Assembly (NCBI RefSeq): GCF_004803465.1 | Contig: NZ_SRSF01000001.1 | Span: 1,116,501 to 1,180,500 of the forward strand | From: Neolewinella litorea | GTDB lineage: Bacteria; Bacteroidota; Bacteroidia; Chitinophagales; Saprospiraceae | Length of the DNA stretch: 64,000 nucleotides | Reading direction: 5' to 3' | Part shown: positions 1 to 64,000 of the stretch, piece by piece | Numbering within the stretch: the first letter of the stretch is position 1 | Layout of the letters: every line of letters begins with the position of its first letter | Translations under genes and position numbers: made by a program | The notes under the pieces: generated by a model | Databases searched by the model: none | The model's input: the letters and a program-made list of their open reading frames with translations, nothing else | Told to the model about the DNA's origin: nothing

Positions 1-631
1 CGGTATGGCTGCTGGTCTGCCGCTTGCCGTCCTGCACGAACACCTCCTCTACCTCAATGGGCAGGATCTCGTCCGCGAAGCGCCCGGCATCGATGGCGGC
101 CGCGGCCCTTTCGTGGCTGCGCACCGCGAACTGGTCGGCTTCCTCCCGGCTCACGTTATACTTTTTGGCCACCGCCTCGGCGGTGATGCCCATGCTCACG
201 ACGTAGTCGGGAGTGGTACTGGCCACCTCGTAGCTAGGGGCCAGCTTGTAGCCCGTCATCGGGATCTGGCTCATGCTCTCGGCACCGCCGGCCACGAAAC
301 ATTCCCCCATGCCGGCCTTGATCTTGGCCACGGCCATGGCGATGGTCTCGAGTCCGCTGGCGCAGTAGCGGTTGACGGTGACGCCGGGAACGGATTTACC
401 CAGGGCGCGCAGACTGATCTGGCGGCCGACCTGCAGGCCCTGCTCTCCTTCGGGATTGGCACAGCCCACGAGCACGTCGTCGACTACCTGGGGGTCGATC
501 TTCTCGTTGCGTTCGAACAGGCCCTGAATGACCCGTACGGCGAGGTCGTCGGACCGGAAATTCTTGAATCCGCCGCGACCGGCTTTGCCTACCGCGCTGC
601 GCAGGCCGCTGACTATATATGCTTCTTTCAT
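1..631 (-). CDS. fadA: Acetyl-CoA C-acyltransferase (thiolase), 3' end cut by window
   Basis: This is the N-terminal 210 residues of a thiolase, the enzyme that cleaves 3-ketoacyl-CoA to acetyl-CoA and a shortened acyl-CoA in beta-oxidation. The protein opens MKEAYIVSGLRSAVGKAG. It carries the nucleophile-cysteine signature VNRYCASGLETI near residue 90 and GGAESMSQIP shortly after, both diagnostic of the family. The ATG at 631 is the first start after the upstream gene's stop, 26 bases away, so the two genes form an operon with the hydratase/dehydrogenase partner, as in fadN-fadA pairs. The His and second Cys of the active site lie beyond the window edge and cannot be checked. Confidence 0.93.
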   Translation of the reverse strand, partial: MKEAYIVSGLRSAVGKAGRGGFKNFRSDDLAVRVIQGLFERNEKIDPQVVDDVLVGCANPEGEQGLQVGRQISLRALGKSVPGVTVNRYCASGLETIAMAVAKIKAGMGECFVAGGAESMSQIPMTGYKLAPSYEVASTTPDYVVSMGITAEAVAKKYNVSREEADQFAVRSHERAAAAIDAGRFADEILPIEVEEVFVQDGKRQTSSHT

Positions 632-657
632 GGTATTGACTTCTTTGGTTAGGAGGG

Positions 658-3057
658 CTAGTTGCGCAGCGGTTTGTTGGTTTGCAACATATGCTGGATG
701 CGCTCCAGGGTTTTCTGTTCGCCGCAGAGGCTGAGGAAGGCCTCCCGCTCGATGTCGAGCAGGTACTGCTCACTTACCTGCTGGGTTCCGGTCAGGTCGC
801 CGCCGCACAGAACCCACGCCAGCTTTTTCGCGATCTTGATGTCGTGGTCGCTGGCGTAGCGCCCGCGCCGCAGTTCGTTGGCGGCGGCGTAGAGGGCTGC
901 CAGTCCGCCCCGCCCGAGCACGGTGATGTCCTCGCGCTGCCGGGGCATGGTGTAGCCGTCGTCGGCCAGGTCCAGCACCATACGCTTGGCTTCGGTGAGG
1001 TTACGGTCCTTGTTGATGACCACCTTGTCGCGGCCCTCGATGAGGTAGCCGTAATTGTAGCCTTCGTAGGCGCTGGTGGAGACCGATGCCATGGCGATGG
1101 TCTTGAAGCGGTCGATCAGGGTGGGGATCATCACGTCGCCTTCGAAGAAGCTGTCGCTCGTCCGCAGGGCGAACTCCTTGGTGCCCGCGCCGGCCGGGAT
1201 CACGCCGATGCCGGCCTCAACCAGGCCGATGTAACTCTCCGCCGCCACGGCCGCGCCGTCGCAGTGCATGAGGCTCTCGCACCCGCCGCCGAAGACGTAG
1301 CCCTGGGTGGCGGCCACTACCGGGATGGCCGAGTAGCGCAGGCGCATCACGCTTTGCTGAAAAAGGTTAACGGCCATGTTCAGTTCCTCGAATTCCTGCT
1401 GGTAGGCCAGTTGGGCGATCATCATCAGGTTGGCGCCCACGCTGAAGTTGTCGGCGTTGTTGCCGAGCACCATCCCGCGCCAGCCTTCTTCCTCGAGTTT
1501 GGTGATGGCTTCCTGGTATCCGCGCAGTACGCCTTCGCCGATGCTGTTGTAGGCACTGGTAAATTCCAGACAGGCTACCCCGTCGCCGATGTCGTGCAGG
1601 GTCACCTCGCTGTTTTGGTACACGGGCTTCTGGTCGCGCAGGTTATCCAGGATGATGAAGGCTTCCGTACCGGGTTTGACGCGGTACGACTTGCTCTGCT
1701 GGTCGTAGTACTTCAGTTGCCCGCCTTCCTGCTTGTAGAAGCTGTCGTGACCGGCCGCCTGCATATCCCGCACCCACTGGGGGATGGTGGCACCGTCGGC
1801 TTCAGCGGCGTCGATGCCCGCCTGCAGTCCCACGGTATCCCAATATTGGAACGGCCCCATCTTCCAGGCATAGCCCGCCCGCATGGCGTCGTCGATGCTG
1901 TAGAGGTTGTCGCTGATCTCGGGGATCCGGTTGGCGGAGTAGGCGAACAGGCCGGCCAGCATGCGGCGGACGAACTCCCCGCCTTTATCGTCGGCTTCAA
2001 AGAGGGCCTTGACACGCCGTGGCAGATCGTCGATCTGTTTGGCGGTCTTCAGGCAGGCCAGGTCTTCGCGCGCCGGCGGTTCGTATTCGAGGGTTTTCAG
2101 GTTGAGCCCGAGGATCTGGCGGTTGCCCTCTTCGTCAAGGACCTTCTTGTAAAAGCCCTGTCCGGTCTTGTTGCCCAGGAAATTATTGTCAATCAGAAAT
2201 TGGTAATACTGGGGAATCTCCAGTACGGCCGCGGACTCGTCGTCGGGGGCATTTTCTCGAATGCCGGTCATGACGTGGGCACCGGTATCGTGACCCACCA
2301 GGTCGCCGAGGCGGAAGGTGCCCGTCTTGGGTCGACCCAGCGCCGGGCCGGTCAGTTTGTCTACCGTTTCAATGCGCAGCCCGAGCTCGTCGGTCAGGGC
2401 ATAGCTCTTCGAAAGGCTGTACACGCCAATGCGGTTGCCGATGAAGGCGGGCGTATCCTTCGCCATCACGGTAGTCTTGCCGAGGTACAGGTCGCCGTAG
2501 TGCATGAAGAAATCTAGTACCTCCTGCTTCGTATCCGGACCGGGGATGATCTCGAATAGGCGCAAATAGCGCGCAGGGTTGAAAAAGTGGGTACCACAGA
2601 AGTGCTGCCGGAAGTCTTCGCTCATACACTCCTGAATCTGCCGGATCGGGATGCCGGAGGTATTGGTGGTGACCAGGCTGCCCTTACGGCGCACCTTGTC
2701 TACCTGCCCCAGCACCTTTCGCTTGATGTCCAGTCTTTCCACCACCACCTCGATAATCCAGTCGTAGTCCCCGAGCTTGTCCATGTCGTCGGTGAAGTTG
2801 CCGACGGTGATCCGCTTGGCAAAATCCTTATCGTACAGCGGAGCGGGCTTCGACTTGATGGCCGTCTGCAGGGCCTGCGCGGCAACGGAGTTGCGGACGG
2901 CGGGATTGGTTTCGGTCTCGTCCATGTCACGCGGCAGGATGTCGAGCATCAGAACTTCCAGTCCTACATTGGCAAAATGGCAGGCGATACCGGAGCCCAT
3001 GACGCCGGAGCCAAGCACGGCGGCGCGGCGGATGTGTTGGGAGGTGTGTTGGGTCAT
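658..3057 (-). CDS. 3-hydroxyacyl-CoA dehydrogenase / enoyl-CoA hydratase, FadN-type
   Basis: The product is a 799-residue bifunctional beta-oxidation enzyme. The N-terminal half is a 3-hydroxyacyl-CoA dehydrogenase with the NAD-binding loop VLGSGVMGSGIACHFA (about residues 14-29) and the motif GTHFFNPARYLRLFEIIPG. The C-terminal third is an enoyl-CoA hydratase/crotonase domain (MVLGNNADNFSVGANL, VFGGGCESLMHCDGAA). This dehydrogenase-first order matches FadN-type proteins and is the reverse of E. coli FadB. I chose the ATG at 3057 (MTQHTSQHIRRAAVLGSG) rather than an upstream extension because the fold starts there. A TACCTTAG box at 3087-3094 resembles the phylum's -7 promoter element. The thiolase gene follows 26 bases downstream. 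Confidence 0.93.
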   Translation of the reverse strand: MTQHTSQHIRRAAVLGSGVMGSGIACHFANVGLEVLMLDILPRDMDETETNPAVRNSVAAQALQTAIKSKPAPLYDKDFAKRITVGNFTDDMDKLGDYDWIIEVVVERLDIKRKVLGQVDKVRRKGSLVTTNTSGIPIRQIQECMSEDFRQHFCGTHFFNPARYLRLFEIIPGPDTKQEVLDFFMHYGDLYLGKTTVMAKDTPAFIGNRIGVYSLSKSYALTDELGLRIETVDKLTGPALGRPKTGTFRLGDLVGHDTGAHVMTGIRENAPDDESAAVLEIPQYYQFLIDNNFLGNKTGQGFYKKVLDEEGNRQILGLNLKTLEYEPPAREDLACLKTAKQIDDLPRRVKALFEADDKGGEFVRRMLAGLFAYSANRIPEISDNLYSIDDAMRAGYAWKMGPFQYWDTVGLQAGIDAAEADGATIPQWVRDMQAAGHDSFYKQEGGQLKYYDQQSKSYRVKPGTEAFIILDNLRDQKPVYQNSEVTLHDIGDGVACLEFTSAYNSIGEGVLRGYQEAITKLEEEGWRGMVLGNNADNFSVGANLMMIAQLAYQQEFEELNMAVNLFQQSVMRLRYSAIPVVAATQGYVFGGGCESLMHCDGAAVAAESYIGLVEAGIGVIPAGAGTKEFALRTSDSFFEGDVMIPTLIDRFKTIAMASVSTSAYEGYNYGYLIEGRDKVVINKDRNLTEAKRMVLDLADDGYTMPRQREDITVLGRGGLAALYAAANELRRGRYASDHDIKIAKKLAWVLCGGDLTGTQQVSEQYLLDIEREAFLSLCGEQKTLERIQHMLQTNKPLRN

Positions 3058-3261
3058 ATCATGATCGTTTAGCGAAAATTCGCTGGCTAAGGTAAATAAA
3101 AAGGTGCCTACGACCCAAAAGTTGTCCTGCGACGTGATCACAGAGGGATCTTTGCGCATCGACATACCAGGGATACCCCGGCAATCCGCTACAGGAATCC
3201 CGGCGCACCCGGCAAGGCCAGGCGTAAAATAAGGTATGGATCAATGTACCCCGCTAAACGC

Positions 3262-4038
3262 TTAATCCCGACGCACCAGGGTCTGGTGCAGGATGACGCC
3301 CTTCTCGGCCTTCTCGTCCCAGGGCAGGTCGAGGCACTCGGCCGTGTTGCCGGCGCAGCAGTCGCGGCACTGGGTGTGCCGGGCGTCGATGTAGCGCTCC
3401 ACCAACCCCAGGCCGGGGGCGTAACGCTCGTAGGCGGTGCGCAGGTCGATCAGGTTGTCGACCGCCGCCTGGTCCACCGTAACCACGCTGTCGAGTTGCA
3501 GGCCGGTGGGTAGCGTCAGATTTTCACCGACGGTTGTGTAGACGTAGTTCCAGCCGTTGTATACGTCCAGGAACTCCGGTCCCACTGATACGTCACGCGT
3601 AGCGTCGAAAGCCGCGTGGCCGTCCCAGGTCACGCCCTCCCGCAGGGGCAGCACCAGCTTGGTGAACGTCAGGTTATCCTCACTGCGCACGACCGCGCTA
3701 CCCATGCGGCTCACCGTGAAGGTTTGCTTGAAGACGTACGACTGGTTCTCATCTGCCCGCTCCCAGCGTTCTCCGCGATAGACTGTCGCGCCGTCAGCGC
3801 CGACAAAGGTTTCCACCAGGGTTTCCCGGGCTTCCAGGCTTGCCGTATCGTAGCGGATGCCGGAGACGGTCGGCGTCAGCACGATGCTGTCGACGCGGTA
3901 GTAGGCGGGGCGGTTCAGCTCCAGGGGGTAGTAGGTCTCCAGGGCCGAACCGGTGGCCGGGGTGAGTACTTCCTCCTCGCAGCCGGTGGCCAACAACAGC
4001 AGCAAAGTCGGGAACAACAGGGTCAGGATATTTCTCAT
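3262..4038 (-). CDS. Lipoprotein of unknown function
   Basis: The product is a 258-residue predicted lipoprotein. The start MRNILTLLFPTLLLLLATGC gives a short signal peptide and a lipobox with Cys20, followed by acidic residues. The mature part has no domain I recognise. Its C-terminus contains a cluster of cysteines (TQCRDCCAGNTAECLDL) that could form disulfides or bind metal. The ATG overlaps the stop codon of the upstream YfhO gene by four bases (ATGA), so the two are translationally coupled. A 26-residue longer start is possible but would put a non-hydrophobic stretch before the signal peptide. Confidence 0.8.
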   Translation of the reverse strand: MRNILTLLFPTLLLLLATGCEEEVLTPATGSALETYYPLELNRPAYYRVDSIVLTPTVSGIRYDTASLEARETLVETFVGADGATVYRGERWERADENQSYVFKQTFTVSRMGSAVVRSEDNLTFTKLVLPLREGVTWDGHAAFDATRDVSVGPEFLDVYNGWNYVYTTVGENLTLPTGLQLDSVVTVDQAAVDNLIDLRTAYERYAPGLGLVERYIDARHTQCRDCCAGNTAECLDLPWDEKAEKGVILHQTLVRRD

Positions 4039-6494
4039 GCGGTAGGTCTGCTCGGGGCAACACGGTAGCGGTAGACAACGGCACCGATAACGCCCAACAG
4101 AATCAGAACGCTGCAAATGAGGGAGATGGTACGCCCGAGGGCATAACTCCGCGGCGCAAACCGCATGGTGATGGTATGATCGCCGGCCGGAACCCGTAGC
4201 GCGCGCAGGGCGTAATTGGCGCGGATCAGTTCGGCCGGTTCGCCGTCAATGGTCGCTTCCCAGCCGAGGTCGGGCCCGTACCAGATCTCGGAGAAGACCA
4301 CGAGTTGCTCAGCCGGTGCGCTGTAGCGGTACTGCAACTCATTGGGTTGATAGCTCGTCAGTTCGATGCTTCCCGCCCCCGTAGGTTCCAGGGCGGCGAG
4401 CGCGGGTGCGAAGGACTCATCCACGATCGCGGTATTGCGTAGGTCCTCCACCGTGCCCAGGGCGGCAAACTCGGCGTCCGGCCCGTTCACAAACGCAATG
4501 TCACTGACCAGCCAGGCATTTCCGTAGGCATCCGGGTTGCGTTGGGCGGTAAGTTGACCGTCCTCCCCCGGTACCAGGAAGTATTTGGTGTTCAGCATGT
4601 TGATGACGTCCATGTCGCGGGGCGCCAGGTAGCCGTCGATCAGGTCCTGGTACCGCCGCATCTTGACCGCTGAGTACCCCCCGAGGCTTTTATGAAAGAA
4701 GCTGGTAAAGGCGTCCTGATCCAGGGGCCGCGAGAGGTTGAGTACGCGGTAGTTGGGGTCGGGGTCCTGCAGTATCTGTTGATCCGCGGGACTGGGCTGA
4801 ATGGGATTGGCTACCGCCCGGTTGGGCTGAAAGTCATCGTGCGTGAGGTACCGTCCGTTGATGCCAACAAAGTCGACCAGGCCCAGCAGGGCAATGCCGA
4901 TAGCGGCCCAAGTGAAACCAAGGGTGCCCTTCCAGAGCAGGTAAAGCACGCCGTAGGTAAGTCCGACGAAGAGCAGGCTGCGCATCGCGTCCGAAAAGTA
5001 GGCATCGGCGCGGGTAGCCTCGAGGGCGCCCACCAGTTGGTTGACGTCGCCCTGCCCCCCGGTAAAGCGGGCGATCTGTGCGGCGTCCTGGGCTCCCGAA
5101 TAGTCGAGCGTCATACCCAGGATGACCACGAAGGCGCCCAGACCGGCGGCGGTAAGTCCGGCCCTTTTAAGCTGGCGACCGGGGAGGTCCGACGGATCAC
5201 CCGACAGTCGCCACCAGCGGTGTACGCCTAGCACGCCCAGGGCCACCATGAGAAAGGTCGTGATGCTGAGGGCGGAGTTCGGCGTCCGGAAATTATTGAG
5301 CAGCGGGAGGTTGTCGAAAAAGAAGCGGTTGATCCACCCGGCGTTACTGCCCAGGCTGAGCAGGAAGATGAACAACGTGCCCCCCGCCAGCCAAACCCGG
5401 GCGGTGGTGGAGGCGGTAAATAGGCCGAAGATGAACAGCGCCCAGGCCACCGCACCCAGGTAAATGGGGCCTTCCGTAAACGGCAGACTGCCGTGGTAAA
5501 GCGGCGCGGGGAAGGTGGCCGGCACGCGGAAGCCCGAACGCGTCATGGCCTGCCCGAACTCGGTGTCGCGGTCGATCTCCTGTCCGCTGCCGCCGCCCGC
5601 GGCCAGTGGTGCGTAGGTGGCCAGCATATCCTTGAAGCCATTGCTCCACTGCATGGCGTAGCCGTAATCCAGACCACCGGCGGGATTGGTGGTGCCGCCC
5701 TCACCCCCCGCGGAATTGGCCGATAGTACCGCGCCGCCGCGCATGGATTGCGGCAGGTATTCCGTAGTGGTGAGCAGGTTACTGGCCCCCGCCCCGATGG
5801 CCAGCGCCAAACCTATCAACAGCACGCCCATCGCTTTAGCAAATTCTCCGAGGGTGCCCCGCTGCAGGTGGCGAATGAATTCGGCCACCCCAAGGAAAGG
5901 CAGGGTGAGACCAAAATAATACAGCATTTGCGGGTGGTTGACCAGGATCGCCAGGCCCATTCCCAGGGCAAAAATTGCCCCCCCGATGAGGTAGCGGCGC
6001 CGGAACGCCAGCAATACCCCGGCGGCCACCAACGGCAGGTACATGATCACGCCGAGTTTACTGACGTGGCCAGCGTCGTACAGCACGATATTGTTCGTGG
6101 CGATGCCCACCGTGACGGCGCCCGCCAGACTGAGCCAGGGACTCACCCCGAGCAGGATCATCATCAAGTAAAAGGTGAGCATGCCGCAGAAGACGTAGCC
6201 CGCCGGCCCGCCCAGGAAGCCGAAAAAGGCGCGGTGTGCCCATTTGAGTTGATTGCCCTCCGTCACCTTCGCGATCTGGTAGGTGGGCATACCACCAAAC
6301 ATGGCGTTGGTCCAGTTGGTCCGCTCACCGGTGGCCTCCCGGAATTCGGTGAGCTCCCGGGAAGCACCGCGGAACTGCACGATGTCGCCCTGTTGCAGCC
6401 CTTTACCCTGAAACTGGGGCAAGAACATGACCAGCACGGTCAGGTAAAAAACGACAACGGCAATCAGGTGCGGCAGGAAAGTCTTGGGCTTCAT
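4035..6494 (-). CDS. YfhO family multi-pass membrane protein
   Basis: This 819-residue integral membrane protein has many hydrophobic segments from residue 8 on and a large soluble C-terminal part ending in a final transmembrane helix (ISLICSVLILLGVIGAVVYRY). The N-terminal region with GDIVQFRGASRELTEFR and NAMFGGMPTYQI is typical of Bacteroidota YfhO-family proteins, which are GT-C-like membrane proteins thought to act in cell-envelope glycosylation. The segment YGPDLGWEATIDGEPAELIRAN is also typical of the family C-terminus. The exact substrate is unknown. It lies 9 bases downstream of gpsA and overlaps the following lipoprotein gene by four bases. Confidence 0.85.
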   Translation of the reverse strand: MKPKTFLPHLIAVVVFYLTVLVMFLPQFQGKGLQQGDIVQFRGASRELTEFREATGERTNWTNAMFGGMPTYQIAKVTEGNQLKWAHRAFFGFLGGPAGYVFCGMLTFYLMMILLGVSPWLSLAGAVTVGIATNNIVLYDAGHVSKLGVIMYLPLVAAGVLLAFRRRYLIGGAIFALGMGLAILVNHPQMLYYFGLTLPFLGVAEFIRHLQRGTLGEFAKAMGVLLIGLALAIGAGASNLLTTTEYLPQSMRGGAVLSANSAGGEGGTTNPAGGLDYGYAMQWSNGFKDMLATYAPLAAGGGSGQEIDRDTEFGQAMTRSGFRVPATFPAPLYHGSLPFTEGPIYLGAVAWALFIFGLFTASTTARVWLAGGTLFIFLLSLGSNAGWINRFFFDNLPLLNNFRTPNSALSITTFLMVALGVLGVHRWWRLSGDPSDLPGRQLKRAGLTAAGLGAFVVILGMTLDYSGAQDAAQIARFTGGQGDVNQLVGALEATRADAYFSDAMRSLLFVGLTYGVLYLLWKGTLGFTWAAIGIALLGLVDFVGINGRYLTHDDFQPNRAVANPIQPSPADQQILQDPDPNYRVLNLSRPLDQDAFTSFFHKSLGGYSAVKMRRYQDLIDGYLAPRDMDVINMLNTKYFLVPGEDGQLTAQRNPDAYGNAWLVSDIAFVNGPDAEFAALGTVEDLRNTAIVDESFAPALAALEPTGAGSIELTSYQPNELQYRYSAPAEQLVVFSEIWYGPDLGWEATIDGEPAELIRANYALRALRVPAGDHTITMRFAPRSYALGRTISLICSVLILLGVIGAVVYRYRVAPSRPTA

Positions 6495-6503
6495 GCGGGG
6501 GGC

Positions 6504-7544
6504 TTAAAGGAAGTCGACGTCCACGTCGTACGGGTACGTGATAAGGTAATTCATGGCTTCATCAACCGGGTAACGCTCAAAAACGATCTGGTAGAGCATC
6601 TCCGTAATGGGCACGCGCAGGCGGAGGCTTCGGGCCAGGTGACGGGTGATCATCAGGGTGCGCACGCCCTCGGCGAGTTCCTGACTGGTGGCAGTCACCT
6701 CCTCCAGGCTTTCGCCGGAACCGATCCGGTAGCCGAACATGTAGTTTCGACTTTTTTTGGAGGTGGCCGTGGCGATCAAATCACCGATACCGGCCGTGCC
6801 GAAGAAGGCCCGCTTGTCGCTGCCCAGCGCCTGACCAAAGTGGACCATCTCCACCAACCCGCGGGTAATGAGCATCGCCTGAATATTCTTACCCAGGCCC
6901 ACGCCCTTGAGGATCCCCGAACCCAGGGCAATGACGTTCTTTAGTACACCGGCGAGTTCCGCGCCCAGCAGGTCATGGGTACCGAACACGTGAAGCTGCT
7001 TGGATTTAAGCACCAACTTTGCCCGATTGATCACCTCATCAAATTTGCTGGCAATCACCGAGGCGGAAGGCTGTCCGTCGAGCAGTTCCCGGGCCAGGTT
7101 AGGCCCCGTGAGGGCCCCTACCCGTACCACCACGCTCTCCTGACGGATCACGTCAGTCATGGTATGCACGTTCTTGCGTTCGATGCCGGTGGTGGGGATG
7201 TGCCGCTCGTCCAGGCCCGTCACGTCCAGTCCCTTGGTACCGTGGATCAGGACGTGGCTCGGCCGCAGATGATCGGTGATGCTCTGCATCATGTCGCGGA
7301 ACTTGTCCGACGGGACGATGGGCAGGATCAGCTGGCAGCGATCGGCCACTTCGGCAAAGTCGTTCACCAGCCGGATACGCGCGTTGAGCGGAACCCCGAA
7401 ACGGAACCGCTCCCGGTTCAGTCGCTCGGTCAGTTCCGGATTCCGGCTGTATACAAGTACGTCCGTGTTGCGGGCCAGCAAGTTGGCCATGGCGGTACCG
7501 AAGGTACCGGCCCCGATCACGCCTACGGGTTCCGCTTTTGGCAT
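6504..7544 (-). CDS. gpsA: Glycerol-3-phosphate dehydrogenase [NAD(P)+]
   Basis: GpsA reduces dihydroxyacetone phosphate to sn-glycerol 3-phosphate, the backbone for phospholipid synthesis. The 346-residue protein starts with a Rossmann motif VGVIGAGTFGTAMANLLA. It has the family stretches TKGLD, SVVVRVGALTGPNLARELLDGQPSA and ELAGVLKNVIALGSGILKGVGLGKN, the last containing the catalytic lysine region. Length agrees with the family. The ATG at 7544 directly precedes the Rossmann fold. It is the first gene of a tight run with the YfhO protein and a lipoprotein, suggesting an envelope-related transcription unit. Confidence 0.95.
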   Translation of the reverse strand: MPKAEPVGVIGAGTFGTAMANLLARNTDVLVYSRNPELTERLNRERFRFGVPLNARIRLVNDFAEVADRCQLILPIVPSDKFRDMMQSITDHLRPSHVLIHGTKGLDVTGLDERHIPTTGIERKNVHTMTDVIRQESVVVRVGALTGPNLARELLDGQPSASVIASKFDEVINRAKLVLKSKQLHVFGTHDLLGAELAGVLKNVIALGSGILKGVGLGKNIQAMLITRGLVEMVHFGQALGSDKRAFFGTAGIGDLIATATSKKSRNYMFGYRIGSGESLEEVTATSQELAEGVRTLMITRHLARSLRLRVPITEMLYQIVFERYPVDEAMNYLITYPYDVDVDFL

Positions 7545-7619
7545 ATTGTGGATTATGGGTTGCGAAGGTAAGGTGTGCGGAGCAGCTGGGCTACCCGGCC
7601 CGCCGCGGCCGTGGCGAGG

Positions 7620-8024
7620 TCATTCGTCGCCGTCGTCCCAGAGCTGGTCTTCCTTGAACGACTCGATCTCGCGCCGCTCCCGCTTGGTGGGCCGGCCGAG
7701 GCCCTTTTCGCGGAACTCACCCTGGGTCTTGCCGACGAACCAGTCCTTATACTTGTTCATCTCTTCCTCGGTGGTGTGGTTGACGTAGCAGGTGACGGCC
7801 AAGGGGGCGCCCACCCGCTTGTTGAGCAACTTCACCACTTCCAGGTCCAGATTAAAGCCCTCTTTCTGCACCTGCAGGCGATCGCCGACGGCGACATTGG
7901 TACTTGGCTTGACCGGCTCGCCGTTCAGGCGCACCTTCCCCTTCTTGATGACGTCCGCGGAGAGCGTCCGGCTCTTGAAGATGCGGACGGCCCAAAGCCA
8001 TTTATCGATTCTCACTTTATCCAT
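7620..8024 (-). CDS. S4-domain RNA-binding protein (Hsp15-like)
   Basis: The 134-residue product opens MDKVRIDKWLWAVRIFKSRT, the classic S4 RNA-binding motif, followed by KGKVRLNGEPVKPSTNVAVGDRLQV. Proteins of this type (Hsp15 family) bind ribosomal RNA and in E. coli help recycle stalled 50S subunits. The C-terminal part is charged, with GLGRPTKRERREIESFKED. I chose the ATG at 8024 because the S4 fold begins there; a longer frame extending to 8075 adds an unrelated leader. A TACCTTTG box lies about 50 bases upstream (8073-8080). Confidence 0.9.
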   Translation of the reverse strand: MDKVRIDKWLWAVRIFKSRTLSADVIKKGKVRLNGEPVKPSTNVAVGDRLQVQKEGFNLDLEVVKLLNKRVGAPLAVTCYVNHTTEEEMNKYKDWFVGKTQGEFREKGLGRPTKRERREIESFKEDQLWDDGDE

Positions 8025-8072
8025 ACATACGAATAACGGGACCCCCGGCAGGGACGATCCCTTGCTTTTGCG

Positions 8073-8080
8073 CAAAGGTA
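8073..8080 (-). promoter_or_regulatory. Candidate -7 promoter box (TACCTTTG)
   Basis: On the minus strand TACCTTTG matches the Bacteroidota -7 consensus TAnnTTTG exactly and sits 49 bases upstream of the S4-domain gene. No TTG (-33) is seen at the usual distance, so this is a partial match only. Confidence 0.4.
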
Positions 8081-8119
8081 GGGGAAGGCGACAGGAAGCC
8101 GAAAGGACTTGGGAGTAGC

Positions 8120-8341
8120 CTATTCCTCCAGTTCGTACTCGATGTCGAGTTTGCGCAGCGCGCGGAAGGCGGAACTGGTGTTGAAGCTCACCTCGATCTC
8201 CACCGGTGAGCCGGCCAAGAGAATATCCGTGTATTCGGTAGCCAGGTTACTGTCAAGGTCATCGGCAATGTCTTCCAGGGTACGGGAGATGGCGCGGCGG
8301 TCGGGACGCAGGGCGTCGCACTGGATCAGCTTGATGGTCAT
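8120..8341 (-). CDS. Small hypothetical protein
   Basis: This 73-residue acidic protein (MTIKLIQCDALRPDRRAIS, ending DIEYELEE) is of no recognised family. It has no signal peptide or membrane segment. The pattern of alternating hydrophobic and charged residues suggests a small folded alpha/beta protein, with a segment PVEIEVSFNTSSAFRALRKLDIEYEL resembling a strand-helix-strand. It fills an otherwise empty interval between the S4 protein and the acetyltransferase on the same strand with 40 bases to the latter. Coding status is inferred from strand continuity and codon-like composition. Confidence 0.6.
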   Translation of the reverse strand: MTIKLIQCDALRPDRRAISRTLEDIADDLDSNLATEYTDILLAGSPVEIEVSFNTSSAFRALRKLDIEYELEE

Positions 8342-8381
8342 GACCGCAAGATACGCATGTCCGCAAAATAAACAAAATGTT

Positions 8382-8939
8382 TCAAGTTATTCCCTTTGCC
8401 TGTTCCCACTCGCGGCGCAGGATCCGGTACTGTATTACGTCCCACGCCTGGCCCTCTTTCTGGAGGAACTGCTCGAGGCGTGCCTCGCGGATCAGGCCAC
8501 TTGCCTGGAGTACGCGTCCGGAGGCCTCGTTGTCGACGCGGTGATTGGCGTGCACCCGCTGGATCGGCAGGTGCTCGAAACCGTAGTCGATCACGGCCGC
8601 GACCGCTTCCCTTACGTATCCCTTTCCGCGGAAGGGTCGACCCATCCAGAAACCAAGCTCGGCATAGCCGTAACGGGGATGGAGGTGGATGCCCGTCGCA
8701 CCCATCAATTGCTCCGAGGCCCGGTCCCGGATCGCGAAGACCAGAGCGGTGCCATCGTTCCACCCGGCGTCGACTGCGTGCAACCATCCGACCAGATCAG
8801 CCTCGGAATAGGGGTATGGGACCGAGACGGTAAACTCAGCGATCAGGGGATCGTTGGCCAGCCGAATCACGGCGGCGGCATCGCCCAGGGCCGGAGGGCT
8901 GAGCAGCAGGCGACGGGTGGTAAGTCGTGGTCGGTCCAT
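8382..8939 (-). CDS. GNAT family N-acetyltransferase (RimJ/RimL-like)
   Basis: The product is a 185-residue acetyltransferase that would transfer acetyl from acetyl-CoA to an amine, possibly a protein N-terminus. It begins MDRPRLTTRRLLLSPPALGD, the usual RimL-like opening (RLxTxRLxLRP). It has YGYAELGFWMGRPFRGKGYVREAV, which contains the acetyl-CoA-binding R-x-x-G-x-G/A loop, and IQRVHANHRVDNEASGRVLQASG, the conserved substrate/CoA helix. The ATG at 8939 was selected because the extension to 9158 has no family similarity and would run into the promoter of the divergent gene. Confidence 0.9.
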   Translation of the reverse strand: MDRPRLTTRRLLLSPPALGDAAAVIRLANDPLIAEFTVSVPYPYSEADLVGWLHAVDAGWNDGTALVFAIRDRASEQLMGATGIHLHPRYGYAELGFWMGRPFRGKGYVREAVAAVIDYGFEHLPIQRVHANHRVDNEASGRVLQASGLIREARLEQFLQKEGQAWDVIQYRILRREWEQAKGIT

Positions 8940-9056
8940 GGGAATACGGGTATGTACCCACCAAATTACACCGCATTGGCGCCTGATGCGGCACCGGCGC
9001 GCCGCCGCCCCGGATTTACCAGTGGCCGGCGTACCTTTTCGGTAAATTCCTATCCC

Positions 9057-9956
9057 ATGCGACGCCGCCGTTTTCTGGCCACCACCGGGGCCCTGGCCCT
9101 CGGTTCTACTTTCTCCCCACTGCTCGCGCGGACGCGCCCGCTCATCCCGGAAGTCCACCTCATCCGGAACAACGTGGGGTACTTCACCGACCGCGGCGGC
9201 ACTATCGGTTTTTTCCGGCCGGACGGGGGCGTGGGTGGCGTGGTCGTCGATTCCCAGTTTCCGGAGCAGGCCTCCGCTTTCCTAACCGAAGTATTTGAGG
9301 CATACAAGGAACTGGACCTGCTCATTAACACCCACCACCACGGCGATCACACTGGCGGCAACGGCATAGTAGCGCCTCTGGCCCGGGCCTACGTGAGTCA
9401 CGAAAGGGCCAAACTAAACCTCCAGGTTAATGAGGCGAAACGGACGGAAGGCGAAGCCGTGCCCCTGCCCGATACAACCTTCGCCGATGAGTGGTCCATG
9501 GCCCTGCCCGGCAGTACGGAAACCGTGACCGCCCGGCACTTCGGCGCGGCCCACACGGGCGGGGATGCGGTCATCCACTTCGAGAATGCCAACGTGGCCC
9601 ACCTGGGCGATCTGTTGTTCAACCGCCGCTTTCCGTACATCGACCCCGGCGCCGGTGGAAATATGACGAACTGGATAAGCGTCCTGCGCAAGATCCGCAA
9701 GACCTACGACCGCGATACGGTATTCATCTTCGGCCACGCCGCGGAATCCTACCCGGTAACGGGCGACCGGGCCGACGTCAAATCCTTCGAAGACTACCTG
9801 CTGGCCCTGCGCGACTACGTCAAAACGGAAAAGCGTAAGGGAACCTCCCTGGAAGCCCTGAAGCAAAAGACCGTGACCATCCCCAACGCGCCGGAATGGC
9901 GGTTCGGCGAGCGGCTGCGCGACGTGAACCTGGAAGTGATGTACTCGGAGGTATAG
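9057..9956 (+). CDS. Tat-exported metallo-beta-lactamase fold hydrolase
   Basis: The 299-residue protein starts MRRRRFLATTGALALGSTF, a twin-arginine signal (RRRRFL followed by a hydrophobic stretch), so it is probably exported folded with its metals. The zinc-binding motif NTHHHGDHTGGN follows near residue 90, with later HTGGDAVIHF and FIFGHA histidines completing a metallo-beta-lactamase site. The substrate cannot be told; related periplasmic members include SoxH-like and quinoprotein-relay proteins. An in-frame extension back to 8109 is rejected because it is antisense to the acetyltransferase. The gene is divergent from that gene and 117 bases before uxaC. Confidence 0.87.
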   Translation: MRRRRFLATTGALALGSTFSPLLARTRPLIPEVHLIRNNVGYFTDRGGTIGFFRPDGGVGGVVVDSQFPEQASAFLTEVFEAYKELDLLINTHHHGDHTGGNGIVAPLARAYVSHERAKLNLQVNEAKRTEGEAVPLPDTTFADEWSMALPGSTETVTARHFGAAHTGGDAVIHFENANVAHLGDLLFNRRFPYIDPGAGGNMTNWISVLRKIRKTYDRDTVFIFGHAAESYPVTGDRADVKSFEDYLLALRDYVKTEKRKGTSLEALKQKTVTIPNAPEWRFGERLRDVNLEVMYSEV

Positions 9957-10073
9957 GACTCACCCGTTCTAACATTTAGCCTGCAATTCTCACCACGCCA
10001 CAATTTCCGTCCGGTCGACCAAGGCACTACGCGTCGGTATTCCTATATTGCCCATGTAAAGTCAACCGATTGC

Positions 10074-11480
10074 ATGCAAAATCCGATTGTCGCCGAAAAT
10101 TTCCTCCTGGAGTCCGACGCCGCCCAGGAACTCTACCACGGCTACGCCGCCGGCGCCCCGATTATTGACTACCATTGTCACCTCCCGCCGGAGCAAATAG
10201 CGAGTGATCATCGCTTCACCAACCTGACGGATATCTGGTTGCGGGGCGACCATTACAAGTGGCGGGCGATGCGCGCCAACGGGATTGCGGAGGAAGGCAT
10301 CACCGGATCGGCCACCGACCGGCAGAAGCACCACAACTGGGCCGCTACCCTGCCCTACACCATGCGCAATCCGCTGTACCACTGGTCGCACCTCGAACTG
10401 GACCGCTACTTCGGCGTCGACAGCCTGCTGGGGCCCGAGAACGCGGACGCCGTTTACGAGCACTGCAGCGAATTGTTGCAGGGGCCGGACTTTTCGGTCC
10501 GCTCCCTGGTAGACCGGATGAACGTAAAGGTGATCTGTACCACGGATGACCCCACCGACTCGCTGGAGCACCACCGGCGGATACAGGACGAACCCTTTAG
10601 TTGTCGGATCCTGCCGGGGTTCCGGCCCGACAAGTCGATCCTCATCGCGGCGGAAGGGTACAACGAATACATCGAACTCCTGGCGGAAGCAAGTGACCGT
10701 GAGATCGGTTCCTACGATGACCTCCTGGAAGCGCTGCAGCAACGGATGGACTACTTCCACGGGATGGGCTGCCGCATCTCCGACCACGGGCTAAACGAAC
10801 TCTTCGACGTTTCCTACACCGACGGGGAGGTGCGAACCATCTTCGCCGGCCGTCGTGCCGGCCGCACGGTAAACCTGGAAGAAGCCCAAAAATTCCAGAC
10901 CGCCCTGCTGGTCGACCTGTGTCGGGCCTACCACCGCCTGGGCTGGACGCAACAGTTCCACCTCGGCGCGCTGCGCAACAACAACCAGCGCATCCTGCGC
11001 CAACTCGGGGCCGACGCCGGCGTGGACAGCATCGGTGATTTCTCGCAGGCCCGGGGCCTGGCGCGCCTGCTCAATACGCTGGACAACAGCGATCAACTGA
11101 CGAAAACCGTAGTGTACAACCTCAACCCCGCCGACAATGAGGTCATAGCCACCATGGTGGGCAACTTCAACGACGGCAGCGTAGCGGGCAAAATGCAGTA
11201 CGGTTCGGCCTGGTGGTTCCTCGACCAGCTCGACGGGATGGAGAAGCAAATGAACGTGCTGTCGAATATGGGCCTGCTGAGTCGCTTCGTGGGCATGCTC
11301 ACCGACAGCCGGTCTTTCCTTTCGTTCCCCCGCCACGAATACTTCCGGCGCTTGCTCTGCAACATGTTCGGGCAGGACATCGAGCGCGGCCTTCTGCCCG
11401 ATGATCGGAAGTTTATCGGTACTATTATCGAAGATATCTGCTACAACAACGCTAAAAACTATTTCAATTTCCCCGCATGA
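10074..11480 (+). CDS. uxaC: Glucuronate (uronate) isomerase
   Basis: UxaC interconverts D-glucuronate/D-fructuronate and D-galacturonate/D-tagaturonate, the first cytoplasmic step of uronate breakdown. The 468-residue protein has the amidohydrolase-like metal motif IIDYHCHLPPEQIA near the N-terminus, followed by the family stretches NLTDIWLRGDHYKWRAMRANG, VICTTDDPTDSLEHH, QFHLGALRNNN and DSRSFLSFPRHEYFRRLLC. Length matches the family. It opens a six-gene operon; kdgK begins inside its stop codon (ATGA overlap). A palindromic CAAnCGnTTG element lies directly before the ATG. Confidence 0.95.
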   Translation: MQNPIVAENFLLESDAAQELYHGYAAGAPIIDYHCHLPPEQIASDHRFTNLTDIWLRGDHYKWRAMRANGIAEEGITGSATDRQKHHNWAATLPYTMRNPLYHWSHLELDRYFGVDSLLGPENADAVYEHCSELLQGPDFSVRSLVDRMNVKVICTTDDPTDSLEHHRRIQDEPFSCRILPGFRPDKSILIAAEGYNEYIELLAEASDREIGSYDDLLEALQQRMDYFHGMGCRISDHGLNELFDVSYTDGEVRTIFAGRRAGRTVNLEEAQKFQTALLVDLCRAYHRLGWTQQFHLGALRNNNQRILRQLGADAGVDSIGDFSQARGLARLLNTLDNSDQLTKTVVYNLNPADNEVIATMVGNFNDGSVAGKMQYGSAWWFLDQLDGMEKQMNVLSNMGLLSRFVGMLTDSRSFLSFPRHEYFRRLLCNMFGQDIERGLLPDDRKFIGTIIEDICYNNAKNYFNFPA

Positions 11481-12511
11481 AAGTTGTCACCTTCGGAGAG
11501 ATCATGCTCCGCCTTACCCCTCCCGGCCATCTGCGCTTCTCACAGGCCGCCAGCTTCGACGTAGTCTACGGCGGCGGCGAAAGCAACGTGGCGGTCGCCC
11601 TGGCCAACTTTGGTCTGGACGCCCATTTCGTGACCCGTCTGCCCAATAACGACATCGGCGACTGCGCGCTCATGGAGCTCCGCAAGCGCGGGGTGCACAC
11701 CGAACACATCATCCGCGGCGGGGAACGCCTCGGCATCTACTTCCTGGAGATGGGTGCCGTACAGAGGGGCAGCAAGGTGGTCTACGACCGGGCCTACTCC
11801 GGGATGGCCACCATCGAAAAGGGAATGATCGATTGGGAGGAGGTCTTCCAGGACGCCGACTGGTTCCACTGGACGGGCATCACGCCGGCCCTCTCGCAGG
11901 GTGCCGCCGATGCCTGCCTCGAAGCCATCCAGGCCGCCAACCGGCTGGGCGTACCCGTGTCCACCGACCTCAATTACCGCGCCAAGCTTTGGAAGTACGG
12001 TAAGGACCCCCGGGAAGTGATGCCCGACCTGGTAGAGGGCTGCGACGTTATCCTCGGCAACGAGGAAGACGCCGAAAAGCACTTCGGCCTGCACCCCGAG
12101 GAAGTGGACGTGACCGCCGGCGGTGAAATGGACGGCAAGAAATACCTGCCCGTGCTGCAGGAACTTATGAACCGTTTCCCGCGCTGCAAGATGACGATCA
12201 CCACCCTGCGTGGATCGGTCAGCGCCAGCCACAATTCCTGGTCGGGGGTCCTTTACGACGGCGAAACGCTTTACGAGACCGAAACCTACCAAATCACCGA
12301 TATCGTAGACCGCGTGGGCGGCGGCGACAGCTTCATGTCGGCCCTGATCTACGGCCTGCTCACCTTCAAAGATGATAAGCAGAAAGCCCTCGACTTCGCG
12401 GTTGCGGCCTCCTGCCTCAAGCACACCATTTACGGTGATGCCAACCTGGTGACGGTAGACGAGGTAACCAAACTTATTGAAGGCGACGGCTCCGGCCGGG
12501 TAGCCCGTTAA
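11477..12511 (+). CDS. kdgK: 2-dehydro-3-deoxygluconate kinase
   Basis: This 344-residue PfkB-family sugar kinase most likely phosphorylates 2-keto-3-deoxygluconate to KDPG. It starts MKVVTFGEIMLRLTPPG and has VYGGGESNVAVALANFG, the PfkB N-terminal signature. The C-terminal ATP/anion-hole signature VDRVGGGDSFMSALIYGLL contains the catalytic Asp. The segment STDLNYRAKLW also fits KdgK. Position between uxaC and the KDPG aldolase supports the substrate assignment. Its start overlaps the uxaC stop by four bases. Confidence 0.92.
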   Translation: MKVVTFGEIMLRLTPPGHLRFSQAASFDVVYGGGESNVAVALANFGLDAHFVTRLPNNDIGDCALMELRKRGVHTEHIIRGGERLGIYFLEMGAVQRGSKVVYDRAYSGMATIEKGMIDWEEVFQDADWFHWTGITPALSQGAADACLEAIQAANRLGVPVSTDLNYRAKLWKYGKDPREVMPDLVEGCDVILGNEEDAEKHFGLHPEEVDVTAGGEMDGKKYLPVLQELMNRFPRCKMTITTLRGSVSASHNSWSGVLYDGETLYETETYQITDIVDRVGGGDSFMSALIYGLLTFKDDKQKALDFAVAASCLKHTIYGDANLVTVDEVTKLIEGDGSGRVAR

Positions 12512-12527
12512 TCTTATCTTTCTCGCC

Positions 12528-12551
12528 GGGAGCCGCGGTTATGCGGCTCCC
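12528..12551 (+). other. Intercistronic hairpin between kdgK and eda
   Basis: Nine-base perfect arms GGGAGCCGC / GCGGCTCCC surround a six-base loop, 16 bases after the kdgK stop. No T-run follows, so it is not a typical terminator. It could stabilise the upstream mRNA or partially attenuate expression of the downstream genes. Confidence 0.6.
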
Positions 12552-12575
12552 TACCCCGATATAAGAAAACCCACC

Positions 12576-13244
12576 ATGGCCACCCACTCCCGTCTACACA
12601 CCCTTTCCGTCATCCACGACCAGGGCGTCATGCCCCTCTTCTACCACCAGGATGCCGCGCTCGGCAAGCAGGTCCTGCGGGCCTGCTACGATGCCGGCGG
12701 CCGATTGCTGGAATTTACCAACCGCGGCGATTTCGCCCATGAGGTATTCCGCGAACTCAACCAGTACGCCCGCCAGGAACTTCCCGAATTGGTCATGGGC
12801 GTCGGCTCCGTAAACGATGCCCCCACGGCCGCCCTCTTCCTGCAGCTCGGCGCCAGTTTCATCGTGTCGGCATCCCTGCGGGAAGATGTAGCCCTGGTCT
12901 GCAACCGCCGTAAGGTGGCCTACCTGCCCGGTTGCGCTACGCTGACCGAGATCGGCCGGGCCGAGGAATTGGGGTGCGAGATCGTAAAACTATTCCCGGG
13001 CAGCGTGTACGGTCCGGAATTCATCAAGTCGGTCCGCGGCCCCCAACCCTGGACCAGCATCATGCCCACCGGCGGCGTCACCACGGAGAAGGACAACCTG
13101 CACGACTGGTACAGCGCCGGTGCGGTCTGCGTCGGACTCGGTTCTCAGCTCATCGGTAACGCCGTACTGAAGGAGCGGAAGTTCGACGAACTGACCTCCG
13201 CCGTCCGCCAGGCGCTGGCCGACGCCAAAGAAATTAGACAATGA
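12576..13244 (+). CDS. eda: KDPG / KHG aldolase
   Basis: This 222-residue class I aldolase cleaves 2-keto-3-deoxy-6-phosphogluconate to pyruvate and glyceraldehyde 3-phosphate. The motif GCEIVKLFPGSVYGPEFIKSV contains the Schiff-base lysine (KLFP) and phosphate-binding residues, and SIMPTGGVTTE follows as the second phosphate-binding loop. The segment YLPGCATLTEI is also typical. The protein is slightly longer at the N-terminus than E. coli Eda. The stop overlaps the dctP start by four bases, tying catabolism and transport into one transcript. Confidence 0.94.
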   Translation: MATHSRLHTLSVIHDQGVMPLFYHQDAALGKQVLRACYDAGGRLLEFTNRGDFAHEVFRELNQYARQELPELVMGVGSVNDAPTAALFLQLGASFIVSASLREDVALVCNRRKVAYLPGCATLTEIGRAEELGCEIVKLFPGSVYGPEFIKSVRGPQPWTSIMPTGGVTTEKDNLHDWYSAGAVCVGLGSQLIGNAVLKERKFDELTSAVRQALADAKEIRQ

Positions 13245-14233
13245 TCGCTCTATTACGTGTGCTTCCCATTCTGCTGTTGTTGGTATTCACTGGCTGCGCC
13301 GATGAGGAAAAAACCAGCGTATTGCGTCTAGCCCACGGCCTCGATACCGGTCACCCCGTGCATTTGGGGATGGTTTTCATGGCCGAACGGCTGGAGGAAA
13401 AATCCGGCGGTGAGCTCACCATCGCGATTTACCCCAACCAGCAGCTCGGCACCGAACGGCAGGCCCTGGAACTATTGCAGATCGGCAGTCTGGCCATGAC
13501 GAAGGTATCGGCGGCCGTACTGGAAAACTTTTCCCCGGAAGCCACCGTCCTTTCCCTACCCTATCTGTTCCGCGACCGCGAACACGTTTACCAGTTCCAG
13601 GACAGCGAACTCGGTCGCAAGGTGCTCACCACCAGCGAGCAGTTCCGCTTACGGGGGCTGGTGTACTTCGACGCCGGCCAGCGCTCCTTCTATACCAAGG
13701 ACCGGCCCGTACACACTCCTGACGACCTGCGCGGCACCAAGATCCGCGTGCAACTTAGCGCCACGGCCATCAACCTGGTCAAGGCCCTCGGGGGGTCTCC
13801 CACCCCAATTTCCTACGGTGAACTCTATACCGCCCTGCAGCAGGGCGTAGTGGACGGGGCGGAGAATAACCCACCCAGCTTCTATACCAGTCGCCACTAC
13901 GAGGTCTGCAAGTATTATACCCTTGACGAGCACACGGCTACCCCTGATGTTCTGCTCATCGGCACCGGGGCCTGGGAACGGCTGAACCCCCAGCAGCGGA
14001 CGTGGCTGCAGGAAGCCGCCGACGAGGCCGTTGTGTATCAGCGCAAGGTTTGGCAGGAAGCCGAGCAGGAAGCCCTGGAGGCGGTCGAGGCCGCCGGAGT
14101 GGAGATCATCCGCCCCGACAAGACGCCCTTCATCGAGCAGACCGCCCCCATTCTGGAGAGTTACCGCGACCAACCCGCCATTTACTCCCTAATCGAACGA
14201 ATCATTGCAATGGCCCCCGAGAATGAAGGATAA
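13241..14233 (+). CDS. dctP: TRAP transporter substrate-binding lipoprotein, DctP family
   Basis: This 330-residue DctP-type binding protein would capture a sugar acid in the periplasm and hand it to the DctQM permease. The start MIALLRVLPILLLLVFTGC looks like a lipoprotein signal peptide with Cys19, so the protein may be membrane-anchored rather than freely soluble. Family motifs are LAHGLDTGHPVHLG, GTERQALELLQIGSL, RSFYTKDRPVHTPDDLRGTKIRV (with the substrate-carboxylate arginine region) and ELYTALQQGVVDGAENNPPSF. Operon context with uxaC, kdgK and eda suggests glucuronate or galacturonate as substrate; this is inference. Confidence 0.93.
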   Translation: MIALLRVLPILLLLVFTGCADEEKTSVLRLAHGLDTGHPVHLGMVFMAERLEEKSGGELTIAIYPNQQLGTERQALELLQIGSLAMTKVSAAVLENFSPEATVLSLPYLFRDREHVYQFQDSELGRKVLTTSEQFRLRGLVYFDAGQRSFYTKDRPVHTPDDLRGTKIRVQLSATAINLVKALGGSPTPISYGELYTALQQGVVDGAENNPPSFYTSRHYEVCKYYTLDEHTATPDVLLIGTGAWERLNPQQRTWLQEAADEAVVYQRKVWQEAEQEALEAVEAAGVEIIRPDKTPFIEQTAPILESYRDQPAIYSLIERIIAMAPENEG

Positions 14234-14651
14234 GGTAGACAAGATACTCGGTCACACGCTGGCCCTCATGCTGGCCGTGATGACCGTCGACGTACTCTGG
14301 GGCGTCTTTACCCGCTACGTGATCGGTGACCAGGCAAGCTGGTCGGAGGAGATGGCCCGCTTTCTCCTGATCTGGATCGGCATCCTCGGTGCCGCCTACG
14401 CCACCGGACAGAATATGCACCTCTCCATCGATCTGCTGAAGAACAAACCGGTCAAGCTTATTGCCGCCCTGATCATCCTGTTCGCGCTGGGCGTGATGGT
14501 GATCGGTGGTACGCGGCTCGTGTTGCTCACCGCCGAATTGGGACAGACCTCCCCGGCCCTCGGCCTGCCCATGTCGCTGATCTATCTGGTGGTCCCGATC
14601 AGTGGCCTGCTCATCATCTATTACCGTCTTCACGACTTTAAATCCAACTGA
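14223..14651 (+). CDS. dctQ: TRAP transporter small permease, DctQ family
   Basis: This 142-residue membrane protein has four predicted helices (about residues 10-28, 42-60, 78-98, 115-135). The segment WSEEMARFLLIWIGILGAAYA is the hallmark of DctQ small subunits. It partners DctM in Na+-driven sugar-acid uptake. I chose the ATG at 14223; the in-frame alternative at 14205 is a TTG. The start lies 11 bases inside the dctP end, and its stop shares one base with the dctM ATG (TGATG). Confidence 0.92.
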   Translation: MKDKVDKILGHTLALMLAVMTVDVLWGVFTRYVIGDQASWSEEMARFLLIWIGILGAAYATGQNMHLSIDLLKNKPVKLIAALIILFALGVMVIGGTRLVLLTAELGQTSPALGLPMSLIYLVVPISGLLIIYYRLHDFKSN

Positions 14652-15937
14652 TGGAAGTTGCCATCCTCGTTCTCACCTTCGTCGTGCTTATTGGTCTGGG
14701 CATGCCCATCGCCTGGTGCATCGGCATCAGTGCCACGGTGACCATGCTGGTCAGCATTCCCACCCTGCCGGCGCTCACTACGGTGGCCCAGCAGACGGCG
14801 ACGGGGCTCGACAGTTTCGGATTGCTGGCCATCCCCTTCTTCATCCTGGCCGGTCAGATCATGAACCAGGGGGGCATTGCCCGACGGCTCATCGCTTTCG
14901 CCCGCTCGCTGGTTGGCAGTCTGCCCGGCGGGCTCGCCCACGTCAACATCATCGCCGCCATGCTCTTCGGGGCCATCGCCGGTTCCGCGGCCGCGGCCGC
15001 CTCCGCCATCGGGGGCACGGTCGGCAAAGCCATGGAAAAGGAAGGCTACAGCAAGGAGTTTGCCGCCGCGGTCAACATCACCTCCTCCACCACCGGGCTG
15101 ATCATTCCGCCCAGCAACATCCTCATCGTCTACAGCCTCGCCAGCGGCGGCGTCAGCATCGCGGCCCTCTTCCTGGCCGGCTACCTCCCCGGCCTCCTTG
15201 TAGGTTTCCTGCTTATGATCGTGGCCGCCATAATGGCCAGGCGCAAGGGCTACACCACGCGGGGCATATTTTCCCTGCGCGAGGTCGGCCGCACCTTCGT
15301 TCGTGCGCTGCCGAGCCTACTGCTGCTCGTGATCGTCATCGGCGGCATCGTAGTGGGCGTATTCACCGCCACGGAAGCTTCGGCCGCCGCCGTACTGTAT
15401 TGCCTGGCGCTGTCCTTCATCTACGGTGAGGTAAAAGTCAGCGAGTTGCCGCAGGTTTTCCTGAGCGCCATCGGCACCACCTCCATCGTCATGATCCTGA
15501 TCGCCACCTCGATCTCCATGTCGTGGATTATGGCCTTTGAAAATATCCCCCAGGACATCACGAGTTTCCTGCTGGCCACCAGCAATAACCCGATCGTGAT
15601 CATGATCATCATCAACCTGATCCTGCTCTTCGTGGGCGTCTTCATGGACATGACGCCGGCGGTGCTGATTTTCACCCCCATCTTCCTTCCGGTGGCCGTC
15701 CAGATCGGCATCGATCCGGTCCACTTCGGCATCATCATGATCCTCAACCTCTGTATCGGACTGTGTACCCCGCCCGTGGGCTCCGTACTTTTCGTCGGGG
15801 TTGGCGTGGCCGGAACCACCATTCAGAAGGTCATCCGCCCCCTGCTGCCCTTTTTCGCGGCAATGCTGGTGGCCCTGCTCATCGTCACCCTCGTACCCGA
15901 ATTGAGTACCTGGTTGCCCGCCAAGTTCGGATTCTAG
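14651..15937 (+). CDS. dctM: TRAP transporter large permease, DctM family
   Basis: This 428-residue multi-helix permease forms the transport channel of the TRAP system. Family signatures are GLGMPIAWCIGISA, GLDSFGLLAIPFFILAGQIMNQGGIARRLI, GSAAAAASAIGGTVGKAMEKEGYSKEFAAAVNITSSTTGLIIPPSNI and ILNLCIGLCTPPVGSVLFVG. Length agrees with DctM subunits. It is the last gene of the uronate operon; after its stop there are 57 bases before the convergent short-chain dehydrogenase, with no strong terminator visible. Confidence 0.95.
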   Translation: MEVAILVLTFVVLIGLGMPIAWCIGISATVTMLVSIPTLPALTTVAQQTATGLDSFGLLAIPFFILAGQIMNQGGIARRLIAFARSLVGSLPGGLAHVNIIAAMLFGAIAGSAAAAASAIGGTVGKAMEKEGYSKEFAAAVNITSSTTGLIIPPSNILIVYSLASGGVSIAALFLAGYLPGLLVGFLLMIVAAIMARRKGYTTRGIFSLREVGRTFVRALPSLLLLVIVIGGIVVGVFTATEASAAAVLYCLALSFIYGEVKVSELPQVFLSAIGTTSIVMILIATSISMSWIMAFENIPQDITSFLLATSNNPIVIMIIINLILLFVGVFMDMTPAVLIFTPIFLPVAVQIGIDPVHFGIIMILNLCIGLCTPPVGSVLFVGVGVAGTTIQKVIRPLLPFFAAMLVALLIVTLVPELSTWLPAKFGF

Positions 15938-15994
15938 GGCGCGTACGCGGGTGCCGTATCGAGATACCCACCGGGGTGCCGGGACCGGCGGTGC

Positions 15995-16687
15995 TTACCA
16001 GGGCACCGGTTGGCCGTCCTTGTAAAAGCCCCCCGAAGGACCGTCGTCCGGTAGGATGACCGCCCAGAGAATGCTACTCGCACCTTCCGCCACACTGCGG
16101 TTGGCCTCCGGACCGCCCATATCCGTCCTTACCCAACCGGGGCAAACGGCGTTGACGAGGATGGCGTCGTCGCGAAGGTCATCCGCGAGCTTGTACGTGA
16201 GCATATTCAGGGCCGTCTTCGTGATGGCATAAGCCGGGGTGCCGGGCCACGACTCCACGAATGATCCACTTGAACTCGACACATTGACTATGCGTCCGCC
16301 ACCTCCTTTCCGGATCAGTGGGTAGAGGGCCTGGGTTACCCGCCAGGGGCCAAGGGCATTCACCCGCCAGGCTTCCTCCACAATAGAGAAATCAGCCGTG
16401 AGGGTATTTTGAAAGGTGTCGTAGTGGATACCGGCGTTATTGACCAGTACGTCTATCGTACCGTGCGACTCGCGCAGGTGCCGGGCCAGTGCGGCAATGC
16501 TCTCCGGATCAGCGACGTCCAGCGGGTGGTATTCCACCGGTAGTCCTTCGTCGCGAAAGGCCGCGGCTACTGTTTCGCCGGCTGCGCTCCGGCTGGTCAG
16601 CACCACGTGGTATCCCCGGCCGGCCAGCTGCCGCGCCACTTCCTTTCCCAGGCCCCGGTTCGCTCCGGTGACGATTGCAATCTTCAT
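15995..16687 (-). CDS. SDR family NAD(P)-dependent oxidoreductase
   Basis: This 230-residue classical short-chain dehydrogenase begins MKIAIVTGANRGLGKEVARQLA, with the cofactor loop TGxxxGxG. It has NNAG near residue 80, NVSSSSGSF around the catalytic serine, and YAITK with the catalytic Tyr and Lys, then VNAVCPGWVRTDMGG. The sequence resembles carbonyl reductase-like SDRs, but the substrate is not evident. The start at 16687 is chosen because the fold begins at once. It is divergent from the OsmC gene, with 69 bases between the starts. Confidence 0.92.
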   Translation of the reverse strand: MKIAIVTGANRGLGKEVARQLAGRGYHVVLTSRSAAGETVAAAFRDEGLPVEYHPLDVADPESIAALARHLRESHGTIDVLVNNAGIHYDTFQNTLTADFSIVEEAWRVNALGPWRVTQALYPLIRKGGGGRIVNVSSSSGSFVESWPGTPAYAITKTALNMLTYKLADDLRDDAILVNAVCPGWVRTDMGGPEANRSVAEGASSILWAVILPDDGPSGGFYKDGQPVPW

Positions 16688-16756
16688 GCGCCCGAAGGTA
16701 AATAGTACGAACAAAAGCCGCCGGTACTCCGTAAGGGACGTATAAATAAACAACAC

Positions 16757-17167
16757 ATGAAACGTACCGCATCCGCCGTATGGCAGGGCTCCGGAAAGGA
16801 AGGCTCTGGCTACCTCAACACCAAAAGTGGTGTGCTAGAACGCACCAGTTACTCCTACAAAAGCCGTTTCGAAGACGGCAAGGGCACAAACCCCGAAGAG
16901 CTTATCGCCGCCGCCCATTCGGGCTGTTTCACCATGGCGCTCACCTTCAAACTGGGCGAAGCCGGCTACACGGCCAAGGAGCTTCACACCGATTGTTCCA
17001 TCGACTTCCAGAACCAGACCATCGTGGAAAGCCACCTGAAGGTCCGCGCCGAGGTTCCAGGCATCGAAAAGGAAGAGTTCGACAAGATCATCCACGACGC
17101 TAAGGAGAACTGTCCCATTTCCAAAGTCCTGGATACCGAAATCACGTTGGAGTACACCCTCAATTGA
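16757..17167 (+). CDS. OsmC family peroxiredoxin
   Basis: This 136-residue OsmC/Ohr-like thiol peroxidase would reduce organic hydroperoxides. It starts MKRTASAVWQGSGKEGSGYLN, matching the OsmC opening (xRxAxAxWxGxLxxGxGxL). The peroxidatic cysteine lies in ELIAAAHSGCFTMAL and the resolving cysteine in KENCPISKVL. Length is standard for OsmC. A strong terminator follows 24 bases after the stop. Confidence 0.93.
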   Translation: MKRTASAVWQGSGKEGSGYLNTKSGVLERTSYSYKSRFEDGKGTNPEELIAAAHSGCFTMALTFKLGEAGYTAKELHTDCSIDFQNQTIVESHLKVRAEVPGIEKEEFDKIIHDAKENCPISKVLDTEITLEYTLN

Positions 17168-17191
17168 TCCTTCGCCCCTCAGCGAAAACAG

Positions 17192-17227
17192 AAAGCCCCC
17201 CACCAGTCGTCCTGGCGGGGGGCTTTT
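17192..17227 (+). terminator. Rho-independent terminator after osmC-like gene
   Basis: Fifteen-base arms starting AAAGCCCCCC and ending GGGGGGCTTT, with one mismatch, enclose a five-base loop and run into a short T-run. Because the arms are flanked by A and T runs, it could also act weakly for the convergent LacI-type gene. Confidence 0.85.
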
Positions 17228-17361
17228 ACATACATCCGGTTGAGTAAGACCGGTAAATAACAATAGGCCTGAAGCTTTATCAACCCGCGGGATCAACCCG
17301 TGGGTGGTGTAGAGGACTCCTGTTATCAGAGGTTTACCCAGGGGATATATGTTCGAACTTA

Positions 17362-18387
17362 TTAATCGCCCTTCAGCGACGAGGCCCGGATACGGAGTTC
17401 TCCGGGGATGATTATTTCCCCCATATCCATTGGCTTGTCGCGACTGTCAATTTGTTTAAAAAGCAGTTCGGCGGCGGCGGCCCCCATCTTTTCACTGTTT
17501 TGTTCCACGCTGCTCAGGGCCGGACTCATCAGGCTGGTGAAAATCTCGTTGGCGAAACTGACCACGCATAATTGGTCGGGAATGACTATCCCATTTTCCC
17601 GGCAGTAGTGGAATACCCCAAGTGCGGCGTAGTCCGATGCGGAAAATATGGCGTCGGGAGGGTTCGGCAATTCCAGCAAGCGCTTGGCGGCGGCGTAGCC
17701 CTGCTCTTCGTTGATGCAGTTCAGGTCGACGTACTCCTCCCCGACCTCCTGTTGCGCGGCGGCCAGAGCGGCACGGTACCCCGCATACCGGTTCGTGAAG
17801 ACGTTGAGGCTCTGCGGGCCTCCGAGGTGGGCAATGCGGCGCGCTCCACCCTCAATGAGGTGTTCGACGGCCCCTCGCGCGGAACCATAATCATCCAGCA
17901 CCACCCGGTGCACGGGAAAATCACCGGCCACCCGGTCGAAGAAGACCAGCGGGAACTGTTGCTTCTGCAGATTGGCGAAGTGTACGGCCTCAACCGTCTC
18001 GACGGTCACACTGGCAATAATACCGTCGACGCGCGCCGCCGTAAGGGCAGCCACGTTTTCCATCTCGGTGCTCAGTTTTTCGTTGCTCTGGGTGATGATC
18101 ACCTGGAAGCCCCGCTCGCGGGCCACTTCCTCGATTCCGCTGATGGCCTTGGCGAAGAAGTTGCGGCCAATCCGTGGCACAATTACGCCGATGGTGCGCG
18201 TGGAGCCTCCACGCAGCCCGGCCGCCACCCGATTGGGATGGTAGTTCAGCAGTCCGGCCGTTTCGGAGATCAACCGGCGGGTTTCCTTGTTGATGCGCGG
18301 GTCGTTTCTCAGGCCGCGGGATACGGTGGACGGACTGAGCTTCAATCGCTCCGCTATGTCGTATATGGTAACTGCTTTCTTTCTCAT
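17362..18387 (-). CDS. LacI family transcriptional regulator
   Basis: This is a 341-residue LacI/GalR repressor. The N-terminal helix-turn-helix is VTIYDIAERLKLSPSTVSRGLRND, followed by the hinge helix region NYHPNRVAAGLRGGSTRTIGVIVP. A periplasmic-binding-protein-like sugar-sensing domain follows (FFAKAISGIEEVARERGFQVIITQSN, DGIIASV, HLGGPQSLNVFTNRYAGYRAAL, DAIFSASDYAALGV). The effector is unknown. The nearest plausible target is the uronate operon ending 1.4 kb away, though two unrelated genes intervene. Confidence 0.93.
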   Translation of the reverse strand: MRKKAVTIYDIAERLKLSPSTVSRGLRNDPRINKETRRLISETAGLLNYHPNRVAAGLRGGSTRTIGVIVPRIGRNFFAKAISGIEEVARERGFQVIITQSNEKLSTEMENVAALTAARVDGIIASVTVETVEAVHFANLQKQQFPLVFFDRVAGDFPVHRVVLDDYGSARGAVEHLIEGGARRIAHLGGPQSLNVFTNRYAGYRAALAAAQQEVGEEYVDLNCINEEQGYAAAKRLLELPNPPDAIFSASDYAALGVFHYCRENGIVIPDQLCVVSFANEIFTSLMSPALSSVEQNSEKMGAAAAELLFKQIDSRDKPMDMGEIIIPGELRIRASSLKGD

Positions 18388-18714
18388 AGTTCCGGGGAGG
18401 TCAGTAAGGTAAGATATACCCCCAATACTTCCCGAAATTTGACCTAATGTGGTTTTCGGATCCGGTTTTGTCCATATCCGGGCCGGGTCTTATATCCCCG
18501 CAGACATTATGTCGGCACTTACTCGAAATACAGGGTAAGCACTTCCGGTTGCTCCCGCCTGTACCGGGGGCCGGGGGGCAAAAAAAATGCGGGCAGCGAG
18601 ATTGACCCCTCGCTACCCGCTTCCAAAGCTAAAACGGTGTGAATGCCTAGGCCGCTACCAATCGGCAACAGCTTCGGCAAGGATATAAAGACAAATAGAT
18701 TGGATATTGATTAC
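18388..18714. other. Intergenic region between ftsZ end and LacI-type gene
   Basis: This stretch of 327 bases has no convincing reading frame. It should contain the LacI-type gene promoter at its left side, where I see no clear TAnnTTTG box, and holds the ftsZ terminator. The remainder shows nothing else I can support. Confidence 0.6.
18580..18620 (-). terminator. Rho-independent terminator of the dcw cluster
   Basis: Reading the minus strand, arms GCGGGTAGCGAG and CTCGCTGCCCGC (one mismatch) enclose an eight-base loop and are followed by ATTTTTTTT. It lies about 95 bases after the ftsZ stop and ends the long division/cell-wall transcript. Confidence 0.88.
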
Positions 18715-20187
18715 CTAGTCGACGTTATCGTGAAGGAAGGAGTTGTTGCGGCGCAGGGGCATCTCATCGTCGTCGGTGATGCTCCAGCGGCTCATTTCCT
18801 GATGGTCGCTGCTCTTGGTCTGGTCGAGCTGGATGTTGCGCCGCAGGTACGCGGGCTGGTTTTCCAGTTCGTTCACCACTTTCGGGTTGCTCAGTTTGGG
18901 CAGCTCGGTACGCTGGCGCAGGGCCTCACGGCGTTCCTGGTCGCGCAATTCCATTTCGCGGCGCTGGGCTTCCCGGCGGGCGTCCTCTTCTTCCTGCATA
19001 AAGTTCTGGGTGAAGCTGCCCCCGTCGCGGCGGCGGGCCCGTAGCCGGGCCTTGGCTTCTTCCATGTCCTCGAATTCGAAAGTATTGGCCTGGCTGGGTT
19101 TGCCGTAGCCGGCGGGATCTTCCTCACCGGTGATCTCCTCCAGGGAGGTACGACGGCCGGCGGGGGCCTTTTTCTCTTCTTCCAGGTGAACCACCTGCCG
19201 CTCCGGTGCAACGTTGCGGTTGGCGGCCTTCTTATCGCCGAATCCGGTGGCGATCACGGTAACGCTGATCTTGTCGCCGAGCGACTCGTCGAAGCAGTTA
19301 CCCCAGATCAGGTCGGTGCCGTAGCCGGCTTCCTCCTGTACGAATTCGGTGATCTCGAAGATCTCATCCATCGTCACCTCACGGGTGCCGCTGGTGATGT
19401 TGAGCAGGATGTGGTTGGCACCGCGGATGTCGTTATCCTCCAGCAAGGGGCTGTGCAGGGCCTGGTCTACCGCTACGCGGGCCCGGTCGTCGCCGTCGGC
19501 GCTGGCGGTACCCATGATGGCTACACCGCTGTCGCGCATGACGGTGTTCACGTCCTCGAAGTCAACGTTGACGTAACCGGCCACGGTGATGATCTCGGCG
19601 ATGCCCTTGGCGGCCGTGGTCAGGATATTATCGGCTTTGGAGAAAGCCTCGCTGAGGTTCAGGTTACCGTGGATCTGCCGCAGTTTGTCGTTGGAGATGA
19701 CGATCAGGGTGTCAACGTTCTCCTTGAGCTCCTGCAGGCCGTCCATTCCGTTGTTGGCCCGTCGGCGCCCCTCGAAGGTGAAGGGCAGCGTGACGATTCC
19801 GACCGTGAGGATATTCATCTCCCGCGCGGTGCGGGCGATGATGGGGGCGGCTCCGGTTCCGGTACCACCGCCCATTCCGGCGGTGACGAAGAGCATGCGG
19901 CAGTTGTTGTCGAGGTACTTGCGCACCTCCTCAATGCTCTCTTCGCAGGCCAGTTTGCCGACGTTGGGCTTGGAGCCGGCTCCGCGGCCTTCCGTCAGGT
20001 TGGGACCGAGTTGCACTTTGGTCGGTACGTTGCTCAGTTCCATGGCCTGGTGGTCGGTATTGCAGATGGCGAAGTCTACGCCGACAATGCCCTGGTTGTA
20101 CATGTGATTGACCGCGTTGCTGCCGCCGCCGCCGACGCCGATCACTTTAATGATGGGAGATTCTCCCTGTGGAAAGTCGATTGTCAT
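18715..20187 (-). CDS. ftsZ: Cell division protein FtsZ
   Basis: FtsZ is the tubulin-like GTPase that builds the division ring. The 490-residue protein has VIGVGGGGSNAVNHM at residues 15-29 and the GTP-binding tubulin signature MGGGTGTG at 105-112. The T7 loop region is present (NVDFEDVNTVMRDSGVAIMG). After about residue 320 there is a long charged linker rich in Arg and Glu. The C-terminus holds PAYLRRNIQLDQ, which resembles the canonical FtsA-binding peptide, and ends NNSFLHDNVD, a tail typical of Bacteroidota. It is last in the dcw cluster, 75 bases after ftsA. Confidence 0.97.
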   Translation of the reverse strand: MTIDFPQGESPIIKVIGVGGGGSNAVNHMYNQGIVGVDFAICNTDHQAMELSNVPTKVQLGPNLTEGRGAGSKPNVGKLACEESIEEVRKYLDNNCRMLFVTAGMGGGTGTGAAPIIARTAREMNILTVGIVTLPFTFEGRRRANNGMDGLQELKENVDTLIVISNDKLRQIHGNLNLSEAFSKADNILTTAAKGIAEIITVAGYVNVDFEDVNTVMRDSGVAIMGTASADGDDRARVAVDQALHSPLLEDNDIRGANHILLNITSGTREVTMDEIFEITEFVQEEAGYGTDLIWGNCFDESLGDKISVTVIATGFGDKKAANRNVAPERQVVHLEEEKKAPAGRRTSLEEITGEEDPAGYGKPSQANTFEFEDMEEAKARLRARRRDGGSFTQNFMQEEEDARREAQRREMELRDQERREALRQRTELPKLSNPKVVNELENQPAYLRRNIQLDQTKSSDHQEMSRWSITDDDEMPLRRNNSFLHDNVD

Positions 20188-20262
20188 GGTATATATCTTT
20201 TTCTCGGTCAGCGCCGAGGATTAGTTAGGTTGAAAATGGAGGGGAAGGATGCTTCCGCCGGG

Positions 20263-21591
20263 TTAAAAGTCGCGGTCGGGCTCGGCCTCAAACCATTCCT
20301 TGGTACGCTTGAAGACGTTATCGAACCAGCTGGGGCTGTTCACTTCCTCCTTGATCTGCTCCTCCAATTCGAGTTCCGTTACCGGTTCCTCTTTCTTGAC
20401 GGGCGGGGGTACGATGCGGCCGGCGTCGATGTCGGCGAAGCCCTGCAGCAGCAAGCCGACGCCGGTGGCGTAGATGGGACTGGTGAGGCGCTCGGTGTAG
20501 CCGTGGGCAAGGTGCTCCACGGGCGATCCGATGCGCGCACTCATACCCGTATGCAGTTCGGTAAGTTTGTCAAAGTCACGCAGCAGGGCGCCGCCACCGG
20601 TCAGAACAATGCCGCCGATGAGCTGGCTGCCGTCGAAGCCCGCACGACGGATCTCCCAGAGTACGTGGTCGAGGATCTCCTCCGCCCGCGCCTGGATGAT
20701 GAGCGCCAGGTTCTTTTCGCTGATCTCCTTGGGCTCGCGGCCGCGGAGACCCGGAATGACGATCACCCGGTTCTCGTATACCTCACTGGCCAGCGCGCTG
20801 CCGTAATTCACCTTGAGCTTTTCGGCGTGCTGCTCCATGACCGTGCAGCCTGCCTTGATGTCTTTGGTGATCACGTGACCGCCGAAGGGGATCACGGCCG
20901 TGTGCCGGATGATGCCTTCCTGGAAGATGGTAATGTCGGTGGTACCGCCGCCGATGTCCACCAGGGCCACGCCGGCCTGCTTCTCATCCTCGTACAGTAC
21001 GGAGGCGGCGCTGGCGATGGGCTCCAGGGTGACGTTGGCCATGTGCAGGCCCGACCGCTCCACGCAGCGGTTGATGTTGTTGCTGGCGGTGATCTGTCCG
21101 GTGATGATGTGGAAGTTGGCCTCCAGCTTGGAGCCGGACATGCCGATGGGATCCACGATGCCCTGCTCATTGTCGACGGTATACTCCTGCGGGATCACGT
21201 GCAGGATCTTGTCGCCGGGAGGGAGTACCAGTTTGTGCATGTCTCCGATCAGGCGGTCGATGTCGCGCTGCCCGATTTCGGAGTGGGAGTTGTCGCGCAT
21301 CAGCATGCCGCGGTGCTGCAGCGATTTGATGTGCTGTCCGGCGATTCCGACGTGTACCGTCTGAATAGATTCGCCGCTGGCCTGCTCGGCCAGGCGACGC
21401 GCCTCGGTGATGGCCCGCACGGTCTTCTCGATGTTGGAGACCACGCCGCGCATGACGCCCTCCGAATCGACCTTCCCGGTGCCCAGGATTTCCACCCGGC
21501 CGTGTTCGTCGCGCCTGCCTACGAGGGCGCAAACCTTGGTGGTGCCGATGTCGAGGGCGGCAATAATTTGTGTTTGAGTGGTATCAGTCAT
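20263..21591 (-). CDS. ftsA: Cell division protein FtsA
   Basis: This 442-residue actin-like ATPase anchors FtsZ filaments to the membrane. It shows the phosphate-1 motif AALDIGTTKVCALVG at the N-terminus, VALVDIGGGTTDITIF (phosphate 2) mid-protein, and GGIVLTGGGALLRDF (adenosine motif). The end WFDNVFKRTKEWFEAEPDRDF is compatible with an amphipathic membrane-targeting helix. I chose the ATG at 21591 over an in-frame TTG at 21600. It lies between ftsQ and ftsZ, the standard order. Confidence 0.96.
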   Translation of the reverse strand: MTDTTQTQIIAALDIGTTKVCALVGRRDEHGRVEILGTGKVDSEGVMRGVVSNIEKTVRAITEARRLAEQASGESIQTVHVGIAGQHIKSLQHRGMLMRDNSHSEIGQRDIDRLIGDMHKLVLPPGDKILHVIPQEYTVDNEQGIVDPIGMSGSKLEANFHIITGQITASNNINRCVERSGLHMANVTLEPIASAASVLYEDEKQAGVALVDIGGGTTDITIFQEGIIRHTAVIPFGGHVITKDIKAGCTVMEQHAEKLKVNYGSALASEVYENRVIVIPGLRGREPKEISEKNLALIIQARAEEILDHVLWEIRRAGFDGSQLIGGIVLTGGGALLRDFDKLTELHTGMSARIGSPVEHLAHGYTERLTSPIYATGVGLLLQGFADIDAGRIVPPPVKKEEPVTELELEEQIKEEVNSPSWFDNVFKRTKEWFEAEPDRDF

Positions 21592-21660
21592 TATATCCAA
21601 TAGTTTAGCAAAAAAGTGAAGGAGCGATTAGGGTCATAGTCACTCCCCTGAGATTGTTAA

Positions 21661-22479
21661 TTATGCTTTTTTGGCTACTACCTGATCGGCGTAGCGCAGG
21701 TCGAAGCTCCGGTATTTCCTCCAACCCTCGTAGGGAAGACCTTCGCGGTAAAAGATTTTAAGTCGCTCCAGACGCTGGGGCGTTATTTTTTTGTCGTAGC
21801 GCCCCAGGTAGATCACCTGGTCGCCCACCTTTGGGGCCAGCACGAGCTCGCCGCTGTCCGTCACGTCGATCTGTTCGATCAGGGCCGAAAGAAACGCATC
21901 TTCTCGCAGTTGGTGGCCCAGTGCCATCAACTGATTTAGGGGATGTTCGGGATCTTCCGCAAAGTCATCCGACCACGGCACCACGCTCCCCGTCACCACC
22001 GGCACCCGTACCGTATAGTTGGTGCTGAGCGGCAGGCGTACCCCCTCCAGATCGAGGTAGTAATTCTGACCATTATCGGCGATGATCCGCAGCAGGGGAA
22101 CACGCTGGTACACGGCGATATTCAGCACCATGTCCGCATCGACGTAGGCCTCAGCGTCGCCTACGAAGGCCTGCTGTTCCAGCACCTCTTCTACGCGCTC
22201 CACGTCGATGTCCGACAGCTTCAGCTGGTCAAGCGGCTTGGTAAAGCTGGCCGCCAGCAGGTCCAGCAGTTCGTCGGCCTCCACCAGATTGGCGTTCTCG
22301 GCCAGGGGGTGTACCATAGGCCGGATGGCCAGGATGTGCCCGGCCTCGCGTTCGGAGATAGCAGACACGGCAAGGACCGCCGCCCCCAGGGCAACGAAGA
22401 TCCAGCCGTAGGTCCGGATTCCGATGAAGATTCCGGCGAAGAACCGTCCAATCTTTCCCGTCACGCGATTAGTAGCCAT
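21661..22479 (-). CDS. ftsQ: Cell division protein FtsQ (DivIB-like)
   Basis: The 272-residue protein has a short cytoplasmic N-terminus, one membrane helix (GWIFVALGAAVLAVSAI, about residues 25-41) and an extracytoplasmic POTRA/beta region. Sequence similarity to E. coli FtsQ is low, as usual in this phylum, so the call rests on topology, length and position between murC and ftsA. The start MATNRVTGKIGRFF overlaps the end of murC by 11 bases. FtsQ links early and late divisome proteins. Confidence 0.85.
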   Translation of the reverse strand: MATNRVTGKIGRFFAGIFIGIRTYGWIFVALGAAVLAVSAISEREAGHILAIRPMVHPLAENANLVEADELLDLLAASFTKPLDQLKLSDIDVERVEEVLEQQAFVGDAEAYVDADMVLNIAVYQRVPLLRIIADNGQNYYLDLEGVRLPLSTNYTVRVPVVTGSVVPWSDDFAEDPEHPLNQLMALGHQLREDAFLSALIEQIDVTDSGELVLAPKVGDQVIYLGRYDKKITPQRLERLKIFYREGLPYEGWRKYRSFDLRYADQVVAKKA

Positions 22480-23851
22480 GGTCCTTGTTTTTGCGGTGCT
22501 GCGCCACAACCCGCGGCACCAAAGTATCAATGTCACCCGCTCCGAGCAACAGCAATACTCCATCCTTTAATTCAGCGGTGGCCTCCAGCATCTGGGTGTT
22601 GCTCAGCAACCGCCGCTTTTCGTTTTTCATGAGGCCGTAGACCAATTGGCTGGTCACGCCCTCGATCGGTTCCTCCCGTGCCGGGTAGATCGGTACGATG
22701 ATGGCCTCGTCAAGCAGGTCAAGCGCCCTGGCGAAGCCAGGCGCAAAATCTTGCGTCCGGCTGTACAGGTGAGGCTGGAATACCCCGCGGATCGTCCGGT
22801 TGGGGTACAGCTCCCGGGCCGCCGTGATGGCCGCCTGCAATTCCGTGGGGTGGTGGGCGTAATCGTCGATGACCACCAGGTTGCCGTTCTTCAGTACCGT
22901 CTCGAAACGACGGGCAATGCCCTGGAAGTTGGCCAGGCCCTCCCGCAGGTCGTCTTCGGCTCCTCCCGCAAGGCGCGTCACGGCACAGGCGGCAATGGCG
23001 TTCTCGACGTTGTGGCGTCCCGGCAAGGTGGTGCGCAGATTGGAGATGAGGTGACCGTCCGGTTCGCGCAGGTCGAAGTGGAAGGCTCCATCCACGACGC
23101 GGATGTTCTGCGCGCAGAAATCACCGCGCCCGATTCCGAAGGTGGAGATCATGACGTTGTCCAGACCACGGAAGTGCTCCTCCACGTCGTAACGCACGAT
23201 GAGTTGCCCCCCGGGCTTGATCCGTCGGGCGTAGGCGCGGAAACCCGTTTCAAGCATCTGCGCGTGATCGCCGTAGATGTCCAGGTGGTCCGGATCAGTG
23301 GAAAGCACCACGGCGATTTCCGGGCTGAGGCGCAGGAAGCTGCGGTCGTATTCATCGGCCTCCACCACCACCCAGTCGCTATCACCGTGCACATAGTTTC
23401 CATCGAAGTCGCGGGCGATCCCTCCCAGGAAGGCCGAGGGGTCCAGCCCCGCCGTCACCATCAGGTAGGTGGTCATCGTAGTCGTGGTAGTCTTGCCGTG
23501 GGTACCGGCAATGCCTACGCACCGCATGTCGAGGCTGATGAGGCCCAGCACTTCCGACCGCTTCATCAGGGCGTACCCACCCTCGCGGGCCTTGACCAGC
23601 TCGGGAAAATGCGGTGGCACGGCCGGCGTGTACACGACCAGCAGGTCGTCGGCCGGATCGGGCATGGATTCCGGGGCGGCGGTGTAATGGATGTCCATTC
23701 CGGCCGCCGCCAGCTTTTTGGTCAGTTCGGTCGGGGTACGGTCGTAGCCCGACACGGGTATGCCGCGGTAGTGGAAATAGCGCGCCACGGCCGACATACC
23801 AATGCCACCGATCCCGATGAAATAGACCCGTTTGACGTCAGACAGTCGCAT
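22469..23851 (-). CDS. murC: UDP-N-acetylmuramate--L-alanine ligase
   Basis: MurC adds L-Ala to UDP-MurNAc, the first amino acid of the peptidoglycan stem. The 460-residue protein begins with a Rossmann-like UDP-binding motif VYFIGIGGIGMSAVARYF. It has the ATP loop CVGIAGTHGKTTTTTM at about residues 112-127 and VVVEADEYDRSFLRL, both Mur ligase signatures; DDYAHHPTEL and VFQPHLYSRT are MurC-specific. It overlaps murG upstream by 14 bases and ftsQ downstream by 11. Confidence 0.97.
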   Translation of the reverse strand: MRLSDVKRVYFIGIGGIGMSAVARYFHYRGIPVSGYDRTPTELTKKLAAAGMDIHYTAAPESMPDPADDLLVVYTPAVPPHFPELVKAREGGYALMKRSEVLGLISLDMRCVGIAGTHGKTTTTTMTTYLMVTAGLDPSAFLGGIARDFDGNYVHGDSDWVVVEADEYDRSFLRLSPEIAVVLSTDPDHLDIYGDHAQMLETGFRAYARRIKPGGQLIVRYDVEEHFRGLDNVMISTFGIGRGDFCAQNIRVVDGAFHFDLREPDGHLISNLRTTLPGRHNVENAIAACAVTRLAGGAEDDLREGLANFQGIARRFETVLKNGNLVVIDDYAHHPTELQAAITAARELYPNRTIRGVFQPHLYSRTQDFAPGFARALDLLDEAIIVPIYPAREEPIEGVTSQLVYGLMKNEKRRLLSNTQMLEATAELKDGVLLLLGAGDIDTLVPRVVAQHRKNKDHGY

Positions 23852-24959
23852 GTACGGAGTTCTTGTTGGTGGTGGAGGGAATGAGGTTCAGGGCTTCGGT
23901 GGCGATACGGTTCACGGCACCGGGTTTGGACAGGGCGCGGGCGTTGCGGCCGAGCCGGTCTCGCCGGGCGGGGTCGTCGAGCAGCGCAAGGGCTTCGGAG
24001 ACCAAGCGGTCTTTCACCTGACCGTCGGGGACCAGCAGGGCGGCCTCCGAGCGCGTCAGGGCTTCGGCGTTCTTCGTCTGGTGGTCTTCGGCTACCCAGG
24101 GCGAGGGCACCAGAATGGCGGGTTTTCCCAGGTATTCGATTTCGGCGATGGTAGTCGATCCGGCCCGCCCGATGACGACCTGGGCGCGGGCGTAAGCCTC
24201 GTCCATTTTATCGAGGAAGGCGGTAATCGTCACGTTCGGCAGGCGGGCCGTGGCGCAGTCGGCGTAGGTAGCCAGATAGTGCTTGCCGCACTGCCAGATC
24301 CATTGCACCTGCGGCCGCGCCCCAATTTGCTCGGTGCTGGCGGCCATGGCCTCGTTAAGGGAGCGCGCACCGCCGGAGCCGCCCATTAGCAAGACGGTGG
24401 GCGGACCATCAAGGGTGAGTTCGCGGGCCCGGTCGAGCAACTGTTCGCGGACCGGGTTGCCGGTGATGATCAGCTTGTGGGCGGGGAAGAACTTGGCCAT
24501 CCCTCCGAAAGCCACGCAGATCTTGTCGACCCGCTTGCCGAGCCACTTGTTGGCCAGACCGGCGAAGGCGTTAGGTTCCTGGATGAGGGTGGGAATGCCC
24601 ATACGGGCCGCCGCGTAGAGCACCGGAGCACCCGCGTAGCCCCCCGTGCCGATGACGACGTCGGGGCGGAATTCGTTGAGGAGGGTGCGCGAGCGGAACA
24701 GGCTGCTGAGCACCTTCACTGGAAAGCTCAGGTTGTCGATCGTGAAATTGCGCTGCAGGCCACTGATCCACAGCCCTTCGATGCGGTAACCCGCCGCCGG
24801 CACCTTCTCCATTTCCATACGGCCCTTGGCCCCGACGAAGAGGAATTCGGCTTCCGGACGGAGGCGACGCAGCTCGTCGGCAATGGCGATGGCGGGAAAG
24901 ACGTGGCCACCAGTGCCGCCGCCGCTGATCACGAATCTGGGGGGTCGGTTAAGTGGCAT
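23838..24959 (-). CDS. murG: UDP-N-acetylglucosamine transferase (lipid II synthesis)
   Basis: MurG transfers GlcNAc to lipid I to make lipid II at the inner face of the membrane. The 373-residue GT-B protein has the N-terminal glycine-rich loop FVISGGGTGGHVFPAIAIA, TGGYAGAPVLYAA, LLMGGSGGARSLNEA and the donor-site motif VIGRAGSTTIAEIEYLGKPAILVPSPWVAEDHQ. It overlaps ftsW by 11 bases and murC by 14. Confidence 0.97.
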   Translation of the reverse strand: MPLNRPPRFVISGGGTGGHVFPAIAIADELRRLRPEAEFLFVGAKGRMEMEKVPAAGYRIEGLWISGLQRNFTIDNLSFPVKVLSSLFRSRTLLNEFRPDVVIGTGGYAGAPVLYAAARMGIPTLIQEPNAFAGLANKWLGKRVDKICVAFGGMAKFFPAHKLIITGNPVREQLLDRARELTLDGPPTVLLMGGSGGARSLNEAMAASTEQIGARPQVQWIWQCGKHYLATYADCATARLPNVTITAFLDKMDEAYARAQVVIGRAGSTTIAEIEYLGKPAILVPSPWVAEDHQTKNAEALTRSEAALLVPDGQVKDRLVSEALALLDDPARRDRLGRNARALSKPGAVNRIATEALNLIPSTTNKNSVHATV

Positions 24960-26109
24960 CGGCGGTCACGGCTTCTATGTACTTCGATACCGACATCAGG
25001 ATGCCCAGCGAAATACAGGTGAACAATGTACTGGTACCCCCCATGCTGATCAGGGGCAGGGTAAGCCCCGTCACGGGCAGGAGGTCCAGGTTGACCGCAA
25101 TATTCAGGAAGGCCTGCAGGAGCAGCGACAGGCCGATCCCGAAGGCTACCATGGCCCCGAAGGCCTTGCTGCTGCGCGTCACCAGGCGTATGACCCGGAA
25201 AAACAACAGCAGGTAGATACTGATAACGATGATGCCCCCCACGGCACCGTACTCCTCCACGATGATGCTGTAGATGAAGTCACTCTGCGCGCTGTATAGG
25301 GTATGGCGTTGGGTGGAGTTGCCGGGTCCGACGCCGATCACTCCCCCGTTGGCGATGGCGATCATGGCCCCGGTGATCTGCCGGCGGTCGTCGACCTTGG
25401 CGGCGGCGGGGTTGAAGTAGGTTTCGATGCGCTTCTCCCAGGTAGCCGCGCGGGGCACCAGGTTGGGATATTTGCTGCCCACCATGACCAGTATACTGAA
25501 TACGCTGATGCCCAGCAGGATCAGCATCAGGATGTACTGCATGGCCACCCGACCCACGATCATCATCAGGATGCAGATCAGGAACAGCATGATGGCCGAG
25601 GAAAGGTCGCTCAGCGCAATGAGCAGACAGATGCCCAGTACCGGCAGGATGATGGGCACGAAGGCCTCCTTGAAATCCTTGATCACGTCCTGCTTCGAGC
25701 CGATGGCCCGGGCTACGAAAATGATCAAAGACAGCTTCGCAAAATCGGAGGTCTGAAACGTCAGATCAATCCCGGGGATGGTAAGCCAGCGCCGCGCGCC
25801 GTTGATATCCGTACCGAAAGCCTGCGTCAGCACCAGTAACACTATCGATATGACCAGCAAACTGGGGGCCCACCGGCTGTACTTGGTGTAGGCCAGCAAG
25901 TGACCGATGTACACCACGATGAGTCCGAACCCGAGGATCACGGCGTGCTTGAACAGGTAGCCGCTCACCGCTCCGCCGGAGTTCCGGTAAGCCAGGTTGG
26001 CCACGGCACTGTACACGGATACGATGGAAATAAGCGCCAGCAGGACGATGATGGCCCAGAGAACGCGGTCGCCCCGCAACTCGGTTGCTATGCGCGTAGA
26101 GAGGTTCAT
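24949..26109 (-). CDS. ftsW: SEDS peptidoglycan polymerase FtsW
   Basis: This 386-residue polytopic SEDS-family protein polymerises lipid II at the septum together with FtsI. It has about ten membrane helices. Motifs include GINGARRW-type (here DINGARRWLTIPG), FQTSDFAKLSLIIFVAR, the long extracytoplasmic loop ending with NSTQRHTLYSAQSDFIYSIIVEEYGAVGG, and LLPVTGLTLPLISMGGTSTLFTC. FtsW rather than RodA is inferred from its place between murD and murG. Confidence 0.96.
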   Translation of the reverse strand: MNLSTRIATELRGDRVLWAIIVLLALISIVSVYSAVANLAYRNSGGAVSGYLFKHAVILGFGLIVVYIGHLLAYTKYSRWAPSLLVISIVLLVLTQAFGTDINGARRWLTIPGIDLTFQTSDFAKLSLIIFVARAIGSKQDVIKDFKEAFVPIILPVLGICLLIALSDLSSAIMLFLICILMMIVGRVAMQYILMLILLGISVFSILVMVGSKYPNLVPRAATWEKRIETYFNPAAAKVDDRRQITGAMIAIANGGVIGVGPGNSTQRHTLYSAQSDFIYSIIVEEYGAVGGIIVISIYLLLFFRVIRLVTRSSKAFGAMVAFGIGLSLLLQAFLNIAVNLDLLPVTGLTLPLISMGGTSTLFTCISLGILMSVSKYIEAVTADAT

Positions 26110-27428
26110 GCGGCAATCGTTTGGACGCAGGCGCGGAACTGGTCGCCCCGGTCTACGTAGTTCTTGAATAGGTCAAAGCTGGCGCAGGCCGGACTCAGCA
26201 GGATGCGGTCGCCGGCGCGGGCGTACCGGTCGGCGAGTTCCACGGCTTCCCGGGCACTGCGACACTCCACCACCCGCTCGAGGTCGGCGAAGGCCGTGCG
26301 CAGTTTCTCGTTGTCCTGCCCCAGGCAGATCAGGGTGTGCACCTTGCCATCCACCACTTCCCGCAGCGGTTCGTAGTCGTTGCCCTTGTCGGTGCCGCCG
26401 GCGATCCAGACGGTCGGTCCGTCCATGGCTTCCAGGGCAAAGTAGGTGCTGTCCACATTGGTGGCCTTGCTGTCGTTGATCCAGGTGCGGCCATCGGCGG
26501 TGGGGATCACCTCCATGCGGTGGGGTGCGGGCCGGAAGTTATCCAGCGCCAGTTGTATTTCTTCGTCGCTCACGGTGAGCAGTCGGGCGATCCGCACGGC
26601 AAACAGGGCGTTCATCGCGTTGTGGCGGCCGGTGAGGCGGCCGGTGTGCAGGCTGAAGGTGTCATCGTCGACGCGCAAGGTCGTTCCCTGAATATCGCGG
26701 TCAGGGTCTATCGTCGTCACGCGGGCGCGGGTCGGGTTGCGGCGGAGCGCGGGTGCCAGGGTCTTGTCGTCCTGCAATACGAGCAGGTGATCGACCGAAC
26801 GTTGGTTGCGGCCAATGCGCAGTTTGCTGTCGGCGTAGCGATCCAGCTCGTAGCCGTAGCGATCGAGGTGGTCCGGGGTAATGTTGAGCACCACCGCGAT
26901 GTCGGGCCGGAAGTCAACGATGCCATCGAGCTGGAAACTGCTCAGTTCGAGTACGTAAATGTCCTGCGGCTCGTGGTCCAGCAGGAGGCGCGCGAAGCTG
27001 TCACCGAGGTTGCCCCCCGCCACGGCCTTTTCGCCGGCCTCCTGCAGCAGGAAGTGGGTCAGCAGCGTGGTGGTGGTTTTGCCGTTGCTGCCCGTGATTC
27101 CCACGATGGTTGCCTCGGGATGCACGTAGCGGAACGCGAATTCAATTTCGGAGACCACGGGGATGCCCGCCCCGAGGATGGCCTTCACCACCGGAGCCGT
27201 ATCGGGGATTCCCGGACTCTTCACCACCACCTCGGCCTGCAGTACGCGGTCGAGGGTGTGTCCCCCGGTTTCGTACGCGATACCCGCTTCGTCGAGTTCC
27301 GCCAGGTACCGTTCGCTACCTGCTCCGAAGTCGCTCACGAATACGTCGTACCCCTGCTGCTGCCCGAGGCGGGCGGCGCTGGCTCCGGATTCTCCGGCCC
27401 CGAGGACGACTAGGTGTGGCTTGGACAT
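26106..27428 (-). CDS. murD: UDP-N-acetylmuramoyl-L-alanine--D-glutamate ligase
   Basis: MurD adds D-Glu to UDP-MurNAc-L-Ala. The 440-residue protein starts MSKPHLVVLGAGESGASAARLG and carries the ATP motif IVGITGSNGKTTTTLLTHFLL, then VLELSSFQLDGI and VLNITPDHLDRYG, all MurD signatures, and WINDSKATNVDSTYFAL with the carboxy-terminal ligase motif. Its stop overlaps the ftsW start by four bases. Confidence 0.97.
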   Translation of the reverse strand: MSKPHLVVLGAGESGASAARLGQQQGYDVFVSDFGAGSERYLAELDEAGIAYETGGHTLDRVLQAEVVVKSPGIPDTAPVVKAILGAGIPVVSEIEFAFRYVHPEATIVGITGSNGKTTTTLLTHFLLQEAGEKAVAGGNLGDSFARLLLDHEPQDIYVLELSSFQLDGIVDFRPDIAVVLNITPDHLDRYGYELDRYADSKLRIGRNQRSVDHLLVLQDDKTLAPALRRNPTRARVTTIDPDRDIQGTTLRVDDDTFSLHTGRLTGRHNAMNALFAVRIARLLTVSDEEIQLALDNFRPAPHRMEVIPTADGRTWINDSKATNVDSTYFALEAMDGPTVWIAGGTDKGNDYEPLREVVDGKVHTLICLGQDNEKLRTAFADLERVVECRSAREAVELADRYARAGDRILLSPACASFDLFKNYVDRGDQFRACVQTIAA

Positions 27429-27434
27429 GGTGGA

Positions 27435-28691
27435 TTAGCGGAATTTGAGGGTAAGAATGGTGGCTACGGCGAGCAGGATACCGATGATCCAGAAGCGGAT
27501 CACGATCTTGACTTCGGACATTCCCGCTTTCTGGTAATGGTGGTGCAGGGGTGACATGCGCAGGATCCGGCGCCCTTCGCCATACTTCTTGCGGGTGTAC
27601 TTAAAGTAGCCCACCTGCGCCATGACGGATACGTTCTCGATCACGAAAATGCCGCAGAGAATAGGGATCAGCAATTCCTTGCGCAGCAGAATAGCCAGGG
27701 CAGCGATGATGCCACCGAGGGCCAGCGAGCCCGTGTCGCCCATGAATACCGCGGCCGGATAACTGTTATGCCACAGGAAGCCGAGGCAGGCGCCCACGAG
27801 ACAGCCGCTGAAGACAATCAGTTCCTGCGTCCCCGGCAGGTGCAAAATGCCCAGGTAGTTGGCGGCTATGGCGTTACTACCGACGTAGGCAAAGACGGCC
27901 AGGGTGGCGGCCACGATGGCCGAGGTACCGGTAGCCAGGCCGTCCAGGCCGTCGGTCAGGTTGGCCGCGTTGGACACGGCGGTAACGATGAAAACGATCA
28001 GGGGGATAAAGATGATCCAGACCAGCTGGCGGCCGATGTTGAAGACGTCGGCGTAGGTCATAACGCCGTTCTTCAGGAAGGGCACGTTGGTCAGGGTGGT
28101 CTGGTAGTTAGCGCGTTCCAATACGGCACCGTTGGAGAGAGTGACCGCCGAAACGTCCCCCACCCGCTGGGCATCCGTGATGCCGACCGATTCGGCCTCG
28201 GCCACGGTCATACGCACGACCACCTGCTCGTTGAAGAGCATGATGAGCGCGATGAGCAGCCCGAGCCCAATCTGGCCCATCACCTTGAATTTACCGGCCA
28301 GGCCATCCTTGTTCTTGCGCTTGATCTTCAGGTAGTCGTCGACGAAGCCAATGGCGCCCATCCAGACAGTAGCCACCAGCATGGTGAGCAGGTAGACGTT
28401 GTCGAGACGGGCGAACAGCAGACACGGCAGAAGGATGGCCAGCAGGATAATCAGGCCGCCCATGGTCGGGGTGCCCTTCTTTTCCATTTGTCCCTCCAGG
28501 CCGAGGTCGCGTACCGATTCCCCGATTTGTTGCCGGCGCAGGTAGCGGATGATCCGCCCACCGGTAACGATGCTCAGCAGCAGGGATACGATGATGGCCG
28601 ACCCCGTGCGTACACTGAGGAAGTCGAGCAGGTTGGCGCCCGGAAAATCACCGAAGGTGGCCTTTAGCCACTCGAAGAGTTCAATTAACAC
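27435..28691 (-). CDS. mraY: Phospho-MurNAc-pentapeptide transferase
   Basis: MraY makes lipid I by moving phospho-MurNAc-pentapeptide onto undecaprenyl phosphate. The 418-residue membrane protein has KKGTPTMGGLIIL, GAIGFVDDYLKIKR, NAANLTDGLDGLATG and FMGDTGSLALGG, containing the catalytic aspartates. It is about 60 residues longer than E. coli MraY because of an extra extracytoplasmic segment near residues 159-215, common in this phylum. The start is a GTG at 28691 overlapping murE by 11 bases. Confidence 0.96.
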   Translation of the reverse strand: MLIELFEWLKATFGDFPGANLLDFLSVRTGSAIIVSLLLSIVTGGRIIRYLRRQQIGESVRDLGLEGQMEKKGTPTMGGLIILLAILLPCLLFARLDNVYLLTMLVATVWMGAIGFVDDYLKIKRKNKDGLAGKFKVMGQIGLGLLIALIMLFNEQVVVRMTVAEAESVGITDAQRVGDVSAVTLSNGAVLERANYQTTLTNVPFLKNGVMTYADVFNIGRQLVWIIFIPLIVFIVTAVSNAANLTDGLDGLATGTSAIVAATLAVFAYVGSNAIAANYLGILHLPGTQELIVFSGCLVGACLGFLWHNSYPAAVFMGDTGSLALGGIIAALAILLRKELLIPILCGIFVIENVSVMAQVGYFKYTRKKYGEGRRILRMSPLHHHYQKAGMSEVKIVIRFWIIGILLAVATILTLKFR

Positions 28692-30159
28692 CGGCGTATT
28701 CTTTAAGGGCGTTCGCTAATTCCTGCCGGTCGTCGAAGGGCAATCGCTCGCCCTTGATCTCCTGGTAGGTTTCGTGGCCCTTGCCGGCAACGAGCAGCAC
28801 CTCGAATCCGAGGCGAACCGCCGTACGGATGGCCTGGCGGCGGTCGGTGATGCGCAGTACGCGGCGGGCGGCGGCCGGGGGAACCCCGGCTTCCATTTCG
28901 TCCAGTATCGCTTCGGGCGATTCCGAGCGCGGGTTGTCGGTGGTCAGCACCACCTGATCGGCCAGTTCGGCGGCGATGCGGGCCATTTCGGGGCGTTTGC
29001 CGCGGTCGCGGTCGCCCCCGGCCCCCACCACGCAGGCCAGCCGGTGGCCTTCCGGCAGCAGGGCGCGCAGGGTTTCCAGCACGTTGCGCAGGGCGTCCGG
29101 TGTGTGGGCATAATCGACGAGAGCGGTGATGCGCCCCTCCGGATCGTACACGTGCTCCAGGCGTCCTTCGGCGCCGCGCAGGGCGCTCAGGGCGATCAGC
29201 ACTTCCTGGCTGTCAGCACCGAGCAAAATGGCGGTGCCGTACGCGGCCAGCAGGTTGTAGGCGTTGAATCTGCCGAGCAGTTTGAAGAATACTTCGGTAC
29301 CGCCCAGGTCGAGTTGCAATCCCTGCGGGGTATTCCCGACGAGGCGGGCGTGAAAATCTACGTTCGAGCGCAGGCTGTAGCGGTACACGCGGGCGGCGGT
29401 GTTCTGCACCATCACCCCGCTGCGACGGTCGTCGGCGTTAATCAAGGCGAAGGCCCCGGCGGGCAGTTGATCGAAGAAGCCCTTTTTGGCTTTGATGTAC
29501 TCGGCAAAGGTGCCGTGGTAGTCCAGGTGGTCGTGACTCAGGTTAGTGAACACTCCTCCGTTGAAGTCCAGTCCCAGGGTACGCTGTTGGTGCACCGCAT
29601 GGCTGCTTACTTCCATGAACACGTAGTCCACTCCGGCGTCGCGCATTTCGGCCAGGTTGCCGTGGATGGCCAGCGCGTCGGGCGTGGTGTGGGTGGCGGG
29701 GCGCTTCTCAGCACCGATCCGAATCTCTACGGTCGAAAGCAGCCCTGCCCGGAAACCCAGTTGGGTGTAGAGTTCGTACAGCAGCGTGGTTACCGTAGTC
29801 TTTCCGTTGGTGCCGGTGACGCCCACCAGCGTCATTTCCCGGCTCGGCGAACCGTACCAGGCATCGGCCAGGCGGGCCAGCGCGGCGGTAGAGTCGTCAA
29901 CGAAGATGGCCGCCGCCCCGGTTTCGGACAGCGTATCCGGTGCCAACCTACCTTGCTCCGCCACTACGCCTACTGCACCTGCGTGCAGCGCCTGCTCAAT
30001 GTAGTCGTGCCCGTCGACGCGGGTTCCGCGGACGGCTACGAAGAGGGATCCCTCCTGCACCCGCCGACTGTCGAAGGCGATGCCCGTCACCTCGCGGCCG
30101 GCCGTCTCCCCAATCAGGGAGCGCACGTCAAGCGGAGATATGAGGTGATCGAGTTGCAT
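28681..30159 (-). CDS. murE: UDP-MurNAc-L-Ala-D-Glu:meso-DAP ligase
   Basis: This 492-residue Mur ligase adds the third stem-peptide residue. Motifs are the N-terminal GIAFDSRRVQEGSLFVAVRG, the ATP loop LVGVTGTNGKTTVTTLLYEL, EVSSHAVHQQRT, FTNLSHDHLDYHGTFAEY and DYAHTPDALRNVLETL. The sequence TTDNPRSESPEAILDEM includes the DNPR motif that selects meso-diaminopimelate, so the wall is probably of the DAP type. It follows ftsI by three bases and overlaps mraY. murF, which usually comes next, is absent here. Confidence 0.97.
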   Translation of the reverse strand: MQLDHLISPLDVRSLIGETAGREVTGIAFDSRRVQEGSLFVAVRGTRVDGHDYIEQALHAGAVGVVAEQGRLAPDTLSETGAAAIFVDDSTAALARLADAWYGSPSREMTLVGVTGTNGKTTVTTLLYELYTQLGFRAGLLSTVEIRIGAEKRPATHTTPDALAIHGNLAEMRDAGVDYVFMEVSSHAVHQQRTLGLDFNGGVFTNLSHDHLDYHGTFAEYIKAKKGFFDQLPAGAFALINADDRRSGVMVQNTAARVYRYSLRSNVDFHARLVGNTPQGLQLDLGGTEVFFKLLGRFNAYNLLAAYGTAILLGADSQEVLIALSALRGAEGRLEHVYDPEGRITALVDYAHTPDALRNVLETLRALLPEGHRLACVVGAGGDRDRGKRPEMARIAAELADQVVLTTDNPRSESPEAILDEMEAGVPPAAARRVLRITDRRQAIRTAVRLGFEVLLVAGKGHETYQEIKGERLPFDDRQELANALKEYAGVN

Positions 30160-30162
30160 GAT

Positions 30163-32286
30163 TTATCGGAGGATAAGTTCTACGTCGCGGCCACGCTTTC
30201 CGTTGCCGTCGCTTTGCCAGCGCATATTGACTACCCGCCCCACCCCGCGGGGGTGCACGGTGTAGCCGTCGTTTTCCAGCACGTACAGGGCGTCGCGCAG
30301 GCGCATGCCCCGCACGTTGGGAAATTGTTGTCCGGCCGGATGGATCGCGGAAAGCTCCACGGCCTCGTCGCTGGCGCTGACCACCGCAAGTTCGGACTTC
30401 GGTAGTGTATCGATGGCGACGTTTACGTAATCGAGTACGGTGAGCAGCTCGGGAAGGTAGCCGGCGTCGCGACTCGGCAATTCTCCCGCGTAGAGCACCG
30501 GCCGCGGGCCGCGGTTGAGGGGCTCGTGCACCTCGATCATGCTATTGTAGATGTTGTCGGCGATCTCTTTGAAGATCGGTCCGGCCACGTCACCGCCGTA
30601 GTAGGCGCCGTTGCTGGGGTCCTTGACGACGACGATGATGCTGTAGGTAGGATTTTCGGCCGGAAAGTAACCGGCGAAGCTGGCCTGGTATTCCTTCTTG
30701 TGGTTGCGTTGCCCGTAGTTCTGCTGGCTGGTGCCGGTTTTGGCGGCGAAGCGATATTGATCGGACTTCAGGCGCTTGGCCGTGCCGCGCTCTACTACCC
30801 CTTCCAGGAGCGACTGCAATTGCTCGATGGTTTCCGGACTGGCGATCTGCTTGTCGATGACCGTGGGCTTGTATTCCTCCAGGATTCGGCCGCCGCGCTC
30901 CACCTGGGTGACCAGGTAGGGCTTCATCAGACGGCCGCCGTTGGCCACTGCGTTATAGAAGGTCAGCATCTGCAGGGGGGTCAGCCGGCTCTCGTACCCG
31001 ATGGCCATCCACGCGCGGGAAATGCCGGAGAATTCAGCCCGACTGGTGTCGTTCAGGAAAGGCGCGCGTTCGCCTTCCAGCTCGATGCCGCTCTCACTGT
31101 CGAGGTGGAAACCGCGCAGGCGCTCCGTAAATTCATTTTCCTTGTACAGACTGTCGACCAGTTTGGCCATACCCACGTTGGACGACTGCTCGAAGGCATC
31201 GCGCACCGAGATGACGCGCCAGCCGCGGCTCTGGCTGCTGGCGTCTTCCATGGTCAGGTCGTAAAATTTCTTGACGCCGTTCTCAACGTCCACTTCGCTG
31301 TCGAGGTCCACGTAGCCATCTTCCAGCAGGGCCATCATGGTGGCCAGTTTGAAGGTCGATCCGGGCTCGTTGGAGCGCGAGATGGCATAGTTGTACTGCT
31401 CGGCGTAGCGGTTGCGTCGGGCGTTCACCGCACCAAGATTAGCCATGGCGCGGATGGCGCCGGTCTTCACGTCCATCACGATGGCCGCTCCCCATTCGGC
31501 GCGGTGCCGGAGCAGTCCGTTCTCTAGGGCATTCTCGGTGATGTCCTGAATGTTGACGTCCAGGGTGGTATAGACGTTGGCGCCCGAGGTGGGCTCCACG
31601 ATGGCCAGGTTGTCGGTGGGCAGCCAGATGCCGCCGCCCATGTTAAACATCTCCTGTTTGCCGCTCTCGCCGGCAAGTTGCTCATCGAAGGCACCTTCCA
31701 GTCCGACCCGGGCACCGCCCTCGCGGCTGTATCCGATGGTACGCCGGGCCAGCCAACCGAAGGGCCGCTTGCGGGCCGCCCGCTTTTCTACGATCAGGCC
31801 GCCGCCCATACGGCCCTGGTTGAAGATGGGGAACTTGCGAATGCGCGACAGCTCGCTGTAGCTCACGCTTTCGGCCAGTTTGAAGTAGTGATTGGCAACG
31901 CCACCGGCGCTGTCGCGCATCATCAGCAGGCTGTCGCGCCAGGCCCCGGGCGTGTGGTCGTTGTCGACGTGGCGGGACAGCAGCAGGGCCAGGCTGTCGA
32001 TGTTGTCGTAGTAGTCGCGCGGACTCGCCACGTAGGGATCGAAGTGCAGGCTGAAGTAGGGCACCGAAGTGGCCAGCAGGTTGTCGTTATGACTGTAGAT
32101 GTTGCCGCGCTCGGCCTGCACGGTGACGATGCGGAAGCGTTCCTGACCCAGCTCCTGAAATTCCGCCTGCCGCAGCACCGCGATGTCTACCGTACGGTAC
32201 ATCAGCAGCGCAGCCACCGGCACGATGGTCACCGCCAGGATGGCGAAGATGCGGATGAGAACCTCGTCTTTAAAATTGACGGCCAC
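30163..32286 (-). CDS. ftsI: Septal peptidoglycan transpeptidase (PBP3/FtsI) with PASTA domain
   Basis: This 707-residue class B penicillin-binding protein cross-links septal peptidoglycan. It has one N-terminal membrane helix (about residues 10-30), a dimerisation/pedestal region, and a transpeptidase domain with SxxK at 310-313 (STFK), SSN at 368-370 and KTGTS at 516-520. A PASTA domain occupies about residues 645-707. The start is a GTG at 32286; an in-frame stop lies upstream and no ATG is available before the membrane helix. ftsL precedes it by 47 bases. Confidence 0.95.
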   Translation of the reverse strand: MAVNFKDEVLIRIFAILAVTIVPVAALLMYRTVDIAVLRQAEFQELGQERFRIVTVQAERGNIYSHNDNLLATSVPYFSLHFDPYVASPRDYYDNIDSLALLLSRHVDNDHTPGAWRDSLLMMRDSAGGVANHYFKLAESVSYSELSRIRKFPIFNQGRMGGGLIVEKRAARKRPFGWLARRTIGYSREGGARVGLEGAFDEQLAGESGKQEMFNMGGGIWLPTDNLAIVEPTSGANVYTTLDVNIQDITENALENGLLRHRAEWGAAIVMDVKTGAIRAMANLGAVNARRNRYAEQYNYAISRSNEPGSTFKLATMMALLEDGYVDLDSEVDVENGVKKFYDLTMEDASSQSRGWRVISVRDAFEQSSNVGMAKLVDSLYKENEFTERLRGFHLDSESGIELEGERAPFLNDTSRAEFSGISRAWMAIGYESRLTPLQMLTFYNAVANGGRLMKPYLVTQVERGGRILEEYKPTVIDKQIASPETIEQLQSLLEGVVERGTAKRLKSDQYRFAAKTGTSQQNYGQRNHKKEYQASFAGYFPAENPTYSIIVVVKDPSNGAYYGGDVAGPIFKEIADNIYNSMIEVHEPLNRGPRPVLYAGELPSRDAGYLPELLTVLDYVNVAIDTLPKSELAVVSASDEAVELSAIHPAGQQFPNVRGMRLRDALYVLENDGYTVHPRGVGRVVNMRWQSDGNGKRGRDVELILR

Positions 32287-32333
32287 GTCGGGTTGATAAG
32301 GAGATTAGGGGGAAAGTGGTGAAAGGTCTGTGC

Positions 32334-32648
32334 TTATTTGGCCCGCGGAGGAGCGTAGATCTTTTTGGGCTTGCCGCGGTGCAACCGCAATCCGGCCGGA
32401 CGGACCTGGTCGACCACTTCGGAGCGCAGTCCGTTGTACATGTTCTCGCTTTCGAGCGACATGTATAGCCAGCGTTTTTCCTTGATATCGGATTCGAGTT
32501 CCTGGATGCGCCGGACGTTGTATTCCGCGTAGTGGGCGTTGCCGATATACAGCAGGGCGAGCACTCCCAAAAAGGAGAGGTAACCCAGGTTATCCAGAAT
32601 GAGGGCGGGCACGGAGGGTACCGTGGCGCGCTTGCGTTTTGCTGCCAT
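32334..32648 (-). CDS. ftsL: FtsL-like divisome protein
   Basis: The 104-residue bitopic protein has a basic cytoplasmic N-terminus (MAAKRKRATVPS), one membrane helix (LGYLSFLGVLALLYIGNA, about residues 21-38) and a heptad-rich extracytoplasmic segment (VRRIQELESDIKEKRWLYMSLESEN) that suits a coiled coil. FtsL sequences diverge strongly, so the call depends on size, topology and position between rsmH and ftsI. It would form the FtsQLB scaffold. The C-terminus is unusually basic (RGKPKKIYAPPRAK). Confidence 0.88.
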   Translation of the reverse strand: MAAKRKRATVPSVPALILDNLGYLSFLGVLALLYIGNAHYAEYNVRRIQELESDIKEKRWLYMSLESENMYNGLRSEVVDQVRPAGLRLHRGKPKKIYAPPRAK

Positions 32649-32750
32649 ATCACTTCACACCTTTAGCTGGCTGGTTGTATTCCCCCGGTCAAAATGACCG
32701 AATAAATGCTAGCCTCTTAACTACCTGACTGCTTACCGACGCCCCGACGA

Positions 32751-32781
32751 GCCTTCCGAAGTGCGGTGCACTTCGGAAGGC
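32751..32781. repeat. Perfect palindrome between rsmH and ftsL
   Basis: Fourteen-base arms GCCTTCCGAAGTGC and GCACTTCGGAAGGC are separated by only GGT. It sits in the 152-base gap between rsmH and ftsL, the widest gap in the dcw cluster. No T-run follows on either strand, so it is not a standard terminator; it may be an mRNA processing or stability element, or a REP-type repeat copy. Confidence 0.85.
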
Positions 32782-32800
32782 CATCGGCCAACGGCGACGC

Positions 32801-33703
32801 TCAGAGTCGTTCCCCCGCCCGCAGTTTAGCGCTACGGGCCCGGGAGTTTTGCCGAATTTCTTCGGCGGATGGTAAAACGGGTTTCTTCGTGAGGACTTTG
32901 TAAGGGCGGTCAATTTTCCCGTAAAAATCCTTGTTCACGATTCCTTCCGCGTTACCGGTTTTGAGAAAGTTTTTGGTGATGCGATCCTCCAGTGAATGAT
33001 AGCTGATCACGCTGAGTCGGCCGTGTGTTGGTATCAGTAAGTCGGTGGCTTGTGCCAATAAATCAGAAAGTGCGCCGATCTCATCGTTAACCTCAATGCG
33101 AAGTGCCTGAAACACCTGCGCCAGATAGCGCGGGCGCTGCCCTCTTACCCAGGGGTTCACCACCTGCAGGAAATCCTCAATGGTGGCAATGGGTGATTGT
33201 TCCCGGGCTTCGGCGATGGCCAAGGCCAGGGAACGGGCGTTGCGTACTTCGCCGTATTCACCAAACACCTTCTGCAGGTCCTCCGGACTGTAGTTATTCA
33301 CTACGTCGGCGGCCGTGCGGTCGGCGATCGCTCCCATGCGCATATCCAGCTCGGCGTCGAACCGAAAGCTGAACCCGCGCTCGGCCTGATCGAACTGGTG
33401 GCTGGAAACCCCCAGGTCGGCCAGCAGGCCGTCAATCCGGTCGACTCCGTAGAGTCGCAGAAAGTTGGTCAGGTTGCGAAAGTTGGCGGCTACGAAGGTA
33501 AATCTGCTGTCGTCCAGGGCATTGGCTGCAGCTTCTTCATCCTGGTCAAAGCCGAAGAGACGAATGTCTTTCGACCCCGCCTGTTCGAGGATAAAGCGAC
33601 TGTGGCCGCCGCCACCGAAGGTAGCATCAACGTAAACTCCTCCCGGGCGGAGGTTCAGCAGACCGACGCTTTCGCCGGCCAGTACGGGTACGTGGTAGGC
33701 CAT
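32801..33703 (-). CDS. rsmH: 16S rRNA (cytosine(1402)-N(4))-methyltransferase
   Basis: RsmH (MraW) methylates N4 of C1402 in 16S rRNA. The 300-residue protein begins MAYHVPVLAGESVGLL and has the SAM-binding motif GGVYVDATFGGGGHSRFIL, DGLLADLGVSSHQFDQAERGFSFRFDAELDMRM and ISYHSLEDRITKNFL, all strongly conserved. Its ATG shares one base with the mraZ stop (TAATG), the usual coupling in dcw clusters. Confidence 0.97.
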   Translation of the reverse strand: MAYHVPVLAGESVGLLNLRPGGVYVDATFGGGGHSRFILEQAGSKDIRLFGFDQDEEAAANALDDSRFTFVAANFRNLTNFLRLYGVDRIDGLLADLGVSSHQFDQAERGFSFRFDAELDMRMGAIADRTAADVVNNYSPEDLQKVFGEYGEVRNARSLALAIAEAREQSPIATIEDFLQVVNPWVRGQRPRYLAQVFQALRIEVNDEIGALSDLLAQATDLLIPTHGRLSVISYHSLEDRITKNFLKTGNAEGIVNKDFYGKIDRPYKVLTKKPVLPSAEEIRQNSRARSAKLRAGERL

Positions 33704-34182
33704 TATGCCGACTCCGGTACCTCGTGACGTGAACCACCGAGTACTTCCTCTGCCAGCTGGGAGTAATCTTCATTCTCCTCGCTGAACAGCGCTTCGTATT
33801 CGGCTTCCGCCCATATTTCAATGCGATCGTTCATGGCATTTAACACCAGGTTCTTGTCGGTCCGGGCCCAGGCCAGCAACTGCTTGGGAAGCAGCAGCCG
33901 GTCGGCTGAATCGGGGACAAGCTCCGTGGCGCCGCGGTAGAAGAGCCGGGTAAACCGGAGGTTCTTCTGGTTAAACTTGTTGAGCGCGTCCACTTCGGCC
34001 TTGATCGTGTCCCATACCGGCTTCGGGTAAAGGGTGAGACTGTTATCAAATCCGCGGTTGACGACAAACTTCAAGGTATCGCGATCACCGAGCGCTTTCA
34101 GCAGTCCACTGGGAAGACGAAAACGGCCCTTGGAATCAAGCGCTACGTAATACTCGCCCAGCAAATCATACTGTTGTGCCAT
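33703..34182 (-). CDS. mraZ: Transcriptional regulator MraZ
   Basis: MraZ is an AbrB-fold DNA-binding protein that controls the dcw operon it heads. The 159-residue protein has two SpoVT-AbrB repeats: LLGEYYVALDSKGRFRLPSGLL near the start and FYRGATELVPDSADRLLLPKQLLAWA in the second half, each with the DxxGR-like or DxxxR-like signature. A set of decamer-spaced operator repeats lies 47-81 bases upstream, so autoregulation is likely. Confidence 0.96.
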   Translation of the reverse strand: MAQQYDLLGEYYVALDSKGRFRLPSGLLKALGDRDTLKFVVNRGFDNSLTLYPKPVWDTIKAEVDALNKFNQKNLRFTRLFYRGATELVPDSADRLLLPKQLLAWARTDKNLVLNAMNDRIEIWAEAEYEALFSEENEDYSQLAEEVLGGSRHEVPESA

Positions 34183-34489
34183 AAATCAATCGACAGCAGG
34201 TACGCTTACCTACCGTATGCGCTAAGGTAACACCTTGTACCACTTCCTCCCACTTTTCACCACTTTTTTTGGCCGATTGTGGTGACTTTCTCTTCCCGTC
34301 CCATCCGTACCGCCACGCCCTGAAAGCATACTGTTGTAAGCGCGCCGATTATTCGCTTATCGCTTACGGAAGTGTAGGTAGTTTCCGGTAGAGAACGCAA
34401 AATGTTGTGAGTTGCGCAACGGAGTACGGGGACTGGGTGGTGGTAAAAAGTGGGTAAACCATCCTTCCCTGCCGCTGTTTGACCTCCGT
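34183..34489. other. Divergent intergenic region of mraZ and crtZ
   Basis: These 307 bases hold the MraZ operator and dcw promoter on the left. The right part, leading to the crtZ start at 34490, has no recognised promoter element and no supported gene; the in-frame ATG at 34412 lies ahead of the conserved crtZ start. Confidence 0.6.
34229..34263 (-). promoter_or_regulatory. MraZ operator repeats and dcw promoter
   Basis: On the minus strand GTGGT, GTGGG, GTGGT and GTGTT occur at exact 10-base steps (34259, 34249, 34239 and 34229 as left ends). MraZ is known to bind short GTGGG-type repeats separated by five bases. A TACCTTAG sequence at 34222-34229, one base off the TAnnTTTG -7 consensus, abuts the last repeat, so bound MraZ would cover the promoter. 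Confidence 0.82.
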
Positions 34490-34981
34490 ATGGAAGTCCT
34501 GCTGTATATCCTCATCACCCTCGCCACCGTAGCCGGCATGGAATTCGTAGCCTGGGCGGCCCATAAGTACCTGATGCATGGCTTGCTCTGGAACTGGCAC
34601 GAAGACCACCACCGGCCGCACCACGACAAGGAGGGGTTCTTCGAAAAGAACGACCTGTTCTTTCTGGTCTTCGCCATACCCAGCGCCGCGTCCTATATAA
34701 TAGGTCTTAATGTATCTGGCTGGTTCTGGCTCACGTTCGTGGGCGTCGGAATCAGCATTTACGGGGCCATCTATTTCCTGATCCACGACGTCTATATCCA
34801 CCGGCGCTTTTCCTGGTTCCGGCAGCTCGACAACAAATACAGCCGTGCCATCCTGCGCGCGCACGGTCACCACCACGCCATCACCGAAAAGGATGGCGCC
34901 GAGAGCTTCGGACTCCTCGTCGTAGCCCGCAAATACTTCGGAAAACGCACGGATTGGGCCCGACAGGAGACTAAGGCGTAA
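34490..34981 (+). CDS. crtZ: Beta-carotene hydroxylase
   Basis: CrtZ adds hydroxyl groups to the beta-rings of carotenoids, giving zeaxanthin-type pigments. The 163-residue di-iron membrane enzyme has its histidine clusters in order: HKYLMH, HEDHHRPHH, HDVYIHRR and HGHHHAI, with membrane helices before and between them. The conserved start is MEVLLYILITLATVAGMEF; an extension to 34412 lacks similarity. No other carotenoid gene is nearby, so the rest of the pathway is elsewhere. Confidence 0.93.
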   Translation: MEVLLYILITLATVAGMEFVAWAAHKYLMHGLLWNWHEDHHRPHHDKEGFFEKNDLFFLVFAIPSAASYIIGLNVSGWFWLTFVGVGISIYGAIYFLIHDVYIHRRFSWFRQLDNKYSRAILRAHGHHHAITEKDGAESFGLLVVARKYFGKRTDWARQETKA

Positions 34982-34993
34982 TTTAGCGTCCGT

Positions 34994-35563
34994 ATGGACG
35001 ATCGCCTCCTAGACAAGATTGCCGAACCCTTTAACCTGCAACTCCCCGAGTACGCTACCCTCGAGGAAATGATCGAGAGCGTACTGCCCGCCGTAGCGCA
35101 GTTCGGTGAGCCCAACTTGCTACCGGAAGACAGTCCGCTCTACACCGTCAACTGGGTCAGAATGACCGACCGCCCCGGTGCCACCGAGGTTCAGCTTTAC
35201 ACTTTTCAGGACTACATGCGCGGAGAGATCCGCGTGGTGATCGACGGTAAGGTCGACGCCCAGGCCTACGAAGTGGAAGAAAGTGGGGAACGCATCATCA
35301 TCGGCCAGAGCGTGATGCGCGACAGCTTCCTCTACGAGCTGGCCTTTTTGGACGAAGATTTCCTGATTCTGCGCCGCCACGGCAACGCCGCCAACATCAC
35401 GGAACGCTATCTCTTTTTCTGCCGCGAGGCCCTGGGCACCCGGCTGACCTGGAACGAAGCGCTGGAACGGTTGGTGGATAAGTACCGCAACAGCCAGTTC
35501 CCCCTGCTGGCCGTAGGACTGGTAGTGGCCGCTCTCATCGCGCTGATGCTCTACTTCCGTTAG
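34994..35563 (+). CDS. Tail-anchored protein of unknown function
   Basis: This 189-residue protein has a soluble acidic N-terminal domain and a single C-terminal membrane helix (FPLLAVGLVVAALIALMLYF, the last 20 or so residues) ending in Arg, so it should be anchored in the inner membrane facing the cytoplasm. I recognise no domain. It follows crtZ by 12 bases on the same strand. Its stop overlaps the stop of the convergent deacetylase gene by four bases. A TAATTTAG box lies just before the start. Confidence 0.78.
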   Translation: MDDRLLDKIAEPFNLQLPEYATLEEMIESVLPAVAQFGEPNLLPEDSPLYTVNWVRMTDRPGATEVQLYTFQDYMRGEIRVVIDGKVDAQAYEVEESGERIIIGQSVMRDSFLYELAFLDEDFLILRRHGNAANITERYLFFCREALGTRLTWNEALERLVDKYRNSQFPLLAVGLVVAALIALMLYFR

Positions 35564-36459
35564 TCGTACAGGCTCGCCGCCACGCGAAAGGTGTTGGCGT
35601 GGGCTTCAATAATCGTAGCCAGCCGGTCGCTGTATCCTCCTCCCATACTGACGGCCACCGGCAGATTCCGGCGGTGACAAGCCTCCAATACGAAGCGGTC
35701 CCGCTCCTTGCATCCCTGGACCGTCATTCCCAATCGGCCCAACTTGTCGGTCTGCAGTACGTCAACCCCGCTCAGGTAAAAGACCAGGTCAGGCTTGAGG
35801 CCGTCCAGCAGCCCCGGTAGGTGCCAACGCAGGGTATCGAGGTAGATCTCATCGCCGGTTTGGTCGGGCAGGCCGATGTCGAGATCCGATTGTTCCTTTC
35901 GCGCGGGATAATTGCGCGCGCCGTGCATACTGAAAGTGAATACCCGGGGCTCATCCCGGAAGATGCGTGCCGTGCCGTTGCCCTGGTGCACGTCCAGGTC
36001 CACGATCAGGATGCGGTTTACCTCGCCCGCATGCAGCAGTTCGTTGGCCGCTATCGCGATGTCGTTGAATACGCAGAATCCTTCCCCGTGGTCGGCGAAG
36101 GCGTGGTGGGTGCCGCCGGCGATGTTGAGGGCTACCCCGTCGCGAAAGGCGAAGCGGGCACAATCCAGGGTGCCCCGGGCGATAATCCTCCCCCGCGCTA
36201 CCAGTTCCGGCCGCATAGGGAAGCCGATCGCGCGGGCATCCTTCCGGCTCAGGCCGTTATCCCGCAGCTTGGCCCAGTAATCCGGCGTGTGGGTCCGCAG
36301 GATTGCTTCCTCCGACAGTGGCTGGGCGGTAAAGAACTGGCTCTCGGTGACCGTACCCTCGTACAGAAGTTGCTCCGGCAGGAGGGTGTACTTGTCCATC
36401 GGGAACCGGTGGCCCGCAGGCAGTCGGTAACGATATACGGGGCTGAAGGCGACCCGCAT
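35560..36459 (-). CDS. Histone deacetylase superfamily amidohydrolase
   Basis: This 299-residue protein belongs to the zinc-dependent HDAC/AcuC/acetylpolyamine amidohydrolase family. The active-site sequence is intact: GGTHHAFADHGEGFCVFNDIA (paired His), VDLDVHQGNGTA (zinc Asp and His) and YLSGVDVLQTDKLGRL (second zinc Asp). The likely substrate is an acetylated small molecule or lysine, not determinable here. It lies three bases downstream of the ligand-binding lipoprotein gene. Confidence 0.93.
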   Translation of the reverse strand: MRVAFSPVYRYRLPAGHRFPMDKYTLLPEQLLYEGTVTESQFFTAQPLSEEAILRTHTPDYWAKLRDNGLSRKDARAIGFPMRPELVARGRIIARGTLDCARFAFRDGVALNIAGGTHHAFADHGEGFCVFNDIAIAANELLHAGEVNRILIVDLDVHQGNGTARIFRDEPRVFTFSMHGARNYPARKEQSDLDIGLPDQTGDEIYLDTLRWHLPGLLDGLKPDLVFYLSGVDVLQTDKLGRLGMTVQGCKERDRFVLEACHRRNLPVAVSMGGGYSDRLATIIEAHANTFRVAASLYD

Positions 36460-36462
36460 GGT

Positions 36463-37971
36463 TTAGTTGACCCGCTTGTAGGAGTAATCGGTGTACCGCA
36501 GGATATTCACGAAGGTGTTCTCGAAACGGTCGATCACCGCCTCTTCCATACTCGCCGCATCGGCCGGGATCACGGCTACCGGTGTAAAGCGGAAGCTGGT
36601 GTGCAGCATGGTTTCGGGATTGTCCTCCAGTGAAAACTGGAAGCGCGTTCCGTACTTGGCGGCCATCCGCAGGAAGTAGCGCGCCACGTCGTAGCCGATG
36701 TAGGCCTCGTCGCGCGGCAGGGTGGAGAACCGGTCGTAGAACTTGTGCCGGAATTCCCGAACGCGGGGGTCGAGCGGATCGATGAAGATGCTGCTGCTGA
36801 TGTGTACGTTGGTACCCTGCACGTAGGCCGGATTCAGTCTTTCGAAATCGGCCCACTGCGGCAGACCGTAGACCGCTACGTTATCGCCACGCTCCGCCAC
36901 GGTCGCCTGGTAGGTTTGCCGGAGGAAGTTGGAAACGAAGGATTCGTCCTGGTAGACCGGCACCATGAACACCGTGCGCCGTCCGCGCAGGTAGGGGGTA
37001 AGGTCCGGAAACGTGCTGCCGATGATCAGTTCTTCCAGCGGCTCCACCTCGTTGTCGCCGGTGAGGAGGCGGTATTCATCCTGAAAGTAAGCCAGCCTGC
37101 CCTGGTCCCCCTCCTTGGCCACCAGCACGATACGGTCGGCCCCCTGGGTGCGGAAGGCATGACCTAGTAACTGCCGTAGGTGGGTCTCCAGGGTAGGATT
37201 CACCTGGATGTAGTTGGTATTTTTTTCGCTGACGCCGGTGGCGGCGCTGTAGGGCGAGATCAACACTTTCTCCTGTCCGCGGACGGCCTCGGCCACCAGC
37301 GTGACGTTTTCCTTCAGGTAGGGTCCGATGATGAGTTGCGAGCGCTGGTATTCCGGGGATTGCAGAATGGACTGCACCTTGCGCGGATTGGCGCGGCTGT
37401 CCTGGACGCGGGCGTCAAAGGCGATTTTGCCCTTCTGGATCTCCTCCAGGGCCAGTTCGGCACCACTGTAAAAGTGCAGGGCCCAGAGGCTGTTGGGGTC
37501 AATCTTGTTGGCCTCCTCGCCGTAGCGGTCCGACAGGAACGGCAGTACGAAATCAACGCCATAGCCGGTCAGCAGACGGGAACCGTTGCGGCCGGTGCCG
37601 GTCTGGGTGACGGGCGGCAGGCCCGGGGCGGCCGGGGCAGCGGCGGCCGGTGGCACGTAGGCGTGGCTACCGTCTTCGGCAATCGGGGGCGTGGTTTGGC
37701 GGTCCGCCCACTGAATGGTGTCCATGGGCTGGGTGGGGGCGTTCACCTCGATGTAGGTGCCCGTTTCCTCGTCGAAGACCCGGCGACTCTGCACGGGATC
37801 CAGCACTTCTCCGTCGCGCGGCGGACGGGTGTCCGTAGTAGGACGCGTAGAGTCTACCGGGCGGAAGAGTTCGCAGGAAGAGGTGACCGTCGTCAGCAGT
37901 AGCGCCAGAAGGCAGTAATACAGGGGGCTACTCCCACTCGATGGTAGCCGGCGGCTTGGTACTGATGTCAT
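36463..37971 (-). CDS. Periplasmic ligand-binding lipoprotein (type 1 fold)
   Basis: The product is a 502-residue predicted lipoprotein with a signal segment [17 protein letters not shown] (Cys33), then a Pro/Thr-rich linker and a type 1 periplasmic-binding-protein-like domain ([95 protein letters not shown]). Such proteins resemble LivJ and also LpoA-type activators of penicillin-binding proteins; no permease genes are adjacent. The only ATG before the signal peptide lies 44 bases inside guaA, so the true start is uncertain. Confidence 0.82.
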
Positions 37972-39466
37972 AAACGACGCGGTTAATTCCTTTTACATTA
38001 TTGATGATGGAACTGGAGACGGCGGCCAGAAAATCGTAGGGCAGGTGGCTCCATTCGGCCGTCATTCCATCGGTAGAGGTTACGGCCCGTAACGCGACAG
38101 CCTGCTCATAAGTGCGCTCGTCGCCCATTACGCCGACGGATTGCACGGGCAGTAAAATAGTGCCGGCTTGCCATACCTGATCGTAAAGCCCGTACTCGCG
38201 CATTTTGTTGATGTAGATCGCGTCGGCCTCCTGTAGCAGGCGCACCTTTTCGGGGGTGATATCGCCGAGGATGCGAATGGCCAGCCCCGGCCCGGGAAAG
38301 GGGTGGCGGCCGATCAGGTGGCGGGGCATGCCCAATTCCGAACCTACGCGGCGTACCTCGTCCTTGAACAGGTTGCGGAGCGGCTCGACAATCTTGAGGC
38401 CCATTTTCTCGGGCAGCCCCCCTACGTTGTGATGGCTTTTGATGGTGACCGAGGGCCCGTGTACGCTGACGCTCTCAATGACGTCCGGGTAAATGGTACC
38501 CTGCGCCAAATACTTGATGTTGGTAAGCTTCTTGGCCTCGCGCTCGAAGACCTCGATGAACACCCGTCCGATGGCCTTGCGCTTTTTCTCGGGGTCCGAC
38601 TCTCCGGCCAGGGCCGTGTAGAATTCCTGCTTGGCATCGATGGCCGTCACATTCAGGCCCATCCCTTCGTAGCTGCGTTCGACCTCCTCAAATTCCCCCT
38701 TGCGGAGCAATCCGTTGTCGATGAAGAAGCAGAACAGCCGGTTGCCAATGGCCCGGTGGAGCAGCATCGCCGCTACCGAGCTGTCGACGCCTCCACTCAG
38801 TCCCAGCAGCACGCGGTCGTCGCCGATTTTTTCCTGCAGTTCCTCCACCGTTTGCTCGATGAAGTGGGCCGGCGTCCAATCTCCGGTACAACCGGCGATG
38901 TTGATGACGAAGTTCTCCAGCAGCTGCTTGCCATCGAGGCTGTGGTACACCTCCGGGTGAAACTGAATGCAGTATACCGGATGGGCGAAGCGGTCGCCGC
39001 TGCCGAAGGCGGCTACTTCCACGTCGGCCGTGGAGGCCAGCAGTTCAAAGCCTCCCGGGAGGTCCTGGATCGTATCCCCGTGGGACATCCAGACCTGGGA
39101 CCCCGTTTCAATGCCTTCGAAGAGGGCACTGGACCCGCGCACGCGCCCAAGATTAGCCTTGCCGTACTCCCGCTTCAGGCTCCGGCTCACGGTGCCCCCG
39201 TAGTGGTTGGCGATGTACTGGGCACCGTAGCAGATTCCCAGGACGGGCAGTTTGCCGACGATCTTTTCGAGTTCCGGATGCAGGGCCCGTTCCTCGCGGA
39301 CGCTGAACGGACTGCCGCTCAGGATGACGGCGCGGTAGCTGTCGTCGAGGTCGGGAATCTTGTTGAAGGGGACGATTTCGCTGTAAACGTTCAACTCCCG
39401 AATGCGGCGGGCAATGAGCTGAGTATACTGGCTGCCGAAGTCGAGAATAAGCACCTTTTCCGTCAT
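37928..39466 (-). CDS. guaA: GMP synthase (glutamine-hydrolysing)
   Basis: GuaA converts XMP to GMP with ATP and glutamine. The 512-residue protein has a class I glutamine amidotransferase domain ([17 protein letters not shown], nucleophile Cys in [12 protein letters not shown], His/Glu in QFHPEVYHS). An ATP-pyrophosphatase domain with the loop [14 protein letters not shown] follows, then the dimerisation domain ending PPATIEWE. The ATG at 39466 ([13 protein letters not shown]) is chosen over an upstream in-frame start. A TATATTTG box lies five bases upstream, which would give a nearly leaderless mRNA. Confidence 0.97.
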
Positions 39467-39470
39467 GGCG

Positions 39471-39478
39471 CAAATATA
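39471..39478 (-). promoter_or_regulatory. Candidate -7 promoter box (TATATTTG) of guaA
   Basis: An exact match to TAnnTTTG on the minus strand ends five bases before the guaA ATG. If used, transcription would begin at or very near the start codon. No TTG is visible at the expected -33 distance. Confidence 0.35.
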
Positions 39479-39554
39479 GCGCAAAGGGCTTTGGGCGGGG
39501 CCGCGGGTGCCGTGAACTTTGGCAGGCGCGGAGAATATCCGGGGCGAGGCCGGC

Positions 39555-39875
39555 CTACATATTGCACTGGCAGTTTTCCAGGCACTCGATGATGAGGCTT
39601 ACGTCGCGCTCCTTGAGGGAGTACATGACCGAGCGGCCGTCACGCTTGGCGCTCAGGATGCCCTTGAGTTTCATCGTTTGCAGGTGGTGGCTGACCAGCG
39701 ACTGCTCGGATTCCAGGGCGTCGGTAATGCTGGTCACGCTGAGGCGGGGGTGCTGTTCGAGCAGATGGACGATCCCCAGTCGCAGGGGGTGGGCTACCGT
39801 TTTGAGAATGAAAGCGATGCGCTCCAGTTTCTCGGCTTCCTGTGGATTCAGTACGGTAGGCTTGATCTGTTTCAT
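39555..39875 (-). CDS. ArsR-family winged-helix regulator
   Basis: The 106-residue protein has the ArsR/SmtB winged helix: [23 protein letters not shown], then [42 protein letters not shown]. The C-terminus ends CLENCQCNM, a cysteine cluster that could sense metal or redox state. I chose the ATG at 39875; an in-frame TTG at 39902 would add YCKNHCPS with two more cysteines. It lies 88 bases upstream of guaA on the same strand. Its target is unknown; no metal transporter is nearby. Confidence 0.9.
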
Positions 39876-40004
39876 GCTGGGGCAGTGGTTCTTGCAGTAC
39901 AATACAAGCCTGGGCCCGATTGGGTTGTATGGCGGGGAAGGGGGCCGCCGTGCACCACCCGCCGGTTCGTGGTATGATGGTGCACGGCAATCCCGGTCAC
40001 CGGA

Positions 40005-40940
40005 TTACGAGATATCCATGCCTTCAAAGACTTCCATTACCTCGCGGACGTGGTCGGCGCTGGTGTTGAGGAGGTCCATTTCGGCCTCGTTGAGCTTCAG
40101 TTCGATGATGTCGACGATGCCTTCCTTACCCAGCTTCACGGGGACGCCGAGGAAAATGTCCGACATACCGTACTCGCCGTTCAGGTTGGCGCAGCAGGGG
40201 AAGATGCGGTTCTCGTCGCGGATGATGCTGGCCACCATCTGGGCGGCGGCGGCACCGGGTGCGTACCAGGCCGAGGTACCCATAAGCTTGACCAGCTCTC
40301 CCCCACCCTTCTTGGTGCGGTCGACGATGGCGTCGAGTTCTTCCTCGGAGATCATTTCCGTGACGGGAATACCGCTTACGGTGGTGTAGCGGGGCAGCGG
40401 CACCATCGTATCGCCGTGGCCGCCGAGCAGCATGGCCTGGATGTCCTTCGGGCTCACGTCGAGGGCGGTAGCCAGGAAGGCGCGGTAGCGTGCCGTATCC
40501 AGGATGCCGGCCATGCCGAAGACGCGGTTGCTGGGCAGACCGCTGGCCTTGAAGGCGGCGTGGGTCATTACGTCGAGTGGGTTGGACACGACAATGATGA
40601 TGGGATTCTTGGAGTGCTCCATGATCGACCGGGTCACCATGGTCACGATCTTGGCGTTGGTCGAGATCAGGTCGTCGCGGCTCATCCCGGGCTTGCGGGG
40701 GATGCCGGCCGTGATGACTACAATATCGCTGTCGGCCGTATCGGCGTAGTTCTCGGTACCGGTCAGTCGGGTGCTGTAGTTGTCGATGCTGGCCTGCTGC
40801 CAGGAGTCGAGAGCCTTGCCCCGGGCCATGTCGCCCTTGATGTCGAGTACGACTACTTCCCGGACGAGGTCCTGGTGGGCCAGTACGTTGGCTACGGTGG
40901 CACCTACATTTCCGGCGCCGACTACGGTTACTTTACTCAT
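40005..40940 (-). CDS. mdh: Malate dehydrogenase
   Basis: Mdh oxidises malate to oxaloacetate with NAD in the TCA cycle. The 311-residue LDH-like protein opens MSKVTVVGAGNVGATVANVLA and has VVITAGIPRKPGMSRDDLI with the substrate-selecting arginines. VSNPLDVMTH and the catalytic His region MLLGGHGDTMVPLPRYTTVSGIPV follow, and GAAAAQMVASI is near the end. The residue pattern favours malate over lactate (RKPGMSR loop). It is monocistronic here. Confidence 0.95.
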   Translation of the reverse strand: MSKVTVVGAGNVGATVANVLAHQDLVREVVVLDIKGDMARGKALDSWQQASIDNYSTRLTGTENYADTADSDIVVITAGIPRKPGMSRDDLISTNAKIVTMVTRSIMEHSKNPIIIVVSNPLDVMTHAAFKASGLPSNRVFGMAGILDTARYRAFLATALDVSPKDIQAMLLGGHGDTMVPLPRYTTVSGIPVTEMISEEELDAIVDRTKKGGGELVKLMGTSAWYAPGAAAAQMVASIIRDENRIFPCCANLNGEYGMSDIFLGVPVKLGKEGIVDIIELKLNEAEMDLLNTSADHVREVMEVFEGMDIS

Positions 40941-41116
40941 TAGTTACTTACGTTTTTTGTTCCGCCCCTGCTCACCAATAGGTTTGGACGGCGAATTATG
41001 TTTAAGGCTTGGGCGAAAGTAGCCAAATTTCGCCTTACCGCCCCAAATGGCGTCACAGTGACGGAAAGGCCGGCGTACTCGGGCTACATTTACGTCCAAA
41101 CCCTTAACGCCCCTCC

Positions 41117-42634
41117 ATGCTTGCACGGTTACTTCCGGTATTTCTTTTCTTCATCGCGGCCCTCGTCTCCGCCCCGGCCACCGCGCAGGAGGTGATACGC
41201 GGCTGCGCTACCAATGGTCGCTCCGCCTGGATCGATGCCTACCAGGCCGGTCACATAAAGCCTATTCCCAAGTCTCTGGACGTCAAATTCGTCCCCGTGC
41301 ACCTTACCCTGGTCGGCGACGACAACGGCGCTGGATACGCCGACCCCCTCACGGTACTGCAGAGCTTTGAGTTGCTCAACGAGGACTTTGCCAAGATCAA
41401 CGTGCGGTTCTATATCGATAACGATATCGACTACCTCAACAGCACCCTTTACTACGACCACGACTTCTCCACCGGGGCCGACCTGATGTCCAACTTCAAC
41501 CGGCCAAATACGGTCAACAGCTACATCGTCGGCAACCCCGCCGGGGCCTGCGGGTACTACAGCGGGCGCGGTGACGGCATCGCCCTCGGCATCAACTGCA
41601 TCAGTCCGGGTGAACGCACCTGGAGCCACGAGGTGGGCCACTTCTTCGGGCTGCCCCACACCTTTTACGGCTGGGAAAGCAAAGACAAGATTTCCAACGT
41701 CGACGCTTTCGACAAGCCCGCCCCCACCACCCTCAACTTCAACGGCCGCACCGTGGAAGTGGAACGCGTGGACGGCAGCAACTGCGAGGACGCGGCCGAT
41801 GGATTCTGCGACACCGCCCCCGACTACCTGCCCGAGCGGTGGCGGTGCAATTCCCTAGGCATCTACCCCGATAGCCTGCTGGACCCCGATTCTACCCGCT
41901 TTGCCGTATCGGCCGAGAATATCATGAGCTACGCCTACGATGGCTGCGTGGAGTCCTTCTCCCCCTCCCAGATCACGGCCATGAATACCAATTTGGGCGG
42001 GCGCGTCGGTCTGGAAAGCCGCACCACCCCCACCTTCACCGCGGCCCGCGCCGAAGACGTGACCCTCCTGAGCCCCGCGCAGAACGAGACGGTGCAGTTC
42101 TCCGACAGCATGCAGCTGGTCTGGAACAGCGTGCCGAACGCCGATTTCTACCTCGTGCAATTGCACATCAGCCAAAACTTCAACGGTTCGGTGTTCACCT
42201 CCTTCTTCACTTCCGACACCTCGGCGGTGGTTACCGATATCCTTAACCCCAATACGCGGTACTACTGGCGGGTACGGCCCGTGAACCGCTACGACGTGAG
42301 CGGCTCCTTCAGCGACATACAGCGCTTCCGCAACGGGGCTTACACTACCGCTACGGTGGACCCCGAACTGGACGCGGGCATCACCATTTCCCCCAACCCC
42401 GCTTCCGCACAGGGACAACTAACCGTCCGGGGCACGGGTATAAAATCGGGTGGAGAACTTACCCTGCAACTCATCGACCCCTCCGGCCGGATCATTGCCG
42501 ACCAACCCCGCCGCCGGGTGGGCGATCACTTCACCGCGTCATTACCCGTCGCCGGATTGCCGGCAGGCTTGTACTTCGTCCGCCTGCGCCTTGATGACCG
42601 ACTGGTGACCCGGCGTATCGTCATCACCCCCTAA
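41117..42634 (+). CDS. Secreted M43 (pappalysin-like) zinc metalloprotease, T9SS cargo
   Basis: The 505-residue secreted protease has a signal peptide (to about residue 23, AATA-type cleavage before QEV), then a metzincin catalytic domain with HEVGHFFGLPH at 171-181 and the Met-turn ENIMSYAYDGC. This arrangement fits MEROPS family M43. A fibronectin type III-like domain spans about residues 315-410 (VQLVWNSVPNADFYLVQLH-like strands). The last 80 residues, starting ISPNPASAQGQL and ending RRIVITP, form a type IX secretion C-terminal domain. The enzyme is thus probably released or anchored at the cell surface. Confidence 0.92.
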   Translation: MLARLLPVFLFFIAALVSAPATAQEVIRGCATNGRSAWIDAYQAGHIKPIPKSLDVKFVPVHLTLVGDDNGAGYADPLTVLQSFELLNEDFAKINVRFYIDNDIDYLNSTLYYDHDFSTGADLMSNFNRPNTVNSYIVGNPAGACGYYSGRGDGIALGINCISPGERTWSHEVGHFFGLPHTFYGWESKDKISNVDAFDKPAPTTLNFNGRTVEVERVDGSNCEDAADGFCDTAPDYLPERWRCNSLGIYPDSLLDPDSTRFAVSAENIMSYAYDGCVESFSPSQITAMNTNLGGRVGLESRTTPTFTAARAEDVTLLSPAQNETVQFSDSMQLVWNSVPNADFYLVQLHISQNFNGSVFTSFFTSDTSAVVTDILNPNTRYYWRVRPVNRYDVSGSFSDIQRFRNGAYTTATVDPELDAGITISPNPASAQGQLTVRGTGIKSGGELTLQLIDPSGRIIADQPRRRVGDHFTASLPVAGLPAGLYFVRLRLDDRLVTRRIVITP

Positions 42635-42661
42635 AGGTGATCAGTATGGTAGTCTGAGAGC

Positions 42662-44818
42662 TTATCGCCCCACCACCGTCATCTCCTCAATCAGGTGGGG
42701 TGCTCCGCCCAGTTTGTCGATCAGGAAGAGTACATACCGGATATCGACCATGATGTTGCGGCAGATGCTGGGATCGTAATACACGTCCGACATCGTACTT
42801 TGCCAGGTCCGGTCGAAATTCAGTCCCACCAACTGTCCCTTCGCGTTGAGGGCCGGACTCCCGCTGTTGCCGCCGGTGGTGTGGTTGGAGCCGAGAACGC
42901 AGACCGGCATCTTGCCGTCCGCCGTTGCATAAGGGCCATAATCCCGGGCCTCGTACAACTCCAGCAACCGCGCCGGCAAGTCAAACTCGTAATCGCCCGG
43001 TTGGTACTTGGCGATCACGCCATCGAGGTAGGTCAGGTAGTCAAAGGTTTCGCCTTCCAGGCCGGTGAACCCTTCGTACTTGCCGTAGCTGACCCGCAGG
43101 GTGCTGTTGGCGTCCGGGTACAGGTTGCGCTCGGGGAAGAAGCGCAGCAGGCCGTCCATGTACTGGCGTTGAAGGCCGTTGATCCGTTCAGCATAGGCGT
43201 TGTAGGGATCAATAATGTGGGCTTCGTTGTAGCCGTTCATCAAACGGACGAACTGGAAAGCCCGGTCCCCCCGCACGCTCTCCAGAAAGGCATCCGGGTC
43301 GGTACGCAGCAGATCGGTGAGCCGCTCGCCGCGCGTCAGGTAACTGTGGTCGAATAAATCGTTGATGAGGGCATCGTATGAGGCGGCAAAGGCCAGCTGG
43401 TCCTCTACGAACACCGAGCGGTGATCGGCCGGCACATTGGTATAGTAGGCATTGAGCAGGGCCCTGGCCACCTCCCGGTCCACTTCTGGACTGTACCCCT
43501 TGTAGAACCCCTCCAGGTATTCCAATAGCGCGGGCACCCGTTCCCGGAAGGCCTCGGGGCCGTTACTGTCGGCCCGGCGGATTTCTGCGGCCAGTACGTT
43601 CGCGATGCGGAAGAGGTCTACGTTGTAGTTGATCTCCCCCAGATACGCCCGCGTCACTTCCAGGGGTTCCCGTTCCCGGTAGAGGGCTTCGAGTTGCGGC
43701 AGCAAGTTTCCGTACTGTTGCTGGGCGGTCGGCTTTCCGGCCAGGCGCTGCAGGAATTCCCGTTCAAAGGCCTGTCGTTCGCTTACGGCGCGTACGGCTT
43801 CCACGCCCTGGCTTTCCCCCCGCCACTTCTTCCAGGCGTTGGCGATGCGGGCCTGCTTGCTGGCGTAGTCGATTTTGATCTGGGGGTTGGCCCGCATTGC
43901 ACTATCGATCACCGCCAGACTCCGGTCACGCATCCCGATGCGGATGGGGTTGATGACCTCCGTACGCTGCTGCATGGCCGCCGCGGGAAGATAGCTGTCG
44001 GTGGTGCCGGGAAAGCCGAAGATCATGGAAAAGTCTCCGGGCTGGGTGCCGGCCAGACTGATCTCCAGATGCTGCCGGGGCACCAGCGGAACGTTTTCCG
44101 GCGCGTACTCGGCCGGGGTGCCGTCCGGGGCCGTGTAGATGCGGAACAGACTGAAATCACCCGTGTGCCGCGGCCATTCCCAGTTGTCGGTATCGGCTCC
44201 GAATTTACCAATGGACGATGGGGGTGCCCCCACCAGCCGGATGTCGCGGTAAGTTTTGGTCACGAAGGCAAAGTACCGGTTTCCCTCATAAAAGGGCTTG
44301 ACAAGCACCTCTTCAAATTCCCCTAGCGAGAGGCCCGATTTGTAATTGGCGGTGTTTTCCTGGACTATCCGCGCCCGCTCCTTTTCGGTGGCGTCTTCCG
44401 CCACGCCAGCCAGGATTTGGTCGGTGACGTCTTCGATGCGATCGATAAAGGTTACGAACAGTCCCTTATTGGGCAACTCCTCGGCGAGGTTCATCGCCCA
44501 GAAACCGTCTTCGAGGTAGTTGTGCTCCAGGGTAGAGTGGTCCTGAATGGCACCGTACCCGCAGTGGTGATTCGTGAGCACGAGGCCGCGGTCGCTGATT
44601 ACCTCTCCGGTGCAAAATCCGCCGAAATGCACGATGGCGTCCTTGAGGCTGCCGCGGTTGATGCTGTAAATATCCTCGGCGGTAATTTCCATTCCCATCG
44701 CCTGCATTTCCTCCTCGTTGAGGTTTTCCAGCAGGAGGGGGAGCCACATGCCACCCCCGGCGCGGAGGGTGCAGGCAGACAGTACGAGCAGTAAGGCAAA
44801 AAGAATTCGGTTGGGCAT
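42662..44818 (-). CDS. S46 family dipeptidyl-peptidase, DPP11-like
   Basis: This 718-residue periplasmic serine exopeptidase releases N-terminal dipeptides. A signal peptide (to about residue 20) precedes the chymotrypsin-like double barrel. Catalytic residues are recognisable: His85 in LTNHHCGYG, Asp221 in WEWPRHTGD and Ser652 in GGNSGSPAL. Arg670, exactly 18 residues after the serine (NFDRTW), matches the position of the arginine that gives P. gingivalis DPP11 its Asp/Glu preference; DPP7 has Gly there. Acidic-residue specificity is therefore likely. The gene converges with the M43 protease gene. Confidence 0.94.
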   Translation of the reverse strand: MPNRILFALLLVLSACTLRAGGGMWLPLLLENLNEEEMQAMGMEITAEDIYSINRGSLKDAIVHFGGFCTGEVISDRGLVLTNHHCGYGAIQDHSTLEHNYLEDGFWAMNLAEELPNKGLFVTFIDRIEDVTDQILAGVAEDATEKERARIVQENTANYKSGLSLGEFEEVLVKPFYEGNRYFAFVTKTYRDIRLVGAPPSSIGKFGADTDNWEWPRHTGDFSLFRIYTAPDGTPAEYAPENVPLVPRQHLEISLAGTQPGDFSMIFGFPGTTDSYLPAAAMQQRTEVINPIRIGMRDRSLAVIDSAMRANPQIKIDYASKQARIANAWKKWRGESQGVEAVRAVSERQAFEREFLQRLAGKPTAQQQYGNLLPQLEALYREREPLEVTRAYLGEINYNVDLFRIANVLAAEIRRADSNGPEAFRERVPALLEYLEGFYKGYSPEVDREVARALLNAYYTNVPADHRSVFVEDQLAFAASYDALINDLFDHSYLTRGERLTDLLRTDPDAFLESVRGDRAFQFVRLMNGYNEAHIIDPYNAYAERINGLQRQYMDGLLRFFPERNLYPDANSTLRVSYGKYEGFTGLEGETFDYLTYLDGVIAKYQPGDYEFDLPARLLELYEARDYGPYATADGKMPVCVLGSNHTTGGNSGSPALNAKGQLVGLNFDRTWQSTMSDVYYDPSICRNIMVDIRYVLFLIDKLGGAPHLIEEMTVVGR

Positions 44819-44827
44819 GGTTGGGGC

Positions 44828-45775
44828 TTATAAATGGGTAAACGCGGCAGTTATCTTTTGGTATAGGGTACGGGCGTGCCCTTCTTCCGCTTCGTGACTC
44901 CAGCCGGCAATGTGGGGCGTAAGCACAGTGCGGTCGCTTCGACGGAGGTACTGGTACGCTTCGGGCAATTCATCCGGGGAGAGTCTGACGAAACTCTGCT
45001 CTTCATACTCGTTGACGTCGAGGGCGGCGCCCAGTACGCGTCCTGCTTCCATGGCGTTTACCAGGTCGACGGTATTGACCAGCAGTCCACGGGCGGTATT
45101 GATCAGATAGACGGGTTTAGCGAAGGCGGCAAACCACTCGCGGTTGGCATAGTAGTGGTTGCCTTCCAGGAATATGTGCAGGCTAACGACGTCGGCCTCC
45201 CGCTGCAGGGTTTCCAGGCTCACGGCCTCGGCGAACTCATCACCGTAGTCGGTCCGGTATTTGTCGTGCGTGATTACCCGGCATCCGAATCCGCTCAGCC
45301 GGCGCGCCGTCATCTGCCCCATGTTGCCGTAGCCCACCAGGCCTACCGTCAGAAACTGGAGTTCCGTACCGACGTTACCGCGGCGTACCCACTCTCCGGC
45401 CCGCACCTGTCGGTCGGCCCGACCCAGGTGGTTGAGCAGCATCAGCAGCATCCCTACGGTGTGTTCCGCGACCGTGTGTTTGCTGCCTTCAGGACTGTTG
45501 AATACCTGAATGCCCTTCTTCCTGGCGTACTCTAGATCGATGTGATCGGTGCCCACGCCCCAGCGCGCCACGAATTTGAGGCGGGGTCCGGCGGCGTCCA
45601 GCAGTTCCCGGTCGATATTGAAGCGCGACCGGATCATCAGTCCGTCGTAATCCGGCAACAATTGCAGCACGCGGGCGCGGTCGCAGGCGCTGTGAACGGC
45701 AACGGTGTGTCCGTCCGCCTCCAGTTGCTCGCGCAGAAAGGGATGCGCGTCGGGGTCCAAAAAGATAACGTTCAT
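44828..45775 (-). CDS. D-isomer-specific 2-hydroxyacid dehydrogenase (SerA-like)
   Basis: The 315-residue protein has the two-domain fold of the family: an N-terminal substrate domain, the NAD loop TVGLVGYGNMGQMTARRL, YLINTARGLLVNTVDLVNAMEAGRVLGAALDV around the catalytic Arg and Glu, and LTPHIAGWSHEA with the catalytic His. It lacks the C-terminal ACT domain of classic phosphoglycerate dehydrogenase. SerA activity (3-phosphoglycerate to 3-phosphohydroxypyruvate) is likely but not proven. It lies ten bases upstream of the peptidase gene and may be cotranscribed. Confidence 0.9.
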   Translation of the reverse strand: MNVIFLDPDAHPFLREQLEADGHTVAVHSACDRARVLQLLPDYDGLMIRSRFNIDRELLDAAGPRLKFVARWGVGTDHIDLEYARKKGIQVFNSPEGSKHTVAEHTVGMLLMLLNHLGRADRQVRAGEWVRRGNVGTELQFLTVGLVGYGNMGQMTARRLSGFGCRVITHDKYRTDYGDEFAEAVSLETLQREADVVSLHIFLEGNHYYANREWFAAFAKPVYLINTARGLLVNTVDLVNAMEAGRVLGAALDVNEYEEQSFVRLSPDELPEAYQYLRRSDRTVLTPHIAGWSHEAEEGHARTLYQKITAAFTHL

Positions 45776-45811
45776 GGTCGCAAGGTACTATGGCTCCCCA
45801 GCCCCGACCAA

Positions 45812-48205
45812 CTACTCACCGACGTAGATGCGGTGTACCCGACTGCCGATGTTGGTCAGTATCTCGTAGGGGATGGTCTGTGCGGCCCGGGCCAGTAACT
45901 CGATGGGGTGGTCCGGGGAAAAGATCTCGACTTCGCTGCCTACGGTAACTCCGGGAATGTCCGTAACATCCACGGTACACATGTCCATGCAGATGCTGCC
46001 GATAGTGGGGGCCAGCAGTTGGTTGATGCGGACGGCGAACCTCCCCTCCCCCGCCAAACGCGGCAGCCCGTCGGCGTACCCGATGCTGATCACCGCGATG
46101 CGCCGGTCATCCTCGATGTGGCCGCGCCGACCGTACCCGATGGTTTGTCCGGCGGGCCGGTCGCACAGGGCGGTCACGGTGGTGGTCAGCGAAAGGGCGG
46201 GTTGGAGGTGCATACGCAGGCTGTCGTCGCCCAGGCCGTAAAGACCGATGCCCAGCCTGACCATATCGTAGGCCGCTTCGGGGAAGCGGGAAATACCATT
46301 GCTGTTCAGGGCATGTCGTTGCACCGGCGCGCCGCCGCCCTCGAGGTATGATTCATACAGGCGGTCAAAGGTTGCCAGTTGCTGCCGCGTAAACGAATCG
46401 TGGAGCGGATCCTCGCTGGCCGCGAGGTGGGTAAAAATGCTCGCCACGGCGGCCGCGGCCATTCCCTTGTCTGCGGCATACAGATCGTGAAACTCCTCGG
46501 GCTGAAAGCCCAGACGGCCCATACCCGTGTCCAACTCAATGTGAACGCGCAAATTCAGATTGTTCGCCCAGCGCAACTGTTCCGCGCGGTGCACGACTGG
46601 CTCCAGGTCATACTGCACGAGCAACGGGAAGCTATAGGCCTCGGCGTTGAGCACCATGATCGGGAGCTTTATGCCGCCGAGGCGCAACTCGCGCCCTTCC
46701 TCGGGATAGGCCACCGCGAGGTAGTCGGCACCCAGGTCCTCCAGGGTACGCGCCACCGGCAGGGCACCACTGCCGTAGGCCGATGCCTTAGCCATCACTA
46801 CCACGCGACAGTGGTCGGGCAACTTGCCCCGGTAGGTCCGGTAGTTGTGCCGCAGGGCCGTCAGGTCAATCTTCAGCGTAGTGCGGTGGAGTTGCCGGCT
46901 GAGCATGGTGGCTACCTGATCCAGGCCTTCGTAACTGGCGCCCTTTACCAGTACGGTCTGCCCGCTAAAATCAAGTTCTCCAATGGCTTCAACCAGACTG
47001 GTGAGGTCCTCGTAGAATACCGCTCCGGGGAAGTCGGAGAAAATCCGGCGGTTGGCGGTTCCTACCAGTAGCAGTCGCTTTATGCGGTCCCGCAACAATG
47101 AGTTCAGTTTGATGTCCAGATCGGGCATGTCCTGCACCGTGCCCAGGATCAGGGTGAGGGAGTCGAAGGGATCGAGTGTCTCGGCAAAGGATATTGCCGC
47201 GGCCAGCGCTCCGTAGTCGTTGCTGTAACTGTCGTTAATGACCGGTCCGCCGTCTCTGCCCTGCCGCTGTTCCAGCCGGTTGGTCAGGGGTACGAACCCA
47301 CCCGCAATTCCGTTTATCGTCGGCGTATCGATGCCGAGCAGGTGGGCGGCGGCGGCGGCGGAGCGGGCGTTTTCCAGATAGACCGCCGGCAGATCCGGAA
47401 ACCGGACATTCAGGGCCTCATTCCCTACTACCATATCCGCACCGCCCTCACCCTGCCAGGGGATTACCTTGCCCTGCTCAACGATATCGGCGGCGCGGTG
47501 CGGCAGCTCTCCCCTGCCCGGCAATATCAACCAGTCAACTTCCCGAAACAAGCTGAGCTTTTCCCGTTCCAACTCGGCCTGGGAAGAGAAATTACCCAGG
47601 TGAGCGGTCCCGATATTGGTCAGGATGCCATGGGTAGGCAGTAGAATGTGCCGCAGTTGCTCCATATCCCCGGGCCGGCTAATGCCTACCTCAAATACGC
47701 CGATCTCGTGGTGATCCCGCAATTGCCATACGGATAGCGGTACCCCCAGCAGGGAGTTGTATGACCTTGGACTGCTACAAACCTTGTACCGCGTAGCCAG
47801 CAATTCAGCGAGCCAATTCTTGACGATCGTCTTTCCGTTGCTGCCCGTGATGGCAATCAGGGGCAGGTCGAATTGGCGGCGGTGCAGGGCAGCAAGTTGT
47901 CGTAGGGTTGCCGCCGGATCGTCGACCAGGTTGACCGTCGGCGGGGATTGTCTGATGGCCCCAACAGCCCGCGCGATCGCCTCCCGGTGGCGGAAGAACT
48001 GCTGGCGTTGGGCAACAAAATGCCGCACCCCCAGGCGGATCAGGGCCGGTATGAACTCGTGGCCGTCCCGCCGCTGTCCGGGTAGCGCGAAGAACAGCAC
48101 CTTCTCGGGATCGCCTACCAACCGGCTGTCGATCACCAAATCATAGGAGTGATACTGTCGGTAGAGCCTGGCAATCGGGTAAGGAAAGTCAGCTTCGTGG
48201 TTCAT
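45812..48205 (-). CDS. murF-alr: Bifunctional MurF / alanine racemase
   Basis: This 797-residue fusion supplies D-Ala and attaches the D-Ala-D-Ala dipeptide to the UDP-MurNAc-tripeptide. Residues 1 to about 440 are the MurF ligase (VIDSRLVGDPEKVLFFALPG, ATP loop AITGSNGKTIVKNWL, DSYSNDYGALAAAI). From about 450 the protein is a PLP-dependent racemase: LKIDLTALRHNYRTYRGKLP, VVMAKASAYGSGA with the PLP lysine, and MVRLGIGLYGLGDD; the second catalytic base lies in ISIGYADGLPR. The fusion is known in Bacteroidota and explains why murF is missing from the dcw cluster. Confidence 0.95.
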   Translation of the reverse strand: MNHEADFPYPIARLYRQYHSYDLVIDSRLVGDPEKVLFFALPGQRRDGHEFIPALIRLGVRHFVAQRQQFFRHREAIARAVGAIRQSPPTVNLVDDPAATLRQLAALHRRQFDLPLIAITGSNGKTIVKNWLAELLATRYKVCSSPRSYNSLLGVPLSVWQLRDHHEIGVFEVGISRPGDMEQLRHILLPTHGILTNIGTAHLGNFSSQAELEREKLSLFREVDWLILPGRGELPHRAADIVEQGKVIPWQGEGGADMVVGNEALNVRFPDLPAVYLENARSAAAAAHLLGIDTPTINGIAGGFVPLTNRLEQRQGRDGGPVINDSYSNDYGALAAAISFAETLDPFDSLTLILGTVQDMPDLDIKLNSLLRDRIKRLLLVGTANRRIFSDFPGAVFYEDLTSLVEAIGELDFSGQTVLVKGASYEGLDQVATMLSRQLHRTTLKIDLTALRHNYRTYRGKLPDHCRVVVMAKASAYGSGALPVARTLEDLGADYLAVAYPEEGRELRLGGIKLPIMVLNAEAYSFPLLVQYDLEPVVHRAEQLRWANNLNLRVHIELDTGMGRLGFQPEEFHDLYAADKGMAAAAVASIFTHLAASEDPLHDSFTRQQLATFDRLYESYLEGGGAPVQRHALNSNGISRFPEAAYDMVRLGIGLYGLGDDSLRMHLQPALSLTTTVTALCDRPAGQTIGYGRRGHIEDDRRIAVISIGYADGLPRLAGEGRFAVRINQLLAPTIGSICMDMCTVDVTDIPGVTVGSEVEIFSPDHPIELLARAAQTIPYEILTNIGSRVHRIYVGE

Positions 48206-48221
48206 CAGTCGCTAAAGATCG

Positions 48222-48229
48222 TAATTTTG
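48222..48229 (+). promoter_or_regulatory. Candidate -7 promoter box (TAATTTTG)
   Basis: This exact TAnnTTTG match ends five bases before the ATG of the 231-residue unknown gene, implying a very short or absent 5' leader. It lies in the 29-base divergent spacer with murF-alr. No TTG is seen upstream at the usual spacing. Confidence 0.35.
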
Positions 48230-48234
48230 CCGCT

Positions 48235-48930
48235 ATGCAGGTTCCCAAGATTCGCCAGTCCGTCGAGCAATTCAAGGTATGGATGCCCACGGACGAGGCC
48301 CAGGAATACCTCCCCCTCTGGGAGACCCAACAAAACTGGCAGACCCACTTCGACGTCGAAGCCCGTGATTTGGCGGACAGCTACGACGCCGCCCTGGATA
48401 GCAAGACCAACCGCCGGCACTACCGTCGCGGGGGTTACGATCCAAAACGGAGTATGCTGGCCATCATGGAATGGGAGCCGGATTTCGTCCGCGACGCTTT
48501 CCGCGACCTTTTCAGCGAAGATCGCGACCTGGAGGGGCGTATCCAGCGCTTCGTCTTCTACGTCAATGAGTTGTTTAACCGCTACCGCGACGCCAAACCG
48601 AAGGCCCGGATCCCGACGCATTATCACGACGACGATTACAATATGGCCTCTATTTACCTGATGGGCCAGTACCCCGCCACCTACGCCCCTTACAGCACTC
48701 CCCTGTTGCAGCAAGTGTGTCAGAAGCTGGGCGCCAAAGACGTACCGCCCGCGGCCGACTTCCCCCGGTACACCAAATTGCTGAGCACACTTCGTCCGTT
48801 TCTGGAGAAGGACGAGGAACTGATGGCGACTTACGCGGATACCCTCCGCCCCGTAGATTATACGGGGGAAAGCGCCTTGCTGATGTATTGGTTCTTCAAA
48901 TTCGTGACGGAGCACCAGTCTGCTGAATAG
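48235..48930 (+). CDS. Hypothetical soluble protein
   Basis: This 231-residue protein has no signal peptide or membrane helix and no family I recognise. It is rich in aromatic residues and Asp/Glu/Arg. Stretches such as MEWEPDFVRDAFRDLFSEDRDLEGRIQRFVFYVNELFNRYRD and YNMASIYLMGQYPATYAPY look mainly helical. It is divergent from murF-alr with only 29 bases between the starts, so a shared regulatory region is possible. Any functional link is unproven. Confidence 0.72.
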   Translation: MQVPKIRQSVEQFKVWMPTDEAQEYLPLWETQQNWQTHFDVEARDLADSYDAALDSKTNRRHYRRGGYDPKRSMLAIMEWEPDFVRDAFRDLFSEDRDLEGRIQRFVFYVNELFNRYRDAKPKARIPTHYHDDDYNMASIYLMGQYPATYAPYSTPLLQQVCQKLGAKDVPPAADFPRYTKLLSTLRPFLEKDEELMATYADTLRPVDYTGESALLMYWFFKFVTEHQSAE

Positions 48931-49007
48931 CGTCCGATACCGAAAGGTGTTATCATCCCATTCGGCGACCGATGATAGTGCCCAAGGCGGAACTTATCCA
49001 AGGGTGC

Positions 49008-49796
49008 CTAGGCGGCGGCCCGTTGCAGTTTGCGGACGAGATCAATATCGGCCGGTGTAGTGAACAGCCCTTCGCCCTGACGGTCGTCGGTCACCTCCAA
49101 CTGCATGGTAGCGGCAAGTTCGCGGGCCAGTTTGCCCAGCTCCAGGGCGTAAGGGATACTGTATCCCTGGGCGGCGTAATGATCTACGATGCCCACCCGG
49201 ATACACTCGAGCGGATCGTGACGGAGCAGCAGTTCCCGCACCCGGTGGTTTCGATTGAAGGGTATATTCCGGTCGGTGAGCTGCTCACGTAGCTCCTCCA
49301 TCGTGATTTTGACGACGTTCTCCACGCGGTAGTGGTTCCAGTAGTCGCCGGAACCCGTACGGCGTACGTAAGCATTGTAGTGACGCTCTTCAGCGGCCAT
49401 TTGGCAGCTCAGGCGGGTCATGGCGCGGGTTTGCTCCAGCAGCTGCAGGGTCTGATCGGCAGTGAGCTGGACGTGGTCCGGGTACACTTCGGCTTCCTTG
49501 CTCAGCTTCGTCGCGATGGCTTGCTTGACCTTTGATTTAGTGTTCAGGGCTACCAGGCGGGCCAGTTCCAGGTTGAAGTAGTACTCGTGCACTACGTCCG
49601 TTTTGGTGTTGGTGGAGCGGGCATAATCCTGCATACCCACCGGTTTCCGGATCCCGTCGGCGAATTGGTATACGTCACGGATCCAGCTGCGGACATTGGC
49701 CTGATAGTGATGATCGGCCAGCCCTAGCGCGCGGTGCAATTCGCTCGCTTTGACTACCCGGGTGCCCTTCTTGCTGATTCTGATGGTAAGGTCCAT
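49008..49796 (-). CDS. AntA/antirepressor-like putative DNA-binding protein
   Basis: The 262-residue protein begins MDLTIRISKKGTRVVKASELHRALG. Residues 10 to about 100 (VVKASELHRALGLADHHYQANVRSWI, HEYYFNLELARLVAL) resemble the AntA/AntB domain found in phage antirepressors, which begins by specifying a two-helix DNA-binding unit. The C-terminal half (TMEELREQLTDRNIPFNRNHRVRELLL) is unrecognised. The family call is tentative. Its upstream DNA is markedly AT-rich compared with the neighbourhood, hinting at acquisition. No phage structural genes are nearby. Confidence 0.62.
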   Translation of the reverse strand: MDLTIRISKKGTRVVKASELHRALGLADHHYQANVRSWIRDVYQFADGIRKPVGMQDYARSTNTKTDVVHEYYFNLELARLVALNTKSKVKQAIATKLSKEAEVYPDHVQLTADQTLQLLEQTRAMTRLSCQMAAEERHYNAYVRRTGSGDYWNHYRVENVVKITMEELREQLTDRNIPFNRNHRVRELLLRHDPLECIRVGIVDHYAAQGYSIPYALELGKLARELAATMQLEVTDDRQGEGLFTTPADIDLVRKLQRAAA

Positions 49797-50011
49797 GTTT
49801 GAAACCTGCTGATGATGCAACAAATCTAAGACCTGTTGGAATAAGAAACAAGTTTAAAACAAAATATTTGTAATTAATTTGTGCACTGGAATGCGTAAAC
49901 CGGATTTTATCAACGCCTTAGCTATAAATATCAACAATTTGATTCCATTTCCCAGGTTGTGCCACCTCCAATCCGGGGATTACCCAACAAATACATCAGG
50001 CGAAAGCGCCC

Positions 50012-50019
50012 TATCTTTG
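50012..50019 (+). promoter_or_regulatory. Candidate -7 promoter box (TATCTTTG)
   Basis: This exact TAnnTTTG match lies 16 bases before the ATG at 50036, a plausible position for a short leader. A -33 TTG is not seen at the usual distance. Confidence 0.45.
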
Positions 50020-50035
50020 TAAAAAACACAGTGAC

Positions 50036-50470
50036 ATGTTGCGATCCGGATTAAAACTGCTCATCGTGCTGGTAATCGGTCTGGTAGCCTACAACTACTT
50101 CTACGGCACGCCGCAGGAGCGCAGGCAGAGCCGGGAACTGGTGGGCAAAGCACGTGATTTGGGTCAGGATGCTTGGGACTTGCTGCAAGGCGAGCGGGAA
50201 AAGATGCGCGCGGGTAAATACGACGATGCGCTGGATAAGCTTGAACGGCTGTACACTGACTTAAGCCAGGTGGCCCGGGATGGCAACGATTCCCGTTTGC
50301 TCGACCGCCTTTCGGAACTCACCGAGCGCCGGGAGTCCCTGGAATCGCTGGTAGATCGCAAGGAAGAACTCAGCGCCGCCGATCGCCGGAAACTGGATGA
50401 GCTTACCGCCGACACGGAAGTCCTGATGAATGAAATGGAAGCGAAAAGCGGATCGCGCGCCCCTTACTAG
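50036..50470 (+). CDS. Membrane-anchored coiled-coil protein
   Basis: The 144-residue protein has an N-terminal membrane helix (LLIVLVIGLVAYNYFYG, about residues 8-24) followed by a long highly charged region (from about residue 28) with repeated Leu heptads (KLERLYTDLSQVARDG, SLESLVDRKEELSAADRRKLDELTADTEVL) that should form a coiled coil in the periplasm or cytoplasm. No family recognised. Its last 41 bases overlap the start of dinB in another frame, so expression of the two is probably coupled. Confidence 0.8.
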   Translation: MLRSGLKLLIVLVIGLVAYNYFYGTPQERRQSRELVGKARDLGQDAWDLLQGEREKMRAGKYDDALDKLERLYTDLSQVARDGNDSRLLDRLSELTERRESLESLVDRKEELSAADRRKLDELTADTEVLMNEMEAKSGSRAPY

Positions 50471-51542
50471 GGACCGTAAGATCATTCACATCGACATGGA
50501 CGCCTTTTTCGCGAGCGTGGAGCAGCGCGATAATCCGGATCTGCGCGGCAAACCGATCGCGGTGGGCGGCAGTAAGCTTCGGGGCGTGGTAGCCGCGGCC
50601 AGCTATGAGGCACGGGTATTTGGCGTCCGCTCAGCCATGCCCAGCGTGACCGCCCGAAGGCTGTGCCCGCAGTTGATCTTTGTAAAATCGAATTTCGATA
50701 AGTACCGGGAAGTCTCGGATCAGATACGGGATATCTTCTATTCCTACACCGACCTGGTGGAACCCCTCAGTCTGGACGAAGCCTACCTTGACGTTACGGA
50801 ATCCAAGCGCGGTCCGGTATCAGCTACCCTCATCGCGCAGGCGATCCGGCAGGAGATCTACGCGACCACCCAATTGACGGCCTCGGCGGGGGTGAGTTTC
50901 AACAAATTCCTGGCGAAGGTGGCCAGCGACATCAATAAACCCAACGGCATGAAGGTCATCATGCCCGAAGAAGCCCCCGCCTTCCTGGCGGATCTTCCCG
51001 TGGAAGATTTTCACGGCATCGGGAAGGTGACGGCCGCCCGAATGCATAAAATGGGCTACCGCACCGGTGGTGACCTGCGGCAACTTTCGGAAATGGAGAT
51101 GGCCCAGCGCTTCGGCAAAGTCGGCCGACACTACTACCGCATAGTCCGCGCGCTGGACGACCGCCCCGTGAACCCGAACCGCAACCGCAAAAGCGTAGGG
51201 GCGGAGCGTACCTATGCTGACGACATCAGTTCGCCGGCGGTCATGAAAGAAAAGCTGGACTGGCTGGTGCAAAAGGTATTCAGCTACCTCGTGGAACGCG
51301 ATAATTTCGGTCGGACAGTCACCCTGAAAATGAAGAGCCCCGAGTTCGTCATCCACACCAGAAGCCGCAGCTTCAGTGGCGAGATCCGGAAACTGCAGGA
51401 CCTGAAGGAAATCGCCCGCCATTTGCTCGACGAAAACGTGGAGGAGGTCCCGGTAGTCCGCCTGCTCGGCATCAGCGTGAGCAATCTTGAGCGGGAAGCC
51501 GGCGATGCAGTGCAGCTACTGTTACCTTTTGAGGAGGAGTAA
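50430..51542 (+). CDS. dinB: DNA polymerase IV (Y-family)
   Basis: DinB is an error-prone polymerase for translesion synthesis. The 370-residue protein has the Y-family motifs IIHIDMDAFFASVEQRDNP (metal-binding Asp, steric-gate region), AASYEARVFGVRSAMPSVTARRLCPQ, SLDEAYLDVTES with the catalytic Asp-Glu pair, and TASAGVSFNKFLAKVASDINKPNG, followed by the helix-hairpin-helix and little-finger domains. It ends LLLPFEEE, partly like a beta-clamp-binding peptide (QxxLPF). The ATG at 50430 gives a 16-residue lead before KIIHIDMDAF. Confidence 0.95.
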   Translation: MKWKRKADRAPLTRDRKIIHIDMDAFFASVEQRDNPDLRGKPIAVGGSKLRGVVAAASYEARVFGVRSAMPSVTARRLCPQLIFVKSNFDKYREVSDQIRDIFYSYTDLVEPLSLDEAYLDVTESKRGPVSATLIAQAIRQEIYATTQLTASAGVSFNKFLAKVASDINKPNGMKVIMPEEAPAFLADLPVEDFHGIGKVTAARMHKMGYRTGGDLRQLSEMEMAQRFGKVGRHYYRIVRALDDRPVNPNRNRKSVGAERTYADDISSPAVMKEKLDWLVQKVFSYLVERDNFGRTVTLKMKSPEFVIHTRSRSFSGEIRKLQDLKEIARHLLDENVEEVPVVRLLGISVSNLEREAGDAVQLLLPFEEE

Positions 51543-51877
51543 GGTTGTTGAGTTAATGGGTAACTGAGTTGTTGTTTTTGCTGCCGCGTATTGATTTGCT
51601 ACCGCGCGTTTTTCGCTGCCCCACTTGCTGTTGCACTTTCTTAGGCTGCCGCGCTTCTCCTTGCTAGCACCGCCGCTCTCTAATTTGGTCATCGCGCCAT
51701 CCCTTTCTGTATCGATGACGCTGGCTGACGGCCCAGTTCTTGATTGCGGTTGATCTGTTAGGTGGGGTTACCGACAAGCAGTGGCCCGTAGTTGATAACT
51801 GTCAGTCAAATCGAACGCCGTGCGAAGCAAGGCGCCATGAGCAACACCTAATAACTCAGTGTCTCAACATCTGCCCA
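51543..51877. other. Non-coding interval with degenerate GCTGCCGCG repeats
   Basis: These 335 bases lie between dinB and the methyltransferase and show no supported gene. Between about 51580 and 51680 the words GCTGCCGCG, GCTACCGCG, GCTGCCCCA, GCTGTTGCA, GCTGCCGCG and GCTAGCACC recur with starts 18, 17, 12, 18 and 18 bases apart, suggesting a decayed short tandem repeat. The rest is unremarkable. Confidence 0.55.
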
Positions 51878-52702
51878 CTATCCATTCATCTTCTGAAACA
51901 TCAAAATGCCCCAGTCCAGACAGCCGTCTTCGGCCAGGCGGATGAAGTTCTTGTAAGTTTTAATACGTTCGTTGACGAAGCGTTCGCTGCTCTGCTCGAT
52001 CAGCTTTTCCTTATTGGCCTCGAGGGTGTAGAGGACTTTGGTGTAGTGGTGTACCAGTTGATCGGAGAGTTCCACGCTGTATATCTGTTGCAGGAATCCG
52101 CGTTTGGCGTCGCTGCCGTACTGTTCTTCCGTGATCAGTTCCTCCAGGGGAAGCTTTTTGATCAGTTTTTCGGAATCCGGGTCGTCGCAGGTTTCGCTGC
52201 GCATCAAGGCGCTGATGATGAGGCGTCCTTCGGGTTTTAGTACCCGGTGGATGGCGCGAAAGGTTTCCCGTTTCTTGCCGGTCAGGCTGAAGGCATCCTG
52301 GGCGATCACGAAATCAAAGTAATCGGGTTCGTAGGGCATATACTCCACGAAGCCTTTGGCGACTTTCACTTTTTTGCTCAATTCCAGCTCCTCGATCTTC
52401 CGCTCGTTGTATTCGTTCTGCTTTTCGTCGTCGTTGAGGCACCAGACCTTGCATTTGTATTTCTCGGCGATGTACCGGGCGGCGCCACCGAATCCGGACT
52501 GCACCACCAGGATCTTGGAGGCGCGCTTGATCCGCGGCAGCAGCTTGAGCATTCGCTCCGTGGTCTTCCGGTTCGCCTCGTACAGGCTCAGGCTTTTGGG
52601 CCGGTAGATACCAATGTGTAAATCGTCCCCGCCCCAAACATTGTGGTAAATGTGCTGACCTTTCTTTTCTTCGACGAACAGTGGATTGGGGTTGTTGGAC
52701 AT
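51878..52702 (-). CDS. SAM-dependent methyltransferase (sarcosine/dimethylglycine methyltransferase-like)
   Basis: The 274-residue class I methyltransferase has HIYHNVWGGDDLHIGIYRP near the start, a motif shared with glycine sarcosine dimethylglycine methyltransferases. ILVVQSGFGGAARYIAEKYKCKVWCLNDD (SAM loop; the usual D/E-x-G is Q-S-G here), FDFVIAQDAFSLT and VLKPEGRLIISALM follow. It may methylate an amine toward betaine, but the substrate is inferred only from the N-terminal motif. It is an isolated gene. Confidence 0.85.
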   Translation of the reverse strand: MSNNPNPLFVEEKKGQHIYHNVWGGDDLHIGIYRPKSLSLYEANRKTTERMLKLLPRIKRASKILVVQSGFGGAARYIAEKYKCKVWCLNDDEKQNEYNERKIEELELSKKVKVAKGFVEYMPYEPDYFDFVIAQDAFSLTGKKRETFRAIHRVLKPEGRLIISALMRSETCDDPDSEKLIKKLPLEELITEEQYGSDAKRGFLQQIYSVELSDQLVHHYTKVLYTLEANKEKLIEQSSERFVNERIKTYKNFIRLAEDGCLDWGILMFQKMNG

Positions 52703-52780
52703 AGGTATCGTTTACCAATTCCAACGTAGCAACACGAGTCTTGTTCGCAATTTGCTTACCATATACGCCGCGGCGTTCGG

Positions 52781-53149
52781 TCAGTCGCGCCTGGTCAGTT
52801 CCTGTTGCCAGCCCCGCACCTCTCCCAGTCGGAAACGAACGGGAAAGCGGGTAGCCTCCTCGATGTCTAGTTCCAGCCGGCAGAAGAACGCCAGATAGGG
52901 TCGTGCCGCCGCAAAATCGAAGGCAGCCGGGGCGGCGGGGCGTTCTGCTTGAATATAGGGGGCGCGCCCGCGGGTGCCGCCCAAAGTCACGGGCAGCCAG
53001 GCAGGGTGGCTGGGTCGGAATGGCACGTCGGATACCACCTTTAACGGCTGGTATTTGATGAACGTGGCACCTGCGTCCGCGCCCACCCGAAGTTGTGCGG
53101 GCAGGGAAATCGTAAACAGGAACAGCAAGGCCGTGAGCGGAATACGCAT
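52781..53149 (-). CDS. Small secreted protein of unknown function
   Basis: This 122-residue protein has a signal peptide (MRIPLTALLFLFTISLPAQL, cleavage after about residue 18) and a short mature domain with no recognised family. Its ATG shares one base with the stop of the VWA-domain gene (TAATG), so the two should be translated from one transcript. No membrane anchor or lipobox is visible. Confidence 0.72.
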   Translation of the reverse strand: MRIPLTALLFLFTISLPAQLRVGADAGATFIKYQPLKVVSDVPFRPSHPAWLPVTLGGTRGRAPYIQAERPAAPAAFDFAAARPYLAFFCRLELDIEEATRFPVRFRLGEVRGWQQELTRRD

Positions 53150-54243
53150 TACTTTTTCTTGTTCTGCTTGTAGTCGCGGAATACGAAATCGCCGAGCCCC
53201 TGGAGGCCGCTGTAGTAGGCCTTGCCACCGTTGGTCTCGGTAAAACTCTGTACGAACTGCACGAGGTAAGGGTCGCGCGCGATCATGAAAGTGGTGACGG
53301 GGATGCTGATCTTGCGCAGGCGGGCGGCGAGGTTGAGCGTGCGGTTGACGATGGTACGGTCGAGGCCCATGCTGTTCTTGATGTAGCGTTTGCCGCGCTT
53401 GATGCAGGTAGGCTTCCCATCGGTAATCATGAAGATCTGCTTATTGGGGTTACGACGGCGGCGGAGGATATCCATGGCCAGCTCCAGTCCGGCCACCGTG
53501 TTGGTGTGGTAGGGCCCCACCTGGAGGTAGGGCAGGTCCTTGATCTCGACGGGCCAGGCGTCGTTGCCGAAGACGATGATGTCAAGGGTGTCTTTCGGGA
53601 AGCGGGTGGTTATGTACTCGCTCAGCGCCATGGCCACCTTTTTAGCGGGGGTGATGCGGTCTTCGCCATAGAGGATCATCGAGTGGCTGATGTCGATCAT
53701 GAGCACGGTCGACATCTGGGCCTGGTAGTGGGTTTCGTATACTTCAAGGTCGCTGGTGGTGAGCTTGAAGTCGTCGATGCCGTTGTTGATCTGCGCGTTG
53801 CGGAGGCTTTCGCTGACCGCCATTTTGTCGAGCGGGTCGCCGAACTCAAAGGGCCGCCGCTCGCTGGTGGTTTCATCGCCACGGCCGCTGTAGCGCGTGC
53901 TGTGGTTGCCGCGCTTGGTTTTCTTGATCTCGCCGAAAATGTCCTTTAGCGCTTTCTGGCGCAGTTCGCCTTCCATCTTGGCGGTGGGCACGTACCCGGG
54001 GGAGCCGGGTCCGTTGCCGGGTTCGATGTAATTCTTGTCGATCAGTTCCTGGATAAAATCGCCGATGCCGTACTGGTCGTCGGTGAGCTCGTACTGCCGG
54101 TCCAGGTTCGTGAGCCACTGCAGGGCCTCGCCTACGTTGCCGGAGGTGTGGGTGAGGAGCTCCTGGAAGAGTTTGAGCAGCTTTTCGAAGGGGGTTTCGT
54201 CGTTCTGCCCGGGGATGTAGTTTGAGAATTTCCAGCCTATCAT
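53149..54243 (-). CDS. VWA domain protein (CoxE/ChlD-like)
   Basis: The 364-residue soluble protein has an N-terminal helical region and a C-terminal von Willebrand A domain with the metal-ion-dependent adhesion site DISHS at 184-188 (VLMIDISHSMILYGEDRITPAKK) and later IFMITDGKPTC. Such proteins usually work with a MoxR-type AAA ATPase, but none is adjacent. I chose the ATG at 54243 (MIGWKFSNYIPGQND); the frame runs on into the upstream repeat array, which is not coding. The start lies 48 bases from that array. Confidence 0.88.
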   Translation of the reverse strand: MIGWKFSNYIPGQNDETPFEKLLKLFQELLTHTSGNVGEALQWLTNLDRQYELTDDQYGIGDFIQELIDKNYIEPGNGPGSPGYVPTAKMEGELRQKALKDIFGEIKKTKRGNHSTRYSGRGDETTSERRPFEFGDPLDKMAVSESLRNAQINNGIDDFKLTTSDLEVYETHYQAQMSTVLMIDISHSMILYGEDRITPAKKVAMALSEYITTRFPKDTLDIIVFGNDAWPVEIKDLPYLQVGPYHTNTVAGLELAMDILRRRRNPNKQIFMITDGKPTCIKRGKRYIKNSMGLDRTIVNRTLNLAARLRKISIPVTTFMIARDPYLVQFVQSFTETNGGKAYYSGLQGLGDFVFRDYKQNKKK

Positions 54244-54290
54244 ATAGGGCAAACAGGTGGTTTGGGGGATGGTTTTGGCGGGGGGTGAGG

Positions 54291-54357
54291 TAGCGGTTGG
54301 ACGGTTTAAGCGGTTGGACGGTGGGGGGACCGTCCAACGGACCAAGCGTTGGACGGT
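54291..54357 (+). repeat. Left REP-like inverted repeat array
   Basis: It contains three copies of GGTTGGACGGT or CGTTGGACGGT and one opposite ACCGTCCAACG. The pair at 54329-54339 and 54347-54357 forms a perfect 11-base hairpin with a seven-base loop. The array mirrors the one at 55033-55099. Confidence 0.9.
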
Positions 54358-54412
54358 GCAAAAATTAACACGACTCCACAAATAGTAGAGTGAAGGGCCC
54401 TTGATTGCAGCC

Positions 54413-55048
54413 ATGTATCACTCCAATATCATCTACCACGTCTACAATCAGAGTAACAACTTTGAGCTACTATTTCGAAACGACGAAAACTATCAGTATT
54501 TCTTACGAAAGGTAAGACGACACCTGTGCCCCTACGCCGATATATTCTGCTACTGCCTGATGCCGGATCATTTTCATATCCTGCTTAAGCCCAAGGAGAT
54601 TGGCTGCGCTGAAAGTCGCTCCAGCCGCTATTTCCGCCACGACGAGAATGGTAAAGGCCCTGTGTATCAGCAAAACCTTTCGAATGCTTTCAAAACTTTA
54701 CTTAGCAGTTATTGCCAGGCTGTAAACAAAAGGTCGGGCCGGCGTGGATCCTTATTCAAAGCAAAAACTAAGGCAAAACCCGGGTACTGCGATTTTTACC
54801 CCGACTCACATTCTCTGGAGGGCGACGAGCCATACACACTCTTCATACCCTATTTAAAAACTTGTTTTAACTACATCCACGACAATCCAGCAAAAGCTAA
54901 ACTGGTTGATTTTCCCGAAGAGTGGCCCTATTCGTCGGCCCTGGACTATTTGGGCCATCGCGATACAGGTATCTGCAATTTTGCCCTGTCAAAAAAGCTA
55001 TTAGGCATCGAGCGATGTAAGTCAAATCAGGGACCGTCCAACGGGTAG
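54413..55048 (+). CDS. REP-associated tyrosine transposase (RAYT, Y1-type HUH)
   Basis: The 211-residue protein is an IS200-like single-strand nuclease. The HUH motif is HFH at 53-55 (CLMPDHFHILLKP) and the likely catalytic tyrosine is Tyr154 in CFNYIHDNPAKAKLV, a motif typical of RAYTs. The start is taken at the ATG 54413; a TTG at 54401 is in frame. The codon use is more AT-rich than in neighbouring genes. The stop codon lies inside the loop of the right-hand REP hairpin, so gene and repeat are fused. Confidence 0.92.
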   Translation: MYHSNIIYHVYNQSNNFELLFRNDENYQYFLRKVRRHLCPYADIFCYCLMPDHFHILLKPKEIGCAESRSSRYFRHDENGKGPVYQQNLSNAFKTLLSSYCQAVNKRSGRRGSLFKAKTKAKPGYCDFYPDSHSLEGDEPYTLFIPYLKTCFNYIHDNPAKAKLVDFPEEWPYSSALDYLGHRDTGICNFALSKKLLGIERCKSNQGPSNG

Positions 55049-55099
55049 ACCGTTGGACGGTGGGCACCCCGTCCAACGCCTTAAACCGTCCAACCGCTA
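55033..55099 (-). repeat. Right REP-like inverted repeat array
   Basis: This array is the inverted counterpart of 54291-54357. A perfect 11-base hairpin (55033-55043 with 55051-55061, seven-base loop) comes first, then CCGTCCAACG and the outer ACCGTCCAACCGC. The hemD stop codon begins five bases beyond it. Confidence 0.9.
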
Positions 55100-55103
55100 A
55101 TCC

Positions 55104-55739
55104 CTACCCCAGCAACCCCACCAGCCCCTCCTCCCCAGCCGTTTCGGGCCAGACGCAAGCCACCCCACGCCGCAGTAGCTCCGCGCCCGTACTCGGGCCC
55201 ATGGCCAGCACCCTCGCACCCGGCGAAAGGGGATAACTATCCAGGTAGGCGGCTACGTTGAGCGGACTGGTAAAAATGTAGGTCGCGGCCTCAATCGCCG
55301 CAGCCGGCGGAGCCGGCTGGTTGTCGTAGCAGACCGCGTCGAGCACCGTCAGCCGATCGGCAAGGGCGCTTTGTACGCTGAGCCGCGATTGCCGGGCACG
55401 GGGAAAAAAGACCCGCCGCCCCTCCGCCACCGCCAGGAAATGCTCCGCGGTGCGATCGGGATGGCCGTCACCGCAGAAATCGACGCGCAGGGATCGGCGC
55501 AACAGCGCCGCCGCCGTACTGCCACCGATGGCGGCCAGGCGAACCCGCTCCGTCGGAATCGGACCGGCAAACTGCACGGCGCGGGAACTGTAAAAGAACC
55601 ACCAGTCACAGGGTCCAGGAAGCTCAAACGGTACGGCCGAAAATCGCAGCAGCGACTGGGCGTGAATCGTCTCGCCCACCTCATCGGCCCACTTCCTCAG
55701 GGGGCTATCGGGTTTAAGGTCACGACTGATGAATATCAT
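55104..55739 (-). CDS. hemD: Uroporphyrinogen-III synthase
   Basis: HemD closes the hydroxymethylbilane ring to uroporphyrinogen III in haem synthesis. The 211-residue protein shows the weakly conserved family features: WWFFYSSRAVQFA near the start of domain 1, VRLAAIGGSTAAALLR, then VFFPRARQSRLSVQSAL, YIFTSPLNVAAYLD and VLAMGPSTGAELLRRGV. Length is a little short. It stands apart from other haem genes and ends next to the REP array. Confidence 0.86.
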   Translation of the reverse strand: MIFISRDLKPDSPLRKWADEVGETIHAQSLLRFSAVPFELPGPCDWWFFYSSRAVQFAGPIPTERVRLAAIGGSTAAALLRRSLRVDFCGDGHPDRTAEHFLAVAEGRRVFFPRARQSRLSVQSALADRLTVLDAVCYDNQPAPPAAAIEAATYIFTSPLNVAAYLDSYPLSPGARVLAMGPSTGAELLRRGVACVWPETAGEEGLVGLLG

Positions 55740-55741
55740 AT

Positions 55742-56704
55742 TTATTCCTGCTCGCTAGCATCATCTTCCTCAAGTTCTCCGAGGAAGTAAACGTCCTGGG
55801 CCACCAATTTACCCTTGTCGCTGTGGGCCAGGGTAAATTCCACGGGGTCGCCTTCCAGCAGATCTTCGAAGCGGACGTTCTTTACGTTGGTATGGTGGAA
55901 AAAGAGGTTGTTGGGCGGATAGGTTATGAAACCGTACCCCCCCTTCAGGCTGAAGATCTGGCTCTCCATCACCTCACCGATCTCACCGTCGACGGGGTCT
56001 TCCAGCACCAGGCTCGCACTCGGCTTTTCCTCCACCCCGTTGCTCTCTTTCTTTTTCTCCGTTACGAACAGACTGTCCACTACCCGGCGCTCGGCATCAT
56101 TCTTGGGGTGGTCGATCAGTTCCGACATGGCCAAAGGATAGCTGGCCTCGCGCAGCAAATCCTGGCTGGTGCGGGTCACCATGCCGCTGCCGCTATCCGT
56201 GGTGAATTCAAAGTCCCAACCGATGACCATGACTCGCGAACCGAGCGAATTCAGCTTGCGCACCAGCGGCACGTAATCGCCGTCGCTGGCGATCAGCACC
56301 ACCACGTCAAACTTGCGCAGGGCCGTCTGCTCGTAAGCCTCCAATGCAAACCATACATCGATGCCCTTTTCGTGCCGGCGGCCGTGACTGGACCGTAAGG
56401 GGGAGTAGTGGGTGGTCACGCCACTCGACATCAGGATGTCGTCGAAGACTCGGTCGTAGTAAAGCGCGCTGCCCCGCTGCTGGGCCTCGGTGGCGTTAAG
56501 GCGGCCGCGGAAGTAGTGGCTGTCCACGATCTTGCAGCGGCTGAGCGGCACGCCCTCCTCTTCGGACACACGGGCCTCAATAAAGTGGTGGAGACCGGTT
56601 ATGCTCAGCCGGCGGCGCTGGGGGTGGTCGTAGTTGTAGTAGTTGCTGACGTGGAGGAAATAGTTTCCGTCGTAAAAGACGCCTATTTTGGTAAGTTCGG
56701 GCAT
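55742..56704 (-). CDS. NYN (PIN-like) domain protein with cold-shock-like C-terminus
   Basis: The 320-residue protein has a NYN/LabA-type nuclease fold: KIGVFYDGNYFL (first acidic residue), KGIDVWFALEAYEQTALRKFDVVVLIASDGDYVPLVRKLN (central acidic cluster) and SRVMVIGWDFE. After a charged linker, residues from about 250 (GGYGFITYPPNNLFFHHTNV, DPVEFTLAHSDKGKLVAQDV) look like a cold-shock/S1-like RNA-binding fold. RNA cleavage or binding is therefore plausible. The ATG at 56704 begins the fold. It is two bases upstream of hemD. Confidence 0.88.
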   Translation of the reverse strand: MPELTKIGVFYDGNYFLHVSNYYNYDHPQRRRLSITGLHHFIEARVSEEEGVPLSRCKIVDSHYFRGRLNATEAQQRGSALYYDRVFDDILMSSGVTTHYSPLRSSHGRRHEKGIDVWFALEAYEQTALRKFDVVVLIASDGDYVPLVRKLNSLGSRVMVIGWDFEFTTDSGSGMVTRTSQDLLREASYPLAMSELIDHPKNDAERRVVDSLFVTEKKKESNGVEEKPSASLVLEDPVDGEIGEVMESQIFSLKGGYGFITYPPNNLFFHHTNVKNVRFEDLLEGDPVEFTLAHSDKGKLVAQDVYFLGELEEDDASEQE

Positions 56705-56755
56705 ATCTATCGTATCGCTTATTTGTCCCCGCGATCCTATGGTGGCCGCGGACGT

Positions 56756-56794
56756 AAAAACAAAAGCCCCATCCACGGATCGTGAACGGGGCTT
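56756..56794 (-). terminator. Rho-independent terminator after tRNA-Lys
   Basis: On the minus strand AAGCCCC pairs with GGGGCTT seven bases in, with an inner CACG/CGTG extension, followed by TTGTTTTT. It lies just downstream of the tRNA 3' end. Confidence 0.8.
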
Positions 56795-56803
56795 GTTGTG
56801 TAG

Positions 56804-56877
56804 TGAGCCCCCAGGGGCTCGAACCCTGGACCCCCTCATTAAAAGTGAGGTGCTCTAGCCAACTGAGCTAGGGGCTC
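56804..56877 (-). tRNA. tRNA-Lys (anticodon UUU)
   Basis: A complete cloverleaf can be drawn on the minus strand: acceptor GAGCCCC/GGGGCTC, D arm from CTAGCTCAGTTGGCTAGAGC, anticodon stem CCTCA/TGAGG with loop CTTTTAA (anticodon TTT), and T stem CAGGG/CCCTG with the TTCGAGC loop. The discriminator is A; CCA is not encoded. A promoter and terminator flank it closely. Confidence 0.97.
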
Positions 56878-56905
56878 TGGAGGAAGCTTTATTTCTAAAG
56901 CGACG

Positions 56906-56937
56906 CAAAGGTAATAACGCCTGCCTAACTTTACCAA
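56906..56937 (-). promoter_or_regulatory. Promoter of tRNA-Lys
   Basis: On the minus strand a TTG (56935-56937) is followed after 21 bases by TACCTTTG (56906-56913), an exact Bacteroidota -33/-7 arrangement, 28 bases ahead of the mature tRNA 5' end. Confidence 0.75.
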
Positions 56938-56964
56938 GCAGCGGGCGAAATTCTTCGCGTTTTC

Positions 56965-57240
56965 CTACTTCCGGATGCCGAGCTTGCCGATGAGCGAGCG
57001 GTATCCTTCAAGATCCTTGCGCTTGAGGTAATTGAGCATCTTGCCCCGGCTACCAACGAGCGAGAGCAGCGCCTTGCGGCTGCTGTGATCTTTCGGATGC
57101 TCGCGCAGGTGGTCGGAAAGCGCCTTGATGCGGAAAGTGAAAAGGGCGATCTGGCCCTCGGTGGATCCGGTGTTTTGCGCGGAGCCGCCGTATTCGGTGA
57201 AGATTTCGTCCATCTTCTCCTGGGTAAGGTAAACTGGCAT
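56965..57240 (-). CDS. rpsO: 30S ribosomal protein S15
   Basis: The 91-residue protein is a full-length S15, which binds 16S rRNA early in 30S assembly. It has the conserved stretch [52 protein letters not shown]. The ATG at 57240 and the length are standard. It is transcribed toward the tRNA-Lys gene, which may be separately expressed from its own promoter. Confidence 0.97.
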
Positions 57241-57310
57241 AGTATTGAGCCTTTAGTAAATAGCCTCCTGAAGCGGCGACTAATCAGTTAAAGCGAAAAA
57301 TTTCGGCCCG

Positions 57311-57318
57311 CAAAGGTA
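57311..57318 (-). promoter_or_regulatory. Candidate -7 promoter box (TACCTTTG) of rpsO
   Basis: This exact TAnnTTTG match on the minus strand lies 70 bases before the rpsO start, leaving room for a leader in which S15 could autoregulate. No TTG at ideal spacing was seen. Confidence 0.4.
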
Positions 57319-57408
57319 AGGATTATTTCCTTGCGGAACTAATCGCGCAACGCTTCCCCTTACTTTAGCGTTGCAAACCCAGCCCGCGTCAACACTACCA
57401 ACACCCCC

Positions 57409-58848
57409 ATGAAACACCTGAACACCCTGCTCCTTGTTGCCCTGCTTTGCACCTGCGCCCGCGCCCAGACCTACCTCAGCGTGGAGCGGCAGGACTCTGT
57501 GACGACCCGCCTGATCGAAATGGTGATCCCCATCGACGCGACGTACGACGTGGTCAATTATAAAGTGCGCTACCGGACCACGGACGCTTTTGGCCGGCCC
57601 GACACCGCCAGCGGGCTCCTGAGCATCCCCTACGACCGCGGCCTGCGCTTCCCCATTACCGCATACATGCACGGTACCGCCGCCAGCCGTGAGGCCGTCC
57701 CCAGTCGCCCGGGCGTACAGGAACGCCTGGTCGTCAACGCCATTGCTACGAATGGTTACATCACCGTTGCCCCGGACTACATCGGGCTGGGCGACAGCGA
57801 CGGATTTCACCCTTACGTACACGCGGAAAGCGAGGCGAGCGCCGGCAGGGACCTCCTATTGGCGGCCCGGGAATGGCTGAGCGATAGCGGCATACCCCAC
57901 AACGATCAGGTGTTCGTGACCGGCTACAGCCAGGGTGGCCACGCGGCGCAGGCCCTCCAGCGCAACCTGCAAGAAATGCCGGCGGGCGACGATCTGACGG
58001 TAACCGCGGGGGCCCACCTCTCCGGCCCCTACAGCATCAGCGACGTGATGCGCCGGGCTACGCTGGCCGAAAGTGCTTCCATCTTTCCAGTATTCATCGT
58101 GGGCACTTACCTGAGTTATGACAAGATCTATGGGCTGTACCAAAGCCTCGACCAGCTCTTCGTGCCCCCCTATCTCGAGGTCATTCTCAGCTACGAAGAA
58201 GAGGAAACCGATTTGGAAACCTTCAATGCCGACCTGGTACAGCTGCTGCAGGAGCGCGGTGAAACGGTGGCGGATGTATTCCAGGACTCCATCCGGACGC
58301 AACTGGAAGAAGACGACCCCGACAGCCGCATCATCCAGGCGCTGCGGGCCAACGACACCTACCGCTGGGCTCCGGAAGCCCCTACCCTGCTTTTTTACTG
58401 CACGGAAGACGAGCAGGTACCCTTTGAGAATGCCATCCTGGCCGACAGCGTGATGACTGAACTCGGCTCCACCAGCGTGGTGCTGGAAAGTGGCGGCCCG
58501 CGCGGCCACGGTCAGTGCGTTTTGCCCTCGGTGGAGGCTACCCTGGCCTTCTTCGAGCAATTCGCCCGCCGGGAACCCGCCACCAGCATCGGACGCCCGG
58601 TCGAACTTCCGGCATTTGGCGTGAGCCCGAACCCCGTCCGGCCCGGCGGCCAACTGCAGCTCAGCGGACTGCCGGCAGACGGTTGCACCTATGAGATGTA
58701 CGACGCCGGCGGTCGGATGCTGCAGCGGGGCAATGTGCCGGTCGATGGCTCCATTCCCTTGCTCGCCTCGGATCGTCGGGGGCTCTTTCTCCTCCGCGTA
58801 ACGCTGCCGACGGGCGATTTTGCCGTGCGCAGGGTGGTGGTTCGGTAG
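57409..58848 (+). CDS. Secreted alpha/beta hydrolase, T9SS cargo
   Basis: The 479-residue secreted enzyme has a signal peptide (about residues 1-19, cut before QTYLSV) and a lipase-like alpha/beta hydrolase domain with an oxyanion segment AYMHGTAAS and the nucleophile elbow GYSQGGHAAQ. The candidate acid lies in TLLFYCTEDEQVPFENA and the candidate His in RGHGQCVLPS. The last 75 residues (FGVSPNPVRPGGQLQL to DFAVRRVVVR) match a type IX secretion C-terminal domain. The substrate is an ester or polysaccharide ester, undetermined. Confidence 0.9.
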   Translation: MKHLNTLLLVALLCTCARAQTYLSVERQDSVTTRLIEMVIPIDATYDVVNYKVRYRTTDAFGRPDTASGLLSIPYDRGLRFPITAYMHGTAASREAVPSRPGVQERLVVNAIATNGYITVAPDYIGLGDSDGFHPYVHAESEASAGRDLLLAAREWLSDSGIPHNDQVFVTGYSQGGHAAQALQRNLQEMPAGDDLTVTAGAHLSGPYSISDVMRRATLAESASIFPVFIVGTYLSYDKIYGLYQSLDQLFVPPYLEVILSYEEEETDLETFNADLVQLLQERGETVADVFQDSIRTQLEEDDPDSRIIQALRANDTYRWAPEAPTLLFYCTEDEQVPFENAILADSVMTELGSTSVVLESGGPRGHGQCVLPSVEATLAFFEQFARREPATSIGRPVELPAFGVSPNPVRPGGQLQLSGLPADGCTYEMYDAGGRMLQRGNVPVDGSIPLLASDRRGLFLLRVTLPTGDFAVRRVVVR

Positions 58849-58869
58849 ACATCGCGTTTATTTAGCCTC

Positions 58870-59319
58870 ATGAATATACAGATACGCCAGGGTACCGCCC
58901 GTGACCTTCCCGCCGTACACGGACTGGTTGGTGAATTGGCCCGCTTTGAGCGCGCTGCGTCCAGCTTTACCGCCACGATCGAGGAATACGAAGAGGATTT
59001 CCGCGAAGGCTTCTTCGAGGTTATCGTAGCCGAGGACATGGCCACGCGTACGGTAGTGGGAATGGCGCTCTACAACTACGTCTACAGCACCTGGAAAGGG
59101 CGCATGCTGTACCTGGAGGACTTCGTGGTAACTCCCGACTACCGGCGGTTCGGCATCGGGCAACGCCTGTGGGACGTGCTGAAGGAAAGGGGGCGCGAAC
59201 GCGGGTGCAAGCTTATGAAATGGCAGGTCCTGGACTGGAACGAGGGCGCTATCCGGTTCTACAAGGCCCAGGAAGCCGAGATCGAGACGGAGTGGTACAA
59301 TGGCAAGTTGGTACTTTAG
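58870..59319 (+). CDS. GNAT acetyltransferase, diamine/thialysine type
   Basis: The 149-residue GNAT enzyme begins MNIQIRQGTARDLPAVHGLV. It has YSTWKGRMLYLEDFVVTPDYRRFGIGQRLWDVLKERG, combining the SSAT-like motif (STWxGxxxYLEDxxV) with the CoA loop RxxGIG. It thus resembles spermidine/thialysine N-acetyltransferases and probably acetylates a small amine. The end WNEGAIRFYKAQEAEIETEW is standard. Its stop overlaps the stop of the convergent prenyl synthase gene by four bases. Confidence 0.92.
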   Translation: MNIQIRQGTARDLPAVHGLVGELARFERAASSFTATIEEYEEDFREGFFEVIVAEDMATRTVVGMALYNYVYSTWKGRMLYLEDFVVTPDYRRFGIGQRLWDVLKERGRERGCKLMKWQVLDWNEGAIRFYKAQEAEIETEWYNGKLVL

Positions 59320-60314
59320 TTATCGCGCCGCAGCAGGGTGTCGGCTACTACACGTAGGTTTTCCTTCCACACGGGATCGCCCTTGACGGCATCCAGGTGG
59401 GCGTAAGCCTCCGTCTGAAAATTGTCCCGCATCTCACTCACCAACTTGGGGATATCGCGCAGGCGCATGAGTTCGGTCACGCGGGCCACCTTGGGGGCGG
59501 GATCCTCCGGGGAGTGGCTGAACCACTCGATCATCTCCTCCCGTTCTGCTGGCGCAAGTCCCTCCACCGCCTTGATGTAGAGGAAGGTTTTTTTGTTGCG
59601 GATGATGTCGTTGCCGGTGAGTTTGCCGGTGCGGGCCCCGTCTCCGAAAGTATCCAGGAGGTCGTCGTGCAGTTGAAACGCCAGTCCGGTGAGCCGGCCA
59701 AAGGCATAAAGGTGATCCGCATCCGCGCGGTCGGCCCCGGCGGCGAGCGCGCCCATTTCGAGGGCACCGCCCAGCAATACCGCCGTTTTCAGTTCGATCA
59801 TTTTGAGGTACTCCTCAATCGTAACGTCGTTGCGCCGCTCGAAGTCGACGTCGTACTGCTGGCCTTCGCAGACGCCGGTAGCTACCCGGTTAAATGTTTT
59901 CATTAGTTCCGGCAGCCGCTCGGGGAAGGGAAGCCGGGTAAGCAGGTCGTAAGACTTGATCAACATCAGGTCGCCGCTCAGAATAGCCGTATTGACGTCC
60001 CACTTCTCGTGGACCGTCGGCTGCCCGCGCCGCAGCGGGCTGTCGTCCATAACGTCATCGTGCAGCAGCGTAAAATTGTGGAACACCTCCACGGCCAGGG
60101 CGACCGGCAGACCGGCCGGGCTTTCTGCCCCGTCGCCGAACATCCGTGCGGCCAGCAGGGCCAGCAGGGGGCGTACGCGTTTGCCCCCGATAGCCAGGAT
60201 ATATTCGATGGGTTCGTAGAGTCCGCGCGGCTCCGTGGCCAAGATGCAATGCTCCAGGTTCTTCAGGAAAAGTCGGTTGAGCTCCTGGATTTGGCTCAGT
60301 TCGCGAAACGGCAT
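59316..60314 (-). CDS. Polyprenyl (geranylgeranyl/farnesyl-type) diphosphate synthase
   Basis: The 332-residue isoprenyl synthase adds isopentenyl diphosphate units to an allylic primer. The first aspartate-rich motif is LLHDDVMDDSPLRRGQPTVHEKW, the second is FQLHDDLLDTFGD; GGKRVRPLLALLAARM precedes them. Chain length cannot be read safely from sequence. It could supply carotenoid precursors, with crtZ elsewhere in the window, or the menaquinone side chain. The ATG at 60314 gives normal length. Confidence 0.93.
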   Translation of the reverse strand: MPFRELSQIQELNRLFLKNLEHCILATEPRGLYEPIEYILAIGGKRVRPLLALLAARMFGDGAESPAGLPVALAVEVFHNFTLLHDDVMDDSPLRRGQPTVHEKWDVNTAILSGDLMLIKSYDLLTRLPFPERLPELMKTFNRVATGVCEGQQYDVDFERRNDVTIEEYLKMIELKTAVLLGGALEMGALAAGADRADADHLYAFGRLTGLAFQLHDDLLDTFGDGARTGKLTGNDIIRNKKTFLYIKAVEGLAPAEREEMIEWFSHSPEDPAPKVARVTELMRLRDIPKLVSEMRDNFQTEAYAHLDAVKGDPVWKENLRVVADTLLRRDN

Positions 60315-60443
60315 GCAGCGGGGTCATTGGTCACGGGACAAACATACGGATTCGGCCCCACCCCCCGCACTGCGCCACCGCCTGAACTTAGCTGGCCGCC
60401 ATGCGTCCTATGGAAGAATCCCTGATCCTCTACAACCTACCCC

Positions 60444-61418
60444 ATGCTAGACCTGATCATCATCGGCGGCGGACCGTCCGGTATAAACGTTGGCATCAGC
60501 GCCCGGCGCGCCGGGCTCAATTACCGCATCATCGAAAAGGGGGTGATCGCCAACAGCCTCTATCACTTCCCGGTGAATATGACTTTCTTCAGCACCTCGC
60601 TGAAACTGGAAATACAGGATACACCCTTCATCAGCCACCAGGACAAACCCACCCGCTCCGAGGCGCTGGAATACTACCGCCGGCTGGTGCAAAGCTTCAA
60701 CCTCAATTTGAACCTGTACGAAACGGTGGACCGTATGGAACCCACTGAGGGTGGCTACCGCGTATTTACCGACAAAGCCGAATACACCGCCCATAACGTG
60801 GTGGTGGCTACCGGTTTCTACGACACGCCCCGGTACATGAACATTCCGGGCGAGGACCTGCCCAAGGTGCGTCACTACTACGACGATCCCCACGTATATA
60901 TAGGACAGGATGTGCTGGTGGTAGGCGCGGCCAACTCGGCCTGCGACGCGGCGCTGGAGTGCTGGCGAAAAGGTGCCAACGTCACGATGGCGATCCGGGG
61001 GGATGGCATCTACGACCGCGTCAAGTACTGGATCAAGCCCGACATCGAGAACCGCATCAAGGAGGGCAGCATCAAAGCGTACTTCAACACCACTACCGAG
61101 GAGATACGGGAGCACGAGGTAGTGCTGGGCACCCCGGACGGCCCCCTCACGCTGCCCAACGACTTCGTGCTGGCCATGACCGGCTACCAGCCGAACTACG
61201 CCCTGTTCGAGCGGCTCGGACTTCCCATCCAGGAAAACGAAAGCTGCAAGCCGGTTTTCGACCCCAACACCCTCGAAACCAGTTTACCCGGGGTCTACAT
61301 GGCGGGAGTGGCGTGCGCCGGGTTGGAGACGAGCAAACTATTTATTGAGAATACCCGCGACCACGGTCGGATCATCGTGGACGAAATATTGAAACACGCC
61401 GCTGCCGCAGCCAACTGA
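60444..61418 (+). CDS. ypdA: YpdA family bacillithiol disulfide reductase
   Basis: The 324-residue FAD/NAD(P)H-binding protein opens LDLIIIGGGPSGINVGISARRAGL and has NMTFFSTSLKLEI, the second nucleotide-binding loop DVLVVGAANSACDAALECWRKG, VLAMTGYQPNY and GVYMAGVACAGLETSKLFIENTRDHG. These match YpdA, which reduces oxidised bacillithiol; Bacteroidota generally make bacillithiol. The reductase role is by homology. It is followed 32 bases later by a second flavoprotein disulfide reductase on the same strand. Confidence 0.9.
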   Translation: MLDLIIIGGGPSGINVGISARRAGLNYRIIEKGVIANSLYHFPVNMTFFSTSLKLEIQDTPFISHQDKPTRSEALEYYRRLVQSFNLNLNLYETVDRMEPTEGGYRVFTDKAEYTAHNVVVATGFYDTPRYMNIPGEDLPKVRHYYDDPHVYIGQDVLVVGAANSACDAALECWRKGANVTMAIRGDGIYDRVKYWIKPDIENRIKEGSIKAYFNTTTEEIREHEVVLGTPDGPLTLPNDFVLAMTGYQPNYALFERLGLPIQENESCKPVFDPNTLETSLPGVYMAGVACAGLETSKLFIENTRDHGRIIVDEILKHAAAAAN

Positions 61419-61450
61419 GTGGTACGGTGAGTTGGAATTAAGCATTACGT

Positions 61451-62809
61451 ATGTCAAACAAGCATTATGAAATCCTGGTCGTCGGGGCCGGGTCGGCCGG
61501 GCAGTCCGTAGCCGTCGCCGCCGCCAAGGCCGGGAAGACGGTCGCCATTGCGGAGGGAAGGGCCTACGGAGGCACCTGCCCCCTGCGCGGGTGTGACCCC
61601 AAACTCGTCCTGCACGCCGCCGCGGAGACGATGTACCGGCTGCACCGGCTGAGCGGCAAGGGATTCACGCGTGCTCCGGGCTTCGCCTGGGAAGACCTGA
61701 TGAACTGGAAGCGCAGTTTCACCGAACCCATTCCGGAAAAGAGTCGGCAGCGCATGCGGGAGAGCGGGGTCGAGGTGTACCAGGATTACGCAAGCTTTGT
61801 CGACGAGCATACTTTGAAGATCGGAGGCACGACCGTACGGGCGGATACCATCATACTGGCTACAGGCATGCGTCCGGCCCCACTCGACATTCCGGGGAGT
61901 GAGCACCTGCTAACGAGCGACGATTTTCTGGACATGCCGGACCTGTCGGCCGAAATGGTGATCGTGGGCGGCGGGTATATCGGCACCGAAATAGCCCACA
62001 TCAGTCAGGCATTGGGATGCCAGGTCACGGTGGTGGCGACGGGCCCCACGCCCCTGGAGAAGTTTGACGATGACCTCGCCGACCTGCTCCGCCAAGCGGA
62101 TGAAGACCGTGGTATGCGCTATCACTTAAACAGCCGCGTAGTGGCCGTAAAACAAGCCGAGGACCGTTTTGCCGTAGAGATCGAGGACGCCGGTGGCCAG
62201 CGAACTACGGTCAGAACCGACAGGGTAATCCACTGCGCGGGCCGGATCGCCAATACGGAGCGGCTGAACCTGGAGGGGGCCGGTATTGAAACCGATGAAA
62301 AGGGGCGCATCAAGGTGGACCGCCGCTTGCGTACCAACTTGTCCCACGTATACGCACTGGGCGATTGCGCCGGCACCGGACTGCCCTTGACTCCGGTGGC
62401 CAGTCATGCCTCCGCGGTACTTAACGACAACCTGTTTTTCGAGGGGGATCGCGATCTAGACTACTATCCTATTCCAACGGTGGCGTTCGCCCTTCCCGGT
62501 ATGGCCGCCGTAGGCATGACGGCCGAAGAAGTGGAAGGTTCCGGCCGCAATATCAGCACCCATTTTAGGGTCAATACCGATTGGTTCCACCCGCGGCACC
62601 TCAATGCCTCGGTTTCCGCCTTTAAAGTGTTCGTGGACGACGACAAAGGGGTCGTGGTAGGCGCCCACCTGTTGGGTCCCGACGCAACGGAACTTATTAA
62701 CCTGCTATACGTAGCTATCCGCCAGAAGATCCTGATCCAGGATTTGCAACATATGATCTTCGCTTATCCGACGGCGGCTTCTATGGTGCAGTCGATGGTC
62801 AAGGCGTAG
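61451..62809 (+). CDS. Class I pyridine nucleotide-disulfide oxidoreductase
   Basis: The 452-residue FAD enzyme resembles glutathione reductase/lipoamide dehydrogenase. It has the FAD loop ILVVGAGSAGQSVAVAAAKAG, a redox-active Cys pair at 43 and 48 (GGTCPLRGCDPK), the NAD(P) loop MVIVGGGYIGTEIAHI and HVYALGDCAG. The usual C-terminal HPTxxE, with the proton-shuttling His, is replaced by AYPTAASM (Tyr439). The electron acceptor is unknown; adjacency to ypdA suggests a thiol-redox role. Confidence 0.88.
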   Translation: MSNKHYEILVVGAGSAGQSVAVAAAKAGKTVAIAEGRAYGGTCPLRGCDPKLVLHAAAETMYRLHRLSGKGFTRAPGFAWEDLMNWKRSFTEPIPEKSRQRMRESGVEVYQDYASFVDEHTLKIGGTTVRADTIILATGMRPAPLDIPGSEHLLTSDDFLDMPDLSAEMVIVGGGYIGTEIAHISQALGCQVTVVATGPTPLEKFDDDLADLLRQADEDRGMRYHLNSRVVAVKQAEDRFAVEIEDAGGQRTTVRTDRVIHCAGRIANTERLNLEGAGIETDEKGRIKVDRRLRTNLSHVYALGDCAGTGLPLTPVASHASAVLNDNLFFEGDRDLDYYPIPTVAFALPGMAAVGMTAEEVEGSGRNISTHFRVNTDWFHPRHLNASVSAFKVFVDDDKGVVVGAHLLGPDATELINLLYVAIRQKILIQDLQHMIFAYPTAASMVQSMVKA

Positions 62810-62841
62810 GGGTTAGAATTTGACGGTGGAGATATGTCTTA

Positions 62842-62866
62842 TTGGCAGACGTCGGACGTCTGCCAA
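62842..62866. repeat. Palindrome copy 1
   Basis: Twelve-base arms TTGGCAGACGTC and GACGTCTGCCAA flank a single G. The inner 21 bases are identical to those of the palindrome at 62915-62941, while the outer pairs differ but still pair. Confidence 0.9.
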
Positions 62867-62914
62867 AATTACAGGCTTGATAGCTAGCGAAACCAAGCTT
62901 TTAAATTATGACAA

Positions 62915-62941
62915 AGTGGCAGACGTCGGACGTCTGCCACT
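62915..62941. repeat. Palindrome copy 2
   Basis: Thirteen-base arms AGTGGCAGACGTC and GACGTCTGCCACT flank a single G. It lies 57 bases upstream of the PolX-like start and pairs with the copy at 62842. No T-run follows, so it is not a standard terminator. Confidence 0.9.
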
Positions 62942-62998
62942 CTGACACCTCCCGCTTCTCGTCATCTCCCTTTTCCCACCACCCATTACCTTCGCAGC

Positions 62999-64000
62999 AT
63001 GACCAATCCCGAGATCGCCAGCCACTTTCGCGAACTGGGCAAGCTCATGGAGCTGCACGGCGACAACCCCTTCAAGATCCGCTCCTACACCAATGCCTAC
63101 AACAAACTGCGGAAGGTCGAGCGCAACCTGGCTACGATGAGCCCGGAAGAATTGCAGGAGCTCGAAGGGGTGGGCAAAGCGATCGCCGACAAGATCCACG
63201 AGTTGGCCACCACCGGCACAATGGAAACCCTCGAAAAGTGGCGCGCCCAGACTCCTGAGGGCGTCCGGGAAATGCTTCACATCAGTGGCTTCGGACCGAA
63301 AAAGGTCAAAGCGGTCTGGGACGGCCTAGGCGTCACCACCGTCGGCCAGCTTCTTTACGCGATCAACGAGAACCGGCTAGTCGAACTCAAAGGCTTCGGG
63401 CTCAAGACCCAGGAAACCCTCAAGCACAAACTTGAGTTCCTGCAAAAAAGCCGCGGCCGCTTCCTTTACCGCACCATTGCCCTGGCGAGCGAGGCCCTTT
63501 TGGAACAACTAAGGGAACTGCACCCCACCGAACGTTTCGAGCCTACCGGGGCCCTGCGGCGCGGCTGCCCTACCCTCTCCGGCATTGAACTGTTGACGAC
63601 CCTGGCACCCGCGCTTGTCGCCAAAATTCCCGGCCTGAATGTGAACGAAATTGACGAGGAGCGCACGCAGGGCGCGATCGATGACCTCCCCTTTACCTTC
63701 TACCACTGTGCGCCGGAGAACTTTGGCAGCAAGCAATTTCGGTACACCGGAAGCAAGGAATTTTTGCGGGCCTTCGTTGAGCGGTTTCCGGAGACTGACT
63801 TCTCGGGCTTGCCGACGGAGGACGCCGTTTTTGCGCGGGCGCAGGTGCAGTGGATAGCCCCCGAATTGCGCGAGGAAGCGTGGTTCCTGAATCCAGCCCA
63901 GGCCGCATCGCCAAGCAGCGAACTGGTAACCGAACAAGACATCCGCGGGGTGGTCCACGTCCACACCACCTACAGCGACGGCATACATTCCCTGCGGCAA
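62999..64000 (+). CDS. PolX-like helix-hairpin-helix protein with PHP domain, 3' end cut by window
   Basis: The visible 334 residues match the family X DNA polymerase/PHP architecture: an N-terminal 8-kDa-like helical domain (MTNPEIASHFRELGKLMELHGDNPFKIRSY), helix-hairpin-helix repeats (LEGVGKAIADKI, ISGFGPKKVKAVW), and the polymerase palm. The PHP metallo-nuclease domain starts VVHVHTTYSDG near residue 318. In the palm, GALRRGCPTLSGIELL (184-199) aligns with GSxRRxxxTxGDIDIL, but both catalytic Asp positions appear as Gly and Glu, so polymerase activity may be lost. The start is the ATG at 62999. Confidence 0.87.
   Translation, partial: MTNPEIASHFRELGKLMELHGDNPFKIRSYTNAYNKLRKVERNLATMSPEELQELEGVGKAIADKIHELATTGTMETLEKWRAQTPEGVREMLHISGFGPKKVKAVWDGLGVTTVGQLLYAINENRLVELKGFGLKTQETLKHKLEFLQKSRGRFLYRTIALASEALLEQLRELHPTERFEPTGALRRGCPTLSGIELLTTLAPALVAKIPGLNVNEIDEERTQGAIDDLPFTFYHCAPENFGSKQFRYTGSKEFLRAFVERFPETDFSGLPTEDAVFARAQVQWIAPELREEAWFLNPAQAASPSSELVTEQDIRGVVHVHTTYSDGIHSLRQ

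Follow-up and report, generated by a model that had tools for sequence, protein, structure and literature searches.

The window, i.e. the whole 64-kb stretch of DNA analysed here, carries a single gene for a predicted RAYT-like Y1 HUH transposase between hemD and a VWA-domain gene, enclosed by two inverted REP-like arms (Table 1). A recount of the arms confirmed exactly what the first-pass annotation had claimed, namely 67 bases with 56 matching and a perfect outer 20: the first mismatch comes only after 20 bases from the outer end, and 40 pairs of shuffled flanks gave 35/67 matches at best. Each arm contains a 29-nt hairpin, for which the annotated 11-bp stem and 7-nt loop were recovered on both sides, the right one reading equivalently as 12 bp with a 5-nt loop. 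Folded alone as DNA, these hairpins reach -12.8 (left) and -15.3 kcal/mol (right), with 0/200 shuffles as good. Within 86 nt of context, where other pairings compete with the hairpins and the right side is weaker, the z values are -4.2 and -2.8 (0/200 and 2/200 shuffles as good). The TAG stop codon does lie in the loop of the right-arm hairpin, and the gene is indeed poorer in G+C (46%) than the window (60%). Only the start changed: the TTG at 54401 of the open reading frame list was replaced by the ATG at 54413, which is common to relatives. An Rfam scan of the window at the gathering threshold returned one tRNA and nothing else.

Table 1. Features of the transposase unit and its neighbours (window coordinates), with examples of tandem operators from other loci.
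Feature	Position	Strand	Basis or remark
VWA-domain gene, left neighbour	53149..54243	-	PF13519, E 5e-9
Left REP-like arm	54291..54357	+	56/67 match to reverse complement of right arm; outer 20 perfect
Hairpin GTTGGACGGT-6-ACCGTCCAAC, genome-wide core	54313..54338	+	Inside left arm; folding and genome search
Hairpin, 11-bp stem, 7-nt loop	54329..54357	+	Left arm; folding
Operator TTAACA-nn-ACTCCAC-n4-AGTAGAGT	54365..54391	+	Dyad at 54373-54391; 0 mismatches
Putative -7-like box, TTGATTGC	54401..54408	+	Placed from the alignment of 52 sites
RAYT-like Y1 HUH transposase, 211 aa (HFH, YIHDNP), predicted	54413..55048	+	Profile, motif and model evidence
Right-arm hairpin, 12-bp stem, containing stop codon 55046-55048	55033..55061	+	Folding
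Right REP-like arm	55033..55099	-	Arm comparison
hemD, right neighbour	55104..55739	-	PF02602, E 7e-17
Tandem-operator examples	L194:2051-2630 (G020), L202:1910-2211 (G004), L189:4929-5126 (G000); L199 (G012)	minus (L199)

The transposase and its relatives

Judged by its predicted fold and its motifs, the gene product belongs to the REP-associated (RAYT) Y1 HUH transposases. The best PDB match of an AlphaFold2 model (built on a nine-row alignment; pLDDT 80.6) is 4er8, a TnpA-REP with a REP hairpin (rank 1, E 3e-7, TMt 0.67), followed by IS200/IS605 transposases. Sequence profiles reach less far: NCBIfam NF047646 (REP_Tyr_transpos) matches at E 2e-10 with 40.5 bits, below its cut-off of 80, Pfam Y1_Tnp stays sub-threshold (12.7 vs 23), and a PDB search by sequence yielded a single match at E 0.25. 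The catalytic-type motifs H53-F54-H55 and Y154-I-H-x-N-P are unchanged in 9/9 aligned proteins; the two closest named matches in a protein search came from N. xylanilytica and Lewinella sp. W8. Fold, motifs, repeat copies elsewhere and a repeat private to this genome (G000) together support the initial reading of a RAYT with cognate REP-like repeats. Another RAYT-like group (L087, L149-L154; 198-202 aa) was seen in other members of the genus, with own palindromes beside most of its genes.

There is no support for taking such a unit as new in itself for this lineage. TnpA-REP subclass 2.6 (Quentin 2018), described as a Bacteroidetes group with atypical flanking structures and equated with RAYT group 5 of Bertels, is already covered by the portion of that paper available to us (PMC6006769). 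Going by that description, the two share the Bacteroidetes host, flanks lacking a constant GT[AG]G, genome copies elsewhere and a long HuH-Y distance, which is ~101 here and has a median of 82 in subclass 2.6 (PMC6006769). Compared by eye, the motifs differ: DHFH, SLFK and YIHDNP here, NH[LIV]H, WQ and YIH[QN]NP there, so that the subclass 2.6 motif set is unmatched and the SLFK position lacks a W. Like the E. coli TnpA-REP/REPtron (4er8; PMC8266576, seen in part), the unit combines a Y1 HUH fold with inverted hairpin repeats around a single gene; unlike it, it has neither a bulged stem nor a constant GTAG. No constant GT[AG]G guide was found beside the G000 hairpins, and inspection by eye showed linkers that often read GGGT[AG][AG], with GTAG by the stop codon and GTGG at other places, the left-arm loop excepted.

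Repeat positions and repeat types

A repeat confined to the unit, and a decayed gene fixed at this site in all relatives, had been named beforehand as signs against a working REP/RAYT system. Searching G000 with the core CGTTGGACGGT-6-ACCGTCCAACG (at most three mismatches) gave 19 places, 17 of them beyond the arms in 12 loci, and 12/19 fit the private core at 0-1 mismatch. The reversed pattern had no place in G000, and none of 20 further genomes of the genus yielded the core itself. BLAST (E <= 1) returned 16 repeat loci outside the arms, one of which, C1:1031157, was set aside as probably chance (E 0.05). No long G+C3-rich frame runs across 13 of the 16 loci, five of the 16 start at most 13 nt past the end of a long frame to their left, and at one G000 locus nine units follow one another in tandem.

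The VWA gene is present at E <= 1e-50 in 20/21 genomes of the genus. It adjoins a RAYT in 7/20 genomes examined, all within a close clade of nine genomes that includes G000 and has VWA identities of 96% or more. Comparison of the hemD-VWA junction, as proposed in the first-pass annotation, thus places the RAYT at this site in 7/9 close-clade genomes; the junction lacks it in G009 and G001 as well as in the more distant G002. The gene is intact in six of the seven, with a frameshift near the start in G012. With repeat copies present elsewhere as well, the signs named beforehand against a working system did not appear. Among the six intact genes (G000 included), pN/pS is 0.23-0.37 in 14/15 pairs and dN/dS is 0.18 in the remaining one, synonymous sites being saturated. 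Near-identical multiple copies are absent from G000, where a search gave one full match and a next homologue of ~34% identity with other repeats. The fixed site, the single copy and purifying selection are the grounds on which we regard the gene as probably domesticated.

The repeats flanking the seven RAYTs differ between genomes, as judged by eye. A syntenic RAYT with different flanking repeats is a REP orthoswitch, a phenomenon known from Pseudomonas (Nunvar 2013, PMC3686654). The GTYGGAC core is common to the repeat families of the species. At two mismatches, the repeat type of the sister genome G016 occurs 25 times per strand in G016, five times per strand in G000 (none at the RAYT); the remaining genomes have 0-4 matches each. 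Some GTTGGAC units also lie within G016 arrays, from which we take the two types to be kin.

To what extent positions are shared was assessed by comparing 15 new-type G000 loci (C1:1031157 left out) with 18 G016 loci selected for holding G016-type repeats. Eight of the 15 have a BLAST match to G016 loci; those lacking one count neither for nor against replacement. Six of the eight align on both flanks and L026 on one, while L025 was dropped from the orthologous sites because its match starts ~1.1 kb from the repeat. At the six sites the unique flanks align, yet G000 holds a G000-type repeat and G016 a G016-type one; many positions are therefore old, their sequence probably having been renewed in place. 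Such renewal could proceed by gene conversion, REP-into-REP insertion or repeated nick repair. Old-type and new-type units occur together at three of the six (L018, L032, L042), of which L018 and L032 fall within a long open frame in the frame test. Of the G000 stretches taken for old-type repeats, 11/17 match G016 repeat loci, although the two locus sets are not independent because L305, L310 and L311 overlap new-type loci.

In the accessible part of the Pseudomonas study (PMC3686654), syntenic RAYTs are likewise flanked by different REP classes, with the old class left in the genome. That work models new REPs as spreading and old ones as decaying, whereas here new repeats occupy old repeat positions; on the switch mechanism, the text at hand offers speculation only (Nunvar 2013, PMC3686654). 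Static positions with changing repeats are direct material on REP family switching.

The proposed operator and the genes behind it

Between the left repeat and the start codon lies a dyad operator, ending 21 nt before the ATG (model R1, E 2e-10); both it and the gene set sharing it had been missed in the first-pass annotation. With at most two mismatches, the pattern has nine sites in the 4.4 Mb of G000 (reversed pattern, 0), 4-15 sites each in G004, G009, G012, G016, G017 and G020 (reversed, 0-2) and two sites each in G001 and G007. Twelve more distant genomes have 0-5 sites, all at two mismatches (reversed, 0-3). A sequence-only profile recovered the same nine G000 sites (E < 1e-9), followed by three weak tandem copies adjoining one site and reverse readings of three sites; weaker G000 sites may be missed because the profile scored 150 of 513 candidates.

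When 52 sites of seven genomes are aligned, AnAT-TTAACA and the dyad stand out and, 36-43 nt further along, so does a -7-like box whose consensus ends in TTG and is followed by AT; in this RAYT gene the TTG is one base out of register. On three of five measures, covariation across the dyad is above that of every shuffle; on the other two it is no better than shuffles (457/500, 303/500), and such a signal can arise among related sequences without structure. Sliding the dyad by -2 or +3 scores nearly as high, and 26/40 rows lack a standard pair at one dyad position. The bases of the operator shift by species together, at nearly all genes of the set: after collapsing tandem arrays, base 9 is the species majority at 39/40 sites (0/20000 permutations) and base 25 tracks species at 38/40. 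A variant, ACTCTCAC-n3-ATGCGAG, has 11 places in G007 and eight in G001 (0-3 mismatches), with 0, 0 and 1 in G000, G004 and G009, and some G007/G001 sites are hybrids of the two versions.

The nine G000 sites precede two RAYTs, the gene for a GxxExxY PD-(D/E)XK protein (TIGR04256, E 1e-41; PF13366), a frame of 625 codons that encodes a lamin tail domain and a T9SS sorting domain, and, at five sites, small frames carrying a GG motif at a distance of some hundreds of nt. Read from their translations, the latter are putative double-glycine peptides; the small peptides tested against Pfam and NCBIfam matched no model. One peptide group adjoins a C39-peptidase ABC transporter (PF03412; TIGR01193 with 521 bits, just below the cut-off of 523.85) and an Rce1-like (CPBP) protein. 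The same gene classes stand behind the operator in other close genomes, and so they do in G007 and G001 with their variant; in these two, there is also an operator site at an IS200-like Y1 transposase.

Both G000 RAYTs, ~34% identical and with different repeats, thus carry the same stretch before their start codon. Across the operator-bearing genomes, 12 of 16 RAYT-like genes (E <= 1e-5) have it, in two groups: the seven at the hemD-VWA site and five of the second kind, one of which (G007) has an in-frame stop. Eleven of the 12 came from a check of 32 loci, the other 21 of which stand at five or more mismatches, and that of G012 from the pattern search; L139, L140, L141 and L148 lack an operator. 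The second G000 RAYT, L047 (C23:464549-465058), is flanked on either side by a palindrome of its own (TGGCAGACGTCGGACGTCTGCCA type), and a similar gene follows it in G000, G001 and G007.

Operators are often arranged in tandem before peptide operons, in units spaced ~110-170 nt apart (Table 1). After many of these units comes a small hairpin whose loop is AACG-like, with no long frame following; these are possibly tandem small RNAs. In G000 (L193:885-1480, C39), the intact GxxExxY gene is preceded by its operator, -7 box and first codons in three weak tandem copies.

The peptide-bacteriocin and competence regulons of streptococci likewise group double-glycine peptides, a C39-peptidase exporter and a CPBP/Rce1-like protein around one control signal. 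Unlike those, the set here includes Y1 transposases and the GxxExxY protein; since no com gene was noticed among the genes at the nine G000 sites, the label of a competence regulon was not adopted.

A small HTH protein encoded beside the peptide exporter (L271-L278), 0.3-4 kb from peptide sites, is a candidate for the operator's regulator. Its orthologues (at least 59% identity) are found in 8/9 operator genomes, and its recognition-helix sequence is distinct in G007 and G001, the genomes with the variant operator; G009, despite its operator sites, has no close orthologue, only a 37% relative. Another candidate for this role, the gene running divergently from that of the secreted protein, was rejected, its translation reading by eye as tRNA nucleotidyltransferase-like.

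Readings of the locus

Taken together, we consider it likely that this is a REPtron whose domesticated Y1 HUH transposase has its repeats overwritten over time and its expression tied to the operator of the peptide genes. A vertically kept transposase would recognise its own single-stranded hairpin repeats and spread or overwrite them, mostly at existing repeat sites. The dyad operator of a small gene set (double-glycine peptides, the GxxExxY PD-(D/E)XK protein and the T9SS-secreted lamin-tail protein) would control its transcription; as the operator is common to the transposase and this set, the enzyme would be made when that programme is on. The repeat structure, predicted fold, fixed site and private repeat family can be read from the DNA, as can the differing repeat types at orthologous positions and the shared operator with its species-specific bases. 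Binding and nicking of single-stranded DNA, overwriting as the mechanism, regulation by a dimeric factor and the inducing condition are what we infer from them. The small size of the repeat family is among the points against this reading: 12-16 loci, compared with 355 REPs in E. coli according to the part of the source at hand (PMC12306157).

Could this be an ordinary REPtron, its operator-like stretch a general promoter or the hairpin of an mRNA leader, unconnected in regulation with the peptides? Lying in the 5′ region, the stretch does form a partial inverted repeat, and Bacteroidetes REPtrons are already known from what is accessible of PMC6006769. Yet there are nine sites in 4.4 Mb, the few gene classes behind the operator are the same in several genomes, and a variant operator precedes these classes in G007 and G001, which makes this unlikely. 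The reading as an RNA leader was itself set back by the -7-like box downstream of the dyad, which would hence not be transcribed from there. A recent IS200/IS605-type insertion sequence, to which the Y1 fold, the mirrored ends and the lower G+C would also apply, is very improbable: the gene is single-copy, outnumbered by its repeats and at the same site in six other genomes, and whoever accepts that shared site has already refuted this reading.

As for the repeats, independent drift at each site, rather than concerted replacement, could draw on the shared GTYGGAC core and the GTTGGAC units of the G016 arrays, since point changes could interconvert the types. We regard it as quite unlikely, given that most G000 places hold the private core nearly unchanged, that orthologous G016 sites hold G016 sequence and that half of the aligned loci contain both types of unit.

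Beyond the reading of a REPtron under a peptide-gene operator, a broader and rather doubtful idea is that the clade's domesticated RAYTs serve as effectors in a social or competition programme centred on peptides and run by one species-specific regulator, the REP network being rewritten in place during its episodes. If so, the regulator would turn on double-glycine peptides, the lamin-tail protein, the PD-(D/E)XK protein and two RAYTs together, with an IS200-like Y1 transposase added in two species, and the processing of single-stranded DNA would be timed to meetings with neighbours or their DNA. As to what RAYTs do for their hosts, the part of a modelling paper available to us argues that REP populations persist only if beneficial (PMC8049555). 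Because the promoter names possible partners of the RAYT, what it does and when it acts becomes a question of co-expression. Our search of the literature on RAYTs with competence, bacteriocins or promoters, with bioRxiv preprints outside its scope and some sources available in part, found no paper linking them and none placing RAYTs in such a regulon; Bacteroidetes REPtrons themselves are known.

Finally, G004, G017, G007 and G020 hold the operator directly before a repeat array with no RAYT gene. Such loci, kept at orthologous places in four species, set the system apart from the Pseudomonas orthoswitch as far as it is covered by the accessible text (PMC3686654), and may be REPtron remnants or sources of a transcribed repeat RNA. 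By eye, their repeats resemble those of each species' own RAYT. Both flanks are orthologous among the loci of G004 and G017 and one G007 locus, the neighbours in G004 being trmD and a beta-lactamase-fold gene. In G020 (L197, L198; C54), the left and right flanks lie ~33 kb apart with operator and repeats at each, which suggests that one ancestral locus was split by rearrangement at the repeats.
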